Part shown: one piece after another, positions 1 to 64,000 of the stretch
How positions within the stretch are numbered: the first letter of the stretch is position 1
Layout: each line of letters starts with the position of its first letter
Assembly (NCBI RefSeq): GCF_014873765.1
Contig: NZ_JADBGG010000008.1
Location: forward strand, 1-64,000
Direction: 5' to 3'
DNA from: Desulfomicrobium macestii
GTDB taxonomy: Bacteria; Desulfobacterota; Desulfovibrionia; Desulfovibrionales; Desulfomicrobiaceae
DNA length: 64,000 nucleotides
Made by a program: the position numbers and the translations under genes
The notes under the pieces: generated by a model
Database searches by the model: none
What the model was told of the DNA's origin: nothing
What the model saw: the letters and a program-made list of their open reading frames with translations, nothing else

Positions 1-323
1 ATAATTTTGGATCGTAACCCTTCCACCTGCATGACACGACGCACAGTCTCAAGACTACACGACAGACCCGCGTCTTCGACGAGGTCTCTGTGCACCTTTC
101 GATATCCGTAAATACCATTGCTTTGGCGATGGTAAAAGCGGACTGCCTCACGCAACGTCTCATTTCGAGTTGCCCGCCGGCTTTTTCGAGCGGACAACCA
201 TCCATAAAAACCGCTGGCACTGACTCTGGCCAGTTTGCACAGTAAATTTACAGGATATTGATCTCTCAGTGTTTTTATCCATGCGTACTTTACAGAGATT
301 CCTTGGCAAAGTACGCCGCAGCC
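1..323 (-). CDS. IS3 transposase OrfB (frameshift product), partial
   Basis: This is the N-terminal part of the DDE transposase of an IS3-type element, cut by the window edge. The frame lies -1 relative to orfA and stays open from the slippery site to base 1. It encodes the typical early OrfB stretch, including residues VSASGFYGW and GIYGYRKVHRDL. No in-frame ATG is seen near the junction, so expression is expected as an OrfAB fusion by -1 frameshifting. The catalytic DDE residues lie outside the window. Confidence 0.8.
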
Positions 324-577
324 TTTTTTAAAATCTCCACCTCCAAACGCAGACGGGCATTTTCTTCCCGCATAGCTTTAGCGTCCTGCGCGGCAGCATC
401 AGTGACTTCCGCCGCTGGAATCTCTCCGCTGGCACGGAATTGTCGGACCCAATCACGTACTGACCACGAACTGCAACCTAATTGCTCTCCGGCCACACGA
501 CACGAATACCCCAACTCGGTAACGAGCTTGACCGCAGATAATTTGAATTCTTTTGAATACTTGGCTGATCTTCCCAT
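290..577 (-). CDS. IS3 transposase OrfA (helix-turn-helix)
   Basis: This is a 95-residue OrfA of an IS3 element, the DNA-binding half of the transposase. It begins with the family hallmark YSKEFKLSAVKLV, followed by a helix-turn-helix around CSSWSVRDWV. A C-terminal leucine-zipper-like helix (EENARLRLEVEILKKA) mediates multimerisation in this family. The start ATG follows a GAGGAG-type ribosome site. Length and layout are normal for the family, so this copy could be functional if orfB is intact outside the window. Confidence 0.9.
   Translation of the reverse strand: MGRSAKYSKEFKLSAVKLVTELGYSCRVAGEQLGCSSWSVRDWVRQFRASGEIPAAEVTDAAAQDAKAMREENARLRLEVEILKKAAAYFAKESL
323..329 (-). promoter_or_regulatory. 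programmed -1 frameshift heptamer A_AAA_AAG
   Basis: On the minus strand the orfA codons aaa aag are preceded by a, giving the classical IS3 slippery heptamer near the end of orfA. Slipping back one base enters the open orfB frame and skips the orfA stop about 30 bases later. The heptamer is seen directly; its function follows from what is known of the IS3 family. Confidence 0.75.
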
Positions 578-625
578 GTGTGTCTCCTCATGAGCGGAAG
601 ATAACCTCTCAAGCCGTGTCCGTCA

Positions 626-690
626 TCCTTAAGGCAGTCCAGCGGACCGGATCGCGACCGCCCTGCCGCCCATTCTCTTCATCCTCCAAA
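626..690 (+). repeat. truncated structured-repeat element (right arm)
   Basis: The stretch ending GCGGACCGGATCGCGACC, plus its downstream flank up to about 690, is nearly identical to 913-952, the right end of the complete element at 753-926. The bases just before it (CCTTAAGGCAGTCCA) differ from that copy, as expected for the variable arm of a separate copy. Everything upstream is replaced by the IS3 element, so the insertion seems to have interrupted this copy. Confidence 0.6.
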
Positions 691-752
691 AAATTCCACG
701 AACACCACGCCTTTCCAATTCCCACCAACAACCGCCTCACACGTCGCACCAA

Positions 753-926
753 GCGGTCCGGTTCGTCCCGGTCAAGGCGCGCCGACTGTCTGATTGAGCC
801 AGGCATCGTTTGCTGAATCGTTGCCAAACGTCCGGCCCCGGCCTCGCGCGCCACCACGCAGCGGCTCAGCATTACGAGGCCCGCGAAAGAGTTTCGGCGG
901 GTCTTGACCGGGGCGGACCGGATCGC
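753..926 (+). repeat. structured repeat element, complete copy 1
   Basis: This 174-nt element has 33-nt outer arms at 753-785 and 894-926. They pair as 28 Watson-Crick pairs, 4 G-U pairs (on plus-strand RNA) and one mismatch. Inside lie a conserved left segment (786-811, containing GAGCCAGGCATCG), an imperfect inner stem (812-823 with 859-870) and a conserved right segment (871-893, containing TTACGAGGCCCGCGAA). The arm sequence differs from the other copies, but its position and length do not. No protein-coding function is suggested. I do not recognise the family. Confidence 0.8.
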
Positions 927-973
927 GACCGCCCTGCCGCCCATTCTCTTCCATCTCCACAAAAGCCCAGTCC

Positions 974-1002
974 AAAAAAAACGCGCCCCGGAAGGCGCGT
1001 TT
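974..1002 (-). terminator. rho-independent terminator of the chemoreceptor gene
   Basis: A nine-base stem (979-987 with 994-1002) sits just downstream of the minus-strand chemoreceptor gene. On that strand it is followed by a run of T residues. Confidence 0.8.
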
Positions 1003-1026
1003 CAAAAAACATTGAAGGAATAACTC

Positions 1027-2748
1027 CTAAAGCTTGAACTTCTTCACCAGTTGTTCCAGGGCTCCCGCCAACAGGGACAGGTTCTCCGAGCTCTGCTTGA
1101 GTTCGGTGCTGTTGCCCGAGATATGGCCGGAAGCGTCGCTGACCTGCACGATATCCTTGGCGATTTCACCAGTGACCATGGAGGCCTGGGACACGTTTTC
1201 GTTCACTTCCTGGATGCCAAGGGAAGCCTGGCCAACGTTTTCGGCAATCTCCCGGGTGGCGGCAGACTGCTGTTCCACGGCGGCGGCGATGGTGGAGACG
1301 AAGTCTCTCACCTCACCGATCACCGCCATGACCTGGGCGATCTCCTCCACGGTGGCGGAGGTCGAGGTCTGAATGCCTTCAATGCGCTGCCGGATCTCGT
1401 CCGTGGCCGTGGCGGTCTGGTTGGCCAGTTCCTTGATCTCGTTGGCGACGACGGCAAAACCCTTTCCGGCATCGCCTGCCCGGGCCGCCTCGATGGTGGC
1501 GTTCAGGGCCAGCAGGTTGGTCTGGGAGGAGATGGCGTTGATGGCCTCGGTAACCTTACCGATTTCCCTGGCCGCCACTCCCAGCTTGTCCACACGTTCC
1601 GAGGCCGAGGTGGCCTTGTCCACGGCCCGCATGGTCACCTCGCGGGTCTTGTCCGTGGTTCCGGCGATCTCATGGATGGTGGAACTCATCTCCTCGGCAG
1701 CGGCGGCCACGGTGCCCACGTTCACGGAGGCCTGCTCCATGGCGGCGGCCACGGTGTTCATGTTCGCGTTCATCTCTTCCGAGGCGGTGGCCACCGTGTT
1801 GGACTTCAAGGACAAGTCCTCGGCGTTTCTGAGCATTCCGTCGGACATGCGCTCCAGTTCCGCCGAGGAGCCCATAAGCACCTTGGCCCGCTGGGTGATC
1901 TCGGTCACGATGCCCCGCAGGCTGGACGCCATGTTGTTCAGATCTTTCTGCATCCGGCCCAGCTCATCGCCGCTGTCGATCTTGAGCTCTCCACTCATGT
2001 CGCCCGTGGCCATGCGCTTCAGGAATTCACCCGTGGATCGCAGCGGATTCAGGAGACTGGCCCTGACCAGCAACCAGCCGAGCACGCCCAGGATGATCAG
2101 GATGCCGACAGTCCATCCGCCCATGCTGAGGGCGGCCATTGTCACGGCCTCGTTCGCTTCCTTGAGGGAGGAAATGATGACGAACGCTCCGTGGACCTCG
2201 CCGGGCTTCCAGCCTTCCTTCACGCCGCCCGTCGGATCCTTTTCGCCCTTGGGATCGCCATGGCAGTACATGCAGTCCTCGGAGAGGCGGATGGGCTTGA
2301 AATAGAGCAGCCGGTCCTTCTCAACGATGACTTTCTCGGCCAGGTTCGTGCGCGAAAACTCGGTCAGGACTTCCCTCTCCAGGGCGCTTGGCGCATTTTT
2401 CGGATTGCGCGGACTTTCCTTGGGAACCCTGAATTCATAGCCGGCCTCGGCCGCCTTGGCCGCGGCCGTGTTCATGGCCGTGACGATGGGCACGGCCTGC
2501 AGGAGCTTCGCAGGATCGCTACGAAGTTCATCGAGGGGCCGAAGCACTCCAAGTTTGTGCTTGTGCGCCATGTCCTCGCGCACCGATTCGGCCATCATGA
2601 CCACGGATCGGCTTTCCTTCAGTCGTGCGCTGATCGCCGCCTCCTGGATGTCGCTGATGTGCAGATAGGCCATAACGACGGCCAGCAGGATGGGACCACA
2701 GAAGATGATCAAAAGCACCTTCCAGGTCAGGCTGAGGCGATACCACAT
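1027..2748 (-). CDS. methyl-accepting chemotaxis protein with haem-type sensor domain
   Basis: This inner-membrane chemoreceptor has a periplasmic sensor flanked by two membrane segments (about residues 9-30 and 210-235), then a HAMP domain and a methyl-accepting signalling domain. The signalling tip contains [18 protein letters not shown]. The sensor resembles the DUF3365/Tll0287-like family and carries one c-type haem motif, CMYCH, at about residues 159-163, so a redox or gas signal is likely. The start is set at 2748, seven codons inside the longest frame, because a CGGAG ribosome site lies 7 bases upstream. The gene stands alone with its own terminator. The ligand is inferred only from the family. 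Confidence 0.9.
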
Positions 2749-2826
2749 TATTATTACTCCGAAATTCATTTAAAGGTGAAGTCACGGCAGATCGAAAATA
2801 CATAAGCGGCCAACAACGGTGAAAAA

Positions 2827-4536
2827 TTATTCAGACAACGAGGTGAAAGCAAAAGCCTCCACGTCCACCAGTCCCCTGTCCGTCAGGCGCAGACGGGGAA
2901 TGACCGGCAGGGAAAGGAAGGAGAGCTGCATGAAGGGGTTGATGTTCTCCGGGCAGCCGAGTTCCCGGGCGCTGGCGTTCAGGTGATCCAGCCCGGCCGC
3001 GACCGTTTCGGGATCCTCATCGCTCATGAGCCCGGCCAGGGGCAGGGGCACCAGATTGAGCACCCAGCCGTCGCGCACGCAGACAAATCCGCCGCCGCAG
3101 TCGGCCAGGGCGCGCATGGCCAGGATCATGTCGCTGTCCGAGACGCCCGCCACGATCAGATTGTGGGAATCGTGGGCCACGGTGCCGGCGATGGCGCCGC
3201 TCTTGAGCCCGAGGCCCCGCACCAGCCCGAGCCCGACCCCGCCGCTGCTGCGATGCCGCTCGAAGACGGCCAGCTTGACCACGTCGGCATCCGGGTCCGC
3301 CATGATCATGCCATCGCGGACCAGAGGCTCGACCAGGTCCATCCCGGTCACGATCTGTCCAGGAATCGTGCGGATGACGCGAACTTTCTTCCCGGCGGCC
3401 GGGGCGGGCATGTCGAGGCAGGAGGATTTCATCTCCCCCAGGTGCACGCTTTTTGTCACGACGCGTTCCGTGGAGGCGGGCCGCCAGGATTGGGGACTGA
3501 TGGCCCGGCCGCCGAGGTAGGCCTGAAAAATGGAGAAGGATTCAAGGTCGTCGAGCAGCACGAAATCGGCCCGGTAGCCCGGCGCCACGGCCCCCCTGCG
3601 GCGCAGGCCGAAATAGCGCGCGGTGTTGATGGAGGCCATCTGGATGGCCCGCATGGGCGCAAGGCCCCGGCTCACGGCCAGCCGAATGGTGTGGTCCAGG
3701 TGTCCGTCCCGCAGCAGATCGTCGCAGTGGCGGTCGTCGGTGACCAGGGAGCAGTTCTGACTGTTGAAGTCGTTGATGAGCGGCAGGAGGTCGAACAGGT
3801 TCTTTTCGGAGCTGCCCTCGCGGATCATGACGTGCATGCCTGCGCGCAATTTTTCCAGGGCCTCCTCCAGATGGCAGGCCTCGTGATCGCTGCCGGGTCC
3901 GGCCAGGACGTAGGCGTTGAGGTCGAATCCGGACAGACCCGGAGCGTGCCCGTCAATGGGACGGTCTCCGGCCGCGAAGAGCTTGCCCATGACCTGAGGG
4001 TCCTGGTAGAGTACTCCGGGATAGTTCATCATCTCCGCCAGCCCCAGAATGCGGTCCGGATATTCCTTGAACATGGCCGCGATGTCCTGGGCGGTGATGA
4101 GCGCCCCGGCGGTCTCCAGATGCGTGGCCGGAACGCAGGAAGGCATCATGCAGCGGATATCGAGGGGCAGGTCGCGGGTGATCTCAAGAAGCCACCTGAT
4201 CCCGTCCAGTCCCAGAACATTGGCCAGCTCGTGCGGATCGCAGACGACCACGGCCGTGCCGTGGGAAGCCGCCACCTGCGCGAACCGGACAGGATCGAGC
4301 AGGGTGGACTCGATGTGGATGTGCCCTTCGACCAGGCCCGGGCACAGATGGCGCCCGCAGGCATCGACGACATCAAGGGCGTCGTATTCGCCAAATCCGA
4401 CCACCACTCCGTTCTTCACGCCAACGCTGCCGGGATGGATTTCCCCGGAGAGGACGTTGACCACCTGACAGTTTCGGATCAGCAGATCCACCGGGGTCTC
4501 GCCTCGGGCGGCATGTAAAAGGCTGTTCATGGGCAT
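2827..4536 (-). CDS. ade: adenine deaminase
   Basis: This enzyme hydrolyses adenine to hypoxanthine and ammonia in purine salvage. The 569-residue protein has the amidohydrolase metal motif GHIHIES at residues 71-77, later metal-site segments including DDRHCDD, and the C-terminal Ade region (GTVAHDSHNLIVAG). Length is normal for the long bacterial Ade family. The ATG at 4536 follows a GAGGTG ribosome site 6 bases upstream. It lies 36 bases downstream of the acyltransferase gene on the same strand and may be cotranscribed with it, although no pathway links them. Confidence 0.93.
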   Translation of the reverse strand: MPMNSLLHAARGETPVDLLIRNCQVVNVLSGEIHPGSVGVKNGVVVGFGEYDALDVVDACGRHLCPGLVEGHIHIESTLLDPVRFAQVAASHGTAVVVCDPHELANVLGLDGIRWLLEITRDLPLDIRCMMPSCVPATHLETAGALITAQDIAAMFKEYPDRILGLAEMMNYPGVLYQDPQVMGKLFAAGDRPIDGHAPGLSGFDLNAYVLAGPGSDHEACHLEEALEKLRAGMHVMIREGSSEKNLFDLLPLINDFNSQNCSLVTDDRHCDDLLRDGHLDHTIRLAVSRGLAPMRAIQMASINTARYFGLRRRGAVAPGYRADFVLLDDLESFSIFQAYLGGRAISPQSWRPASTERVVTKSVHLGEMKSSCLDMPAPAAGKKVRVIRTIPGQIVTGMDLVEPLVRDGMIMADPDADVVKLAVFERHRSSGGVGLGLVRGLGLKSGAIAGTVAHDSHNLIVAGVSDSDMILAMRALADCGGGFVCVRDGWVLNLVPLPLAGLMSDEDPETVAAGLDHLNASARELGCPENINPFMQLSFLSLPVIPRLRLTDRGLVDVEAFAFTSLSE

Positions 4537-4572
4537 GTATTCACCTCGACTGGTTTTGAATCCGACTTTGGC

Positions 4573-5442
4573 TCACGGCTGGGTTTTCCAGCGACGATGC
4601 ATCCAGAACCACTGCTCCGGGTAGCGAAGCACCATCTGTTCGACGGCCCCGGTATAAAAACGGCAGATCTGCTCGATCCGCTCCGCCCTGCTGCCTTCAA
4701 GAACGGCCGTGTCCAGGCTGGGCAGGGTCACGGCCCTAAACCGCCCCTGCGGCAGGCGGATAAGGAAAAAAGGCCAGACTTCGGCCTTGGCACGCAGGGC
4801 CAGAATGGCCGGGCCCTTGTTCACCGCCGCGGTCTTGCCCAGAAAGGGCAGAAACTGCGCCTCGGCGCGCTTGCAATTGTGATCGACCAGAAACGCGCAG
4901 AGCCCACCTCGACGCAGTTTGCCCAGGGCTTCGGTCGCGGCCTCGCGATGGGGAAGGACCCGTATCTTGCTCTGGGTGCGCATGTGCATCAAAAGATCGG
5001 CCAGGGCGGCATCCTTGGGCAGCCGGGCCACGACCTGGCAATCGGTCTTGGTGTTGAAGCGCTTGAGCACTCCGCCAAGCAGCTCCCAGCATCCAAGATG
5101 CGCGGTCACGCCCACGACGGGACGCTGCGTTGCGCCCATGCGCTCGAAGAGATCCGGATTCTCGTATTCGATGCGCTCCTCCAGGAAGCGGTGATCCATG
5201 TAGCGGGCGTGAAAAAGCTCCAGAAAAGAGCAGGCGCTGTGCCGGAAACTGGCTTTGGCGAGTTCCCTTGCCTCACTTTCCCCAAGGCCGAGGCGGTCGC
5301 GCATGCAGGCCGTGGTTTCCTTGCGCCTAGAAGGCAGGACGGCCCACATGAGTTTGCCGATACCGTTTCCCAAGGCATGCAGCCGCTCCAGCGATAATGA
5401 CGTGCCCAGGGGCAAAAAAGCGTTGTAGGCTATGTGTCTCAC
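4573..5442 (-). CDS. LpxL/HtrB-type lysophospholipid acyltransferase
   Basis: This 289-residue membrane-associated acyltransferase resembles the lipid A late acyltransferases (LpxL/LpxM family), which add secondary acyl chains to Kdo-lipid A at the inner membrane. The catalytic HX4E motif is HLGCWE at residues 115-120. The segment AILALRAKAEVWPFFLIR corresponds to the conserved region seen in the family. The start is a GTG whose first bases overlap the stop of the upstream gene (GTGA), so the two are probably translationally coupled. Which acyl chain or position it serves cannot be read from the sequence. Confidence 0.85.
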   Translation of the reverse strand: MRHIAYNAFLPLGTSLSLERLHALGNGIGKLMWAVLPSRRKETTACMRDRLGLGESEARELAKASFRHSACSFLELFHARYMDHRFLEERIEYENPDLFERMGATQRPVVGVTAHLGCWELLGGVLKRFNTKTDCQVVARLPKDAALADLLMHMRTQSKIRVLPHREAATEALGKLRRGGLCAFLVDHNCKRAEAQFLPFLGKTAAVNKGPAILALRAKAEVWPFFLIRLPQGRFRAVTLPSLDTAVLEGSRAERIEQICRFYTGAVEQMVLRYPEQWFWMHRRWKTQP

Positions 5443-6083
5443 AAGTTTTTTCCAAGAGAGTTCATGATCTGTTCAAGATGTTCGCACTGCCTTTGCATTT
5501 CCGCAGGATCGTCGCCAAGCTCGGGCAGGAAAACGGGATCGCCGTAGATGATGGTGCATCTGGAAAACGGCCAAGGCAGTTGAAATTTGTCCCAGGCGCG
5601 ATGAAAGACCTTTGCCCGGCTCATGACAGCCCGCACCGGCACGATGGGCGAACCGGCGTGCCGGGCCAGGAACACGGCCCCCGGCTTGACCTTGTGGCGC
5701 GGTCCGCGCGGCCCGTCCACGGTGAAAATGATGCCCACGCCCTGCTCGTCCATGACCCGCTTGGCGGCGATCAGGGCGCGCATGCCGCCGCGCGAACTGG
5801 AACCGCGCACGGACATGAAGCCGAAACTCTCCAGCACCCGGGCCAGGATTTCCCCGTCCTTGCTCTGACTGACCACACAGGCCATGCGCTCACCGGCATG
5901 GGCGGGAATAAGGGGAAAAATCTCGTCGTGCCAGAGCATGATCACGGGACGCTTGGCGCGCAGCTCCGGATCAGTGAAGACATCGGTATTGAGCCGCTCC
6001 ACACGCAAGGTCAAGTGCCACAGACGCACAAAAAAGGCCAAAACGGCACCAATCAACCTGGGGGAAACGGGAATCCGCACCAT
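5439..6083 (-). CDS. DUF374 lysophospholipid acyltransferase-like protein
   Basis: This 214-residue protein belongs to the DUF374 branch of the PlsC-like acyltransferase fold. It has an N-terminal hydrophobic segment, the motif WHDEIFPL at about residues 51-58, the loop SSRGGMRAL, and DGPRGPRHKVKPG. It overlaps the LpxL-like gene by 4 bases, and both probably act in lipid A or outer-membrane lipid biosynthesis. The start at 6083 is preferred over 6095 because the earlier ATG overlaps the GAGGAG ribosome site. Confidence 0.85.
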   Translation of the reverse strand: MVRIPVSPRLIGAVLAFFVRLWHLTLRVERLNTDVFTDPELRAKRPVIMLWHDEIFPLIPAHAGERMACVVSQSKDGEILARVLESFGFMSVRGSSSRGGMRALIAAKRVMDEQGVGIIFTVDGPRGPRHKVKPGAVFLARHAGSPIVPVRAVMSRAKVFHRAWDKFQLPWPFSRCTIIYGDPVFLPELGDDPAEMQRQCEHLEQIMNSLGKNL

Positions 6084-6214
6084 GCATCTCCTCATGTAAT
6101 CGGAATGGAATCGAATTTTTCGTTGGAAAGATAAAAAACGTATAGGTTTAAACGATTTGACCGGAACCCGGGGTCACGACAATCATCTGAAAAAAACAAA
6201 AAGGGAGTCTCACC

Positions 6215-6850
6215 ATGCCCATAGTTCTCAATTGCGAAAACGAACCATGCCCCAACCCCGTATTGCGTTGCAAGCGGCTTCTGGACGAGCAAACGCCCAA
6301 AATGATGGAAGTCATAGTCGACAACGAGGCAGCCATGGACAACGTCAGCCGCTATCTGGCCAGCAAGGGCATGCGCATAGACGAGACGCGCAAGGACGGC
6401 ACGCTGTGGACCATCAAGGCCTCTTCACAGGACCCGCAGGCATCAGCCTCGCAGGCCCCGCAAGCCTCGCAGGCCTCGCAGGACGGTCCGGAGAATGCGA
6501 AATCGTCCGACGCGGCCAAAATCCTGGTCTTTCTCACGTCAGACACCATGGGCGCGGGAGATGACACTCTGGGTTCCAGGCTGATGGGCAATTTCCTGAA
6601 CACCCTGCCGGAGCTTGGCGATACGCTGTGGCGCATCATCATGGTCAACGGGGCCGTTAAACTCGCCACGGCGACAAATCCGGCCGTGGAGGCGCTCAAG
6701 AAACTGGAGGCCGCGGGAGTGTCCATTCTGGTCTGCGGCACCTGTCTGGAATTCTTCAAGCTCATGGATCAAAAAGCGGTCGGACAGGTCACCAACATGC
6801 TCGACGTGGTCACCAGCCAGCAGGTCGCGGACAAGATTATCAGCTTGTAG
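6215..6850 (+). CDS. yedF: YedF-type selenium metabolism protein (TusA + DsrE domains)
   Basis: This 211-residue protein joins an N-terminal TusA-like domain with the CPxP motif (CPNP at residues 12-15) to a C-terminal DsrE-like domain (from about residue 100). An Ala/Ser/Gln-rich linker at about 70-95 joins them. This architecture defines the selenium-metabolism YedF family, often found where selenocysteine is used. Its exact reaction is not established; sulfur or selenium transfer is inferred. The ATG at 6215 has an AGGGAG site upstream. Nearby fdhD fits a selenoprotein formate dehydrogenase setting, but the genes are on opposite strands. Confidence 0.88.
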   Translation: MPIVLNCENEPCPNPVLRCKRLLDEQTPKMMEVIVDNEAAMDNVSRYLASKGMRIDETRKDGTLWTIKASSQDPQASASQAPQASQASQDGPENAKSSDAAKILVFLTSDTMGAGDDTLGSRLMGNFLNTLPELGDTLWRIIMVNGAVKLATATNPAVEALKKLEAAGVSILVCGTCLEFFKLMDQKAVGQVTNMLDVVTSQQVADKIISL

Positions 6851-6899
6851 GCGGTAGCCAAAAGTCCAGTATTCCTTCCAGACAATAAAAAAGGCAGGG

Positions 6900-6958
6900 A
6901 TCCCCTTCTTCAAGGGGATGACGACTTTTTGCAGTGACATCTTCAAGGGGATGACGTT
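6900..6958 (+). repeat. REP-like hairpin and short direct repeat after yedF
   Basis: The stem ATCCCC/GGGGAT (6900-6905 and 6914-6919) is followed by a T-rich stretch and probably ends yedF transcription. The unit containing CTTCAAGGGGATGACG is then repeated once about 37 bases later. It resembles a degenerate member of the REP-type repeats at 9217-9366. Confidence 0.5.
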
Positions 6959-6980
6959 TTTTTTGCAGCGACATCTTCGT

Positions 6981-7448
6981 TCATGAAGCGGGACTGTCTG
7001 GCGCTGACGGTGTCTTCATCCCACCTTCGGCCAGCGGCAGTCCCGCCTCTTTCCAGGCCAGAATCCCGCCGCGCAGATCGTAAACGCGCCTGAACCCCAG
7101 CTCATCCGCCATCCGCAGCACATGCGAACTGCGATTGCCGCTGCGACAGTACATGAAGATGGTCGCGTCGCGGTCCAGCTGTGCGAAACGTTCCCGGAAA
7201 TCCGAGGCGTAGTAGTCAAGCAGTGCAGCGCCTTCGATAAAGCCCTGACCGAATTCTCCCGGTGTGCGCACGTCGAGGATGAGGAAATCGGGGTTGTTCC
7301 GGTTTCGGCTCATCAGATCGACGGCGGCAGCGGGTTCGAGCAGTCGCTCATCCTGGGTCAGGCATCCGGCCGAGAAGACGAGCAGAATCCAGAAAACGGC
7401 CGCAAACACGCACTGCATGCCCACGAACCGGGTTTCGCGGGTGTTCAC
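6981..7448 (-). CDS. rhodanese-domain lipoprotein
   Basis: This 155-residue exported protein has a single rhodanese domain with the active-site loop YCRSGNRS (Cys about 101). The N-terminus is a lipoprotein signal with the lipobox LVFSAGC, so Cys 29 would be lipidated and the domain would sit in the periplasm. The start is taken as a GTG at 7448 that overlaps the fdhD stop (GTGA) and has CGGAG 8 bases upstream. An ATG at 7418 is possible but has a poor ribosome site and a shorter n-region. Coupling with fdhD suggests sulfur handling linked to formate dehydrogenase maturation; this is inference. Confidence 0.82.
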   Translation of the reverse strand: MNTRETRFVGMQCVFAAVFWILLVFSAGCLTQDERLLEPAAAVDLMSRNRNNPDFLILDVRTPGEFGQGFIEGAALLDYYASDFRERFAQLDRDATIFMYCRSGNRSSHVLRMADELGFRRVYDLRGGILAWKEAGLPLAEGGMKTPSAPDSPAS

Positions 7449-8239
7449 AGAATTCGCTCCGGAGCCGAGAAAATGGAAAAGCGGTTCTGGCGGGCGAAGC
7501 CGATCAGGGTCAGGTTCATTTCCCGAGCCAGGAGCACGGCCTGGTGAGTCGGGGCGCCCAGGGAAACCAGGATGGAAATGCCGGCCCTTCTGCCCTTGTG
7601 CACGATCTCCGAGGAAATGCGCCCCGAGGTGATCATGACCGTACGCCCGAGGTCCACGCCCAGCGCCAGGGCCCGGCCCACGACCTTGTCGGCGGCGTTG
7701 TGCCGCCCGACGTCGTCCCGGATGAGCTCCGGATCCTGTCCGTCCACGCTCAGCGCCACGGTATGCACGCCGCCCGTGGCGTGGTGCAGGTCCGAATAGC
7801 GGCGGAACCAGTTCGCAAGCTCCTGGACGCGCCCGGCGGGGAGGGTGAAGCCGAAAGGCATGGGCCCGCTTCCGGCCAGTTCCAGGGCGCTGGCGAACAT
7901 GACCCCCTTGCCGCAACCCGAGGTGAAGGTACGACGGGAGAGTTGCTCCGGGTCCACTGCACAGGCAAGGCTGACACGCACCGCCCAGACGGCCGGATCG
8001 ACCTCGCAGTCCAGAAAATCCTCGGGCCGGGCCAGCAATCCGGAAGTGTGCAGAAAGCCGCGCGCCAGATCGCCAAGATGTTCGGGGGTGCACATCAGGG
8101 TGGCGATTTCCGTATCCCGGGTCATGATGGTCACGGGCACTTCCGTGGCCACGACATCGGTCTCGTGCGCGAAACCGGCGGCCGTGACCTTGACGATATC
8201 CATCTGCACCAGAGGCTCTAAAGGCTGGGGGTCTGCCAT
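7445..8239 (-). CDS. fdhD: formate dehydrogenase accessory sulfurtransferase FdhD
   Basis: This 264-residue FdhD transfers sulfur from the cysteine desulfurase to the molybdenum or tungsten cofactor, making formate dehydrogenase active. Family signatures include TSGCGKGVMF with Cys about 109, DDVGRHNAADKV, and TSGRISSEIVHK. Only one cysteine is present in the loop where the E. coli protein has two. The ATG at 8239 follows a GGAG site; longer in-frame starts lie in the leader and lack a good site. It is coupled to the rhodanese lipoprotein downstream. No formate dehydrogenase subunit gene lies in this window. Confidence 0.93.
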   Translation of the reverse strand: MADPQPLEPLVQMDIVKVTAAGFAHETDVVATEVPVTIMTRDTEIATLMCTPEHLGDLARGFLHTSGLLARPEDFLDCEVDPAVWAVRVSLACAVDPEQLSRRTFTSGCGKGVMFASALELAGSGPMPFGFTLPAGRVQELANWFRRYSDLHHATGGVHTVALSVDGQDPELIRDDVGRHNAADKVVGRALALGVDLGRTVMITSGRISSEIVHKGRRAGISILVSLGAPTHQAVLLAREMNLTLIGFARQNRFSIFSAPERIL

Positions 8240-8706
8240 GGGGACTCCTGAGAAAAAATTGAAGAACTCCGCCGTCATCATCCGGAGGAGGCAACCCGGA
8301 ACGGCGAAAGAAGATGGGCACGGGGAATGTCCTACTTGCAGCCCGTCTCCTGTCAAGGCGAAGAATCGCGTTTCCGCCGGGGCACATGCAGTCAATGCAC
8401 CACGTCGACACCCTCTTGAAGAAGGCCTTCCATGTCTTTTCAACTACCCGAAAAGAATGGATTCCAACTTTCGCGAAAATGACTTTTCACAGCATCGCCT
8501 CACTGTTGGCAATAACCAATCGTAACAGATCCGAGCGCGACCTTCCGCTTCGTGACAAAGTTCACATTTGAGTCCTTGCCCTCCAGAAGCTAAGAATATA
8601 AAGAAAAAACTTTACCCGAGGGACACCCTGACCCGCTTTTAATTCCCCCACGACGAGGAGGAAAAGCGGCATGGGAATCAGATCTGGAACATTCAAGGAG
8701 GAAATG
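8240..8706. other. divergent intergenic region between fdhD and cytochrome c3
   Basis: This 467-base stretch has no convincing gene. On the fdhD side (8240-8400) it is GC-rich with several short inverted repeats and could form a structured leader. The middle (8428-8480) holds a degenerate REP-like sequence ending AAAATGAC. The cytochrome side is AT-richer, ending in the AAGGAGG ribosome site at 8695-8701. No promoter could be assigned with confidence. Confidence 0.5.
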
Positions 8707-9111
8707 ATGAACCGTCTTCGTACGCTGGCCCTGGTAGGACTGATGATCTTAGGCAGCGCCACGATCGCCCTGAGCGAAACTTTCGAAATTCCCGAGAGCG
8801 TGACCATGAGCCCCAAGCAGTTTGAAGGCTACACGCCCAAGAAAGGGGATGTGACCTTCAACCATGCTTCGCACATGGATATCGCCTGTCAGCAGTGCCA
8901 CCATACCGTGCCTGACACCTATACCATTGAAAGCTGCATGACCGAAGGCTGTCATGACAACATCAAGGAACGGACGGAAATTTCCTCGGTCTACCGGACT
9001 TTCCACACCACCAAGGACTCGGAAAAGAGCTGCGTCGGCTGCCACCGCGAACTCAAACGCCAGGGCCCAAGCGACGCGCCCTTGGCCTGCAATAGCTGCC
9101 ACGTGCAGTAA
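8707..9111 (+). CDS. tetrahaem cytochrome c3 (dimeric octahaem type)
   Basis: This periplasmic electron carrier mediates between hydrogenases or formate dehydrogenases and membrane complexes in sulfate reducers. The 134-residue precursor has a signal peptide and probable cleavage before ETFEIPE, leaving 111 residues. Four haem motifs follow in order: CQQCH, CMTEGCH (the CX4CH type), CVGCH and CNSCH. From memory the mature sequence matches the 26-kDa dimeric cytochrome c3 of Desulfomicrobium norvegicum. The start at 8707 is preferred over 8704 because it sits 5 bases after the GGAGG site. A strong terminator follows, so the gene is monocistronic. Confidence 0.95.
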   Translation: MNRLRTLALVGLMILGSATIALSETFEIPESVTMSPKQFEGYTPKKGDVTFNHASHMDIACQQCHHTVPDTYTIESCMTEGCHDNIKERTEISSVYRTFHTTKDSEKSCVGCHRELKRQGPSDAPLACNSCHVQ

Positions 9112-9119
9112 TCCTTCCA

Positions 9120-9144
9120 CGCCCCCGGCTGTCCGGGGGCGTTT
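9120..9144 (+). terminator. terminator of cytochrome c3
   Basis: A perfect nine-base GC stem (9120-9128 with 9133-9141) and a CTGT loop are followed by TTTCG, starting 8 bases after the stop codon. Confidence 0.8.
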
Positions 9145-9216
9145 CGTTCATGCCCTCATCTTATCGCCTCGATGGAACATTCGTGAATCGAAGGCAACTT
9201 CGAACTCACACCTCAC

Positions 9217-9366
9217 GTCATTCCCGCGCAGGCGGGAATCCTGCCTTGACCAGACGAATCTTGAAAATCGGGGGATGGATCCCCGCCTGCGCGAGGATGA
9301 CGCACCCACCACGACGCATAGTCTCCCTGATGCCGCCGGATGGATCCCCGCCTGCGCGGGGATGAC
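9217..9366. repeat. REP-type palindromic repeats, three copies
   Basis: Three imperfect palindromes of about 25 bases share the core CCCCGCCTGCGCGGGGATGAC or its complement. They lie at about 9217-9240 (inverted), 9274-9301 and 9340-9366. Two further copies lie at 14440-14528, on the other side of the ABC operon. They are typical extragenic palindromes of proteobacteria; spacing is irregular, which argues against a CRISPR array. Confidence 0.75.
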
Positions 9367-9403
9367 ACCGAGGTGAACGCAGACTTGTACCCTGCCGTCC
9401 CCT

Positions 9404-9853
9404 GCACAAGCCCGAGCGGTGCGGTTCGTTGCGGCAAGGGCCGCCGACTGTCTGACTGAGCCAGGCATCGTTGGCTTCCCCGTCGTCCCGGGCACCGCCT
9501 CTTCCACCCTCCATCAATCTCAACTCAACCACCACGTTCTCACCCCCGACTCTTCAACGGCTTCGCCCCTGCACAAGCCCGAGCGGTTCGGTTTGCGCCT
9601 TACAAGGTCCGTCGACTGTCTGACTGAGCCAGGCATCGTCGGTTTCCACGTCGTCCCGTCCATCCCTTGCTCAAGCCCGAGCGGTCCGTTTTGCGCCGGG
9701 AAGGGCCGCCGACTGTCTGACTGAGCCAGGCATCGTCGGTTTTCCCTGTCGTCCCACGTCCATCCCTTGCTCAAGCCCGAGCGGTCCGTTTTGCGCCGGG
9801 AAGGGCCGTCGACTGTCTGACTGAGCCAGGCATCGTTGGCTTCCCCGTCGTCC
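9404..9853 (+). repeat. array of four left modules of the structured repeat
   Basis: Four left halves of the structured element stand in tandem, starting near 9408, 9575, 9673 and 9773, so the last two spacings are 98 and 100 bases. Each has AAGCCCGAGCGG, a variable arm, the conserved segment CTGTCTGACTGAGCCAGG, then a variable inner-stem strand ending near CGTCGTCCC. The third and fourth copies have identical arms. Only one right half follows (9885-9956). Confidence 0.8.
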
Positions 9854-9884
9854 CCCGCCTGACCCTGATCGTTCGCCCTGCACG

Positions 9885-9956
9885 CGACGGGGAAGCCTTA
9901 CGAGGCCCGCGAAGGAGTTTCGGCGGGCCTTGTAAGGCGCAAACCGGATCGCGACG
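9885..9956 (+). repeat. right module of the structured repeat
   Basis: This half contains the inner strand CGACGGGGAAGCC (9885-9897), which pairs perfectly with 9838-9850 in the fourth left module. It continues with the conserved segment 9898-9919 and an outer arm at 9920-9952. The outer arm pairs over 33 positions (29 Watson-Crick, 4 G-U) with the second left module (9583-9615), not with the nearest one. The region from 9957 to 10092 shows nothing else. Confidence 0.75.
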
Positions 9957-10092
9957 CCCTGAGCAGCCCATGCCTTAAGCTGTCTTTTCATCTGCCTCCG
10001 CCCTGCCTTTTCCTCCACCCTCCACTCAAAATTGACCTCAACCCCCTATTCATGCTTCAGTACTACCGCATCAAAAAAATACGGAGTTCCGC

Positions 10093-10815
<723 letters not shown>

Positions 10816-10816
10816 G

Positions 10817-13180
10817 ATGCGCGCCCTGAACGTCAAACTCCTGCGCGACCTGTGGTCCATGAAGGGGCAGATGGCCGCCGTGGCCCTGGTCATGTCCTGC
10901 GGCCTGATGGTCATGATCATGGCCCGCGGGCTGGTCATGTCCCTGGAGACGGCCCGGGACGAGTACTACGCCTCCCACCGCCTGGCCCACGTCTTCTGCG
11001 ACCTCAAGCGCGCCCCCAACGCCATCGGGACGCGCCTGCGGGAGATCGACGGCGTGGCGTCCCTTGAGACGCGCATCAAGGGCGCCCTGACCCTGGACCT
11101 GCCCGGCCTGGCCGAACCGGCGGACGGCCTGGTCCTGTCCCTGCCCGACGGCCGGGAGACGGAGGTCAACCGCCTGCACCTGCGCCAGGGGCGCCTGCCC
11201 GAGCCCTACAGCCCGGACGAGGTCGTGGTCAGCGAACCCTTCGCCAAGGCCCACGGCTTCGTCCCCGGCCACACCTTGGAGGCCACCATCTACGGGGCGC
11301 GGACTACGCTGCGCATCGTCGGCGTCGGCATGTCGCCGGAGTACGTGTACGAGACGCGGCCCGGCGAGACCGTGCCCGACAACCGCCGCTACGGCACCTT
11401 CTGGATGAGCGAAGGGTCCCTGGCCGACGCCTTCATCCTCAAGGGCGCCTTCAACAGCGTCATCCTGACCCTGGCCCCCGGAGCCGAAACCGGTCCCGTG
11501 AAGAAGGACCTGGACCGTATCCTGGCCCCTTACGGCGCGCTGGTGGCCTTCGACCGCTCGGAGCACGTCTCGACCAAGCTCATCGACGACCGCATCGCCA
11601 TGCTCAAGGGGTTCGCCATCGCCTTCCCGGTCATTTTCCTGTCCATCGCCGCCTTCATGACCAGCGCGGCCCTGACGCGGCTGGTCCGCCTGCAGCGCGA
11701 GCAGATCGCCCAGCTCAAGGCTTTTGGCTACTCCTCGGCGGACGTGGGCCTGCACTATTTCCAGTTCGCCCTGGCCGCCGTCGTGGCCGCCACCCTGCTG
11801 GGCTCCGTGGTCGGCCTGTGGCTGGGGCAGAATCTGGTGGAGATCTACCGCCGCTTCTTCCAGTTCCCGAACCTCGTCTTCCGGCCCGACTGGTGGGCCC
11901 TGGGCCTGGCGTTGGCCGCCAGCGCCGGAGCGTCCTTCATCGGTGTGCTCGGGGCCGTGCGCCAGGCCGTGAAGCTGCCCCCGGCCGAAGCCATGCGGCC
12001 CGAGCCGCCGACGCGCTTCGAGCCGTCCGTGCTGGAGCGCATGGGCCTTTTGCGCCTGCTCTCGCCCATCCAGCGCATGGCCCTGCGCAACCTGGAGCGC
12101 AGGCCCTGGCAGGCCTTTTTCACGGCGCTGGGCCTGGCCATGGCCACGGCCATCCCCATCGTGCCCGGGGCCATGGGCGACGGCATCGACTACCTCATGG
12201 ACTTCCAGTGGCGGCTGGCCCAGCGCCAGGACGCCACCGTATCCCTCATCGAACCCGCCTCCCCGGCGGCCCTGCACGCCCTGGCGGCCATGCCGGGGGT
12301 GCTGCACGTCGAGCCCTTCCGCGTGGTGCAGGGCCGCATCGTGAACGGCCTGCATGAGCGCCGCGTCGGTCTGACCGGGCGCCTGCCCGACGCGCGCCTG
12401 AACCTGCTCCTCGACGACAAAGGGCGGGCCGTGGAGCTGCCGCTGGCGGGCCTGCTCCTGTCCGAGAAGCTGGCCGAAGTGCTGGAACTTGCGCCCGGGG
12501 ACCCGGTGCGCATCGAGGTCCAGGAAGGACGCCGCCCGGTGCTTGAAACCTTCGTGGCCGGGACCATCACGGATTTCGCCGGGGTCGGGGCCTACATGGA
12601 CTTCCACGCCCTGGGCCGGCTCATGGGCGAGGAGCGGGTCGTCAGCGGCGCGCACCTGACCCTGGACAATACATATCGAAGCGAGTTTCTGGACGCGGCG
12701 GCGGACACCCCGGCCATCGCCTCGGCCGTCTTCACCTCCTCGGCCCGCGAGAGCTTCCAGCTGGCCATGGGCGACATGATGGGCGTGGTGCAGGCCGTCT
12801 ATTTCGGCTTCGCCATCATCGTGTCCTGCGGGGTGGTCTACAACGGGGCGCGCATCGCCCTGTCCGAACGCACCCGCGACCTGGCCACCCTGCGCGTGCT
12901 GGGCTTTTCCGAAGCCGAAACGACCATGATCCTGCTCTCGGAGCTCATCTTCCTGACCCTTGCGGCCCTGCTGCCTGGACTGCTGATCGGCAGCGAGATG
13001 GCCCGGGTCCTGGTCCTCACGGCCAACACCGAGTCCGTACGCATGCCGCTGGTGCTGACCGGCAGGGCTTATGCCACGGCCGTGCTCATTGTCCTCTCGT
13101 CGTCCATGGCGTCCTTCCTGGTGGTCGGACGCCGCATCAGGAACCTGCAACTCCTCGCCGTACTGAAGGCTCCCGAATGA
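10817..13180 (+). CDS. ABC transporter permease, double FtsX domain
   Basis: This 787-residue membrane protein has one N-terminal membrane helix, a large extracytoplasmic domain, a first FtsX block (about residues 260-400), a second soluble domain, and a C-terminal FtsX block (about 660-787). It partners the ATPase upstream and the membrane-fusion protein downstream. Such permeases act as mechanotransmission devices that drive export from the periplasmic side. Its length and repeated layout match the large FtsX family rather than the short MacB form. It overlaps the next gene by 4 bases. Confidence 0.9.
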
Positions 13181-14388
13181 ACACTACGCGCAGGCGCCGT
13201 CCGTGGCGCATCCTCCTCTTCGTCCTTCTGTGCCTCGCCCTGGCCGCGCTCCTGATCGCGGGCTTCTGGCCCTCGCCCCTGCCCGTGCAGACGGGGCGGG
13301 TGGCCAGCGCGCCCATGACCGTCAGCGTGACCGAGGAAGGCAAGACGCGCATCCGCAGCCGCTATGTGGTCTTCCCGCCCACTGCGGGGTTCCTGCGGCG
13401 CGTGGAGCTGCGCGCCGGGACGCGGATCATGGCGGGCCGGACCGTGCTGGCCGTGCTCACGCCCGAGGCCTCGACCTTCCTGACCCCGCGCGCACGGGCC
13501 GAAGCCGGGGCCAGGCTGGACGCGGCCGAGGCCGCCGAGCGCGTGCGCCGGGCCGAGCGCGAGCGCGTGGCCACGAGCCTGGAGCTGGCGCGCACGGACC
13601 TTGCGCGCCTGGACGCCCTGCTGAAAAGTGGCGCCGTGGCCCAGCAGGAATGGGACAGGGCGGAGAACCAGGTGCGCGTGCTGGAGCGGGAGCTGCAGGC
13701 GGCGACCTTCGCCCTGCAGGTGGCCGGGCACGAGACCCGCGTGGCCCGGGCGGCCCTGAGCCGGGGCGCCGCGCCAGGCCAGGACGAGGCCGTGCCCATC
13801 CTGGCCCCGGTGGACGGGTACGTCCTGGCCGTCATGGAGGAGAACGCCCGCGCCGTGGCCGCGTCCACGCCCATCATGGAGGTCGGCGACCCGCGCGACC
13901 TGGAGATCGAGATCGAGCTGCTCTCGACCGACGCCGTGGCCGTGAAGCCCGGGGCCGAGGCGGCCATCGCGCACTGGGGCGGCCAGGGGGAGCTGCGGGC
14001 CCGGGTGACGGTGGTGGAACCCGGAGGGTTCACCAAGGTCTCGGCCATCGGCGTGGAGGAGCAGCGGGTCAAGGTGCGGGCCGAACTCATGGACGACCTG
14101 CCTGAAGGGGTCATGCTCGGCGACCGCTACGGCGTGCAGGCGCGCATCGTCACCTGGCGCGGCGAGGACGTGCCGCAGGTGCCGACGAGCGCCCTGTTCC
14201 GACGCGGCGGAAAGTGGATGGCCTTTGTGCTGGACGCCGGCAAGGCATGGGTGCGGACGGTGGAGATCGGCCGAGAGAATGGCCTGCATGCCGAAGTGCG
14301 GGACGGGCTGAAGGAAGGCGAACGGGTCATCCTGCATCCGCCGGATACGCTCGCGGACGGGATGCGGGTCAGGGAGGAGGGGCAATGA
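13177..14388 (+). CDS. membrane-fusion (HlyD/MacA-like) periplasmic adaptor
   Basis: This 403-residue adaptor has an N-terminal signal anchor (about residues 7-27), a lipoyl-like half, a long Ala/Glu/Arg-rich coiled-coil hairpin (about 100-195), the second lipoyl half (APVDGYVLAVMEENARAV), and beta-barrel and membrane-proximal domains. It would bridge the ABC permease to the outer membrane. No outer-membrane factor gene accompanies it, so a shared TolC-type channel is likely. The ATGA overlap with the permease indicates coupling. The substrate is unknown. Confidence 0.9.
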   Translation: MNTTRRRRPWRILLFVLLCLALAALLIAGFWPSPLPVQTGRVASAPMTVSVTEEGKTRIRSRYVVFPPTAGFLRRVELRAGTRIMAGRTVLAVLTPEASTFLTPRARAEAGARLDAAEAAERVRRAERERVATSLELARTDLARLDALLKSGAVAQQEWDRAENQVRVLERELQAATFALQVAGHETRVARAALSRGAAPGQDEAVPILAPVDGYVLAVMEENARAVAASTPIMEVGDPRDLEIEIELLSTDAVAVKPGAEAAIAHWGGQGELRARVTVVEPGGFTKVSAIGVEEQRVKVRAELMDDLPEGVMLGDRYGVQARIVTWRGEDVPQVPTSALFRRGGKWMAFVLDAGKAWVRTVEIGRENGLHAEVRDGLKEGERVILHPPDTLADGMRVREEGQ

Positions 14389-14439
14389 TACCGGGCTGCG
14401 GACGATGACCTGTCGCAACTGTCTGTAGCGTCAAGAAAG

Positions 14440-14528
14440 CATGGTTCCCCGCCTGCGCGGGGATGACTGGGAAGGGCCGTCAGGTACGCCCAATCCGAAC
14501 CATGGTTCCCCGCCTGCGCGGGGATGAC
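14440..14528. repeat. REP-type palindromic repeats, two copies
   Basis: Two identical copies (14440-14467 and 14501-14528) contain GGTTCCCCGCCTGCGCGGGG followed by ATGAC. They are separated by 33 bases and match the repeats before the ABC operon. A CRISPR was considered because a copy looks like a type I-E repeat, but only two units occur and the same palindrome occurs scattered elsewhere. The rest of 14389-14655 shows only a short tandem of CCCGATCTTTCCTTCGTCCC-like sequence near 14590-14639. Confidence 0.7.
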
Positions 14529-14655
14529 ACGTTGGTTTCCCGGGCATTCGGAGCAGGAATCGGCAGATGGCGGATACCTGCCGTCCCGAACCCGATCTTT
14601 CCTTCGTCCCACCCAACGCCCGATCTTTCCTTCGTCCCGCCAACGCCAGGTCCGA

Positions 14656-14830
14656 GCGTGTCGGGCGGTCTCCGGCGAGGGTCGTCGACTGTCTGACCGA
14701 GCCAGGCATCGTTTGCTTCCCGGCCGTGTCCGTTCGAAGCGCCGCCCAATGCCCAAGACTCAAGGCCGGGAAGCATTACGAGGCCAGCGAGGGAGTTTCG
14801 ACGGCCCTCGCCGGAGACCGCCCGGCACGC
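14656..14830 (+). repeat. structured repeat element, complete copy 3
   Basis: This is the clearest copy. The outer arms 14656-14688 and 14798-14830 are each 33 nt and pair as 31 Watson-Crick plus 2 G-U pairs. An inner 11-base perfect stem joins 14715-14725 to 14764-14774. The conserved internal segments match the other copies (TGACCGAGCCAGGCATCG and TTACGAGGCCAGCGAGGG), while both stems have different sequences. It has the same orientation as the other copies. The bases from 14831 to 14931 show nothing recognisable. Confidence 0.85.
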
Positions 14831-14931
14831 GACCGCACTGATACAGCCCCATCACGCCCGGGAAAGGATCTCCACAGAAACATTGCTACAGGGACCACCA
14901 ATCCCCCCGACGCCCCCGCACGTGCTCAGAA

Positions 14932-17900
14932 CTACAGCCCGTGCACGAACACCCGGTCTTCCATCCCCATCTTGCGGGCCATGTCCGCGATCTGGGCCTG
15001 GTGGGTGAACATGATGATCTGGTTGCTCCCAGCCATGCCGGCGAACACGTCGAGGGTGGCCCTGGCCCGCTCTTCGTCGAAATTGATGAGGATGTCGTCG
15101 ACGATGAAGGGCATGGCCTCCGCGCTTTGCAGGCGCAGCTGCAGGCTGGCCAGGCGCAGGGCCAGGTAGAGCTGGTCCCTGGTGCCGGAGCTCATGCCCT
15201 CGACCCGCACCAGAAATCCGTTTGAACGCACGCCCATGAGAACGGGCCTATCGCCGTCGTCGATATCCGCCCGCAGCGCGGCAAACGAGCCCAGGGTCAG
15301 GTCCTTGAACAGGCCGGAGGCGATGGCCAGCAGCGGGTCCTGGTGGGCGGCCCGGTAACGCTCGATCTCGGCGCGCAGCACCCGGGAGGCGAGCTTGAGC
15401 CGGATGAAGCTGTCCGTCAGGCGCGCGATGCGGGCCAGAACCTCCTGCATCTCCTCGGCGATGCGCGCGGCGGCGTCGTCGCCGTTCATGCGCGCCAGCT
15501 CGCTTTTTTCCTGGCCCACCCGCTCCGCCAAAGGCCCGGTCCGCGGCCTGACCTCCTCATCGAGCTCCGCGCGCAGGGCCGCGATCCTGCCCGGCAGGGC
15601 ATCGGCGTCCTGCCCGGCGGCCAGCGCCTCCAGATCCTGCAAGGTGCCGCCCTCGGCCATGCCGGCCAAGGTCGATTCGACCTCGTGCAGATCACGGCGC
15701 ACCTCGGCATACTCGGCAAAACGGCGCTCGGCCGCGTCCATGCACTCGTCGTCCGCGCAGTGCGACTGTAGACGCAGGGCGGCCATGCCTTCGTCCAGAA
15801 GCCGCAGCTCCTCGCGCAGGACGCGGACAGTCTCGTGCAGGGCGGCCTTTTCCTGGGCGTGCCGCATGGAGACGGCCTGGTCCCGAACGGCCTGGGCCAG
15901 AAGGCCCTTGAGCCGCGCCACGGCCAACGCCGCATCGAGCTCCTTTTCGTCCGGGGCGATCAGGGCGGCGAGCTCCCGCACGCTGTTCTCGAAGGCCCGC
16001 GCGTCGCGCTCGATGCCCTTGAGGCGCTTGCGCAGCACATCCTCTTCGTGGAGCTTGGCCAGGCACTCCTGCACCGTCTCCACATAATCGGCGGCCTCGT
16101 CCGGGGACGCGCCGTCAGGCAGGCCAAGAGAGCCCAGGGCCTCATCCCAGGCCTGCCGCCACTCGTCCAGATTCAGGCGGGCGGTCTGCACGTTCGCTTC
16201 GGCCTTGTCCCGGGCCGCCTCCAGCTCACGGACCGACCTGGCCAGGGCTTCGCGCCTGGAGTTGGCTTCGCGCAGGCTGTCGACCACGGCCTGGGCCCGG
16301 CGCACCACCACCTCAAGCCCGGTCCCCGGCAGGGGCGGCTGCTCCTGCGCCGCCGCCAGCTCCCGCATCAGCACGGCCCGCAATTCCTGTTGCCGCGCCT
16401 GCCCGGCCCGCACCTCGGCCTCGATTCTGCCCAGTTCCTCGACCTGCAGGCGCAGGGCCTCGAAATTGCCCAGCCAGGCCCGCATCTCGCGCGGGCCAAG
16501 GGGGATGATCGAGCTTGCGGCCCACTGCTTACGCCAACGCGCCAGAAGATCCTCGCGCGCCTGGCGCGAGATTTCCGACCTGCGGCACAGCTCGTCCAGA
16601 TTCCGGCTCGCGGCCTCGATCCCGGCCAGAAGCTGGCCGTGCTTCTGCACCCGGTCCGCTTCGCGGTACATGCGGTCGGCGGTCTGGTCGGCCAGCTCCA
16701 CGCTCTCTTCGTACGCCTCGGGCAGGGGCCGCTCCGGCGCATAGAGAAGGCTTTCGCGCGTCACGTCCTCCCCATCGAGCCAGCACCGGCGCAGCAGCGA
16801 CCAGCCCTCTTCGCGGCGGGCGCGGCAGCCGGCCAGCTCGGTCTCCGACGGGACCACGGAAGCGTGCTCGATGGCGCGCAACTCCCGGTTCAGGTTGGCC
16901 AGCTCCTGGCTCAACCGCTCCTCTTCGACGGAATGCCGCCGCAGCTCCTCGTCCACCTGGTGCAGCGCCTGCTCGAATTCATTCACGGTCTCGGGCAACG
17001 GCAGGCGGACCCCCGCCACCCCGTCCAGGGTTCCGTCCCACAGCCCGAGGCGCTGCAGGGCGGCCTGACAGGCGCCCCGGGCCCGCAGCAGATCCGCGCG
17101 GCGGCGTTCCAGTTCGCCGTCCAGGTCACCGGCCTTGAGCACCAGATTGAGGGCCTGGATCAGGGCCCCGGCCTCGGCGGCCGGACCCGCGGCGGCCAGC
17201 TCGGCCTTTTTGCCCTCGAGCTCGCGCTGCACCTCGCGCAGTCGCTGTTCGGTTTGGCGGACCTCCTGCAGCACGGCCTCACGCCGCTGCCCAAGGGTCT
17301 GGACCGACTTGCGCCTGGCCAGCCCCGGGCGCAGGCTTTCGGCCTGCCCGACGTCGAGGTCCGGCCGGATGCGGCGCAGGAGCTGGGCCGCTTCGGTCTT
17401 GTAGGCCACGCGCATGCCTTCGAGGCCGGGGAAATCCTTCTGGCCCTTGCGGTACTCGCCCAGACGCTGATGCAGATCCTCGATGTCGTCGGCATGGTCG
17501 AGGACCGCCTGGTTCAGACCGGCGGCAACCTGCATGCCCTCAAGCTCGGCCAGCCGCTGCAGCGCGCCTTCCAGACGGACCTTGGCCAGTCGCCGCTCTT
17601 CATCCAGCTGCCGCCGTCTGGCGCCGAAATCATCGGGCAGGATTACAACCTCACCCATAACTTGAAGTTTTTCGAGCAGCAGATTCCGCCGGCCCAGAAA
17701 CGGCAAGGCCCGTCCCAGGCGCTCCAGCCGGTGGATCTCGCGCTCCAGCTCAAGGCCCCGGCTGGTCAGGACGCGCAGCTCCTCCTCGGCCTGGGCCAGG
17801 GCCTGGCGGTGCCTGGTCCACTCCTGGCTGCCCAGGCTGGCCTGGCGCAGGCGCGACTGCAACTCCTTGTAATGCGCGACGGCCAGGTTGATCTCCCGGC

Positions 17901-18435
17901 TGGTGGCCTTTGGCCGGAACAGCCCGTCGGCCTCGCGCTCAAGACCGTCGATGACGGCCCGAAGGGACGCGAAGCCCGCTCCGGCCGAAAACAGGGCCTG
18001 CCCGATCTCGCCCTCCTGATCGAGGATGCTCTGCCCTCCCTGGACAAGGGTCTCGTGATTGATGCCGTACATGCTGGAAAAAAGGTCCTGCCCCAGCCCC
18101 TGCAAATACGGGGCGAGGGCCTCGGCGGGGAGGGGCTGGTCCTGCGCGTCGAAGAGGTCGTTCCTGTTCTTCTTGCGCCGGTAAAAACATAGCTCGTCGC
18201 CGTCGGCGCGCTGCAAGCAGCCGCCGACCAGCAGCTGGTCGTAGGCGTGCAGGAAATTGTCGCCGGTGCGGGGCGGGAACCCGTAAAAAAGGGCCTGCAG
18301 CGCGCGCATGGCGCTCGATTTGCCCGCCTCGTTGGGACCGTGGACAACGTGCAGCCCGGGCAGGGCCGAATCAAAATCCAGCACACGGTCGCTGAACGGG
18401 CCGTAGGCCTTGAATTCCAGACGCCTGATTTTCAT
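14932..18435 (-). CDS. YhaN/SbcC-like AAA ATPase with coiled coils
   Basis: This 1167-residue SMC-like ATPase probably works with the nuclease encoded just upstream in DNA end processing or repair. The N-terminal Walker A region is GPNEAGKSSAMRAL (about residues 35-48). Long Glu/Arg/Leu-rich coiled coils fill the middle, and the C-terminus carries the signature SSGTRDQLYLALRLA and Walker B PFIVDDILINFDEE. This layout matches the YhaN family more closely than canonical SbcC. The start at 18435 forms an ATGA overlap with the upstream stop. Confidence 0.88.
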   Translation of the reverse strand: MKIRRLEFKAYGPFSDRVLDFDSALPGLHVVHGPNEAGKSSAMRALQALFYGFPPRTGDNFLHAYDQLLVGGCLQRADGDELCFYRRKKNRNDLFDAQDQPLPAEALAPYLQGLGQDLFSSMYGINHETLVQGGQSILDQEGEIGQALFSAGAGFASLRAVIDGLEREADGLFRPKATSREINLAVAHYKELQSRLRQASLGSQEWTRHRQALAQAEEELRVLTSRGLELEREIHRLERLGRALPFLGRRNLLLEKLQVMGEVVILPDDFGARRRQLDEERRLAKVRLEGALQRLAELEGMQVAAGLNQAVLDHADDIEDLHQRLGEYRKGQKDFPGLEGMRVAYKTEAAQLLRRIRPDLDVGQAESLRPGLARRKSVQTLGQRREAVLQEVRQTEQRLREVQRELEGKKAELAAAGPAAEAGALIQALNLVLKAGDLDGELERRRADLLRARGACQAALQRLGLWDGTLDGVAGVRLPLPETVNEFEQALHQVDEELRRHSVEEERLSQELANLNRELRAIEHASVVPSETELAGCRARREEGWSLLRRCWLDGEDVTRESLLYAPERPLPEAYEESVELADQTADRMYREADRVQKHGQLLAGIEAASRNLDELCRRSEISRQAREDLLARWRKQWAASSIIPLGPREMRAWLGNFEALRLQVEELGRIEAEVRAGQARQQELRAVLMRELAAAQEQPPLPGTGLEVVVRRAQAVVDSLREANSRREALARSVRELEAARDKAEANVQTARLNLDEWRQAWDEALGSLGLPDGASPDEAADYVETVQECLAKLHEEDVLRKRLKGIERDARAFENSVRELAALIAPDEKELDAALAVARLKGLLAQAVRDQAVSMRHAQEKAALHETVRVLREELRLLDEGMAALRLQSHCADDECMDAAERRFAEYAEVRRDLHEVESTLAGMAEGGTLQDLEALAAGQDADALPGRIAALRAELDEEVRPRTGPLAERVGQEKSELARMNGDDAAARIAEEMQEVLARIARLTDSFIRLKLASRVLRAEIERYRAAHQDPLLAIASGLFKDLTLGSFAALRADIDDGDRPVLMGVRSNGFLVRVEGMSSGTRDQLYLALRLASLQLRLQSAEAMPFIVDDILINFDEERARATLDVFAGMAGSNQIIMFTHQAQIADMARKMGMEDRVFVHGL

Positions 18436-19676
18436 GCGCCCTCCTGCAGCCGGGACAAGAGCAGATCCCTGACCTCGTCGCGCAGCATGGCCAGCCCCTC
18501 CCCGTCCGGGCCGAAGGGATCGGCGTCCCCCAGCAGCTCGGCGGGAAGCTTGGAGCGCAGGGCCTCGAACTCGGGCACCATTTCCGTCAGCGGGGATGCG
18601 TCGAGGCGCAGCTGCGCGATGGCCTGCACCAAGCCGCCGAGCGGGGAATCGGCATCCGGGGCGGCGTCGGAGGCCAGGGGTTTCGTGGCGATGCGCAGCT
18701 TTTCGAGCCACACATCGCCCAGGTCCGCGGCCATGATGCGGAAGTCATCGCGCAGGCGCTCCTCCATACGATGCAGCTCTTCATGCAGGGCGCTGCGCCC
18801 CTCGAGCACGACCCGCAGCGCCACGGGGCGGCCTTCGGCGTCGCGCCGCTCACGCTCCATGGCCTCGCGCACGCGGTCGGCCACGGCTTCGATACGCTCG
18901 CACGGCGCGAGGTCCACCCGGCAGAGCGCGAAACGCAAGACGTCGAGGCACCGGAATTCCGCGTCCGTGATCCGCCCGTCCTCGACGGTGACGATCCGGC
19001 AGCCCTTGGCCCCGGCTTCGCGGATGTGCCGGGCCTGGATGTTGCCGGAAAAGACCACCCACGGATGGGTCTGCACGACCTCACCCTGGTGCACATGCCC
19101 CAGCGCCCAATAATCGTAGCCCTTGGAGGCCAGGCCTTCCAGCGTGCACGGGGCGTAGGGCTCGTGCCCGGCGCGGCCGGTCAGGCTGGTGTGCAGCAGG
19201 CCGATGTTGCACAGGCCGGGCAGGGCCTGCGGATAGGCGCGGCTCAGATCCTCGGTCACGCTGCGCCCTGCGAAGCTCTGGCCGTGGATGGCCACGCCCA
19301 GCTCATCAAGCGTCCTTGTCTCCGGTTTCCTGTGGGAAAAGATGGTCACGTTGTCCGGCAGGCCGAGGGCGCGGGTCAGGGAGCTGGCCGCGTCATGGTT
19401 GCCGGAGACCAGGAAAACCCTGATGCCCGCCTCGCGCAGGCGGCCCATGCGGTGGGTGAAGTACAGACCGGTGTTGTAGTCCTTCCAGTCGCCGTCAAAA
19501 AGGTCCCCGGCCAGCAGGACAAAGGCCACGCCTTCGTCGATGGCGAGGCTGACCAGGTTGTCGAAGGCCCGCCGCGCGGCCCCGCGGATCTGCTCCACGG
19601 GGGCGTCGGGGTAGGATTCAAGGCCCCTCAGGGGGCTGTCGAGATGGATGTCGGCGGCATGAATGAAGCGGAACAT
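18432..19676 (-). CDS. YhaO/SbcD-like metallophosphoesterase nuclease
   Basis: This 414-residue calcineurin-like phosphoesterase has the full Mre11/SbcD metal motifs in order: ADIHLDSP, LLAGDLFDGDW, VSGNHD, and the late GHVHQGE. The C-terminal part probably docks on the ATPase encoded downstream. Together they form a bacterial Mre11-Rad50-like pair of the YhaO-YhaN type. The two genes overlap by 4 bases. The ATG at 19676 follows AAGGGT. Its role in repair is inferred from the family. Confidence 0.9.
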   Translation of the reverse strand: MFRFIHAADIHLDSPLRGLESYPDAPVEQIRGAARRAFDNLVSLAIDEGVAFVLLAGDLFDGDWKDYNTGLYFTHRMGRLREAGIRVFLVSGNHDAASSLTRALGLPDNVTIFSHRKPETRTLDELGVAIHGQSFAGRSVTEDLSRAYPQALPGLCNIGLLHTSLTGRAGHEPYAPCTLEGLASKGYDYWALGHVHQGEVVQTHPWVVFSGNIQARHIREAGAKGCRIVTVEDGRITDAEFRCLDVLRFALCRVDLAPCERIEAVADRVREAMERERRDAEGRPVALRVVLEGRSALHEELHRMEERLRDDFRIMAADLGDVWLEKLRIATKPLASDAAPDADSPLGGLVQAIAQLRLDASPLTEMVPEFEALRSKLPAELLGDADPFGPDGEGLAMLRDEVRDLLLSRLQEGA

Positions 19677-19713
19677 GGGTCACCCTTGAAGAAGCTTGGA
19701 GGCAGGCCGCCTG

Positions 19714-21090
19714 TCAGAAGATGGGCATGTCCTGTCCGTTCACGGCCAGCTTGCCGCTGGCGAACATGGCCTGGGTCTTGATGATGCCGTCCTCGCGCAC
19801 GATCAGGTTGCGCGCCAGCAGCGGCTCGATCTGTTCGGCGTAGCGCTGTTGCACCAAGGTATCGAGATCGCCTTCGATCTGTTCGTTTTCGAGAGCAATA
19901 CGCAGCAGGCCCTTGAGCAGTTCCTCGTGCACGGCCATCTGCGCGGCGGCTTCAAGATGCTGCAGGAGCATGAGCGGATTCAGCGCGGCCTCGGCCCCCG
20001 GAGCCAGCAACTTGAGGGAAAAGGCGCCCGTGAAATCACCCATGGGCGTGGCCACCCGCAAATGCGGCATGTTCAGCTCCGGCGTTCCGGTCAGCACCTT
20101 GGCAAAGAAAGCGGCATAAAGTTCTCCGACCCGGTCAAAGAACATCTCGGACTCCGTGTCGGGCATGGTATGGTAGAGTTGCCTGAGTGCGGCCTGAAAT
20201 TCGCTCAGGGCCGCCGCGTCGATGTTCCTGCCCGTCAGCTCGCAGGAGGCCGGGCCATAGGCCGTGCCGCCCACGTCAACGCTCTGAAGGTCGACAATCT
20301 GCGAGTAATGATACAGTGCGCCGTCGCAGCTGCTATTGGAGGATACACGCAGATCACGCACCGTGATCGCGTCCCCTTCCGCCGGAGTGATGTTCATGGC
20401 CGAAACGCCCACCGTGGCCTGACCTGCATAGACGAAAGGCAGGACCTCGATCATGTCGAAATCCGACGACAGGGCCTCAAGTTCCATGTTCCCGTCCGCA
20501 GTCTTCAGCGCCAGACCCGGCATGGCCAGCTCGCCGCGCAGGGCACGGGTCGTTGGGAGATATTCGCCCTTCAGGGCAAGGCCCCCCCAGGTGACATGCT
20601 CGCCGTCCATGTCCCTGTCGATGGCGGGGATGAGCACATCGCCCGAGACCTCGCCGCCGAAACCGACACGCACCTCGGAAGTGGTTTGCGCCAGCTCGGG
20701 AAGCCGGGTGAAAAGGGTCTGTCCCACCCCTTCGGCAGTCAGGGGTTCGACAGTGCTCGTGATCCTCATGATCCCCGGCTTGCTGAAAAAGTTTCCGCCC
20801 TCGCCCGTCAGGGGTCCATGATGCAGGACATGACCGACGACAAAACGCAGGATTTCATCGTCGTTCGAATCGGTCAGGGTTCCGGGAACCCGAAGTTCAA
20901 CCAGGGTCTGAGCCGTGGAAGTGAAGAAGCCGCGCTCGTAACGCTGATTTGAGAGCGAGAGAAATCCATACCGCTCGTATTCTTTAACTGCTGAAAAATA
21001 CTGCTCCCGGGCCTGTCCCCCAAGCATGTATGCGGCTCCCGCATAGGCGCCAACGGCCAGAAATATCAAAAACGACAAGAACTTCTTCAC
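19714..21090 (-). CDS. DUF945 (YdgA-like) exported protein
   Basis: This 458-residue protein of the DUF945 family has one N-terminal membrane segment (about residues 2-20) followed by a long beta-rich extracytoplasmic region. The start is a GTG at 21090 because GGAGG lies 4 bases upstream; the longer ATG frame has no such site. YdgA-type proteins are poorly characterised and are sometimes linked to the envelope. It ends 37 bases before the YhaO gene on the same strand, so cotranscription is possible. No biochemical role is claimed. Confidence 0.75.
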   Translation of the reverse strand: MKKFLSFLIFLAVGAYAGAAYMLGGQAREQYFSAVKEYERYGFLSLSNQRYERGFFTSTAQTLVELRVPGTLTDSNDDEILRFVVGHVLHHGPLTGEGGNFFSKPGIMRITSTVEPLTAEGVGQTLFTRLPELAQTTSEVRVGFGGEVSGDVLIPAIDRDMDGEHVTWGGLALKGEYLPTTRALRGELAMPGLALKTADGNMELEALSSDFDMIEVLPFVYAGQATVGVSAMNITPAEGDAITVRDLRVSSNSSCDGALYHYSQIVDLQSVDVGGTAYGPASCELTGRNIDAAALSEFQAALRQLYHTMPDTESEMFFDRVGELYAAFFAKVLTGTPELNMPHLRVATPMGDFTGAFSLKLLAPGAEAALNPLMLLQHLEAAAQMAVHEELLKGLLRIALENEQIEGDLDTLVQQRYAEQIEPLLARNLIVREDGIIKTQAMFASGKLAVNGQDMPIF

Positions 21091-21228
21091 ACAACCTCCA
21101 GGCGTGCTCCGCCGGATAATGTCACCATTCAACGCCACAGCCAATCTGCTGGCATATCATGCTCAAGAAAACAACACATATCAAACACTTCACACCGCAC
21201 TAAAATCATCCTGCCGTTGTGCGGACGC

Positions 21229-21265
21229 AAAAAAATGACCCCCCTGGAAACGGCTTCCAGGGGGG
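21229..21265 (-). terminator. terminator of the lactate-oxidation operon
   Basis: An 11-base perfect stem (21239-21249 with 21255-21265) follows the ackA stop. On the minus strand it is trailed by a T run (complement of 21229-21235). Confidence 0.9.
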
Positions 21266-21292
21266 TACAAGGAGGGGGAGGGACTTTTTTGT

Positions 21293-22498
21293 CTACTTCA
21301 GGACGCTCAAAGTGGCCTTGGCTATGGCCAGTTCCTCGTTAGTGGGGATAACGAGGATGGCGACCTTGCTTCCGTCAGCCTGCACTGCCGTCGCGACTTT
21401 CTTGCGACCGGCGTTGCGGGTGGAATCTATACTGATGCCGAGATGTTCGAGATTCGCGCAGACGCGGGCACGGACGATTTCGTCATTCTCGCCGATGCCG
21501 GCGGTGAAGACCAGGGCGTCCAGGGGACCGGTCACGGCGTAATAGGCGCCGATGTATTTCTTGATGCGGTAGACGAACATGTCCACAGCCAGGGCGGCTT
21601 TCTTGTCGCCCTTTTCGGCTGCGGAATGGATGTCGCGCATGTCGTTCATGCCGCAGATGCCCTTGAGGCCGCTCTGCTTGTTCAAAATGGAGTCAACCTC
21701 ATCCATGGAGAGGCCCTTTTCCTTCATGAGAAAAGGCAGGATGGCGGGATCGATGTCGCCGCTGCGGGTGCCCATCATCACGCCCGCCAGAGGGGTGAGG
21801 CCCATGGAGGTGTCGATGCACTTGCCGCCGCGCACGGCCGCCATGCTGCAGCCGTTGCCCAGATGCAGGGTGACCAGGTTCACTTCGTCCTCGGCCTTGC
21901 CGAGCATGGCCGCCGCCTGCTGCGCGACATAGCGGTGCGAGGTGCCGTGGAATCCGTAACGGCGGATCTTGAGCTCTTCGTACAGTTCGTAGGGGATCGG
22001 GTACATGAACGCTTCGGCGGGCATGGTCTGATGGAATTCCGTGTCGAACACGGCCACCTGCGGCACACCGGCGAAAAGCTCGCGGGCAACCTCGATGCCG
22101 ACCAGGTTGGCCGGGTTGTGCAGGGGCGAAAGATGGCAGTTCTCACGGATCTTCTCGACCACGTCGTCATCGATGAGCGTGCTCTTGAACAGGGTCTCGC
22201 CGCCCTGAACGACACGGTGCCCGATGGCGTTGATTTCGGCGGAGGAGGCGATGACGCCGGTGTCCGCGCCCGTGACCAGATCGACCACGGTGTGCATGGC
22301 CGCGCGATGGTCGGGGAAGGCCACTTCGCGCTCGACCTCGGCCTCGCGCTCGGTGCCCGGCCAGGACTTCTGGCTGACCTTGCCCATGGCGTCGCCGATG
22401 CGCTCGACCAGGCCGGTGGTCATGACCGCGCCGTTATCCATGTCCAGGAGCTGGTATTTGAGGGAGGAACTCCCTGAATTGACTACAAATATCTTCAT
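21293..22498 (-). CDS. ackA: acetate kinase
   Basis: This 401-residue enzyme converts acetyl phosphate and ADP to acetate and ATP, the substrate-level ATP step of lactate oxidation. Signatures are the N-terminal NSGSSSLKYQL, the adenine-site region HLGNGCSMAAV, the active-site arginine segment GTRSGDIDP, and the C-terminal FTAGIGEND. The ATG follows GAGAGG. It lies 10 bases downstream of pta, so the two are cotranscribed. A strong terminator closes the unit. Confidence 0.97.
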   Translation of the reverse strand: MKIFVVNSGSSSLKYQLLDMDNGAVMTTGLVERIGDAMGKVSQKSWPGTEREAEVEREVAFPDHRAAMHTVVDLVTGADTGVIASSAEINAIGHRVVQGGETLFKSTLIDDDVVEKIRENCHLSPLHNPANLVGIEVARELFAGVPQVAVFDTEFHQTMPAEAFMYPIPYELYEELKIRRYGFHGTSHRYVAQQAAAMLGKAEDEVNLVTLHLGNGCSMAAVRGGKCIDTSMGLTPLAGVMMGTRSGDIDPAILPFLMKEKGLSMDEVDSILNKQSGLKGICGMNDMRDIHSAAEKGDKKAALAVDMFVYRIKKYIGAYYAVTGPLDALVFTAGIGENDEIVRARVCANLEHLGISIDSTRNAGRKKVATAVQADGSKVAILVIPTNEELAIAKATLSVLK

Positions 22499-22508
22499 AA
22501 TATCCTCT

Positions 22509-24611
22509 CTATATTAAACCTTTTTCGGCCTGGGCCTGAATGGCCGTGATGGCTACGGTGTTGACGATATCGGCGACGGTGCAACCGCGGCTCAGGTCAT
22601 TGACGGGTTTGTTGAGGCCCTGCAGGACCGGCCCGATGGCCACGGCGTTGGCGGCGCGCTGCACTGCCTTGTAGGTGTTGTTGCCGGTGTTCAGATCCGG
22701 GAAGATGAAAACCGTGGCCCGGCCGGCGACCTGGCTGCCCGGCAGCTTCTTGGCGCCGACTTCCGGATCGATGGCCGCGTCATACTGGAGCGGACCTTCA
22801 AGGAGCAGGCCCGGAGCCTTTTCGCGGGCGATGCGGGTGGCCTCGATGACCACGTCCACGTCTCCGCCCGCACCGGAATCACCGGTGGAATAGGACAGCA
22901 TGGCGACGCGCGGCTCAACTCCGAAAATGCGGGCCGTCTCGGCGGAGTTCATGGCGATCTCGGCCAGCTGCGGCGCAGTGGGATTGGGGTTCACGGCGCA
23001 GTCGCCGAAAACCAGCACGCGGTCTTTGAGGCACATCAGGAACACGCTCGACACGATGGACGCGCCGGGCTTGGTCTTGATGATCTGAAATGCGGGACGG
23101 ATGGTATGGGCCGTGGTGTTGATGGCGCCGGAAACCATACCGTCGGCCTGGCCCTTGAAGACCATCATGGTGCCGTAATAGGTCGGGTCCACCATGCAGT
23201 CGCAGGCCACTTCCTTGGAAACGCCCTTCTTCTTGCGCAGTTCCATGAAGGTGGAGACGTAATCGGCATATTCGGGGGACGCGGCCGGATCGATGATGTT
23301 CACGCCGGTCAGGCTGAGTCCGAGCTGGGAAGTCATGGATGCGATGGCCTTGGGGTCGCCGAGGATGGTCAGATCGACCACGCCGCGTCGCAGCAGGATG
23401 TCGGCGGCACGCAGGATGCGGTCATCGCCGCCTTCGGGCAGGACGATATGCTGCTTGTTGCGCTTGGCCTTTTCGATGAGGCCGTACTCGAACATCTGCG
23501 GAGTGACCTTGGTCGATTTCCGGGTATCGAGGCGCTGGCGAAGTTCGTCAGTGGCCACGTTCTCCTCGAACACGCCAAGGGCGGAGGCGATCTTCTTCTG
23601 ATCGCCCGGCTCGATCTTGCCGTACATGTTGTACAGGCGGCGCGCGGTCTGGAAGGTGGCTTCCTTGCCGAGCAATACGGGTACGGGCACGCCGGTCCAG
23701 CCGTCGATGAGCCGGGCCACGCTCTTGCCGGGGGCGATGCCGCCGGTGAGCAGGATTCCGGAGATGTCGGGATAGGATGACGACTGCCGGGATGCCAGGC
23801 TGCTGACGATGATGTCCGAGCGGTCGCCAGGGGTGACCACCAGGCTGCCGCGCTCAATGTAATTGAGAAAATTTTCGATCTGCATGGCGGCCACGACGAT
23901 GTCGTCGACCTGTGTGCCAAGATTTTCCTTGCCGTAAAGCACTTCCGCTCCGACCCACTTCATGACGTCGCCCACCGTGGGCTTGCCCAGAATGGCCACC
24001 TCGGGGATGATGTAGAGCAGCATGTCGGGCTTGTTCATGGACTTCTTGAGCGCGATGCGCAGGGCTTCGCGATCCGGGACGTCGGTGCGGTTTATGACCA
24101 CGCCGAGAATGTCCACGGCCTTGTCGGCAAAGGATTCCACCGCAAGCTTGGTGGTGCTTATGATCTCGTGCTCGGTCTTCTGGCAGGCGTTGGAGATGAC
24201 CAGAAGCGGGCTGCCCAGGTTGGCGGCGATGTCGGCGTTGATGTCGAACTCGAACGCGGGGCTGGTGCCTTCGAAATCAGTGCCTTCAAGCAGCACGAAA
24301 TCGCACTTGCTCTCCAGCTCTTTGTATTTGTTGATGATCTTTTCAATCAAGAGAGAATGCTGACCCGCGTTGACCAGTTCCTTGGCCTGCTGCATGGTCA
24401 GGGCGTAGGTCTCGCTGTACTGCAGGCCCAGGTAGAACTGGGACAGTACGAGGTCGATGTCGTGGTCCTTGCGGTCAGGCACATCGTTGATGATGGGTCT
24501 GAAAAAACCGACACGCCGAATGTCGCGCAGGAGCATTTGCATGACGCCCAGAACGATGGCTGATTTTCCGCTTCGAGATTCCGTTGCCGTAATGTATAGA
24601 TTTCTGGCCAT
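22509..24611 (-). CDS. pta: phosphate acetyltransferase (long form)
   Basis: This 700-residue enzyme converts acetyl-CoA and phosphate to acetyl phosphate. It is the long form, with an N-terminal BioD-like P-loop domain (ESRSGKSA at about residues 11-18), a central DRTGG domain, and a C-terminal catalytic PTA domain containing SYSTGDSGAGGDVD. The ATG follows AAGGGAAG. It feeds AckA, encoded 10 bases downstream. A terminator-like hairpin and 216 bases separate it from the dehydrogenase genes, so it probably also has its own promoter. Confidence 0.96.
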   Translation of the reverse strand: MARNLYITATESRSGKSAIVLGVMQMLLRDIRRVGFFRPIINDVPDRKDHDIDLVLSQFYLGLQYSETYALTMQQAKELVNAGQHSLLIEKIINKYKELESKCDFVLLEGTDFEGTSPAFEFDINADIAANLGSPLLVISNACQKTEHEIISTTKLAVESFADKAVDILGVVINRTDVPDREALRIALKKSMNKPDMLLYIIPEVAILGKPTVGDVMKWVGAEVLYGKENLGTQVDDIVVAAMQIENFLNYIERGSLVVTPGDRSDIIVSSLASRQSSSYPDISGILLTGGIAPGKSVARLIDGWTGVPVPVLLGKEATFQTARRLYNMYGKIEPGDQKKIASALGVFEENVATDELRQRLDTRKSTKVTPQMFEYGLIEKAKRNKQHIVLPEGGDDRILRAADILLRRGVVDLTILGDPKAIASMTSQLGLSLTGVNIIDPAASPEYADYVSTFMELRKKKGVSKEVACDCMVDPTYYGTMMVFKGQADGMVSGAINTTAHTIRPAFQIIKTKPGASIVSSVFLMCLKDRVLVFGDCAVNPNPTAPQLAEIAMNSAETARIFGVEPRVAMLSYSTGDSGAGGDVDVVIEATRIAREKAPGLLLEGPLQYDAAIDPEVGAKKLPGSQVAGRATVFIFPDLNTGNNTYKAVQRAANAVAIGPVLQGLNKPVNDLSRGCTVADIVNTVAITAIQAQAEKGLI

Positions 24612-24776
24612 AGTGCTTCCCTTGAAAGCCGGTTTCTTCTCGGGCGCGCACCGTGAGTGATTAGCGGCGACCCGTCAAATTGGTTGGTTACACAATCCGG
24701 TTGTTTGTGAAAAAAAGAGAACGATTAGTCAATGCCTTTTTTTCGACGGAATTTCAACCAACTGCATTATTAATCG

Positions 24777-24819
24777 AAAAGGCGCCGACACCGGGGTCAA
24801 AACCCCATGCGCCGACGCC
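24777..24819 (-). terminator. hairpin after the lactate dehydrogenase Fe-S gene
   Basis: A long imperfect GC stem (24781-24796 with 24803-24819) lies just beyond the stop. On the minus strand it is followed by TTTTCG. It may terminate only part of the transcripts before pta. The remaining gap to 24611 is AT-rich; no promoter could be assigned confidently. Confidence 0.65.
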
Positions 24820-24827
24820 GTGTCTCA

Positions 24828-26117
24828 TTAAAGCGTTTCCGCGTAGATTTCCATGACGTGTTTGACTGCGATCTGATCCTTGTGCTGGGAAAGCATGTCG
24901 GAAATCTGCAGCATGCACGCCGGGCAACCGGTTGCGACTACCTGGGCTCCGGAAGCGACAATGTTGTCGCGCTTCTGGGCACCAATGTCCTTGGAGACCT
25001 TGTAGTGCTGAAGGTTGAAGCTGCCGCCGCAACCGCAGCAACGATCGGCATCGGACATCTCGACAAATTCCATGTTCGGATTGGACTTCAGAAGAGCTCG
25101 GGGCTGTTCAGAAACCTTCATGGATTTTTTAAGATGACACGGATCATGGTATGTGACCTTGGTCCCATGGCCTTCGACGGGCATGGACACCTTCAGCACG
25201 TCAACCATGAACTGGTTGACGTCCATGACCTTGGCGGACATGGCCGCGATGCGGTCCTGCATGCTCTGGGTCTTGTCCCCGGACATGAGCGGCCACAGTT
25301 CGTGCATGGTCGCCGTGCAGGTGGCGCAGGCAGTGAGTAGATAATCGAAGTTCTCTTTTTCGAAAATCTCCAGATTACGTTTCACAAGCTTGTCGAAAGA
25401 CCCCTTGTCGCCCGAAGCCAGCGCCGGGATGCCGCAACACGCCTGGCCTGACGGCATGAAGATGCCCACTTCGTGATGGGTCAAGGCCTTGAGTACAGCC
25501 TGGCCGACCTGCGGGAATATCTTGTCGATGACGCAGCCGGGGAAAAAGGCCACCCGATATCCGCTCTTGCCGGGCCGGGTGTTGCGGGACGGTTCCAGCT
25601 TGCGCAGCGACTTCTTGGCCAGAGGCATGAAATGCCGGCCTTCGATGACCGCCAGATCAATGCGGGAACAGGACGAACCGATGACTTCGTTCGCGGACTT
25701 GGTGAACACGCCCTGGAACTTGGAAGCCACGTCCATGACGGAATTGAATACGCCAGGCTTGGTCAGAAGGCCCTGGAAGATGGCCTTCTTGACGGCGGGC
25801 AAACCCATGTATGTGTTCACGATGACGCGGGCTTTCAGGAAAATGTCCAGCACCTTCACGCCGCTGGGACAGTTGGCCGCGCACGAGCCGCACAGCAGGC
25901 ACATGTTGAGCTTGTCCTGAACGCCTACGGGATCCTTGATCATTTCATGGGACAGGTTTTCCAGGAGCGCGATCTTGCCCCGGGCCACGTCGCCCTCATT
26001 CATGGTTTCGGCAAAAACCGGGCAAACAGCCTGGCACATGCCGCACTTCATGCACGCGACCATCTGGTCGTCGAGTTCATGCAGCATTTTGGCCAGTTGA
26101 TGAACGTCTGCAGTCAT
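24828..26117 (-). CDS. D-lactate dehydrogenase iron-sulfur subunit (GlcF/CCG type)
   Basis: This 429-residue electron-transfer subunit has two N-terminal [4Fe-4S] motifs (CMKCGMCQAVCP and CLLCGSCAANCP) and two C-terminal CCG domains (including HDPCHLKK and DRCCGCGGSF). It would accept electrons from the FAD subunit encoded 2 bases upstream and pass them towards the membrane quinone pool or other carriers. Gene order matches the lactate cluster of Desulfovibrio. The ATG follows GGAGG. Glycolate oxidation is an alternative by family, but the permease and PFOR context supports lactate. Confidence 0.9.
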   Translation of the reverse strand: MTADVHQLAKMLHELDDQMVACMKCGMCQAVCPVFAETMNEGDVARGKIALLENLSHEMIKDPVGVQDKLNMCLLCGSCAANCPSGVKVLDIFLKARVIVNTYMGLPAVKKAIFQGLLTKPGVFNSVMDVASKFQGVFTKSANEVIGSSCSRIDLAVIEGRHFMPLAKKSLRKLEPSRNTRPGKSGYRVAFFPGCVIDKIFPQVGQAVLKALTHHEVGIFMPSGQACCGIPALASGDKGSFDKLVKRNLEIFEKENFDYLLTACATCTATMHELWPLMSGDKTQSMQDRIAAMSAKVMDVNQFMVDVLKVSMPVEGHGTKVTYHDPCHLKKSMKVSEQPRALLKSNPNMEFVEMSDADRCCGCGGSFNLQHYKVSKDIGAQKRDNIVASGAQVVATGCPACMLQISDMLSQHKDQIAVKHVMEIYAETL

Positions 26118-26119
26118 GA

Positions 26120-27508
26120 CTAGCCTCCGATTATTTTGCCGGGATTGAGCAGGTAATTGGGATCAACTGCTTTCTTGAGCCTGCGCGAGTAAATGATGGT
26201 CGCCTTGGAAGTTTCCTTCTCCAGCCACTTGGACTTGGCCGTACCGATGCCGTGCTCGCCGGACAGGGTACCGCCCAGGGACAGGGCCACATCGAAGATC
26301 TCGTCCACGGCCTGCTCCACGCGATGGAATTCTTCCTTGTCGCGTCTGTCGGTCAGGATGGTCGGATGCAAATTGCCGTCACCGGCATGGCCGAAGGTGC
26401 CGATCTGCAGCTTGTACTTGGCGCCGATGTTGTTGATGGCCGTGATCATGGCCGGAATCTGGCTGCGCGGCACGGTGGCGTCTTCGAGGACGGTGGTCGG
26501 ACGGGCGCGGGCCAGGGCAGGCAACGCGTTGCGGCGGGCTTCCCAAAGCTTGTTCTTCTCGGCGGCGTCCTTGGCCATCTGTACGCGTTTGGCGCCGTGC
26601 TTCTTGCAGATATCCAGAACCTTTTCGGCGTCGTCCTCGACCAGGGCAATGTGGCCGCCGTCGACTTCGATCAGCAGAATGGCTGCGGCGTCCCGCGGCA
26701 GACCGGCCTTGGTGAAATCCTCGACGTAGTTGATGGTCGCGTTGTCGAGCAGTTCCAGGGTGCAGGGAACGATCTTGTTGGCGATGATGGCCGCGACCGT
26801 CTCGGAAGCCTTGGCGATGTCGTCGAATTCGGCGAGCATGGCCTTGGAGGCGACTGGCGGCGGAACGAGCTTCAGGATGATCTCGTCGAAGACGCCAAGG
26901 GTCCCTTCGGAACCGACCATGAGCTGGGCGATATTGAGGCCCGTGACGCATTTGACGGTCTTGCCGCCGGACTTGATGTATTCGCCTTCGGCGTTCCAGA
27001 AATTGACGCCCATGACGTAGTCTTTGGTCACGCCGTATTTCAGGCCGCGCAGGCCGCCCGCGTTCTCGGCGACGTTGCCGCCCAGGGTGGACACGGCCTG
27101 GGAGCCCGGATCGGGCGGATAGAACAGGCCGCGCTTGGCCACTTCGGCCGCGAACTTGGCGGTGACTGCGCCGGGCTGGACCACGGCGTAGAGATCCTGT
27201 TCGTTGATTTCCAAAATTTTGTTGAGACCGTTGGTCAGGATGACGACGCCATGTTCCTTGGTGGGAATGGTGCCGCCGCTCAGATTGGTACCGGCGCCGC
27301 GAACGGTCATGGGCAGCTTGTTTTCGTTGCACAAGGCCACGGTTCTGCCCAGCTGCTCGCTGTTTGTCGGACGCAGGACCAGCTCGGGGATGACCGCGTC
27401 GAGAACTGCGGCATCATATGAATAGGAGTGCCGGTCGGACTCGCTATCGAGGACATTATCTTTGCCCAGCAGGGTCTTGAACTCAGTGAGCAGACTCGTC
27501 GAAATCAT
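26120..27508 (-). CDS. FAD-linked D-lactate dehydrogenase (GlcD family)
   Basis: This 462-residue flavoprotein oxidises D-lactate to pyruvate. The N-terminal FAD-binding PCMH domain includes VRGAGTNLSGG and PGSQAVSTLGGNVAENAGG. The C-terminal FAD-oxidase domain contains GTFGHAGDGNLHP and GEHGIGTAKSKWL. Length is normal for the family. The ATG at 27508 follows AAGGAGAG. Its stop lies 2 bases before the Fe-S subunit start, so the two form one complex. The D stereospecificity is inferred from the family and the conserved gene order. Confidence 0.92.
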   Translation of the reverse strand: MISTSLLTEFKTLLGKDNVLDSESDRHSYSYDAAVLDAVIPELVLRPTNSEQLGRTVALCNENKLPMTVRGAGTNLSGGTIPTKEHGVVILTNGLNKILEINEQDLYAVVQPGAVTAKFAAEVAKRGLFYPPDPGSQAVSTLGGNVAENAGGLRGLKYGVTKDYVMGVNFWNAEGEYIKSGGKTVKCVTGLNIAQLMVGSEGTLGVFDEIILKLVPPPVASKAMLAEFDDIAKASETVAAIIANKIVPCTLELLDNATINYVEDFTKAGLPRDAAAILLIEVDGGHIALVEDDAEKVLDICKKHGAKRVQMAKDAAEKNKLWEARRNALPALARARPTTVLEDATVPRSQIPAMITAINNIGAKYKLQIGTFGHAGDGNLHPTILTDRRDKEEFHRVEQAVDEIFDVALSLGGTLSGEHGIGTAKSKWLEKETSKATIIYSRRLKKAVDPNYLLNPGKIIGG

Positions 27509-27550
27509 TATTCTCTCCTTGCGTGAGATTCTTATGGATTCTCATGAAAT

Positions 27551-27587
27551 GCGGTCCCGAAAGCCTTGCGCGAACCTTCGGGACCGC
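27551..27587 (-). other. intercistronic hairpin, permease to dehydrogenase
   Basis: A perfect 11-base stem (27551-27561 with 27577-27587) sits between the permease stop and the dehydrogenase start. No T run follows on the minus strand, so RNA stabilisation or processing is likelier than strong termination. Confidence 0.65.
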
Positions 27588-27595
27588 CTGGTAAC

Positions 27596-29308
27596 TTAGA
27601 ACAGATGCGGCAGGAAGACGAAGCTCATGAGACTGGCCACGATGCCTACGACAATGCCGTAGATCAGGAAGGGCCAGAATGTGCGCTTCAGGATCATGCC
27701 TTCACGGCCGATGAGGCCGGTCACGGCGCAGACAGCCACGATGTTGTGGATGCAGACCATGTTGCCCATGGCGCCACCGACGACCTGAGCGGCGACGATG
27801 ATCTGACGGGGCAGTTCAAGCTGCTGGGCCACGCCCCACTGGAATTCGGCGAACAGAAGGTCGGAGACCGTGTTCGATCCAGTGATGAACGCACCCAGGC
27901 CGCCGACATAGGAGGCCAGCATCGGCCATGCGTTGCCCGCGAAAGCGGCAACGGTCTTGGCCATGGCCAGGGGCATGGAGGGGTAGCTGTTGGGGTTCAG
28001 GGCGATATCGGCAACGCCGGAACCGCGGAAGATGGAAACCAGGGCCACTGCGGCGAAGAGCGCGATGGTCGGGGCCTTCATCTTGACGAAGGACTCGGTC
28101 CAGGCCTGCTTGACGGCAGAACCCTTCATGCCGTGGATCAGGATGGTCAGCAGCGCGACCAGCATGAAAGGAATGGTACCGGGCAGGTACAGGTACTGGA
28201 TGGAGGCGGAAACGCCCTCATAGCCAAGGATGTTCTTGAAGGGAATGGACTGGGCGGCCAGGATGCCCTTCAGGCCCAGTTCGGGGATACGGGTAACGAC
28301 CAGGATGGCGCCGATCAGGATGTAGGGCAGCCATGCCTTGAACTGGCTCATGTGAGCCTTGAACTCGGTGTTGGTGGCCGTGGCGATGGTACCGGTCCAT
28401 TCAGCGTCCCAAGTGGACTGCGGGCCGAAATCCCAGCTTTCCTTGGGCACGCAGAATCCGGCCTTGGCGCCGGCCACGATGATGCCGAGGCCGACAAGAC
28501 CACCGATCAGGGACGGGAATTCAGGACCGACCAGCCATGCGAAGGTCAGGTAGGGAACAATGAAAGCCACGGCGGCGAAAACACAGAACTGCCATGCGGC
28601 GAAGCCTTCGCTCCAGGACTTGTTCTTGCCGAAGAAGCGGGTCAGGAAGCCGAGCATGAAGATGGGCAGGATGAAGATCATCGGGCCATGCATGACGGTC
28701 GCCCACTGGCCGATGACCTTGGCGAAGGAACCGAAATCTACGAAGTTCAGCCCGGGTACGCCGGAAGCGACTGCTGCCTTGGCCAGCGGGTCCAGGAACT
28801 TGAGGCCGACGAGAATGGGTGTTCCGACCGCGCCGAAAGATACGGGGAAGGAGTTGAAGACCAGACAGATGACCGCTGCGGCCAGGGGCGGGAAGCCCAG
28901 GGACAGGAGCAGCGGTGCGGCCAGTGCGGCGGGCGTGCCGAATCCGGCCGCGCCTTCGATGAATGCCGCGAACATGAAGCCGATGATGATGGCCTGGATA
29001 CGCTTGTCACGGCTGATGCCCTGCATTCCGTACTGAATGGTTTCCATTCCTCCTGAATATTTCAGGGTGTACAGGATGATGATCGCGCCGAAGACGATGA
29101 TCAAGACGCCGATGGCGACCACGATACCCTGAAGCGACAGGGCCGCGACATAACCGACGGGCAGATTCCATGCGAGAATTGCGCCGAGGGCACACACAAG
29201 CCATGCAAGAGGCATGGCTTTGGTAGAAGGCCAGCGCATGCCGACCATCAGTACAAGAGCCACCAAAATAGGCAACAGAGCCACCATTGCCAAGACAGGA
29301 ATTGACAT
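27596..29308 (-). CDS. lctP: L-lactate permease (LctP/LldP family)
   Basis: This 570-residue inner-membrane transporter imports lactate, probably with protons. The protein is hydrophobic throughout with about 12-14 membrane helices and family segments such as [21 protein letters not shown] and [14 protein letters not shown]-like sequence. The start is ATG 29308 with GGAGGGAG immediately upstream; the longer frame begins with a TTG that precedes this site. It is the second gene of the operon after PFOR. Confidence 0.95.
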
Positions 29309-29339
29309 ATCTCCCTCCAATAAAACTGATGAATGGACC

Positions 29340-29375
29340 GCCGGTCCGAAAGGGACCCCACCCTCTCGGACCGGC
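29340..29375 (-). other. intercistronic hairpin, PFOR to permease
   Basis: A perfect 10-base stem (29340-29349 with 29366-29375) lies in the 80-base gap after PFOR. No T run follows it. It resembles the hairpin before the dehydrogenase gene in position and form, suggesting that the operon mRNA is segmented. Confidence 0.65.
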
Positions 29376-29388
29376 AGCTTGCCTTTAC

Positions 29389-33378
<3,990 letters not shown>

Positions 33379-33476
33379 TCAGTTCCGACAAAGGAAAATT
33401 GACGCTCAATCCCAAAAATTCCCACACCTGCCGGGCCCCCTCGGACGAACCGTTACCAGGATCGGGGCCATGCCGC

Positions 33477-33494
33477 TGTCCGATTTTCCGGACT
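33477..33494. promoter_or_regulatory. activator palindrome, site 2
   Basis: This is TGTCCG-N6-CGGACT, identical to site 1 in both half-sites except the last base and with the same six-base spacer, centred 139 bases from it. The two sites lie between the divergent sigma54-type promoters at 33108-33122 and 33793-33808. The remaining sequence of 33034-33878 is AT-rich, with no gene I can support. Confidence 0.6.
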
Positions 33495-33792
33495 CGAATT
33501 GATCCCGCCAGTGTAATACAATTTGGTTGACTAAACAACCATTTTTCTTCAGTCTCGCTTCAGACTCGTCCTGCGGGACCATGAACAGGCACATCCCATG
33601 GACCTGCGGAAGTTTCAAATTTGGAAGAATCGTATCATCCTGACGCGACCGGTGTTTCAAATTTGCACAAAAATTCTCATGAAATATTGAGCCCAAGAAG
33701 CGAAAGCAAAAAATAACATCTGCGGCAACATCCTGAAAAAGCGGATTTATTTGGATGCCGTGAAAGAATGAAACACGATACGGCAAAGTCGT

Positions 33793-33808
33793 TGGCAGCA
33801 ATTTTGCA
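33793..33808 (+). promoter_or_regulatory. sigma54-type promoter of the small gene
   Basis: The sequence TGGCAG-CAATT-TTGCA matches the -24/-12 consensus with correct spacing and an intact TTGC. It lies about 70 bases upstream of the small coding sequence at 33879. Transcription would start near 33819. Confidence 0.6.
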
Positions 33809-33878
33809 CAAAAAATGAAACAGGCAGCTTGCCAGGAAGGCAAAAACTGCTTTATATATGGTTATCTGGAGGTTTAAC

Positions 33879-34082
33879 ATGAAAGGAAAAAGCATAACGA
33901 AAAATGGCGTGATTCGAGGATTGTCGCAAAACGAAACGATGCAGCTGTCACAACTGCTGACCCCGATGCAAAAGCAGCGCATCAACGACGGCGACAGTGT
34001 CCTGGTCAAGACGGAATATATCGTTGATTCCTGGAAAGAATACTGGCTCGGAAAAGAGCAGGACGAAGAACAGGATTACTAG
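33879..34082 (+). CDS. small conserved-position hypothetical protein (67 aa)
   Basis: I do not recognise this protein. It is 67 residues long, soluble, with a basic N-terminal half (MKGKSITKNGVIRG), a central segment TPMQKQRINDGDSVLV, and an acidic C-terminus (KEQDEEQDY). GGAGG lies 6 bases before the ATG, and a sigma54-type promoter lies upstream, so it looks like a real gene. It is divergent from PFOR and overlaps the response regulator gene tail to tail by 4 bases. A small gene of unknown function sits at the corresponding place in the Desulfovibrio vulgaris lactate cluster, as I recall. A role in that regulation is only inferred. Confidence 0.7.
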   Translation: MKGKSITKNGVIRGLSQNETMQLSQLLTPMQKQRINDGDSVLVKTEYIVDSWKEYWLGKEQDEEQDY

Positions 34083-35479
34083 GCTTCGATATCGTGCTTT
34101 TTGAGCATGGCATAAAGGTGCGACCGTGAAAGCCCCGAGACTGCCAGCATCTTCTGAATATCCTTGCCGTGGCTGCCCACGAGCCTGAGCAGATATTCCC
34201 TTTCTTTGGACGTTTTGAAGTCCTTCAATGTGGGCAGGGCCTCCTCCACTTCCTCCAACGCTTCCTCCGGCCCCGCTTCCCCATCCGCTCTTCCCTTGCC
34301 CAATTTGGTCTTGGCGACCCGAATACGCACCGCCTGAGGCAGGTGCTGGGCATAGACCGTTTTTTCGGCTCCCGAAAGCACAAAAGCCTGTTCAATGGTA
34401 TTGAAAAGCTCGCGCACGTTGCCGGGCCAATCGTAACGTTTGAGCATCTCGACCAGTTCCGGATCCATCTCTTTGATCGGAATGTTGCGTTGCCGGCACA
34501 ATTTGTCGATATGGTGACGGGCCAGGATGATCACGTCTTCCTCGCGATCACGCAGGGCGGGCAGATGCAGCTGGATGGTGTTGATGCGATAGAAAAGGTC
34601 CTGCCTGAACTCACCAGCCTTGACCATGGCCGCAAGGTCCCGGTTGGTGGCCGAGATGAGCCTGAAATCACTCTCCAATTCCTGATTCGACCCCACCGGC
34701 CTGAAGCGGCGCTCCTGCAGGACGCGCAGGAAGGTCTTCTGCGCCGAAAGCGGCAACTCCCCGATTTCATCCAGAAAAAGCGTGCCCTGATCGGCAAGCT
34801 TGACCAGCCCTATCCTGTCCCGCGCGGCGCCGGTGAAGGAGCCCTTGGTATGACCGAAGAGAATGCTCTCAAGCAGGGATTCGGTCAGGGAATCGCAGTC
34901 CACGACCACAAAAGCGCGCGCCGAGCGCAGGCTGTTGCGGTGGATGGTGCGGGCCAGAAGCTCCTTGCCGGTTCCCGTCTCGCCGGTGACCAGCACGGTG
35001 GAGTCCGATCCGCTGGCCTGGGCGATGCGCTCGTAGCACTGGCGCATGACGCTGCTCTCCCCCACCACGTCTTTGAGATCCAGGGCCACGGACTGGCCCA
35101 TGGCTTTCTTCTCCTCGCGGTAGGCAAGGGCGCGGTTCAGGGTCTCCTTGATCTGCTTGATGGGCGAAGGCTTGACCAGATAGTCCCAGACCCCGCCCTG
35201 GATGGCCAATTCGGCCCCGTCGGGATCACCCTGACCGGTCAAGACGATCACGTCAGGCGGAGTCTCGTGGTTGCGAATCTGTCCCAGGGCCTCAAGCCCG
35301 TTGCCGTCGGGAAGGCGCACGTCAAGGAAGACCAGATCGAACTCCATGCCGCTCAGCCGCGCCAGCCCGTCTTTGAGCGTATGGGCGGCGTGACACTCGT
35401 GGCCAAGGCGAAAAATGAGGCTCTCAAGCGTTTCGCAAACCTGCGGGTCATCGTCGATAATGAGTATCCTGGCCATCAT
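34079..35479 (-). CDS. sigma54-dependent response regulator of the lactate cluster
   Basis: This 466-residue NtrC-type activator has an N-terminal receiver (acidic triad in LIIDDDPQ, phosphoacceptor in LVFLDVRLPDG), a central AAA+ sigma54-interaction domain with Walker A GETGTGKE, and a C-terminal Fis-type helix-turn-helix. The sigma54 contact loop reads GSFTGA instead of the common GAFTGA. It overlaps the histidine kinase gene by ATGA and lies next to the PFOR operon, as in Desulfovibrio, where the equivalent pair regulates lactate use. Its likely sites are the palindromes at 33338 and 33477. Confidence 0.92.
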   Translation of the reverse strand: MMARILIIDDDPQVCETLESLIFRLGHECHAAHTLKDGLARLSGMEFDLVFLDVRLPDGNGLEALGQIRNHETPPDVIVLTGQGDPDGAELAIQGGVWDYLVKPSPIKQIKETLNRALAYREEKKAMGQSVALDLKDVVGESSVMRQCYERIAQASGSDSTVLVTGETGTGKELLARTIHRNSLRSARAFVVVDCDSLTESLLESILFGHTKGSFTGAARDRIGLVKLADQGTLFLDEIGELPLSAQKTFLRVLQERRFRPVGSNQELESDFRLISATNRDLAAMVKAGEFRQDLFYRINTIQLHLPALRDREEDVIILARHHIDKLCRQRNIPIKEMDPELVEMLKRYDWPGNVRELFNTIEQAFVLSGAEKTVYAQHLPQAVRIRVAKTKLGKGRADGEAGPEEALEEVEEALPTLKDFKTSKEREYLLRLVGSHGKDIQKMLAVSGLSRSHLYAMLKKHDIEA

Positions 35480-38400
35480 GCATCCTTGTCGAGGACATCG
35501 CGGATGGCTCGTCCGACCATGTCCTTGTTGTACGGTTTACCGAGAAAAAACTTGATGTTGCCGGCCTGACCCAGGAATTCCTCGGCCTGCTTTCTCCCCG
35601 ACACCATGATCACCGGCAGGTCGGGGCGCCGCTCCTGCAGAATCCCTGCAACATCGAAGCCGTTCATGCCGGGCATGTCGTAGTCGGTAATGACCAGATC
35701 AAAAGGCAACCCCTCGTCGCAGATGGCGAAAATGGCTTCGGCGGGATTCTGGAAGGGATGCACTTCATAGCCGAGCTGCTCAAGAACACGGGGGATGAGC
35801 ATCAGCTGATCCTCGTCGTCCTCGATGAAGGCCAGGCGCTCGCTGCCCATGACCAAGGCTCCCGCGCACACGCCGGGCAGGAGGCACAGCTCGTTCATGG
35901 TCGGCAGGAGGATGTCGAAGCGGGTGAATCCGGGGGTGCTTGAGAGCCTGATTTCCCCGCCGTGATTGCGCACTATGCCGTGCACCACGGCCAGTCCGAG
36001 GCCCGTGCCCTCGCCCTTGCCCTTGGTGGTGAAAAAGGGGTCGTAGATCTTGTCCTGGATGTTCTCGTCGATGCCCGGGCCATCGTCTTCGATGCACAGC
36101 CTGCTGTAAATGCCCGGGGCTAGATTGCCGAGCTGCGCGTCGTCGCGGTCCAGCGTCATCCGGCTCAGGCGGATGGAAATATTGCCGCCGCCCTCGCCCA
36201 ACGCCTGAAACGCGTTGGTGGCAAGATTCATGACTATCTGATGAACCTGGGTCGGATCGGCAAGGCAAAGGGGCAGGTCGTCGTCAATTTCGGACAGGAC
36301 CATGATGTTGCGCGGCATGGAGACGCGAATCAGCGCCACGGCCTCGCTGACAACCTCGCGCAGGTCCGTGGGCAGAAATCCTTCCTGGGTCGGACGGCTG
36401 AAGGTCAGGATCTGCTTGATCAGACCGCTGCCGCGAACGGCGGCCTTGAGGGAGCGCTCAAGATCCTTCCAGTTCAGGCTGTCTTCGGGGATGTCCTCCA
36501 TGGCAAGCTCGGTGGAATTCATGATGGATGTCAATATATTATTGAAATCATGGGCGATTCCACCAGCCAGCGTGCCAATTGCCTCCATCTTCTGGGATTG
36601 CAGCAGCTGCTTTTCCAGATTCATGGTCTGGGTGATGTCCTCGGCCGTACTGAGGATGCCCACGACCTCCCCGTGCGGCCCGTGCAGAGGCACCTTGTTG
36701 ACCAGCAGCCACATGTTCTCGCCGGCCAGGTTACGGGTCTCAAGACGCAGCCGGAAACGCGGCTCGTCGGTCTCGACCACTTCCTCGTCGAGCCGGGTGA
36801 TCTGCTCCACCTCATGGGCATAGCTCACAACATCGGCGTATTTCCTGCCAAAAATGGCCGAGAGCTCGGTCTGGCCAACATGGGCCAGAAAATTTCGATT
36901 CGCGCCGATGATCCTGAGTTCGCGATCCTTCCAGTGCACAAGCTGGGGGATGGTATCAAGGACCAGCTGCAACATGGCCTCGGAAGCGGCCAGGGCCAGC
37001 TCCGCTGCCTTGCGGTCCGTGATGTCCTCGACGAATCCCTCGAAATGGCAGAAATCGTCGTTGCATCCGCGCACGGCACGGGCGTTCAGATTGGCGGTGA
37101 TGATATCACCCGCGCGGGTGCGGAAAAGAACCTCGAACTCCACGCTGCCCCTGTTCTGCTGATACAGGTCGACAACCCTCTCCCGGTCGCTCTGCTGAAA
37201 ATACAGGGAGGATATGTTCGGATTGTCCGCGATCAGATCTTCCGGACTCGCGTACCCGAGCATCCTGGCCAGGGCGGGGTTCGCGACCATCCAGGAGCCG
37301 TCGGGCGTGGTCTGAAAAATGCCCAGGGCCGAGTTTTCGAAGATGGTGCGGTATTTTTCCTCGGCCGCTCGCAGGTCGTCCTCGGCCTTCTTGCGATCCG
37401 AAATGTCGTAGATGACGCCCACTATCCCCGCGTTCTCGCCCTGGGCGTCGGCGTAGGTGGCCTTGTGCAGCACCGCCGAGCGCAAGGAGCCGTCACCGTG
37501 CCGGACCTGGGCCTCGTAGGAATCCATGCGCATGTCGAGCAGGGGCGCGAAACGCGTCTCGACCAGCGCCAGCTCCTGGGACTCGAAACCCTTGTCATGC
37601 TCCCAACTCACCCCGAACCAGTGCTCGAACGCCCGATTGATGCCGGCGATGGCTCCGCCGCGGTCGGTGAAATAGATGGGGATGGGCAGGGTATCCATGA
37701 GGGTGCGCAAGAACGAGAGCTGGTTCTTGATCCGCACCTCGATCTGCTTGCGCTCCCAGATGTTGATCACCAGCAGGATCAGCACCAGCGACAGGATGAC
37801 AAGGCTGATGATGATGGTCCAGAACTGGTGCCTGTTGATGGAATAGAACGGCGAAGGCTCGTTGATGAGGATGCTGCCCTCGGGCAGGAGCCTGCGGTCG
37901 ATTCCGAGGCGCATGAGCACGCGATAGTCGAACTTGGGCGGATCGTCGGGACTGACGGATATCTCGATGTCGGCCGGAGATTCCCCATCCAGAATGCGCA
38001 GCCCCATCTCGGCCACGGCCTGGCCGTGACTGTAGCCGCTGATCATCTTCCCGCCCACCATGCCGTGCCCGAGCAGGAATTCCCATGCGCTGTACAGCGG
38101 AACGCCCGTCTCCTGCCAGACTATCTCAAGCAGATCCTGGGCCGAATACACGGCCTCGCCCACATCCTTGTAAAAGGGGATGAAGAAGAAGATGCTGTCC
38201 GGCGAGGCGAAGCGCACCTTTGATATCAGTTCGTCGAGAGAAAACTCGTCCAGAAACTCAACTTCGATTTCAGTGGGCAGGCCGGGGATCTGCGCCCGGA
38301 CCTGGTTGGCGATGGCCACCCCGGTCATGCTCTGATCGCCGATGACCACCAGGCGTTTCTTGCCCGGATGAAATTTGAGAGCCAGCTCGATGTTCCACGG

Positions 38401-38841
38401 GACCTCGAATTCTTCCAGCACTCCGGTCATGCGTGAGCGCATGGGCACATTTCCGGCCTCCACATCATTGATCCCGCAAAAAACTATGGGCACTTCGGGA
38501 AACAGGTCCTCGCCGTGCTCTGAAATAAACTCATAGGCATTGTTGTCAGACGTGACTATGAGATCAAAATGTGTCGTCTTGAATTTGAATTTATAATAAT
38601 TAAAAAGTATTTCATTTATCTTCTCTCCTGAATATCTTTTGGAGTCCATATATTCTATCTGAAGATAAATATTCTTTCCACTATTTCTGAATGTTTCGCG
38701 CACGCCATCAAATATGCTGTCAGACCATTCATATCCATTATGATATGAATTTATATAGAGCACATTGATTTTTTTTTCATCCTGCCCAAAAGCATGAGGA
38801 ATGAACAAAAACATAAGCAGGCAAAAAAATATGTTCCGCAC
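35476..38841 (-). CDS. hybrid sensor histidine kinase with ABC-type binding domain
   Basis: This 1121-residue membrane kinase has a signal-like N-terminus, a periplasmic substrate-binding domain of the ABC_sub_bind type (about 22-335), one membrane helix (about 338-361), three PAS domains (about 370-745), a HisKA box with GGIAHDFNN, a HATPase domain (DDGPGI and GKGEGTGLGLAVVHG), and a C-terminal receiver (about 1000-1121). It probably senses an organic acid outside the cell and passes phosphate to the adjacent regulator. The start is a GTG with GGAG 5 bases upstream. The signal molecule is not shown by the sequence. Confidence 0.9.
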   Translation of the reverse strand: MRNIFFCLLMFLFIPHAFGQDEKKINVLYINSYHNGYEWSDSIFDGVRETFRNSGKNIYLQIEYMDSKRYSGEKINEILFNYYKFKFKTTHFDLIVTSDNNAYEFISEHGEDLFPEVPIVFCGINDVEAGNVPMRSRMTGVLEEFEVPWNIELALKFHPGKKRLVVIGDQSMTGVAIANQVRAQIPGLPTEIEVEFLDEFSLDELISKVRFASPDSIFFFIPFYKDVGEAVYSAQDLLEIVWQETGVPLYSAWEFLLGHGMVGGKMISGYSHGQAVAEMGLRILDGESPADIEISVSPDDPPKFDYRVLMRLGIDRRLLPEGSILINEPSPFYSINRHQFWTIIISLVILSLVLILLVINIWERKQIEVRIKNQLSFLRTLMDTLPIPIYFTDRGGAIAGINRAFEHWFGVSWEHDKGFESQELALVETRFAPLLDMRMDSYEAQVRHGDGSLRSAVLHKATYADAQGENAGIVGVIYDISDRKKAEDDLRAAEEKYRTIFENSALGIFQTTPDGSWMVANPALARMLGYASPEDLIADNPNISSLYFQQSDRERVVDLYQQNRGSVEFEVLFRTRAGDIITANLNARAVRGCNDDFCHFEGFVEDITDRKAAELALAASEAMLQLVLDTIPQLVHWKDRELRIIGANRNFLAHVGQTELSAIFGRKYADVVSYAHEVEQITRLDEEVVETDEPRFRLRLETRNLAGENMWLLVNKVPLHGPHGEVVGILSTAEDITQTMNLEKQLLQSQKMEAIGTLAGGIAHDFNNILTSIMNSTELAMEDIPEDSLNWKDLERSLKAAVRGSGLIKQILTFSRPTQEGFLPTDLREVVSEAVALIRVSMPRNIMVLSEIDDDLPLCLADPTQVHQIVMNLATNAFQALGEGGGNISIRLSRMTLDRDDAQLGNLAPGIYSRLCIEDDGPGIDENIQDKIYDPFFTTKGKGEGTGLGLAVVHGIVRNHGGEIRLSSTPGFTRFDILLPTMNELCLLPGVCAGALVMGSERLAFIEDDEDQLMLIPRVLEQLGYEVHPFQNPAEAIFAICDEGLPFDLVITDYDMPGMNGFDVAGILQERRPDLPVIMVSGRKQAEEFLGQAGNIKFFLGKPYNKDMVGRAIRDVLDKDA

Positions 38842-38868
38842 ACGATCTCCAAAAATTTCAATTCAAAA

Positions 38869-38916
38869 TTGCAACGGTTCAACAAAGACACAGAAATCTT
38901 TGATGAACCGTTGCAA
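38869..38916 (-). terminator. hairpin between dehydrogenase and kinase genes
   Basis: A perfect 13-base stem (38869-38881 with 38904-38916) begins 6 bases after the dehydrogenase stop. On the minus strand it is followed by TTTTG, then the kinase ribosome site about 20 bases on. Confidence 0.75.
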
Positions 38917-38922
38917 TAACTT

Positions 38923-39801
38923 CTATTTTACTGCGTTCAAGTTCTTCAAAGCGATATACAGAGCCTGGGTGCCCATGTTTTCCAATCCCTGCGCCATGGC
39001 CGCGACATACAACTGCTCGACCAGGGCGAGGCCGGGCAAGGCGATGCGCATTTTCCTGGCTTCGGCCAGGGCGATGCCCATGTCCTTCACGAAATGCTTG
39101 ATGAAAAAGCCCGGATCGTAGTCATCCTTGGCGATCCGGCGCCCCAGATTGTTGATGGACCAGGAACCGGCCGCCCCGCTGCCGATGACGTCGATGACGT
39201 CGTCCACGTCCAGGCCGGACTTCACGGCATACAGGAGGGATTCCACGACTCCGATCATGGTCCCGGCGATGAGAATCTGGTTGCTCATCTTGGTGTGCTG
39301 ACCTGCACCTGAATCACCCATGAGCCGGATGTTCTTTCCCATCTTCTCAAAAAGGGGCAGGGTCCGGTCAAAGGCTTCCTGCTCGCCACCGACCATGATG
39401 GCCAGGCTGCCGCCGCGCGCACCGAGATCGCCTCCGGAGACCGGAGCATCCAGCGCGGACAGGCCACGGGCCCGGGCCGCCTCGTGAATCTCCTTGGCCA
39501 GCGCGGGCTCGGAAGTGGTCATGTCCACAAGCACGCATCCCGGCGCGGCCCGCTCCACCAGACCGCCGTCGCCAAGATAAACGGCCCGCACATCGGCCGG
39601 ATAACCTACAATGGTAAACACGAACTCCGAATCCACGGCGACTTCGCCCGGGGTTTCACACCACTGCGCACCAGCGGCGATGGTGCTTTCCGCCGAAGCC
39701 TTGGTGCGCGTATGGACCTTGACTTCATGTCCTGCCGCAAGCAGGTGCCCGCACATGGAGCGCCCCATGACTCCGATTCCGACCCAGCCTATTTTACTCA
39801 T
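38923..39801 (-). CDS. beta-hydroxyacid dehydrogenase (GarR/MmsB family)
   Basis: This 292-residue NAD(P)-dependent dehydrogenase belongs to the 3-hydroxyisobutyrate and tartronate-semialdehyde reductase family. It has the N-terminal nucleotide motif GVGVMGRSM, the substrate signature DAPVSGGDLGARGG, and the catalytic lysine in GQHTKMSNQ, followed by a helical C-terminal domain. The ATG follows GGAGGAATC. The substrate cannot be decided from sequence; candidates include tartronate semialdehyde, 3-hydroxyisobutyrate or succinic semialdehyde. It precedes the kinase gene on the same strand but is separated from it by a terminator-like hairpin. Confidence 0.88.
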   Translation of the reverse strand: MSKIGWVGIGVMGRSMCGHLLAAGHEVKVHTRTKASAESTIAAGAQWCETPGEVAVDSEFVFTIVGYPADVRAVYLGDGGLVERAAPGCVLVDMTTSEPALAKEIHEAARARGLSALDAPVSGGDLGARGGSLAIMVGGEQEAFDRTLPLFEKMGKNIRLMGDSGAGQHTKMSNQILIAGTMIGVVESLLYAVKSGLDVDDVIDVIGSGAAGSWSINNLGRRIAKDDYDPGFFIKHFVKDMGIALAEARKMRIALPGLALVEQLYVAAMAQGLENMGTQALYIALKNLNAVK

Positions 39802-39934
39802 GATTCCTCCAGAGTTGATTCAAGATAAATGCCAATTGCCAAAGCAGAACCGCCGTCCAGCTCAGGGCGGACGCGGTCCGGCAAAACAAAAAAAAACAAT
39901 AAAGAACTGTAATTTCAAAGTATTAGAGTATTAT

Positions 39935-39963
39935 TTGCCAAACAGGAAAAACATACATATAAT
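39935..39963 (+). promoter_or_regulatory. sigma70-type promoter
   Basis: TTGCCA and TATAAT are separated by 17 bases, giving a perfect -10 box and a good -35 box. They lie 43 bases upstream of the zinc-ribbon gene. Confidence 0.75.
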
Positions 39964-40005
39964 GAACGATTATTTCGGATTCAAATTAGACCATACGAGG
40001 TTGCC

Positions 40006-40323
40006 ATGATCTGCCAGAAATGCGGAAGCGACAGTGTCGCCGAGGAAACCATCTCATATCAGATGGAATGCCGTAACCACTTGTTTTGCTTTGAGGATGT
40101 ACCAGCACCCAAATGTTCGGAATGCGGACATTTCATCATAACCCAGGAAGCGATGGGCATCATGCTGACCAAGATCGAACAGCTGTCGCAAAAAGCCACC
40201 ATATCCTATCACAGGTGCAGATGGCCCAAGTCCCAGCTTCTCGACGAACAGGCCCAGCAGGATGTCGAAATTCAGGTCGCCGCGGAACTCGTGGAAACAA
40301 TCAACAAAAGTTCGCGCAAATAG
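40006..40323 (+). CDS. YgiT-type zinc-ribbon protein
   Basis: This 105-residue protein has two CxxC pairs (CQKCGS at residues 3-8 and CSECGH at about 36-41), as in the YgiT/MqsA-type zinc finger. The C-terminal half is helical and lacks an obvious helix-turn-helix. Many relatives are antitoxins paired with a RelE-like toxin, but no toxin gene lies next to it. It has its own strong promoter and terminator, so it is monocistronic. The function is unknown. Confidence 0.75.
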   Translation: MICQKCGSDSVAEETISYQMECRNHLFCFEDVPAPKCSECGHFIITQEAMGIMLTKIEQLSQKATISYHRCRWPKSQLLDEQAQQDVEIQVAAELVETINKSSRK

Positions 40324-40341
40324 CACTTCGCGATGCCATCG

Positions 40342-40370
40342 AAAAAAGCCGCACTTCGCGGCTTTTTTTT
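40342..40370 (+). terminator. terminator of the zinc-ribbon gene
   Basis: The stem AAAAGCCGC/GCGGCTTTT with an ACTTC loop is followed by eight T residues, 18 bases after the stop. Confidence 0.92.
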
Positions 40371-40897
40371 GGACTTGCCTCCGACTAAAGTCAACCCCCC
40401 CACGCCGCCGATTCTGGCGGTATTTTTTTGCCATCCATACATTGATCAGTGCATTTTCCTCGCCAGAAGTGAGGTATGTATCCGTAAAGGTACTCTGAAC
40501 GATATCTGCTTCATCCGCATATTCCTTTATTCAACATACGTACTCATCCCGATAGACAAAATCGATTTATTACGGCCGTATTCTGCCCGCCCCAAATTCC
40601 GAAAATCCGAAATTAAGCACGAAAAACCCTTAGCACGAGTAAGTAAAAAATACTGCACAATGTCTATTAAAAGAGTGGGTAAAACTATTTATTAACTCTT
40701 ACAAATGACAAGGGCAATGGTCGGATTTCATTAATTTGGTGGTTGAAGCGAGAAGGAAAAGCACGGAACTCCCCGGACAGTTCAAGCCTTGGGGGGACAA
40801 AACGGCAAAGCTCCTGTCCGATTCGTGCAACAAAGACAGAGAAATCTGGATCAAATGCCACCGGTTCTGCCCTGGCAAAAAACAAAGAGAAACGCCC
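40371..40897. other. long leader before the NarL-type regulator
   Basis: About 530 bases without a supportable gene. It is AT-rich up to about 40740, with poly-pyrimidine and A-rich stretches. Near the gene an interrupted hairpin joins GCACG (40761-40765) to CGTGC (40824-40828) and CGGACAG (40774-40780) to CTGTCCG (40814-40820). It could be an operator or a leader structure. No promoter is assigned. Confidence 0.4.
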
Positions 40898-41596
40898 ATG
40901 ACAAAAAAAAGGATTCTGCTGGTCGAGGATGACAGCCTGCTGCGGATGGGTCTCAAATCCATGATCGACATGCACGGCGAATACATGATCGACGATGATG
41001 TCGCCACCGGGAAAGAGGCGCTGCGGTCATTTCAAATGAAAAAGCAGGACGTTATTCTGCTTGATTTGCGGCTCCCGGACATTCCGGGTACGGAGGTTCT
41101 GCAAAGAATCAGGCAGATCGAGCCGAACGTGAAGATCATCGTGCTCACGGCCAGCGATGACAACGACTTCATCTTCGACGCCCTGGAGCATGGGGCCAAC
41201 GCCTATGTCCTGAAGGGATCGAATCCGGACGAACTGTTCCTGGCCGTGCAATATGCCTTGGATGACGACTTGTTTATCAGCCCTCACCTGGCCAAGGCCA
41301 TCGTCAGGGACTATCTCCTTGTGAACAGGCAGCGCAAGGCGCTGCCTCCCATGCAAAACCTCACCGCCCGTGAAAAGGAAATCGTGAGACTCATCATAGA
41401 CGGCTGGAAAAGCAAGGAGATCGCCGAATCACTCTTCATCAGCATCAAGACGGTGGACAAACACCGCTCCAACATCCTCGGCAAGCTCGGCATCAACAGT
41501 TGCAACGAGTTGCGACACGGCAGCCTGTTCCTGCCGGAAGACGAAATTGATACGGGCAGACATTTGAATCGGACCGGATCCTCCAACAAACTTTAA
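40898..41596 (+). CDS. NarL/LuxR-type response regulator
   Basis: This 232-residue regulator has an N-terminal receiver (LLVEDDSLL; phosphoacceptor Asp in VILLDLRLPD) and a C-terminal LuxR-type helix-turn-helix (LTAREKEIVRLIIDGWKSKE, then SIKTVDKHRSNIL). The start is placed at 40898, where the receiver begins; the ribosome site there is weak. No histidine kinase gene adjoins it. The next gene, 70 bases on, encodes a receiver joined to an HPt domain, so both may belong to one phosphorelay fed by a kinase encoded elsewhere. Confidence 0.9.
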   Translation: MTKKRILLVEDDSLLRMGLKSMIDMHGEYMIDDDVATGKEALRSFQMKKQDVILLDLRLPDIPGTEVLQRIRQIEPNVKIIVLTASDDNDFIFDALEHGANAYVLKGSNPDELFLAVQYALDDDLFISPHLAKAIVRDYLLVNRQRKALPPMQNLTAREKEIVRLIIDGWKSKEIAESLFISIKTVDKHRSNILGKLGINSCNELRHGSLFLPEDEIDTGRHLNRTGSSNKL

Positions 41597-41666
41597 GAAG
41601 CCGAGTCCCAAAAAAACGATGGCACAGCAAAAAGTCGAGGGACTTACGAACACAAAGGAGTGCAGG

Positions 41667-42443
41667 ATGATAGAAAGCAAATTGTGCTCTCCCCAAAAAT
41701 CGGTTCTCGTGGTCGACGATGACGAAATTTGCCGCTGCGTCACCTCCGAAGTCCTGGAGAATCTCGGCCTCAAGGTCGACCTGGCCGAAAACGCCGATCA
41801 GGCGACAAGCCTTGCCAAGGCGAACAGCTACGACCTGATCCTGCTCGACTTTCACATGCCGGTCATGAATGGAATAGACCTCGCCCGGCATCTGCAGGAC
41901 AACGGCGCAGCCACGGAAGACAGAATCTATCTGCTGACCGGCGAGGAACCGGAAGCCATTTTGAAAAAAATGCATGCAGGAAGCTCGCTGCGCATTTTCC
42001 ACAAGCCTCTGGAGCTCGCCCAAGTCATGTCTTACTTCTCCCCCCGTGAAAACGAAGACCCGATCGGAGCGGCCACCTACCATCCCCTGAAGATCACAGG
42101 GTTCGACATGTCCCACGCCCTGGCGAATTTCCTGGGGAACGAATCCGCGTTTTTCAACGTATTGCGCGAGTTCCCCGCCTACGGAGCAAAATTCATCTTC
42201 GAATATTCAACGCACCTGAAGAACAGGAACATCAAGGAATGCATGCGCCTTGCCCACAGTCTCAAAGGGTCCTCGCTCATGATCGGCGCCACGGAGATAA
42301 ACATGCTGGCAAAGGCTCTCGAATCGGCATGTCATGGCGCATCGGACATGCAACGTGTCGGGGAGATCTTCGAAAAAATGGAAGCAAAAATCCTTGAAGC
42401 CTCGGAAAGCATCAAAAAACATCTTCAAGACCACAGCGCGTAG
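41667..42443 (+). CDS. receiver-HPt phosphorelay protein
   Basis: This 258-residue protein joins an N-terminal receiver (VLVVDDDEICR; phosphoacceptor in LILLDFHMPV) to a C-terminal histidine phosphotransfer domain with the active-site segment LAHSLKGSS. It has no DNA-binding or catalytic kinase domain, so it would act as an intermediate in a multistep relay. The start at 41667 has GGAG upstream. It follows the NarL-type regulator in the same orientation and is probably cotranscribed with it. Confidence 0.9.
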   Translation: MIESKLCSPQKSVLVVDDDEICRCVTSEVLENLGLKVDLAENADQATSLAKANSYDLILLDFHMPVMNGIDLARHLQDNGAATEDRIYLLTGEEPEAILKKMHAGSSLRIFHKPLELAQVMSYFSPRENEDPIGAATYHPLKITGFDMSHALANFLGNESAFFNVLREFPAYGAKFIFEYSTHLKNRNIKECMRLAHSLKGSSLMIGATEINMLAKALESACHGASDMQRVGEIFEKMEAKILEASESIKKHLQDHSA

Positions 42444-42506
42444 CCATTCATAAAAAAGAGGGCCGGCCAAACACACGGTTGGTCAGCCCCACTCCAGCAA
42501 CATCTC

Positions 42507-42533
42507 GCGGACCCTCGGGTCCGCCTGCTTTTT
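42507..42533 (+). terminator. terminator after the phosphorelay pair
   Basis: GCGGACCC pairs with GGGTCCGC (42507-42524), followed by CTGC and five T residues on the plus strand. It lies between two convergent genes. Confidence 0.65.
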
Positions 42534-42564
42534 CATGCCCCGCCCAAGGCAAGATCCGAGACAG

Positions 42565-44880
42565 CTAAACCGGGCGCTCCATTCGGAAAAGGCGCACTCC
42601 CGCAGGATGATCCTCAAGCCTGAGGCCCATGGCGGCCAATTTTTCGCGCAGCGCATCAGCCTGGACAAAATCCTTTGTCTTGCGGGCTTCCTCGCGCCGG
42701 CCGACCAGATCCGCGGCCTCAAGCGGCCAGGATTTTTCAGCCAGCGGCAGGCGCGAATGATCCAGAAAGCCAAGCACCCGGTCGCAGGCCAGAAGCTGCT
42801 CGGCCACCAGTGCGGCTTCATCCGCGCTCATCTTTCCGGCGCGGGCGTTGACGGACTTGGCGAAGGCGAAGAGCGTCGGCCAGAAGTGGGCCAGATCGAG
42901 ATTGTCGTCGAGCGCCGTGGCAAAAGCGGTTTTCAGGTCGTAAATAGCCTGCTCAAGCTGCGGGGAAACGCCCGTTCCAGCACCGCCAAGGGAAGCCGAT
43001 ACGTAGGCGTCCTGCAGCCGGTTCTGGTTCTTGACCCACATGACAAGGCTTTCCGGCGAATAGGCCAGGGATTTGAGGTAGGAGGCGGACAAGAGCCACA
43101 GCCGCAGGGCAGGTCCGGTGCCCGCGACGGCGAGGACCTCGGTGAGCGACGGCACCGTATCGCCCTGTTCGCGCGGGGTCACGGGCTGGGACACCATCCA
43201 GGCCATGGGCCGCACTCCGGCCCCGGCGCTCCAGATGGCGCAAAAGTTGTCCATATGCGGAAAACGGTGCGACTCGGCGGCAAACATGACCGTGACCGTG
43301 CCCAGAGCGTCCAGGGCAGTGGCGGCCAACTGCAGAAACCAGCTCGGGCGGACCTTGCCCCATTCGGTCTCGATCACGTCCCCCAGTTTGAGGTCCTGCA
43401 AGGTGGCCCGCTTGAGGAGCGTGAAGTCGGCGGGATTATCCTTCACATAGTCAGCCAGATCCACGGTGTAGCCCAGATTCATGCCCGCCGTGTCCACGCA
43501 CGAGATCTGCCCGTAGGTCTTGTCCCGGGTCACGTCGAAATAGACGGACCTGAGTTTCTCGTAGGCCTGACCCTTGGCCAGCAGCTTGCGCGCAAGGCCC
43601 AGGGCGCGTTCCTGACTGGCTCCGGCCAGGGGAAAGAGTACGGTATCGGAAACGCCCAGCGCCTTGGCCTGGGCGAGCATGAACTCCCGCGCCCTCTGCC
43701 CGAAGTCCTGCAAACCGGCCTTGGCTTCCCGGGCCGCCGCCAGGGCGCGATCGTCCATGTCCGCGAGACCCACGGCCAGACGCACGTTCTGCCCGCGCTC
43801 AATCAGGGCCTTGGCCAGCACGTCCAGCCAGACAATGCGCCGCCAGACATCCAGCTCACCCAGGTCGTCAAGGCTCGGTCCCGGCGTGAACAGCGCGTGT
43901 CCGCCTGCCGGACTGCCCAGGCATTCGAGGCATCCGGTGGCCACGCTGCGCACCCCCAGACCATGCCGGGCCAGCGGTGAAAAAAGCGTGGTCGAGAGAT
44001 AGCGCTCTCCCGTATCCGGACAGATGAAGACAATGAGCCCCTCTTTTCCGGCCTCGTCCAGTTCCCTGGCGATGCGCAAGGCTCCAGCCAGGGCCGCGCC
44101 CGCGCTCATTCCGGACAATATCCCCTCTTCCCGCGCCAGTTGCCGCGAGCAGGCGAAGGCCTCCTCGTCCTCGACGTGGATGATCCGGTCCAGGGCACGC
44201 TTGTCGTAAATTCCGGGAGGATAGGATTCCTGCATGTTCTTGAGGCCCTGAATCTTGTGCCCGGCGTAGGGTTCGACCGCGACAACCTCAACGCCTGGAG
44301 CGCTCTCTTTCATGCGCTTGGCGATACCCATGGCCGTCCCCGAGGTGCCAAGGCTTATGACCACATGGGTGGCCCGGCCTTCGGTCTGCTCGATGATTTC
44401 CCGGCCCGTGCCCATGTAATGAGCCGCTATGCTGGCCGGGTTGTTGAACTGGTCCATGAGCACATAGGTCTGCGGCTCTTCGCGCGCCAGCCGGTATGCT
44501 TCCTCGATGGCGCCGTCGGTGCCGAGACGGCCGGGAGTCAGACGCAGTTCCGCCCCGAAGGCGCGCATGATGCGCTTTCGTTCCTCGGAAGCGGAATCTG
44601 GCATGAGCAGGGTCAACCTGTAGCCCTTGACCGCGCAGACCATGGCCAGTCCGACTCCGGTGTTCCCGCTGGTGGCCTCGATGACGATCTTGTCCGGGGT
44701 CAGTTCCCCCGACGCCTCGGCCGCCTCGATCATGGCCAGAGCCACGCGGTCCTTGATGGACCCGCCGACGTTCTGGGCTTCGAGCTTGGTCGCCAGGCGA
44801 ATGCGCGGATGAGGAAAGACGCGGTTCAGAAAAACTATGGGAGTGGCCCCGATAAGAGAGAGAATGGTCGGATGAATCAT
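42565..44880 (-). CDS. cysteine synthase fused to inactive CysRS-like domain
   Basis: This 771-residue fusion begins with a complete PLP-dependent cysteine synthase (about residues 1-300). The PLP lysine is at about 43 (GGSIKDR), the asparagine loop is TSGNTG, and the phosphate loop is GTSGT. It continues with a domain that aligns with cysteinyl-tRNA synthetase through to its typical end (KDFVQADALREKLAAMGLRL). The HIGH and KMSKS motifs and the zinc cysteine of the catalytic site are not recognisable: LGEL and VTPREQG occupy the places of the two motifs. The enzyme should make cysteine from O-acetylserine and sulfide. The role of the extra domain is unknown; tRNA binding or regulation is possible. 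ATG 44880 follows GCAGGG. Confidence 0.88.
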   Translation of the reverse strand: MIHPTILSLIGATPIVFLNRVFPHPRIRLATKLEAQNVGGSIKDRVALAMIEAAEASGELTPDKIVIEATSGNTGVGLAMVCAVKGYRLTLLMPDSASEERKRIMRAFGAELRLTPGRLGTDGAIEEAYRLAREEPQTYVLMDQFNNPASIAAHYMGTGREIIEQTEGRATHVVISLGTSGTAMGIAKRMKESAPGVEVVAVEPYAGHKIQGLKNMQESYPPGIYDKRALDRIIHVEDEEAFACSRQLAREEGILSGMSAGAALAGALRIARELDEAGKEGLIVFICPDTGERYLSTTLFSPLARHGLGVRSVATGCLECLGSPAGGHALFTPGPSLDDLGELDVWRRIVWLDVLAKALIERGQNVRLAVGLADMDDRALAAAREAKAGLQDFGQRAREFMLAQAKALGVSDTVLFPLAGASQERALGLARKLLAKGQAYEKLRSVYFDVTRDKTYGQISCVDTAGMNLGYTVDLADYVKDNPADFTLLKRATLQDLKLGDVIETEWGKVRPSWFLQLAATALDALGTVTVMFAAESHRFPHMDNFCAIWSAGAGVRPMAWMVSQPVTPREQGDTVPSLTEVLAVAGTGPALRLWLLSASYLKSLAYSPESLVMWVKNQNRLQDAYVSASLGGAGTGVSPQLEQAIYDLKTAFATALDDNLDLAHFWPTLFAFAKSVNARAGKMSADEAALVAEQLLACDRVLGFLDHSRLPLAEKSWPLEAADLVGRREEARKTKDFVQADALREKLAAMGLRLEDHPAGVRLFRMERPV

Positions 44881-45163
44881 GGAAAAACCCTGCTGATGGA
44901 TTGAACGCAAGGGCGCAAACCTAGGGTAAAACCCGTTTCCGGGCAAGGGGCGGAACATGCCCGGGCCGCTCTCACCGTCTCACCGGTCCCTGACTCGCGC
45001 GGCTGCGGCGGTACTCCCCTTTTTAAAAACAATCCCAATGATTTAACACTATTGTCAATCGGCCCTCGACAATATTGCATTTTTGCGGCCTTCGCATGGT
45101 GGCGGAGCGGACTGAAATCCTTAAAAAATCATATATTTCCGATATTTATAAAAATAACCACTC

Positions 45164-45178
45164 TGGCCTCTTCCTTGC
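45164..45178 (+). promoter_or_regulatory. sigma54-type promoter upstream of the ammonium sensor gene
   Basis: TGGC and TTGC are separated by exactly 7 bases, the canonical -24/-12 spacing. It lies about 215 bases before the Amt fusion gene in a 510-base intergenic region (44881-45391) that otherwise shows AT-rich DNA and a degenerate REP-like sequence near 45306-45335. Sigma54 control would suit an ammonium gene. Confidence 0.5.
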
Positions 45179-45391
45179 TTAACAGGCTTGGCCACGTTCC
45201 GCTCCCGTTGCGCAACCTCCCCGGCCAAACGAGGTGTAACTGCAAAAAGCCGTCATCTCCTTGAAGGATTGAGACATTTTTTTTGACTTTAACTCACTGA
45301 AAAAATTTGACTTTCCGCCTTCGCGAAAATGACATCGAGGCTCATTCGCGACAGATTGCAGTGGAGTCAAACAAGACAAGGCAGCTCGATA

Positions 45392-48300
45392 ATGGAAAAG
45401 ATAGACCTCTTATGGATACTCATCTCGGCCTCGCTGGTATTCCTGATGCAGCCCGGATTCATGTGCCTGGAATCAGGGCTTACCCGCTCGAAAAATTCCA
45501 TCAACGTCGCGATCAAGAATTTTGCCGATTTTGTACTATCGGCGGCCGTGTTCTGGGTGCTGGGTTTCGGACTGATGTTCGGGCATCTCTCCTGGGACCT
45601 TTTCCACGTTCCGGACTTCAGCCCCGCCACCAAGGACTCTTCAGGGTTCTCGGCGGCCTTCTTCTTTTTCCAGATCATGTTCTGCGGCACCGCCACGACG
45701 ATCTTTTCCGGAGCCGTGGCGGAACGCATGCGCTTCGTGTCGTATCTCATTGTCGCGCTCATCTTTTCCGTCCTCGTCTACCCTCTTTACGGACATCTTG
45801 CCTGGAACGGACTTGACGCCGGACAACTGACCGGATGGCTGGGCGAGCGCGGCTTCGTGGATTTCGCCGGATCCATGGTCGTTCACGGCGTGGGCGGATG
45901 GCTGGCCCTGGCGGCGCTGATCGTAATCGGACCACGCAAGGGGCGCTTCCCCAAGGACGCCCCCCCGCGAGAGATCAACGCAGGCAACCTGCCCCTGACC
46001 GTGCTTGGCGCTTTTTTGATCTGGCTGGGCTGGTTCGGCTTCAACGGCGGATCCACCCTTGCACTCGATACGACCGTGCCCGGTATCATCGTGAACACCG
46101 TACTGGCCGGTGTCGCCGGAGGAACGAGCAATCTGCTTCTTGGCTGGCTGACAAGCCGAACTCCGAAAATCACCTATCTCGTCAACGGCGTCCTCGGCGG
46201 GCTGGTGGCCGTGACCGCAAGCTGCCACGCCGTGGACAATTTCGCAGCCACATGCATAGGCCTCGTGGCCGGTGCGGTTTGTCTGGGCTGCGAAACCCTG
46301 CTCACGCGCCTGCACATCGACGACGCCGTGGGCGCAGTGCCGGTGCACCTGGGTTGTGGGATCTGGGGCATACTTGCCGTGGCCGTCTTCGGCGATCCGA
46401 CCGCGCTGGGCACGGGGCTGAGCATGCCCGATCAGCTCTGGATCCAGTGCGTGGGCATTTTCATCGCTTTTGTCGTCGCTTTCGCGCTGCCGCTGGCCCT
46501 GCTCAGATTCATCGATCCCATATTCCCCTTGCGCGTGGCTCCCGAGGACGAAGAGACCGGTCTGAACGTCAGCGAACACGGCGCACGCACGGATATCCAC
46601 GATCTTTTCGAGATGCTCGACAGACAGGCCGCCACCCGGGATTTCAGCCTGCGCGCCCCCGAGGAACCCTTCACGGAAGTCGGGCATATCGCCCACCGTT
46701 ACAATCACGTGCTGGACGCCCTGAACGACGCAGTCTCCAAGACCGAAGCCATTGTCAAAAGCGCCGCCGACGCGATCATCGTCTTCACCACGGACACCCT
46801 ACGCATCATATCCGCCAACCCCGGAGCGAGCCTCATCTTCGGATATTCCGGCGTGAATCTGGAACAAATGTCCATTCCCGACCTCGTGCCTGTCCAGAAC
46901 CGCTCCGGCTCGGCCGACGACTCAAGCGAATCCGCCCTGGCGCACGCCCTGCGCTCCCGAAACCAGGTCGAGATCACGGGACGCCGGGCTGACGGCTCCC
47001 CGGTGACCCTTGAGGCGGTGGTCAAGCAGTCGAGCGGACGCCAGGGAGACTTTTTCATCGGCACGTTCCGCGACATCTCCGAACGCAAACGCTACGAGAA
47101 CGAGCTGCGCAAGGCCGAAGAAAACTTCCGGGGCATCTTTGAAAACGCCGTGGAGGGAATTTTCCGGACCACCACGCAGGGACGCTATCTGCAGGCCAAC
47201 CCGGCACTGGCAAAGATATACGGGTTCGAAAGCCCGGCCGAGCTCATGCGCCACTACGACGACATCAGCCGCCAGCTCTATGTCGAAGCCGGGCGCAGGG
47301 AAGAGTTCATCCGGACGCTGGAGGAGACCGAGGCGATTTTCGATTTCGAATCGGCCATCCGTCGCAAGGACGGCTCCATCATCTGGATTTCGGAGAATGC
47401 GCGGGCCGTGAAGGACGCGACGGGACATGTCGTCTGCTATGAGGGTACGGTCATGGACATCACCCAGCGCCGCGCCATGCAGCAGGCCCTGGACCGGCAG
47501 ATGGCCCTTTTCGGACAATTGTTCGAGGATTCCCCGCTGGCCATCGTCTTGGTGGATACCGTCGGCCGCATCGTCGAGGTCAACGGCGGCTTCGAGAACC
47601 TTTTCGGCTACCGGCGCGGCGAAATTCTGGGCAAGGACAACAGGATCTTCATCGTACCCGAGGATCAGCTGTCCGAGGTCAACAGCGTCCGCCAGCGCAT
47701 CCTGGAAGGTGAGACGGTGCAACGGGAATCGCTCCGGCGAACCCGCCGGGGCGAGGTCATCCCGGTCAACATCCTGGGGCATCCGGTGCGCATCGGCGGC
47801 GAGATCACCAACATATTCTGGATCTATCAGGACATCTCCGAGCGCAAGGAATTCGAACGGCAGATCACCCATCAGGCCTTCCACGACTCCCTGACCGGCC
47901 TGCCGAACCGCTCCCTCTTTCGGGAACGCCTAGGACGCGCCGTGGAGAGAACAAAGAGACGCCCCGACTATCATTTCGCCGCCATGCTCATCGATCTGAA
48001 CAAGTTCAAATGGGTCAACGACTCCCTCGGGCATCAGGCCGGCGACGCCCTGCTGGTGGAGATCGCGTCCCGCCTGAATTCCTGCGTGCGCCGCGTGGAC
48101 ACGGTGGCCAGGCTTGGCGGAGACGAATTCGCCGTGCTGCTTGAGGAATTCCGGACCAACAAGGAAGTCATCGCAGTGGCCAACCGCATCCAGAGCGAGG
48201 TGCGACGCCCCTTTCTCTGGAACGGAAAGGAGATCGTCTCCGGGGCCAGCGTGGGCATCGTGCTGCAGACACGCGACTACGGACGGGCCGAAGACATCCT

Positions 48301-49186
48301 GCGGGATGCGGACATAGCCATGTACAAGGCCAAGGAGCGCGGACGGGGACATCTGGTTTTTCACAACCGCATGCGTCAGGAGGTGCTGGAGGTCATCAAC
48401 ATGGAGAACGAGCTGCGGCGAGCCATCGAAGAAAATGACCTGGAGCTCCACTATCAGCCAATTATCGATGTCGAGGAAGGAAAACTCGAAGGGTTCGAGG
48501 CGCTCGTGCGCTGGCGCCATCCGGAACGCGGCATGATCATGCCCGACCGCTTCATCCCCCTGGCCGAGGAATCCGGGCTGATCGTGCCCCTGGGGCAGTG
48601 GGTGATCAACGCGGCCTGCAGGCAGCTGAAAGTCTGGGATGACGGGAGCGGGTCCGCCGACTACGGCCTGACCATGAGCGTCAACCTCTCGTGCAAGCAG
48701 TTCGCCCAGCACACCCTGGTCGAGATGATTTCAAGAGCGCTGCGCGAGAACGACATCGCCGCGCCACGTCTGAAACTCGAAATCACCGAAAGCGCCATCA
48801 TCCTCGACCCCTCCGCCGCGGCGGAAAAAATGCGCCGCTTGAAGGAGCTCGGAGTGCTTTTGGCCGTGGACGATTTCGGCACCGGCTACTCTTCCCTGAG
48901 TTACCTGCGCCAGTTCCCCATGGACATCCTCAAGATCGACCGCTCCTTCATCAGCGGCACGGATACGCCCAAGGAAAACGCCGAGATCGTCCGCTCCATC
49001 GTGGACATGGCCCACAGCCTGGGCCTCAGAGTGACCGCCGAAGGCGTGGAGACGCAGGAACAGCTTGACCGCCTGCAGTCCATCAACTGCGATCGCGCCC
49101 AGGGCTACATGTTCTCAAAACCCATGATTCCAGACGATGCCGGGGAGATGATTCGCGCGGCAATTTTAGAGGAAGGCTCGAACTGA
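45392..49186 (+). CDS. ammonium transporter-PAS-GGDEF-EAL fusion
   Basis: This 1264-residue protein joins an Amt/Mep/Rh channel (about 1-378) to three PAS segments, a GGDEF domain (motif near 909) and an EAL domain (motif near 1036). The channel keeps its key residues: Phe 97 and Phe 215 of the gate, Asp 157, and the twin histidines 165 and 319. The cyclase has intact GGDEF with an I-site RRVD five residues before it. The phosphodiesterase keeps EAL, the Asn in MSVNLS, EITES, DDFGTG and AEGVET. It should therefore sense or carry ammonium and make or break cyclic di-GMP. No glnK gene accompanies it. The start is set at the first residue of the channel. Confidence 0.93.
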   Translation: MEKIDLLWILISASLVFLMQPGFMCLESGLTRSKNSINVAIKNFADFVLSAAVFWVLGFGLMFGHLSWDLFHVPDFSPATKDSSGFSAAFFFFQIMFCGTATTIFSGAVAERMRFVSYLIVALIFSVLVYPLYGHLAWNGLDAGQLTGWLGERGFVDFAGSMVVHGVGGWLALAALIVIGPRKGRFPKDAPPREINAGNLPLTVLGAFLIWLGWFGFNGGSTLALDTTVPGIIVNTVLAGVAGGTSNLLLGWLTSRTPKITYLVNGVLGGLVAVTASCHAVDNFAATCIGLVAGAVCLGCETLLTRLHIDDAVGAVPVHLGCGIWGILAVAVFGDPTALGTGLSMPDQLWIQCVGIFIAFVVAFALPLALLRFIDPIFPLRVAPEDEETGLNVSEHGARTDIHDLFEMLDRQAATRDFSLRAPEEPFTEVGHIAHRYNHVLDALNDAVSKTEAIVKSAADAIIVFTTDTLRIISANPGASLIFGYSGVNLEQMSIPDLVPVQNRSGSADDSSESALAHALRSRNQVEITGRRADGSPVTLEAVVKQSSGRQGDFFIGTFRDISERKRYENELRKAEENFRGIFENAVEGIFRTTTQGRYLQANPALAKIYGFESPAELMRHYDDISRQLYVEAGRREEFIRTLEETEAIFDFESAIRRKDGSIIWISENARAVKDATGHVVCYEGTVMDITQRRAMQQALDRQMALFGQLFEDSPLAIVLVDTVGRIVEVNGGFENLFGYRRGEILGKDNRIFIVPEDQLSEVNSVRQRILEGETVQRESLRRTRRGEVIPVNILGHPVRIGGEITNIFWIYQDISERKEFERQITHQAFHDSLTGLPNRSLFRERLGRAVERTKRRPDYHFAAMLIDLNKFKWVNDSLGHQAGDALLVEIASRLNSCVRRVDTVARLGGDEFAVLLEEFRTNKEVIAVANRIQSEVRRPFLWNGKEIVSGASVGIVLQTRDYGRAEDILRDADIAMYKAKERGRGHLVFHNRMRQEVLEVINMENELRRAIEENDLELHYQPIIDVEEGKLEGFEALVRWRHPERGMIMPDRFIPLAEESGLIVPLGQWVINAACRQLKVWDDGSGSADYGLTMSVNLSCKQFAQHTLVEMISRALRENDIAAPRLKLEITESAIILDPSAAAEKMRRLKELGVLLAVDDFGTGYSSLSYLRQFPMDILKIDRSFISGTDTPKENAEIVRSIVDMAHSLGLRVTAEGVETQEQLDRLQSINCDRAQGYMFSKPMIPDDAGEMIRAAILEEGSN

Positions 49187-49456
49187 AGTCGGGAAAGAAA
49201 GAGGGATTGAATCCTTTAATCGCTTCCACCAACTCTCAGCAAATGCGCTCCTGCGGGGCGTCATACCCATGGTCATGGCCGCTAGCTTACCGGCTCATCC
49301 TCCTACAGGGCAGGACTACTACCTACGTAGCTGCAACCCCTTGAAATTATATCTTGTGTCATCTTCGCTCTGTGCGCTACAGGCTTGAAAATTTTATCGC
49401 CAAGAGATCAGCGCATTGTGCCGCCCATGACGTCTTGCTCCATATCGTTAAAAATT
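49187..49456. other. intergenic region before the toxin-antitoxin module
   Basis: About 270 bases between the Amt fusion and the toxin-antitoxin operator. I see no gene, no clear terminator and no tRNA. The end nearest the operator is AT-rich and probably holds the module promoter. Confidence 0.4.
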
Positions 49457-49475
49457 ATTAACCAAGTAGGTTAAT
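49457..49475. promoter_or_regulatory. operator palindrome of the toxin-antitoxin module
   Basis: ATTAACC-AAGTA-GGTTAAT is a perfect palindrome with a 5-base spacer, ending 21 bases before the toxin start. HigA-type antitoxins repress their own operon through such sites. The site is seen; the binding is inferred. Confidence 0.7.
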
Positions 49476-49496
49476 CATAATTGACGGAGGATGATT

Positions 49497-49844
49497 TTGG
49501 ATATATTTTTCAAAAACAAAAAGCTTGCAAAGGAATTTAGCGAAGGGGCGCGCCTTGAAAGACTGCACGGAGTTCAACGAGCTCGAAAAATTCGTCTACG
49601 AATGGGCGAGTTTCGAGCCGCAGCTTGTCTCATGGATTTCTGGCCGCCCAAAAGTGGACCCGGTCGATGCCACGAACTGGCGCATGGCAAGCGTAACGGT
49701 CAGCTTTCCGTAGATTTGGATCATCCCTATCGTCTGATTTTTTCTCCCGCCCATGATCCGATACCCACGCACGAGGATGGCGGTCTGGACTGGTCAAAGG
49801 TGGCCGCCATCGTGATTTTGGGAGTGGAGGATACCCATGAATAA
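49497..49844 (+). CDS. HigB/RelE-like toxin
   Basis: This is a protein of about 115 residues, likely a ribosome-dependent mRNA interferase of the HigB/RelE fold. It has the early segment NKKLAKEFSEGARLERLHG, a central RMGEFRAAACL, and LDHPYRLIFSPAHD near the C-terminus. The gene overlaps the antitoxin gene by 8 bases. An ATG at 49491 directly abuts GGAGG with no spacing, so the TTG at 49497 is the likelier start. The gene order, toxin first, is typical of HigBA. Confidence in the toxin fold rests on context and the weak family pattern. Confidence 0.8.
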   Translation: MDIFFKNKKLAKEFSEGARLERLHGVQRARKIRLRMGEFRAAACLMDFWPPKSGPGRCHELAHGKRNGQLSVDLDHPYRLIFSPAHDPIPTHEDGGLDWSKVAAIVILGVEDTHE

Positions 49845-50934
49845 CGTACAAAATAACAAATTTATACCGGACTATCTCGTTACGCCTGGAGAGGTGCTGG
49901 CAGATTACCTTGATGATTTGGGCATGACCCAGGCCGAGCTTGCGGATCGAACAGGCTTGACCAAAAAAACCATCAACGAAATCATCAAGGCCAAGGCGCC
50001 CATAACTCCTGAAACGGCCTTGAAATTCGAACGCACACTGGGGCGCCCGGCCCACTTTTGGAGCAACCTGGAACGCCACTATCAAGACGACCTGACGCGA
50101 CTTGCCGAGCAGCGGCGCATGGCGTCGTATCTGGAATGGCTCAAGCGGGTGCCGGTTTCCACCATGGCAAAGCTGGGCTGGATTCCCAAGCTCAAGGATA
50201 CGTTCGAGCAGCTCGACGCGGTGCTGTGCTATTACGGCGTGGCATCTCCAACGCAATGGCAAACAGTCTGGAGCGAATATCAGGTTGCCTATCGGCAGAC
50301 TGCCAGATTCGAAGGGTGCGCGGAGGCCGTTTCCGCATGGCTCCGGCAAGGGGAAATCCAGGCTCAACGCATCGAGTGCGCCCCTTTTGATCGCAAGCGT
50401 TTTCTGGAGGTTCTTGACCTCATTCGCACCCTGACCACTGCCCCTCCCAATGTTTTCACGCCCCAACTGGTTTCCCTTTGCGCTTCCGCGGGAGTGGCCG
50501 TGGTTTTCGTCCCGGAACTGCCGAAGACAGGCACTTGGGGGGCTACCAGGTGGCTCGGAGATCGCGCGGTAATCCAACTCAGCCTACGCTATAAAAGCGA
50601 TGACCATCTCTGGTTCACCTTTTTCCACGAAGCCGGACACATCCTCAAGCATGGCCGCAAGACGGTGATCATAGAAGGCAACGGGCTCGATGACGAGAAA
50701 GAAAGGGAAGCTAACGCCTTTGCCAGAGACAGACTCATCCCACCGGCCGAGATGCGACGGCTTGTCAAGGCTGACAGTCTGTCGGCATCGGATATCAAAA
50801 CCTTTGCCGCAGAAATCGGGATCGCTCCCGGCATTGTCCTTGGACGCCTGCAACACGACGGGATAATTCCCTATAAGACGGGTCTTAACAGCCTGAAGAT
50901 GTTTTATCGGTGGAAAAGCGCGGATGATGAGTGA
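49837..50934 (+). CDS. HigA-type antitoxin with ImmA/IrrE peptidase domain
   Basis: This 365-residue protein has an N-terminal XRE/HigA helix-turn-helix (GMTQAELADRTGLTKKTINE, about residues 29-48) and a C-terminal ImmA/IrrE zinc-peptidase domain with the motif HEAGH at about residues 265-269. It should bind the toxin and the operator upstream. The peptidase domain suggests that it can also be cleaved or cleave a partner upon stress, as in ImmA-like regulators. It is much longer than plain HigA (about 100 residues). It overlaps the toxin gene, so translation is coupled. Confidence 0.88.
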   Translation: MNNVQNNKFIPDYLVTPGEVLADYLDDLGMTQAELADRTGLTKKTINEIIKAKAPITPETALKFERTLGRPAHFWSNLERHYQDDLTRLAEQRRMASYLEWLKRVPVSTMAKLGWIPKLKDTFEQLDAVLCYYGVASPTQWQTVWSEYQVAYRQTARFEGCAEAVSAWLRQGEIQAQRIECAPFDRKRFLEVLDLIRTLTTAPPNVFTPQLVSLCASAGVAVVFVPELPKTGTWGATRWLGDRAVIQLSLRYKSDDHLWFTFFHEAGHILKHGRKTVIIEGNGLDDEKEREANAFARDRLIPPAEMRRLVKADSLSASDIKTFAAEIGIAPGIVLGRLQHDGIIPYKTGLNSLKMFYRWKSADDE

Positions 50935-51039
50935 TGGATCAGGCGGTGGGATTCAGGAAGAAATTGAAATCCAAGGCCAGACATTGAATTGCTTAGCCCT
51001 GACCATTCCGGAAAAAATGGAGTTTATCATTTAACTGAC

Positions 51040-51317
51040 TCCAAAAAATCAAGATTCAAAGTTAGATCCCAGTTTCACAGTTTCAATGCTGCTTTCAGGG
51101 TTGGCGAGCAGACTGGAGCCCGAGGCGGACCCGTTGATGTGTTTTCCGACGCCCTGCTGCACGTGGTGCGCAAAGCTCTGGCCACAGAAGCCGTGCTCGA
51201 AAAGAAAATGGCGACTCTGGCGAACTGGGCTGGAAAGACAGCGACATCCTCGATGCGTGCGCCCAAGGCACCGCCATCATTGATATGTCGTACCTGATCA
51301 AGGCCTTTGAGAAGTAG
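51040..51317 (+). pseudogene. decayed gene remnant of unknown family
   Basis: Two reading frames each carry protein-like sequence that stops or starts abruptly. One contains DALLHVVRKALATEAVLEKK (about 51150-51210), and a different frame continues with DSDILDACAQGTAIIDM and ends at a stop near 51317. Joining them needs one frameshift, and no good start or ribosome site is seen. I do not recognise the family. The stretch 50935-51039 shows nothing else. Confidence 0.4.
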
Positions 51318-51338
51318 GCCAAAGCCCGGCCGAACTGG

Positions 51339-52649
51339 CTACTCTTCCTCCTGCTCCACCCCCAGCCGCTCCCACTGCTCCCGGGCTTCGGCCTGCGCCG
51401 ATGCGATCCGTTCTGCCTCCCAGGGTTCGATGACCAGCGCTTCGGCCACAAGCTGCCAGATGTATTTCACCTCGTAGGTGCAATCGGGGTAGAATTTGGG
51501 GATGCGGCGCATGATCTGGTCGCGGCAGTTGGAGCAGCCCACGACCACCACGTCCGCGCCCGAATCCTTGATCTGCTGATATTTGTAGCGCGCGTGCCAG
51601 GCCGACTCCTGCTCGAAGGGCATGGGCCACATGCCGCCGCCCGCTCCGCAACAGAAATTCTTCTCGCGGGTCGGGGTCAGTTCCACGAAATCATCGACGC
51701 AGGCCGCCACGATCTCGCGCGGTTCGTCGAAATAGCCCTTGCCGTAATGCGCCGCCAGTTCGCGGCCGTGCTTGCACGAATCGTGAAAGGTGAAACGCCG
51801 GCCCTTGTGCACGCTCTTGTCCAGGCGAACGCGGCCCTCGCGGATCAGTTTCAGAAGATAATCGTAGAGATAGACGAAATCCACGGCACTGTCCGGATTT
51901 TCCGCCGCCAGCGCGCTCATGCCCTTGCGGCAGCCATACGAACCGCCACCGCAGTCGGGCATGATCATGGTTTTTATGGCGCAGGACTGCATGTATTCGA
52001 TCTTGCGGCGGGCAAGCTCGCGATTGCCGTCATAGTTGCCGGTGAAGAGCGCCCAGTCCACGGCCTCCCAGCCGGTGGAGGGCACGGTCCAGTTTTCGCG
52101 GGCGGCGTAGAAAATCTTCCACCACCAGAACTGGTCCTCGAAATCGCCGTAGACTTCCTTGGAATTGGGAAAAAAGAGGATGTCCGCGCCCTTCTTGTCC
52201 ACAGGCACATGAAATCCCGGACATTCCTGAGCCAGGTCCCGGCCCAGGTCGTACATGCCGCCGAGGTAGTCTTCCCGGCTGATGGCCAGATTGTTGCCCG
52301 TGGCCAGATTGTTGGCCATGCCCTTGTGCAGCGATCCGGGAACCGCCTCGCGCGGCCGCAGGCTTTTCATGTGGGCCATGACTGACGGAATGTCGATGCC
52401 CGCCGGACAGACTCCCGCGCAGCGGCCGCAACCCGTGCACAGCCAGGGAAAATTGGAAGCCACGACTTCATCCGCCATCCCATTGGCCAGAAGACGCATG
52501 ACCTTGCGCGTATCCCACCCCGCCATGCCCGGCGTCCCCGTGATCGGACAGCCATTGGCGCAGGAGCCGCAGACCATGCAGGCTGAAAAATCGAACCGCT
52601 CCAAAAAGGAGCGCAAATCCGGACTCATGAAACAAGATGGAGTGCTCAT
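51339..52649 (-). CDS. HdrD/DsrK/TmcB-like iron-sulfur protein
   Basis: This 436-residue protein has two N-terminal [4Fe-4S] motifs (CMVCGSCANGCP and CTGCGRCAGVCP) and a C-terminal CCG-type catalytic region with DSCKHGRE, NFCCGAGGGM and VVGCSNCRDQ. These match the heterodisulfide reductase subunit D family, including DsrK, HmeD and TmcB of sulfate reducers, which reduce a disulfide or pass electrons across a complex. No cytochrome or membrane partner is encoded next to it, so the specific complex is undecided. The start at 52649 gives the shortest sensible N-terminus; its ribosome site is weak. Confidence 0.85.
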   Translation of the reverse strand: MSTPSCFMSPDLRSFLERFDFSACMVCGSCANGCPITGTPGMAGWDTRKVMRLLANGMADEVVASNFPWLCTGCGRCAGVCPAGIDIPSVMAHMKSLRPREAVPGSLHKGMANNLATGNNLAISREDYLGGMYDLGRDLAQECPGFHVPVDKKGADILFFPNSKEVYGDFEDQFWWWKIFYAARENWTVPSTGWEAVDWALFTGNYDGNRELARRKIEYMQSCAIKTMIMPDCGGGSYGCRKGMSALAAENPDSAVDFVYLYDYLLKLIREGRVRLDKSVHKGRRFTFHDSCKHGRELAAHYGKGYFDEPREIVAACVDDFVELTPTREKNFCCGAGGGMWPMPFEQESAWHARYKYQQIKDSGADVVVVGCSNCRDQIMRRIPKFYPDCTYEVKYIWQLVAEALVIEPWEAERIASAQAEAREQWERLGVEQEEE

Positions 52650-52952
52650 GGCTACCCTTGCCCAAAAAAAATTATCACACACACAATTTTGTGATTAAAA
52701 TTATCTTTCAGATATTTTCACAAGTCAACATGATATGTTCGTTTTCGAAAATGGCAACGGGTCACTCAAACTTCGAAATCCGCCAATTTTGGACGATCAT
52801 CAGATCAGAATAAAACTTGTTATCATAACTGAAAGATAAAAAATGAGAATACGTATAAATGAGTATTCTTCTCTTCGCGCTCTTGAATTTTTAAGTATTT
52901 CAAGCTAGACGCGCAAACAAGAACGTCCACCCTCCAAATCCAAGGACCGTCT
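52650..52952. other. divergent promoter region, Fe-S protein and nitrilase
   Basis: About 300 AT-rich bases between two divergent genes. Near 52682-52693 it contains the inverted repeat CACAA-TT-TTGTG, which may be an operator. No consensus promoter was assigned and no gene is seen. Confidence 0.4.
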
Positions 52953-53738
52953 ATGCGCATCGGACTCGCCACTGCCCCCGTTCCCATGTCGATGGAGCAT
53001 TCGCTCCGGAACATCCTCGATTTCATGGACCAGGCCGCTTCTTTTGACGTGGACCTGCTCTGTTTTCCCGAAGCATATCTGCCCGGAATGCGCGGCCAGC
53101 ATTTTTCCATTCCCCTGTGTGAACAAGCAGAGCTGCGCGAAGCCTTGGAGATGGAGTGCAAGGCCGCGGCCGACCATGAAATGGGAGTCATACTGCCCAT
53201 GGAATGGCCTTCGGAGCAAGGGCGCTACAACCTTGTACAGGTTATTTCACCCGAAGGCAGGATCATGGGACGCCAGTGCAAGACCCAACTCGATCCAGGC
53301 GAAGAAGGAATTTATATCCCCGGCCGGGGGCGGCAGATTTTCGAAATGAACGGAGTCAAGTTTGGAGTGGTCATATGCCATGAGGGATGGCGCTACCCGG
53401 AAACCGTCCGCTGGTCGGCCTGCCGGGGAGCCCAGATCGTCTTCCATCCCCAATGCACCGGCAGCAACACGACCGGACGCACGTCCCAGGCCTGGGGAGA
53501 CCCGGACGGCCCCTATTACGAGATGGCCATGGTCTGCCGCAGCGTTGAAAACGGCATCTTTTTCGCCAGCGTGAACTATGCCCTCGATTACCAGGACTCG
53601 GCCACCAGCCTGGTCGCACCCGACGGCTCCTGCCTGGCGCATCAGCCCTACGGGCAGCCGGGGCTTCTGGTCCAGCAACTGGAGTTGGAACTGGCCACGG
53701 GCCTGCCCGCCAAGCGCTACGCGCCGGACCGCTACTAG
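52953..53738 (+). CDS. carbon-nitrogen hydrolase (nitrilase superfamily)
   Basis: This 261-residue cytoplasmic amidase-type enzyme has the catalytic triad of the nitrilase superfamily: Glu in CFPEAYLPG, Lys in CKTQLDPGE, and Cys in VVICHEGW. The glutamate, lysine and cysteine are spaced as in the family, and the length is normal. It could hydrolyse an amide or carbamoyl group; the substrate is not evident. It stands alone, ending 10 bases from a convergent regulator gene. AAGGA precedes the ATG. Confidence 0.88.
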   Translation: MRIGLATAPVPMSMEHSLRNILDFMDQAASFDVDLLCFPEAYLPGMRGQHFSIPLCEQAELREALEMECKAAADHEMGVILPMEWPSEQGRYNLVQVISPEGRIMGRQCKTQLDPGEEGIYIPGRGRQIFEMNGVKFGVVICHEGWRYPETVRWSACRGAQIVFHPQCTGSNTTGRTSQAWGDPDGPYYEMAMVCRSVENGIFFASVNYALDYQDSATSLVAPDGSCLAHQPYGQPGLLVQQLELELATGLPAKRYAPDRY

Positions 53739-53748
53739 AACACGTCCT

Positions 53749-55083
53749 TCACGAATCGAGCCCGAACTTCTTCATCTTGCTGCGCAGGGTGACCCTGGTC
53801 ACCCCCAGCACGCGCGCGGCCTCGCTCTTGTTGTTGCCCACCTGCTCCAGGGTGCGTGCGATGGCCTCGCGCTCCGCATCCTCCAATGATTGCCCGCCGG
53901 ACGGACCCGTGTCCGACTTCGCGGACCCGCGCAGAGTCGCGGGCAGGTCATTCTCCGTGACGAATTCGCCCGGCGAAAGGATGACCGCGCGCTCCACCAC
54001 ATTCTCCAGCTCACGCACGTTGCCGGGCCAGTCGTAATGAAGCATCAGGTCCATGACTCGGGGTGAAAAACCGCGATAGCTCTTGCGGTTGCGTTCAGCG
54101 AAGCGGTGCAGGAAATGCCGGGCCAACAGGGGAATGTCCTCGGGCCTCTCCCTGAGCGCGGGAACACGCAGGGCGATGACGTTCAGGCGGTAATACAAAT
54201 CCTCTCGAAAGCCGCCGTCCCGGACTTCCGCCTCAAGGTCGCGGTTGGTCGCGGCGAGAACCCGCACGTCCACGCGGATGGATCTATCGCTGCCCAGGCG
54301 CTGCACCTCCCCCTGCTGCAAGGCGCGCAGGAGTTTGGCCTGCAACCCGGGAGCCATCTCTCCGATCTCGTCCAGAAAGAGGGTGCCGCCGTCGGCCTGC
54401 ACGAACCGTCCGTCCCGCTGACGCTGCGCCCCGGTGTACGCCCCCTTTTCATGCCCGAAGAGCTCGCTTTCGAGCAGATTTTCCGCCAGGGCCGCGCAGT
54501 TGACCGTGACCATCGGTCTGGCCTTGCGCGGACTCCCCTCGTGCAGCGCCTTGGCCACCAGCTCCTTGCCCGTGCCGGATTCGCCCAGGATCAGCACGGA
54601 TGCTTCGGATGGGGCCACGGCCCGGATCATGGCCGTAAGCTCGCGCATGGGGGGCGAGTCGCCGATCATCTCCGAAACCGGGTCCGCCGCGCCGCCGGCC
54701 CCCACCACGCGCTGAGCCCCGCCCTGCTCCAACGCCCGTTCAAGGCCGGTGCGCAGCTCGTTAAAATCAAGAGGCTTGTGCAGATAGTCCAGAGCTCCGG
54801 CTTTCAGGGCCTGGACCGCGACGTCCACGGAAGAATAGGCGGTCATGATCAGCACGGGCAGATAGGGGTTGTAGCTCTTTATCCGGCGCAAGGCCTCGAT
54901 CCCGTCCACCTCGGCCATGCGCACGTCGGTCAGGACCACGTCGTAGGCGCGCTCGCGCACCCTGGTCACGGCCATGGCCCCGTCATCCGCCGTATCGACC
55001 TCGTATCCCCAGCTGCCGAGCATGGCCACGAGCATGGTCATGTGGGCCCGGTCATCATCAACCACCAGAATTCGCGCCTTCAT
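53749..55083 (-). CDS. ZraR-like sigma54 response regulator
   Basis: This 444-residue NtrC-type activator has a receiver (VVDDDRAH; phosphoacceptor Asp in VVLTDVRMAEVDG), an AAA+ sigma54 domain with Walker A GESGTGKE and the contact loop GAYTGA, and a C-terminal Fis-type helix-turn-helix (NNKSEAARVLGVTRVTLRSK). It overlaps the kinase gene by 4 bases and probably activates the ZraP-like gene at 57194 through a sigma54-type promoter. The relation to the Zra system is inferred from the kinase and the small protein nearby. Confidence 0.9.
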   Translation of the reverse strand: MKARILVVDDDRAHMTMLVAMLGSWGYEVDTADDGAMAVTRVRERAYDVVLTDVRMAEVDGIEALRRIKSYNPYLPVLIMTAYSSVDVAVQALKAGALDYLHKPLDFNELRTGLERALEQGGAQRVVGAGGAADPVSEMIGDSPPMRELTAMIRAVAPSEASVLILGESGTGKELVAKALHEGSPRKARPMVTVNCAALAENLLESELFGHEKGAYTGAQRQRDGRFVQADGGTLFLDEIGEMAPGLQAKLLRALQQGEVQRLGSDRSIRVDVRVLAATNRDLEAEVRDGGFREDLYYRLNVIALRVPALRERPEDIPLLARHFLHRFAERNRKSYRGFSPRVMDLMLHYDWPGNVRELENVVERAVILSPGEFVTENDLPATLRGSAKSDTGPSGGQSLEDAEREAIARTLEQVGNNKSEAARVLGVTRVTLRSKMKKFGLDS

Positions 55084-56432
55084 CGATTTTCTCCCTTTAC
55101 AGGCAGATCAAGGGTCACTTGCGTGCCCTGCCCCGGCTCGGACGCAATCCGCACCTGTCCGCCGTGGGCCTCCACCATGGTTCTGACCGTGGCCAGCCCA
55201 AGGCCGGTCCCTTGATTCTTGGTGGTGAAATACGGGTCGAATATCCTGTCCAGATCCTGCGCCGGGATTCCGTGGCCGGTGTCGCTCACCCGCAATTCAA
55301 GCCGGTCCTTCACGCGCTGCGCGGAAACGGTCAGGACGCCTCCTTGCGGCATGGCCTGGATGGCGTTCAGGAACAGATTCAGCAGGACTTGCAGCATGCG
55401 GTCCGGGTCGAGAGACTGTTTCTCAAGTTCCGCGATCCGGGTTTGCACGGCGATGCCCTTGCCCTGGCAATCACCTTCCACGAGCTTCAGGGCATGCCGG
55501 ACAAGGTCGGACACATCGGTGGGCGCAAGGCGCGGCTGCGCAGGGTGGGTCAGCTCAAGCAGCTCGGTCACGACACGGTTCAGGCGGTCGACCTCGCCGA
55601 TCATGACCTCGGCCAGTTCCCGATCCTGGGTCCCGGCTTCGAACTTGGCACCGAAATAGGTGGCAAAGCCCTTGATGGAGCTCAAGGGATTGCGGATCTC
55701 GTGGGCCACTCCGGCGGCAAGGGTGCCAAGCGCGGCCAGGCGTTCCTGCCGGGCCACCTCTCTTTCAAGCCCAGCCACCTTGCGTCGCCAGAAAAGCGTG
55801 ACCGCTCCAGCAAAGGCCAGGGCCAGGCCAAGGCCACCGGCCATGGCCAGGGTCAGGACATCCTTGCGAACGGCGCGCAGATAGAGCGAGGCGTCAAGGC
55901 CCACTACGATGAGCGTGTGCTCATCGACAGAATTCGGGAAGGCTTCGTGCATCATGCCGCCATGCATGGCGCGCCGGGGCGGACGGGAATAGCGATAGAC
56001 CACGAAGAGCGGATCATCGCCGGGCTGGATGATGGCCCACGCGGGCTCCGTGGATGCGGGCAGGGCGGATAACGCCTCCGCCGTGACGCCGCTGCCGGGC
56101 TCGGCCTCGCTCAGGGCCTCGAAGCGCCCTGCCGCGTCGATCAGCCCCAAAAAGCGCAGGTCCCCCTGCCGGATCATCTCGTCCATGAGGAAACGCAGGC
56201 GGAACTGCCTCCCCTCCTGCCCGCGCATGCCCATGCGCCGGGCGGCCTCCACGGACCGGATCAAGGTCTCCCCCTGGGTGGTCAGGATGCGGGCGATGGT
56301 GCGCTGCTCCCGCGCGCGTCCCTCCACGGCGAGCCAGATCAGGATCGCGGCCGCCAGCACCGCCGGCACAAAGAGGACCAGACCGCGCCGCCGCCAGAAA
56401 ATGGATGTCGAAAGAGGTGCCTGATTGGTCAT
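55080..56432 (-). CDS. ZraS-like sensor histidine kinase
   Basis: This 450-residue membrane kinase has a periplasmic sensor between two membrane segments (about residues 15-32 and 195-217). The sensor contains a His/Met-rich stretch, RAMHGGMMHEAF, which could bind metal. HisKA contains AHEIRNPLSSIKGF, and the ATPase domain ends with GTGLGLATVRTMVEAHGG. It is cotranscribed with the sigma54 regulator by an ATGA-type overlap. The length and layout match ZraS/HydH kinases, which respond to zinc, lead or envelope stress. Confidence 0.9.
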   Translation of the reverse strand: MTNQAPLSTSIFWRRRGLVLFVPAVLAAAILIWLAVEGRAREQRTIARILTTQGETLIRSVEAARRMGMRGQEGRQFRLRFLMDEMIRQGDLRFLGLIDAAGRFEALSEAEPGSGVTAEALSALPASTEPAWAIIQPGDDPLFVVYRYSRPPRRAMHGGMMHEAFPNSVDEHTLIVVGLDASLYLRAVRKDVLTLAMAGGLGLALAFAGAVTLFWRRKVAGLEREVARQERLAALGTLAAGVAHEIRNPLSSIKGFATYFGAKFEAGTQDRELAEVMIGEVDRLNRVVTELLELTHPAQPRLAPTDVSDLVRHALKLVEGDCQGKGIAVQTRIAELEKQSLDPDRMLQVLLNLFLNAIQAMPQGGVLTVSAQRVKDRLELRVSDTGHGIPAQDLDRIFDPYFTTKNQGTGLGLATVRTMVEAHGGQVRIASEPGQGTQVTLDLPVKGENR

Positions 56433-56665
56433 TGCCCGTGCCGTCCTTGAAGCGAGGCGTGCCCGGCACGCCTCGCGGTCTGATTGTCATTCTTGAACAT
56501 GGAAACTACCAACGAAGCCCACGTCTAGCAAATACCCTGCCTGCCCGGTCATGACAGGCACCCCTCGCTGTTTCCCTTGACGTTGACGGACTCCAGGAAT
56601 CCTCGCCCACGCGCGCATTGCCACGCAGGAAAGGATTTCGTAGGCAGGCCGAAAAGGAGCGCATC

Positions 56666-56995
56666 ATGAGCCTTAACGAACTGCAGGAAGATGTCGATGC
56701 CTGGGTAAAGACAATCGGGGTTCGCTATTTTTCCGAGCTGACCAATCTTGGCATTCTCATGGAAGAGGTCGGCGAGGTGGCCCGCATCATGACCCGCCGT
56801 TACGGAGACCAGAGCTTCAAGGACAACGAGAAAACCGATTTGGGCGACGAGCTGGCCGATGTCCTTTTTGTGCTGACCTGCATCGCCAACCAGACCGGGG
56901 TCGATCTGACGGACGCCATGCGCCGCAACCTCGAAAAGAAAACCCTGCGCGACAAAAATCGCCACAAAAACAATCCAAAACTGCATTCGGAGTGA
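56666..56995 (+). CDS. MazG-like nucleotide pyrophosphohydrolase
   Basis: This 109-residue all-alpha NTP pyrophosphohydrolase has the metal motif EEVGEVARIM (about 33-42) paired with DLGDELADVLF (about 58-68), as in MazG-type enzymes. It removes pyrophosphate from nucleotides, perhaps non-canonical ones. The ATG follows AAGGAG. It is divergent from the kinase gene and precedes the metal-stress gene, but the palindrome and sigma54-type promoter between them suggest separate control. Confidence 0.88.
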   Translation: MSLNELQEDVDAWVKTIGVRYFSELTNLGILMEEVGEVARIMTRRYGDQSFKDNEKTDLGDELADVLFVLTCIANQTGVDLTDAMRRNLEKKTLRDKNRHKNNPKLHSE

Positions 56996-56997
56996 AC

Positions 56998-57042
56998 CTG
57001 GTCAGAATCTGACCAGAAGCTTCAGGCAGGTGGTCAGATTCT
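56998..57042. promoter_or_regulatory. probable ZraR enhancer sites
   Basis: A perfect 19-base palindrome, CTGGTCAGA-A-TCTGACCAG, lies at 56998-57016. A partial second copy, TGGTCAGATTCT, lies at 57031-57042. They sit about 95-135 bases upstream of the sigma54-type promoter, the usual distance for an activator site. No T run follows the palindrome, so a terminator for mazG is less likely. Confidence 0.6.
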
Positions 57043-57132
57043 ATCCGCTCTCACGAGGCCCGAAATAGCACAATCAACAGTCGTAGTTTTAAAAATCAAA
57101 TAAAACAGCAAGTTGAAGAACAAAACCCACTC

Positions 57133-57148
57133 TGGCACGCCCCTTGAT
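57133..57148 (+). promoter_or_regulatory. sigma54-type promoter of the ZraP-like gene
   Basis: TGGCACG-CCCC-TTGAT matches the -24/-12 consensus with perfect -24 and correct spacing; the -12 box has A for C. It lies about 45 bases before the coding start. Confidence 0.7.
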
Positions 57149-57193
57149 ATCCTCTTTGGTACATTCGCTAATCAAAACCATTTGGAGGATCTC

Positions 57194-57766
57194 ATGAAAA
57201 GAACGACAAGCATCGCAATCCTGGCCATTTTCGGCATCATCGTACTCAGCACCCTGACTTTCGCCGGCCCCATGCGCGGCAACGGCGGCATGGGTGGCAT
57301 GGGCGGCGCCGGGGACTGCACGGGCCGGAACATGAACCCTGCCATCCAGCAATTGCCCCAGGAAAAGCAGGACCAGCTCAAGAGCATCCTGGACGAACAC
57401 CGCAAGGACATGGCCCCCATGCACAACGCCATGTGGGAGAAGCACACCCTGCTCAAGGCCCTGTCCGGCAACCCCAACACCAAGCCTGAAACCATCACCG
57501 CCCTGGTCGGCGAATTGAGCGACCTGCGCGTCCAGATGCAGACCAAGCGCGAAGCCCTGCAGGCCAGGGTGAGCAAGGAAATCGGCATCGACCTGCCCAT
57601 GGGTTTTGGCATGCATGACCGCCGGGGCAAGGGCGGACATGGCCGTGGCCACGGTGAATTCGGCCAGCGCGGCATGGGCCGGGGCATGAATCCCGGCATG
57701 AATCCTGGCATAGGTCCGGACATGGTGCCAGCCCCGAACGACGCTCCCGCCACTCCGGGCGCATAA
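57194..57766 (+). CDS. zraP: ZraP/Spy-like periplasmic metal-stress protein
   Basis: This 190-residue exported protein has a signal peptide (cleavage probably after TLTFA), a Gly/Met-rich stretch, a central helical domain of the ZraP/CpxP type (QQLPQEKQDQLKSILDEH), and a long C-terminal tail rich in Gly, His and Met (GKGGHGRGHGEFGQRG). Such proteins chaperone the envelope and bind zinc. GGAGG lies just before the start. The sigma54-type promoter, upstream palindromes and nearby kinase-regulator pair together make a complete Zra-like circuit. Confidence 0.85.
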   Translation: MKRTTSIAILAIFGIIVLSTLTFAGPMRGNGGMGGMGGAGDCTGRNMNPAIQQLPQEKQDQLKSILDEHRKDMAPMHNAMWEKHTLLKALSGNPNTKPETITALVGELSDLRVQMQTKREALQARVSKEIGIDLPMGFGMHDRRGKGGHGRGHGEFGQRGMGRGMNPGMNPGIGPDMVPAPNDAPATPGA

Positions 57767-57813
57767 GGCACATCAAGCAAATCCCTTCGCACTCAGGGCG
57801 ACATCGCCTGCCG

Positions 57814-57837
57814 GGCGGCCTTCGGGCCGCCTTTTTT
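57814..57837 (+). terminator. terminator of the ZraP-like gene
   Basis: The stem GGCGGCC/GGCCGCC with a TTCG loop is followed by six T residues. Confidence 0.93.
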
Positions 57838-57878
57838 GTTCTTGCCCACTCGGGCGAGGGGGCCTATAGGCCCGAACC

Positions 57879-59690
57879 ATGAGCCTTTTTTCCAGCAAAT
57901 CCCTGCCCCAGCCCAAATTTCTGCCTATGACCCGCCATGAGATGGACCAGCTTGGCTGGGACGAACTTGATGTGCTCCTGGTCAGCGGCGACGCCTACGT
58001 GGATCACCCGTCCTTCGCCATGGCCCTTCTGGGCCGGACGCTGGTGGCGCATGGACTGCGCACCGGCATCATCACCCAGCCACGCTGGAGTGATCCCGAG
58101 GACATGCTTGTCATGGGCCGCCCGCGTCTTTTCGCCGGGGTCTCGGCCGGAGCCATCGACTCCATGCTGGCCCACTACACCGCCTTTCGCAAAAAACGCT
58201 CCGAAGACGCCTACACGCCCGGCGGCAGGGCCGGAGCCAGACCTAACCGGGCATGCATCGTCTACACCAACCTGCTGCGGCGCGCCTTTCCGGGATTGAC
58301 CGTGGTTCTGGGCGGCATCGAGGCTTCGCTGCGGCGCATCACGCATTACGATTTCTGGACCGATGCCCTGCGCAAACCCATCCTCCTTGATGCCAAGGCT
58401 GACGCCGTGGTTTACGGCATGGGCGAACGGGCCATCCTGGACATCGCGACCCGATTGCAGGCAGACCGAGATTTGAGGGGCATCCCCGGCACCGTCATCG
58501 CCGACGGCGATCTCCCCGCAGATATCGAACTTCCCAGCCACGAAGACATGCTCGCCGACCCCAAGGAGTTGATGCGGGCCACCCTCCTGCTCGAAAAACA
58601 GGTCCACGACGGCACGCAGTGGGCCGTGCAGCGCGTCGCCAACCGCTCCATCCTGATCGCGCCGCCGGCCACGCCGCTGACCACGGCTGAAATGGACAGG
58701 GTCTACGCCCTGCCCTACGCCCGCAAGGCCCACCCCGCCTACAACCAGCCCATCCCGGCCGAAGAGATGATCCGCGACTCCGTGACCAGCCATCGCGGCT
58801 GCGGCGGGGGGTGCTCGTTTTGCACCCTGGCCCTGCACCAGGGTCGACGCATCGCCTCGCGCAGCCGGAACTCCATTCTGGACGAGGTCCGCCGCATGGC
58901 GGCAAGCCCTGACTTCAAGGGCCATGTCTCCGACGTCGGCGGCCCCAGCGCCAACATGTGGGGCGCGTATTGCGACAAGGAAGGACAGCCCTGCAAACGG
59001 GCAAGCTGCATGACGCCCACCGTTTGTCCGCATTTCAGCATGGACCAGAAGGCCCACCTCGATCTGCTGCGCACCCTGCGCCGCACTCCTGGCGTGCGCG
59101 GCGTGCGCGTGGCCAGCGGAATTCGCTTCGACCTGGCCCTTAAAGACATGGTCGCCCTCGGCGGCTATCTGCGTGAATTCGTGGGCGGCCAGCTCAAAAT
59201 CGCGCCCGAGCATGTCTGCGACCACGTCCTGCGGCTGATGCGCAAACCCGGCAACCGCGTTTTCGAGGAATTTCTGACCATCTTCGCCCGCGAATCGAAA
59301 CAGGCGGGCAAGGAACAATACGTCATCCCCTACCTGATGAGCGCCTTCCCGGGCACCACCGACGACGACATGCGCGCCCTGGCAGGGTGGCTCGGCGCCC
59401 GCGGCTGGAAGCCAAGACAGGTGCAGTGCTTCATCCCCATCCCCGGAGCCGTGGCCACGGCCATGTATCATGCGGGCATCACGCCGGAAGGCAAACCCGT
59501 CCATGTGCCCCGCACCGACGAAGAACGGCTGCGCCAGCATCGCATCCTGCTCCCGCCTGAAGACAGGACTCCCGGACGTCCCATGGACGCAAGGCGCGAA
59601 CCTCGCCCGAAAAGCTGCGCGAACCGTTGTGCGGCGCCTTCGCGAAGTGCCGGCCCCGCAAAGAAAAAATCGGGCCGCAAAAAGAAATAA
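57879..59690 (+). CDS. YgiQ family radical SAM protein
   Basis: This 603-residue radical SAM protein has the [4Fe-4S] motif CGGGCSFC at about residues 308-315, an N-terminal UPF0313 domain (LLVSGDAYVDHPSF) and the conserved ASLRRITHYDFWTDALRKP. The last 35 residues are Lys/Arg-rich and probably disordered. The function of YgiQ is not established. It is monocistronic, following the ZraP terminator by 40 bases. The ribosome site is weak. Confidence 0.92.
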   Translation: MSLFSSKSLPQPKFLPMTRHEMDQLGWDELDVLLVSGDAYVDHPSFAMALLGRTLVAHGLRTGIITQPRWSDPEDMLVMGRPRLFAGVSAGAIDSMLAHYTAFRKKRSEDAYTPGGRAGARPNRACIVYTNLLRRAFPGLTVVLGGIEASLRRITHYDFWTDALRKPILLDAKADAVVYGMGERAILDIATRLQADRDLRGIPGTVIADGDLPADIELPSHEDMLADPKELMRATLLLEKQVHDGTQWAVQRVANRSILIAPPATPLTTAEMDRVYALPYARKAHPAYNQPIPAEEMIRDSVTSHRGCGGGCSFCTLALHQGRRIASRSRNSILDEVRRMAASPDFKGHVSDVGGPSANMWGAYCDKEGQPCKRASCMTPTVCPHFSMDQKAHLDLLRTLRRTPGVRGVRVASGIRFDLALKDMVALGGYLREFVGGQLKIAPEHVCDHVLRLMRKPGNRVFEEFLTIFARESKQAGKEQYVIPYLMSAFPGTTDDDMRALAGWLGARGWKPRQVQCFIPIPGAVATAMYHAGITPEGKPVHVPRTDEERLRQHRILLPPEDRTPGRPMDARREPRPKSCANRCAAPSRSAGPAKKKSGRKKK

Positions 59691-60128
59691 AGAAGTTCCC
59701 TTCCTTCGGACAGTTACCCGGCTTACGCCCTTCTTTCCCTGACACGCAGGGCGTGGAGGACATTTTTTGTCCTTTGATTTTTATGCACATTTTTCAAGAA
59801 GAGAATTGTCTTTTTCTGGATTTGACTGTAATATCAAATAGAAGAAGATTCTCGCAGGAAGCCCGGACCTGGCCGGCAATCGGGCGAGGACCAAACGTGG
59901 CCGAGAGACCGGCGAAAGATAATTTTTTTTTTAAGAACATGAAGAGAATAACTTCCCATAGTTCTTGATTTTTATTATGAAGTTCTGAATTTTCATGATG
60001 GACCGCGTCTTTTGCCCCAAGTCACAAGTCTTGGACATTGCCCGGTCTGACTTGAACAAATGCCCCGGCGTCCATGAACCATCCCTTGAGGATCATGAGT
60101 TTTCCCGAATCGCAATCTGGAGCGAACA
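59691..60128. other. intergenic region before the HU gene
   Basis: About 440 bases, AT-rich from 59780 to 59990. A weak inverted repeat, ACGCCC/GGGCGT, near 59726-59755 is followed by a T run and may end YgiQ transcription. No gene is supportable. The HU promoter must lie here but I could not assign it. Confidence 0.4.
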
Positions 60129-60404
60129 ATGAACAAAAGCGAACTTATTCAGTCCCTTGCCGAAAAAATCAAGATTTCCAACGATGAAGCTTCCACCATC
60201 GTGGACAGCTTTTTCGACTCCATGCGCGACGCCCTGCTGCGCGGAGACCGGATTGAAATCAGGGGGTTCGGCAGTTTCAAAATCAAGCAGTATGAAGGAT
60301 ACGTCGGCCGCAATCCCAAGACCGGGGAGTCGGTGCAGGTCAAGCCCAAGAAAATGCCTTTCTTCAAGGCCGGCAAGGGTCTGCTCGACTATCTCAACGG
60401 TTAG
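60129..60404 (+). CDS. HU/IHF-family DNA-binding protein
   Basis: This 91-residue nucleoid protein has the family beta-arm segment GRNPKTGESVQVKPKKMPFF and the GFGSF turn (RIEIRGFGSFKI). It bends DNA as a dimer. Its length is typical of HU and IHF subunits, and sequence alone does not separate them. GGAGCGA precedes the ATG. It may assist the sigma54 promoters in the region, but it is likely a global protein. Confidence 0.95.
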   Translation: MNKSELIQSLAEKIKISNDEASTIVDSFFDSMRDALLRGDRIEIRGFGSFKIKQYEGYVGRNPKTGESVQVKPKKMPFFKAGKGLLDYLNG

Positions 60405-60515
60405 CCCGTTGACATGAGGGGCCGTTTTGACGCAATTGCTCGCGGCACACCTTAATAAAAGACTGCAACCTGATCGTCCCGAATAGGTTGAACGTCTTTT
60501 CATGGAGCTTCGGCA

Positions 60516-61388
60516 TTGCATTCCGTGATCCAACGCGTCGCTGCTATTCATGATCTTTCCGGGTTCGGAGGGGGGTCACTCTCGGCTGTGATCCCCATTC
60601 TTTCAGCCCTTGGAATTCAGGTCTGCAGCCTGCCCACAGCCATCCTCTCCACCCACACGGGCGGCTTCGCCAACTTCCATTTCCGCGACCTGACCTCGGA
60701 CATGCGCTACATCATCGACCATTGGCGCCAATTGTCGCTGTCCTTTGCCGGCATATACTCCGGATTTCTGGGGTCGCCGGAACAGATCGACATCGTCAGT
60801 GATTTCATAAAGACATTCCGCACCGATTCCACCCTGGTCGTGGTCGATCCGGTGCTTGGCGATGACGGAAAGCTTTACGACACCATGGACAGATGCATGG
60901 TCGACGGCATGCGCAGCCTTGTCGCCTCCGCCGACGTGATCACACCGAACATCACGGAGGCGGCCCTGCTGCTGGACAAGGCAGGCCCTCCGGTCATCTC
61001 GGGAACCAAGGAAATAAAGATTTGGGCCCGCGCCCTGGCTGATCTCGGCCCACGCTGCGTCATCATCACCAGTGTTCCCGAAGAGCACGGCCGGGGCACG
61101 TCGGTCGTGGCCTTCGACAAGGACGCCAGCCGCTTCTGGAAGGTTGCATGCCCATACATTCCTGCATGTTACCCCGGCACTGGAGATATTTTCGCCAGCG
61201 TGATAACAGGTTCTCTGTTGCAGGGCGATTCTCTGCCCTTGTCCCTGGACCGGGCCGTGCAGTTCGTCTCCATGGCCATCCGGGCCACCTTCGGCCACAA
61301 TTTTCCGGAACGCGAGGGAGTCTTTCTGGAACGGGTGCTCCCGAGCCTTAACGCCCCCGTGTCCATGAGCAGCTTTGAACTGATATGA
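60516..61388 (+). CDS. pyridoxal/pyridoxamine kinase-like protein
   Basis: This 290-residue protein belongs to the PdxY/PfkB-like ribokinase fold, which phosphorylates B6 vitamers. It has HDLSGFGGGSL at about residues 12-22, ATP-site residues VVVDPVLGDDG and TPNITEAALL, and the catalytic loop YPGTGDIFAS near 227-236. The start is a TTG at 60516, 8 bases after GGAG; a GTG at 60525 is the alternative. It overlaps the next gene by 4 bases and begins an operon that continues into the mla genes. The vitamin substrate is inferred from the family. Confidence 0.85.
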   Translation: MHSVIQRVAAIHDLSGFGGGSLSAVIPILSALGIQVCSLPTAILSTHTGGFANFHFRDLTSDMRYIIDHWRQLSLSFAGIYSGFLGSPEQIDIVSDFIKTFRTDSTLVVVDPVLGDDGKLYDTMDRCMVDGMRSLVASADVITPNITEAALLLDKAGPPVISGTKEIKIWARALADLGPRCVIITSVPEEHGRGTSVVAFDKDASRFWKVACPYIPACYPGTGDIFASVITGSLLQGDSLPLSLDRAVQFVSMAIRATFGHNFPEREGVFLERVLPSLNAPVSMSSFELI

Positions 61389-62233
61389 CCGATCGATACC
61401 GCGGAATATTCGTCAGCGACCTCGACGGGACATTGCTGCGGAACGGCCGGATCTCCGATGGCGATCTGCGGGCCTTCAGAGGGCTGCGCGATCAGGGGAT
61501 AATGCGCGTCATCGCCACGGGGCGCTCGCTGTATTCGGCCAGGGCCTGTCTTGCGGATGATTTTCCGGCCGATTACCTGATCCTCTCGACCGGAAACCAG
61601 ATCGTGAACTGGCCGACGCAGGAGGTCATGCGCTCGTCCTTCATGACGGGGCGTGAAGTGCAGGATATCTGCCGTTTCCTGTCCGGGCTCGGACTGAGCT
61701 TCATGGTGCACGATGAATTTCCGCACAGCCATCGTTTCGAGTACCACCGGGGGCACGGAAACGTCGCGGATTTCGATCGACGGCTGGCCCTGTACGCAGA
61801 CCACGGACGGGAAAACACAGGCTCGCGCGAAATGCGCGCCGCATCCCAGATCGTGGCTATCGTTGACGGAAACGACGCGGCAATGCATGACCGCGTCAGC
61901 CGGGAACTGGGGAATCACAGCGTGATCAGGGCCACATCACCGCTGGATGGACAGTCCGTGTGGATCGAAATCTTCGCGGCGGATGTCTCCAAGGCCTCCG
62001 GCATAATGCATCTGGTCGATCATCACGATCTGCACGGAGCCCCAAGCGCGGCCATCGGCAACGATCACAATGACAGGGACATGCTCGAACTGGTACAGAT
62101 GTCCTTCAAAGTCGCTGACGCATTTCTGGATAATGAAGGCAAATACATTACAACCCCGGAAAACAGTGACGCAGTGGCATTTGCCATCGCGCACTACATG
62201 GAAAGATTCCATGCCGGCATGACGGAAGCATGA
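61385..62233 (+). CDS. HAD-superfamily Cof-type phosphatase
   Basis: This 282-residue HAD hydrolase has motif I VSDLDGTLL (about residues 9-17), motif II (VIATGRS) and the late motif GNDHNDRDML, as in Cof/YbjI-type sugar or nucleotide phosphatases. Start and stop overlap its neighbours by 4 bases each (ATGA). The physiological substrate is unknown, but its place beside a B6-kinase-like gene allows a role in vitamin phosphate balance; this is inference. Confidence 0.88.
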   Translation: MTDRYRGIFVSDLDGTLLRNGRISDGDLRAFRGLRDQGIMRVIATGRSLYSARACLADDFPADYLILSTGNQIVNWPTQEVMRSSFMTGREVQDICRFLSGLGLSFMVHDEFPHSHRFEYHRGHGNVADFDRRLALYADHGRENTGSREMRAASQIVAIVDGNDAAMHDRVSRELGNHSVIRATSPLDGQSVWIEIFAADVSKASGIMHLVDHHDLHGAPSAAIGNDHNDRDMLELVQMSFKVADAFLDNEGKYITTPENSDAVAFAIAHYMERFHAGMTEA

Positions 62234-63021
62234 AAAAAATATTGGCCGTCCCCGCACTGCTCGGGGCAACATCGCTTGATATCGTCAAGAACGTGGGACA
62301 GTGGGGAGTCTTCTCCCTGACTGCTGTTCTGGGCATGATCCACATGCGCCGCCTTCTGCCCAAGATTCTCCACGACATACATTTCATTGGCTTCAAGTCC
62401 CTGAACATCATCATTCTCGTGGCCTTCTTCACGGGCATGGTCCTTGGACTGCAAGGCTACTACACCCTGATCAAGTTCAGCGCCGAAGGCATGCTCGGCG
62501 TGGCCGTGGCCCTGTCCCTGGTGCGTGAACTCGGGCCGGTGCTGACGGCGATCATGCTCATCGGCCGGGCCGGTTCGAGCATCAGCGCCGAGATCGGGAT
62601 CATGCGCATCTCCGAGCAGATCGACGCCCTTTCGACCATGGACGTGGACCCTGTCCGCTATCTGGTCACGCCCAAGATCATCGCCTCGCTGATCTGTTTT
62701 CCGCTCCTGACCGCGATTTTCGATTGCGTGGGCATCCTGGGCGGTTATTTTTCCTCCGTGCTCCTAAGCTCCCGTTCGGGGATCTTCTTCAGCAAAATCC
62801 AGTCGAGCCTGCTCCTGTCCGACGTAACCGGAGGGTTCGTCAAATCCTTTGTCTTTGCCTTCATCGTCATCACCATATCCTGCTACTGCGGATATTACAC
62901 GCACCAGAACCAATCCAGCGCCGGTGCGGAAGGCGTGAGCAACTCAACGACATCCGCCGTTGTCCAGTCATGCGTTTACGTATTGGTCTCCGACTACGTC
63001 ATAACGTCTTTTTTGATGTGA
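62230..63021 (+). CDS. mlaE: MlaE-family lipid transport permease
   Basis: This 263-residue inner-membrane permease of the MlaE family has several membrane helices and the signature segments TGMVLGLQGY, VRELGPVLTAIMLIGRAGSS and EIGIMRISEQIDAL. It forms the membrane part of the phospholipid transporter maintaining outer-membrane asymmetry. It overlaps the HAD gene and is followed 4 bases later by the MlaF-type ATPase gene. Substrate-binding MlaD presumably lies beyond the window. Confidence 0.92.
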   Translation: MKKILAVPALLGATSLDIVKNVGQWGVFSLTAVLGMIHMRRLLPKILHDIHFIGFKSLNIIILVAFFTGMVLGLQGYYTLIKFSAEGMLGVAVALSLVRELGPVLTAIMLIGRAGSSISAEIGIMRISEQIDALSTMDVDPVRYLVTPKIIASLICFPLLTAIFDCVGILGGYFSSVLLSSRSGIFFSKIQSSLLLSDVTGGFVKSFVFAFIVITISCYCGYYTHQNQSSAGAEGVSNSTTSAVVQSCVYVLVSDYVITSFLM

Positions 63022-63025
63022 GCAC

Positions 63026-64000
63026 ATGAGCAGCACAACACCTCTCATTCAACTGCGCAATATTTCGAAGGCGTTCGGCGGCAGGGAAATCCTGCGGGGA
63101 GCGACTCTCGACATCCAGCGAAACGAGATCACCGCCATCATCGGAAAGAGCGGCGGCGGCAAGAGCGTCCTGGTCAAGCACATCATCGGGCTGATCACCG
63201 CCGACAGCGGGGAGATCATCTTCGACGGACTTCCCTATTCAACCATGAAGCGAAAGGATTTCTCGGCGATCAAGAACCGCTGCAGCTACATGTTTCAGAA
63301 CAACGCGCTCTTCGATTCCATGACCGTGTTCGAGAACATCGCCCTGCCCCTGCGGGAAAAATTCAAGCTCGGCAAAAAGGACCTGGAAGACAAGGTCCGC
63401 GCACGCATCGAACAGCTCGAACTGACCGAAGTCGCGCAGATGTATCCGAAACAGATTTCCGGCGGCATGCAGAAACGCGTGGCCCTGGCGCGGGCGCTGG
63501 TCACGGAACCCGAGATCATCTTTTTCGACGAACCGACCACGGGTCTCGACCCCATCCGCAAGAAGACGGTCTTCTCCATGATCCACCGCTACCATGAAAA
63601 GCTCAATTTCACGGCGGTGATCATCACCCACGACATCCCCGACATTTTCTACATCGCGCACACCGTGAACATTCTCGACGAGGGCCGGATCATCTTTTCC
63701 GGATCGCCCGTGGCCCTGGAACAGTCCTCGGACCCGGGGCTTTACACCTACACTCACGGCCACGAGATGCTCATCGACGAATTGACGGGCCTGCACAACA
63801 GGCTCTCGCTCATGCGCAAGGTCGAGGCCTTCGGGGCCGAAGCCCAAGGCTCCGAGCAGCTTGTTCTGGTCACGGTCAGGCTTCTGGGCATGAGGACCAT
63901 GATGGACTACAAGGGAGACCTTCTGGCCCACGCCTTCATCAGAAAGCTGGCCAAGTTCGTGAGTTCCTTTCTGCCCGAGGGTGCCTGTGCGGGCATGTTT
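63026..64000 (+). CDS. mlaF: MlaF-type ATPase with C-terminal GGDEF-like domain, partial
   Basis: This reading frame is open to the window end: 325 codons are seen. Residues 1-247 are an MlaF-type ABC ATPase with Walker A GKSGGGKS, signature ISGGMQKRVALARAL, Walker B IIFFDEPTTGLDP and a switch His in IITHD. From residue 251 the protein continues with DELTGLHNRLSLMRKVEAFG, which is the opening hallmark of a GGDEF domain, and the following 50 residues keep the spacing of that domain. The metal-binding Asp/Asn residues expected next are missing, so it may be a degenerate, non-cyclase domain. It starts 4 bases after mlaE. The C-terminus is not in the window. Confidence 0.88.
   Translation, partial: MSSTTPLIQLRNISKAFGGREILRGATLDIQRNEITAIIGKSGGGKSVLVKHIIGLITADSGEIIFDGLPYSTMKRKDFSAIKNRCSYMFQNNALFDSMTVFENIALPLREKFKLGKKDLEDKVRARIEQLELTEVAQMYPKQISGGMQKRVALARALVTEPEIIFFDEPTTGLDPIRKKTVFSMIHRYHEKLNFTAVIITHDIPDIFYIAHTVNILDEGRIIFSGSPVALEQSSDPGLYTYTHGHEMLIDELTGLHNRLSLMRKVEAFGAEAQGSEQLVLVTVRLLGMRTMMDYKGDLLAHAFIRKLAKFVSSFLPEGACAGMF

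Follow-up and report, generated by a model that had tools for sequence, protein, structure and literature searches.

Dispersed hairpin elements with covarying arms and a strand-specific fold in Desulfomicrobium and related sulfate-reducing bacteria

Our analysis identified a family of intergenic hairpin elements in which selection acting in place to keep one strand of each copy folded as a long rod is well supported, and in which the orientation of copies is tied to replication. Dozens of these long hairpins occur in some sulfate-reducing bacteria; the sequence of their arms shifts while the pairing of one strand stays, and the family offers a natural experiment in structure without sequence, with outer arms that drift almost as fast as the loop. 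Since pairing and its strand sense persist at many orthologous sites, selection on the fold can be measured site by site. An earlier note on this DNA had proposed a selected RNA structure; the selected, strand-specific fold stands on covariation, wobble pairing and the comparison of orthologues, and RNA is its likely acting form.

Structure of the elements in the window

The window, a stretch of 64,000 nucleotides from Desulfomicrobium macestii, contains the following features (WC, Watson-Crick pairs; GU, G-U pairs; R1, a covariance model built on 30 copies from the window's genome, which has 4,499,618 bases in 99 contigs).

753..926, + strand: complete element 1; arms with 28 WC + 4 GU + 1 mismatch; R1 match at 761-918
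9412..9490, + strand: left half only; core at 9445
9580..9658, + strand: left half only; core at 9613
9583..9615, + strand: left arm of the upstream left half with core at 9613; 29 WC + 4 GU with 9920-9952
9677..9755, + strand: left half only; core at 9710
9780..9952, + strand: complete element 2; left core 9810-9835, right core 9899-9922; R1 match at 9788-9945
13177-14388, + strand: HlyD-type gene, one flank of element 3
14656..14830, + strand: complete element 3; R1 match at 14664-14822
14656..14688, + strand: element 3 outer arm, 5' side; 31 WC + 2 GU with 14798-14830
14686..14711, + strand: element 3 conserved left core; shares the last three bases of the 5' arm
14715..14727, + strand: element 3 inner stem, 5' side; 13 alignment columns, 11 bp clean
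14762..14774, + strand: element 3 inner stem, 3' side
14777..14800, + strand: element 3 conserved right core; shares the first three bases of the 3' arm
14798..14830, + strand: element 3 outer arm, 3' side; pairs with 14656-14688
14932-18711, - strand: AAA_27/SMC-type ATPase gene, other flank of element 3

Each copy of the family forms one long hairpin consisting of variable outer arms, a conserved bipartite core, a variable inner stem and a loop. The outer arm is about 30 bp long and gapless in most copies, and its sequence differs between copies while pairing persists, with only the tips loosely similar. Where the left and right cores face one another they form short helices interrupted by small internal loops, including GA opposite GA, and the inner stem reaches up to 13 bp. 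After a fixed stem region of 18 + 16 nt, the loop measures 30-33 nt in copies of the window's genome and is longer in copies from other genera.

A base-by-base recount reproduced the arm pairing that the earlier note had given for its three sets (753-785 with 894-926, 9583-9615 with 9920-9952, and 14656-14688 with 14798-14830), with the counts listed above, and the ten wobbles in these arm pairs are indeed G-U in the plus orientation only; both conserved internal segments were likewise found where the note had placed them. The second set calls for a qualification: three left halves lacking a right half (cores at 9445, 9613 and 9710) lie upstream of complete element 2 (core at 9810), and the best partner of the right arm of element 2 is the left half with its core at 9613, not the adjacent left half, whose arm gives 22 WC + 3 GU + 8 mismatches in its best 33-nt window. 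One further left half sits between the core-9613 half and the complete element. Further left halves of this kind, in tandem ahead of a complete copy, were seen at L001, L002 and L008 of G000. As to the fold of element 3, the plus strand of 14646-14840 reaches -129 kcal/mol (z -9.9, better than 200 of 200 dinucleotide shuffles), and the minus strand also folds well (-121 kcal/mol, z -7.1).

Pairing across copies and the sense of the wobble

The window's genome has 39 exact matches to the left core (15 forward, 24 reverse), with none in a backward-read control. The covariance-model search that the earlier note had suggested returned 57 rows with R1 in this genome. Of these, 7 mirror the palindrome on the reverse strand, which leaves 50 places, 46 of them full length, with arms that covary genome-wide; the copy set comprised 40 complete copies and 8 left cores that lack a right core, with one N-containing copy left out. 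In alignment A2 (30 copies from the window's genome), 90.3% of cells are paired, compared with at most 43.8% when slid, and 38 of the 51 pairs have changed on both sides. Alignment A5 (37 copies from several genera) was fitted to structure and so leans toward pairing; here 94.5% of cells are paired (at most 46.0% when slid), and 46 of 51 pairs have changed on both sides with pairing kept. The covariation of outer arms and inner stem that had been noticed in three sets therefore holds genome-wide.

The strand-specific wobble proposed from the window was borne out over 71 non-redundant arm pairs from three genomes, restricted to copies with at least 18 WC among 28 arm positions and with arms within two differences removed. 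Read in the sense (plus) orientation, they hold 1583 WC, 114 G-U, 7 A-C and 71 other combinations, G-U exceeding A-C in 53 of the 71 and A-C exceeding G-U in 3. The excess of G-U is also present in copies whose neighbouring genes are both antisense (22 G-U and 0 A-C in 14 arm pairs) and in copies of the minority orientation (8 and 2). It should be mentioned that the wobble tally of 129 rows contains one duplicate (L018 = L199). In 69 of 77 copies the sense strand gives a better fold than the complementary strand when RNA parameters are used, and in 72 of 77 when DNA parameters are used. The note had also considered that the arms might be copied from each other; copying alone does not account for the surplus of G-U over A-C. 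Differences between orthologues in the loop are balanced (C/T 73, A/G 70), which rules out mutation bias as the source of the wobble asymmetry.

Maintenance, gain and loss at orthologous sites

Many copies occupy sites common to three species. Both flanks matched those of copies in G009 for 31 of 39 G015 copies and of copies in G015 for 36 of 44 G009 copies, and of copies in G000 for 22 of 39 G015 copies and 26 of 44 G009 copies, a tally in which one element is counted twice (L018 = L199). Over 27 G015-G009 pairs the flanks are 94.2% identical, and divergence between these two genomes amounts to 2.7-3.2% in the cores, 1.7-2.7% in the inner stem, 7.4-8.1% in the arms and 9.9% in the loop.

In 53 orthologous pairs (7 of 60, with more than 14 arm differences, were left out), one-sided changes number 96 between WC and G-U, 13 between WC and A-C, and 42 between WC and another mismatch, and at 55 positions, many of which stand alone, one WC pair has replaced another. 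The excess of WC/G-U over WC/A-C gives p = 8e-17 when pooled over the three genome pairs, which share lineages and are not independent, and p = 3e-6 for G015-G009 alone (36 vs 6). This asymmetry indicates that the fold is maintained in place, and the 42 changes to other mismatches show that pairing is held imperfectly.

At the site of element 3, next to the AAA_27 ATPase gene, the element is also present in G013, G006, G014 and G012; two adjacent compensated pairs differ in G006, the right arm has been lost in G012, and the HlyD-type gene is not adjacent in G014 and G012. There is no room for an element at this site in G001, and none lies within the 230 bases inspected in G008. In G009 and G015 the element core appears inverted relative to the tips, so inversion between arms probably also happens, but it is not the sole source of complementarity. 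At another site, G015 and G012 carry an element with similar tips and largely different arms, G009 retains a remnant of a tip, and G000, G002, G006, G008, G013 and G014 are empty. Filled and empty sites thus both occur, with flanks too diverged to read an insertion junction or a target-site duplication.

Distribution among genomes

Matches to R1 were found in 24 of 61 genomes (the window's genome and 60 relatives), belonging to 7 of 18 genera, with between 1 and at least 49 matches per positive genome among the best 49 candidates scored. Within Desulfomicrobium, 11 of 16 genomes are positive (G000, G001, G002, G006-G009 and G012-G015), and G003-G005, G010 and G011 gave no match among the best 49 candidates of each. 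A further search scored at most the best 150 candidates. With a broader model (R2), 4 of 395 genomes of the phylum matched, namely the window's genome and G131, G401 and G420, although only the best 7 candidates per genome were scored and the 391 misses are weak evidence of absence. The latter three belong to one genus of the same phylum (best E 1e-6 to 2e-9), and seven of their stretches (L312, L313, L314, L316, L317, L319 and L321) fold to the same design, as a version of the hairpin with an AT-rich core and long arms.

At 12 loci in other genera, judged by eye from ORF starts, no neighbour gene was seen in common. The element had no match in the phage, plasmid and viral collections, the viral scan using an exact pattern and the other two a single 131-base query, and no description of it was found in the portions of the open-access literature covered. 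In Desulfohalobium retbaense, four tandem copies about 226 bp apart lie at G026:C1:527427-528286.

Neighbouring genes and the direction of replication

Genes for this analysis were called with a simple codon-usage script. Both neighbours were called for 113 rows, of which 52 lie between convergent genes, 57 between tandem genes (31 in sense and 26 antisense to both neighbours, the latter denoted '<E<') and 4 between divergent genes; the tally counts one element twice (L018 = L199), and 3 of 129 rows fall inside a called ORF. As a baseline, gene gaps of at least 60 in the window comprise 4 convergent, 14 tandem and 6 divergent cases, a small sample from 39 called genes.

Element orientation switches near the best dnaA match, at 3.507 Mb in G015 and 3.446 Mb in G009, a switch also reflected in the GC skew of most loci. 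The terminus was fitted in one analysis (32 of 37 and 33 of 41 sites, tandem copies merged) and set opposite dnaA in another. The association of orientation with replication has a pooled p of 7e-10, a value to which tandem and orthologous copies contribute non-independently. Orientation tracks replication, not transcription. Gene orientation was rejected as the cause of this bias, as genes in the same loci number 104 leading and 88 lagging and the tandem contexts divide 31 vs 26.

Comparison with known families

The earlier note had called the family unrecognised, and Rfam indeed gave no match at gathering score over the whole window; at E<=10, one element had 4 weak matches, all far below gathering score, and at E<=1, eight loci had a single, unrelated match, so that the relaxed thresholds gave hits at the level of chance. 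The hairpin element shares with Rfam structured RNAs the covarying helices around a conserved core, but has no family match at gathering score in the window, and covariance models now exist for a family not found there.

The nearest known systems are ERIC, bcr1 and NEMIS-type repeats, which are likewise short, intergenic, multi-copy and foldable. ERIC and NEMIS RNAs reportedly influence mRNA stability or RNase III processing (PMC2229807), and transcription of part of the bcr copies has been described (PMC3446304). Compared by description and not by sequence, the present element differs in that its paired arms vary between copies and its orientation is set by replication. REP/BIME sequences with RAYT are also intergenic palindromes in many copies, sometimes in tandem, but the hairpin element is much longer, and the REP head GT(A/G)G (PMC2817692) stands at both ends in only 4 of 78 copies. 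Copies also have no terminal inverted repeats in common of the kind found in MITEs or at insertion-sequence ends, their arms differing while paired. As to intrinsic terminators, TTTT lies within 20 nt of the hairpin in 3 of 78 copies, and T makes up 5-13% at positions 21-40 after the core.

The attC sites of integrons carry the R-box motif GTTRRRY. This motif is present in 0 of 78 copies, its partner in 1 of 78 and both together in none. Unlike attC sites, the hairpin elements are dispersed, with no cassette array seen at the loci examined. What they share with attC sites is a stem of variable sequence, conservation of the fold that one strand adopts, and the location of this strand on the leading-strand template (PMC5371416). 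The defining features tested for REPs, attC sites, shared-end MITEs and intrinsic terminators are thus absent or confined to a few copies, and the elements constitute a new family of dispersed hairpins with unusual features that we file under none of these, the comparison with ERIC, bcr1 and NEMIS being one of description.

No partner transposase, reverse transcriptase, recombinase or binding protein was found. Y1_Tnp is present in many element-rich genomes, but in G015 its matches lie some 40 and 78 kb away from the closest copy and, in G000, 120 kb from an element or on element-free contigs; it has no match in the element-bearing drafts G002, G007, G014 and G041 (160-510 contigs). A RAYT/Y1 transposase was accordingly neither adopted nor rejected as a partner. 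RVT_1 has no match in G001, G006, G015 and G041, each with at least 41 element matches, and a resident reverse transcriptase (group II intron, retron) was rejected as a partner on this basis. Neither domain strictly tracks the element.

Possible modes of action

We tentatively prefer, at somewhat under even chances, a reading in which the element acts at the RNA level on sense read-through transcripts, with the core as recognition site and with processing or ending near gene 3' ends. The fold would form in transcripts that cross the element in the sense direction, mostly against the replication fork; the conserved core would be a candidate site at which a protein or nuclease binds or carries out processing, with the result that the arms, needing only to pair in order to present it, could drift by compensatory change, so that the folded transcript may be marked for processing or ending near the 3' ends of genes. 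This reading draws on the covariation, the strand sense, the better fold of the sense strand, the in-place changes, the balanced loop transitions and the position between convergent genes. Against it stand the failure to find an upstream promoter signal overall or a binding protein, the 42 orthologue changes to other mismatches, and the orientation with replication, which fits an explanation at the DNA level equally. G-T is the milder mismatch in DNA too. Moreover, since '<E<' copies are antisense to both neighbours, sense RNA in these contexts needs antisense or read-through transcription.

As there is no overall promoter signal and orientation follows replication and not transcription, a folded DNA strand (a single-stranded hairpin or cruciform), with its core recognised by a recombinase or chromosome-organising protein in the manner of attC, is a possible though less probable explanation. 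The strand that folds more strongly would stay on the leading-strand template, the position that exposes it least often in single-stranded form, as the attC bottom strand does in 25 of 30 sedentary chromosomal integrons (PMC5371416). The better fold of the sense strand with DNA parameters too (72 of 77) agrees with this, but a partner recombinase was not found, and a folding-limiting orientation alone would leave the continued selection for pairing at numerous old sites unexplained. Somewhat more doubtful is a replication-oriented device at about 50 places per genome, whose fold either intercepts anti-fork transcripts or, as folded DNA, stays inaccessible on the leading-strand template, with arms of nearly any sequence as long as they pair. 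Should the elements act on head-on transcripts or as a folded DNA strand, they would link intergenic repeats to the direction of replication, a link testable in the cultivable sulfate reducer Desulfomicrobium baculatum, a species described as non-pathogenic (PMC3035215).

We consider it unlikely that the copies are MITE- or REP-like relics without present function, with arms made complementary by inversion, gene conversion or past mobility. Their multi-copy, patchy occurrence, the site filled in G015 and G012 with a remnant in G009 and six empty genomes, the apparent inversion of the core between arms at one site in G009 and G015, and the tandem and half copies would all suit such an origin, but ungated decay predicts equal numbers of G-U and A-C, and the 96 vs 13 asymmetry between orthologues weakens this explanation, as do cores and inner stem that change more slowly (1.7-3.2%) than arms and loop (7.4-9.9%) between G015 and G009. 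It is more improbable still that the copies are individual small-RNA genes, each driven by a promoter of its own: the sense-strand fold is kept regardless of the orientation of neighbouring genes, and in 11 '<E<' copies the best promoter score is 7.3 on the sense upstream side against 5.5 on the other, but the overall score shows no upstream signal (6.2 vs 6.6 on the other side, 5.7 when shuffled), only scattered, weakly conserved positions precede the arm tip in 55 copies, and most copies have no T-run after the arm.

Other repeats beside the window elements

An HTH_Tnp_1 transposase ORF at 290-640 of the window adjoins element 1, and the stretch after the right arm of this element (915-951) recurs upstream at 645-682, an arrangement that would be expected had an insertion sequence inserted itself into a further copy. 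Near two of the elements, at 9346, 14447 and 14508, there is also a short palindrome of REP-like type, CCCCGCCTGCGCGGGGATGAC, which is separate from the hairpin family.
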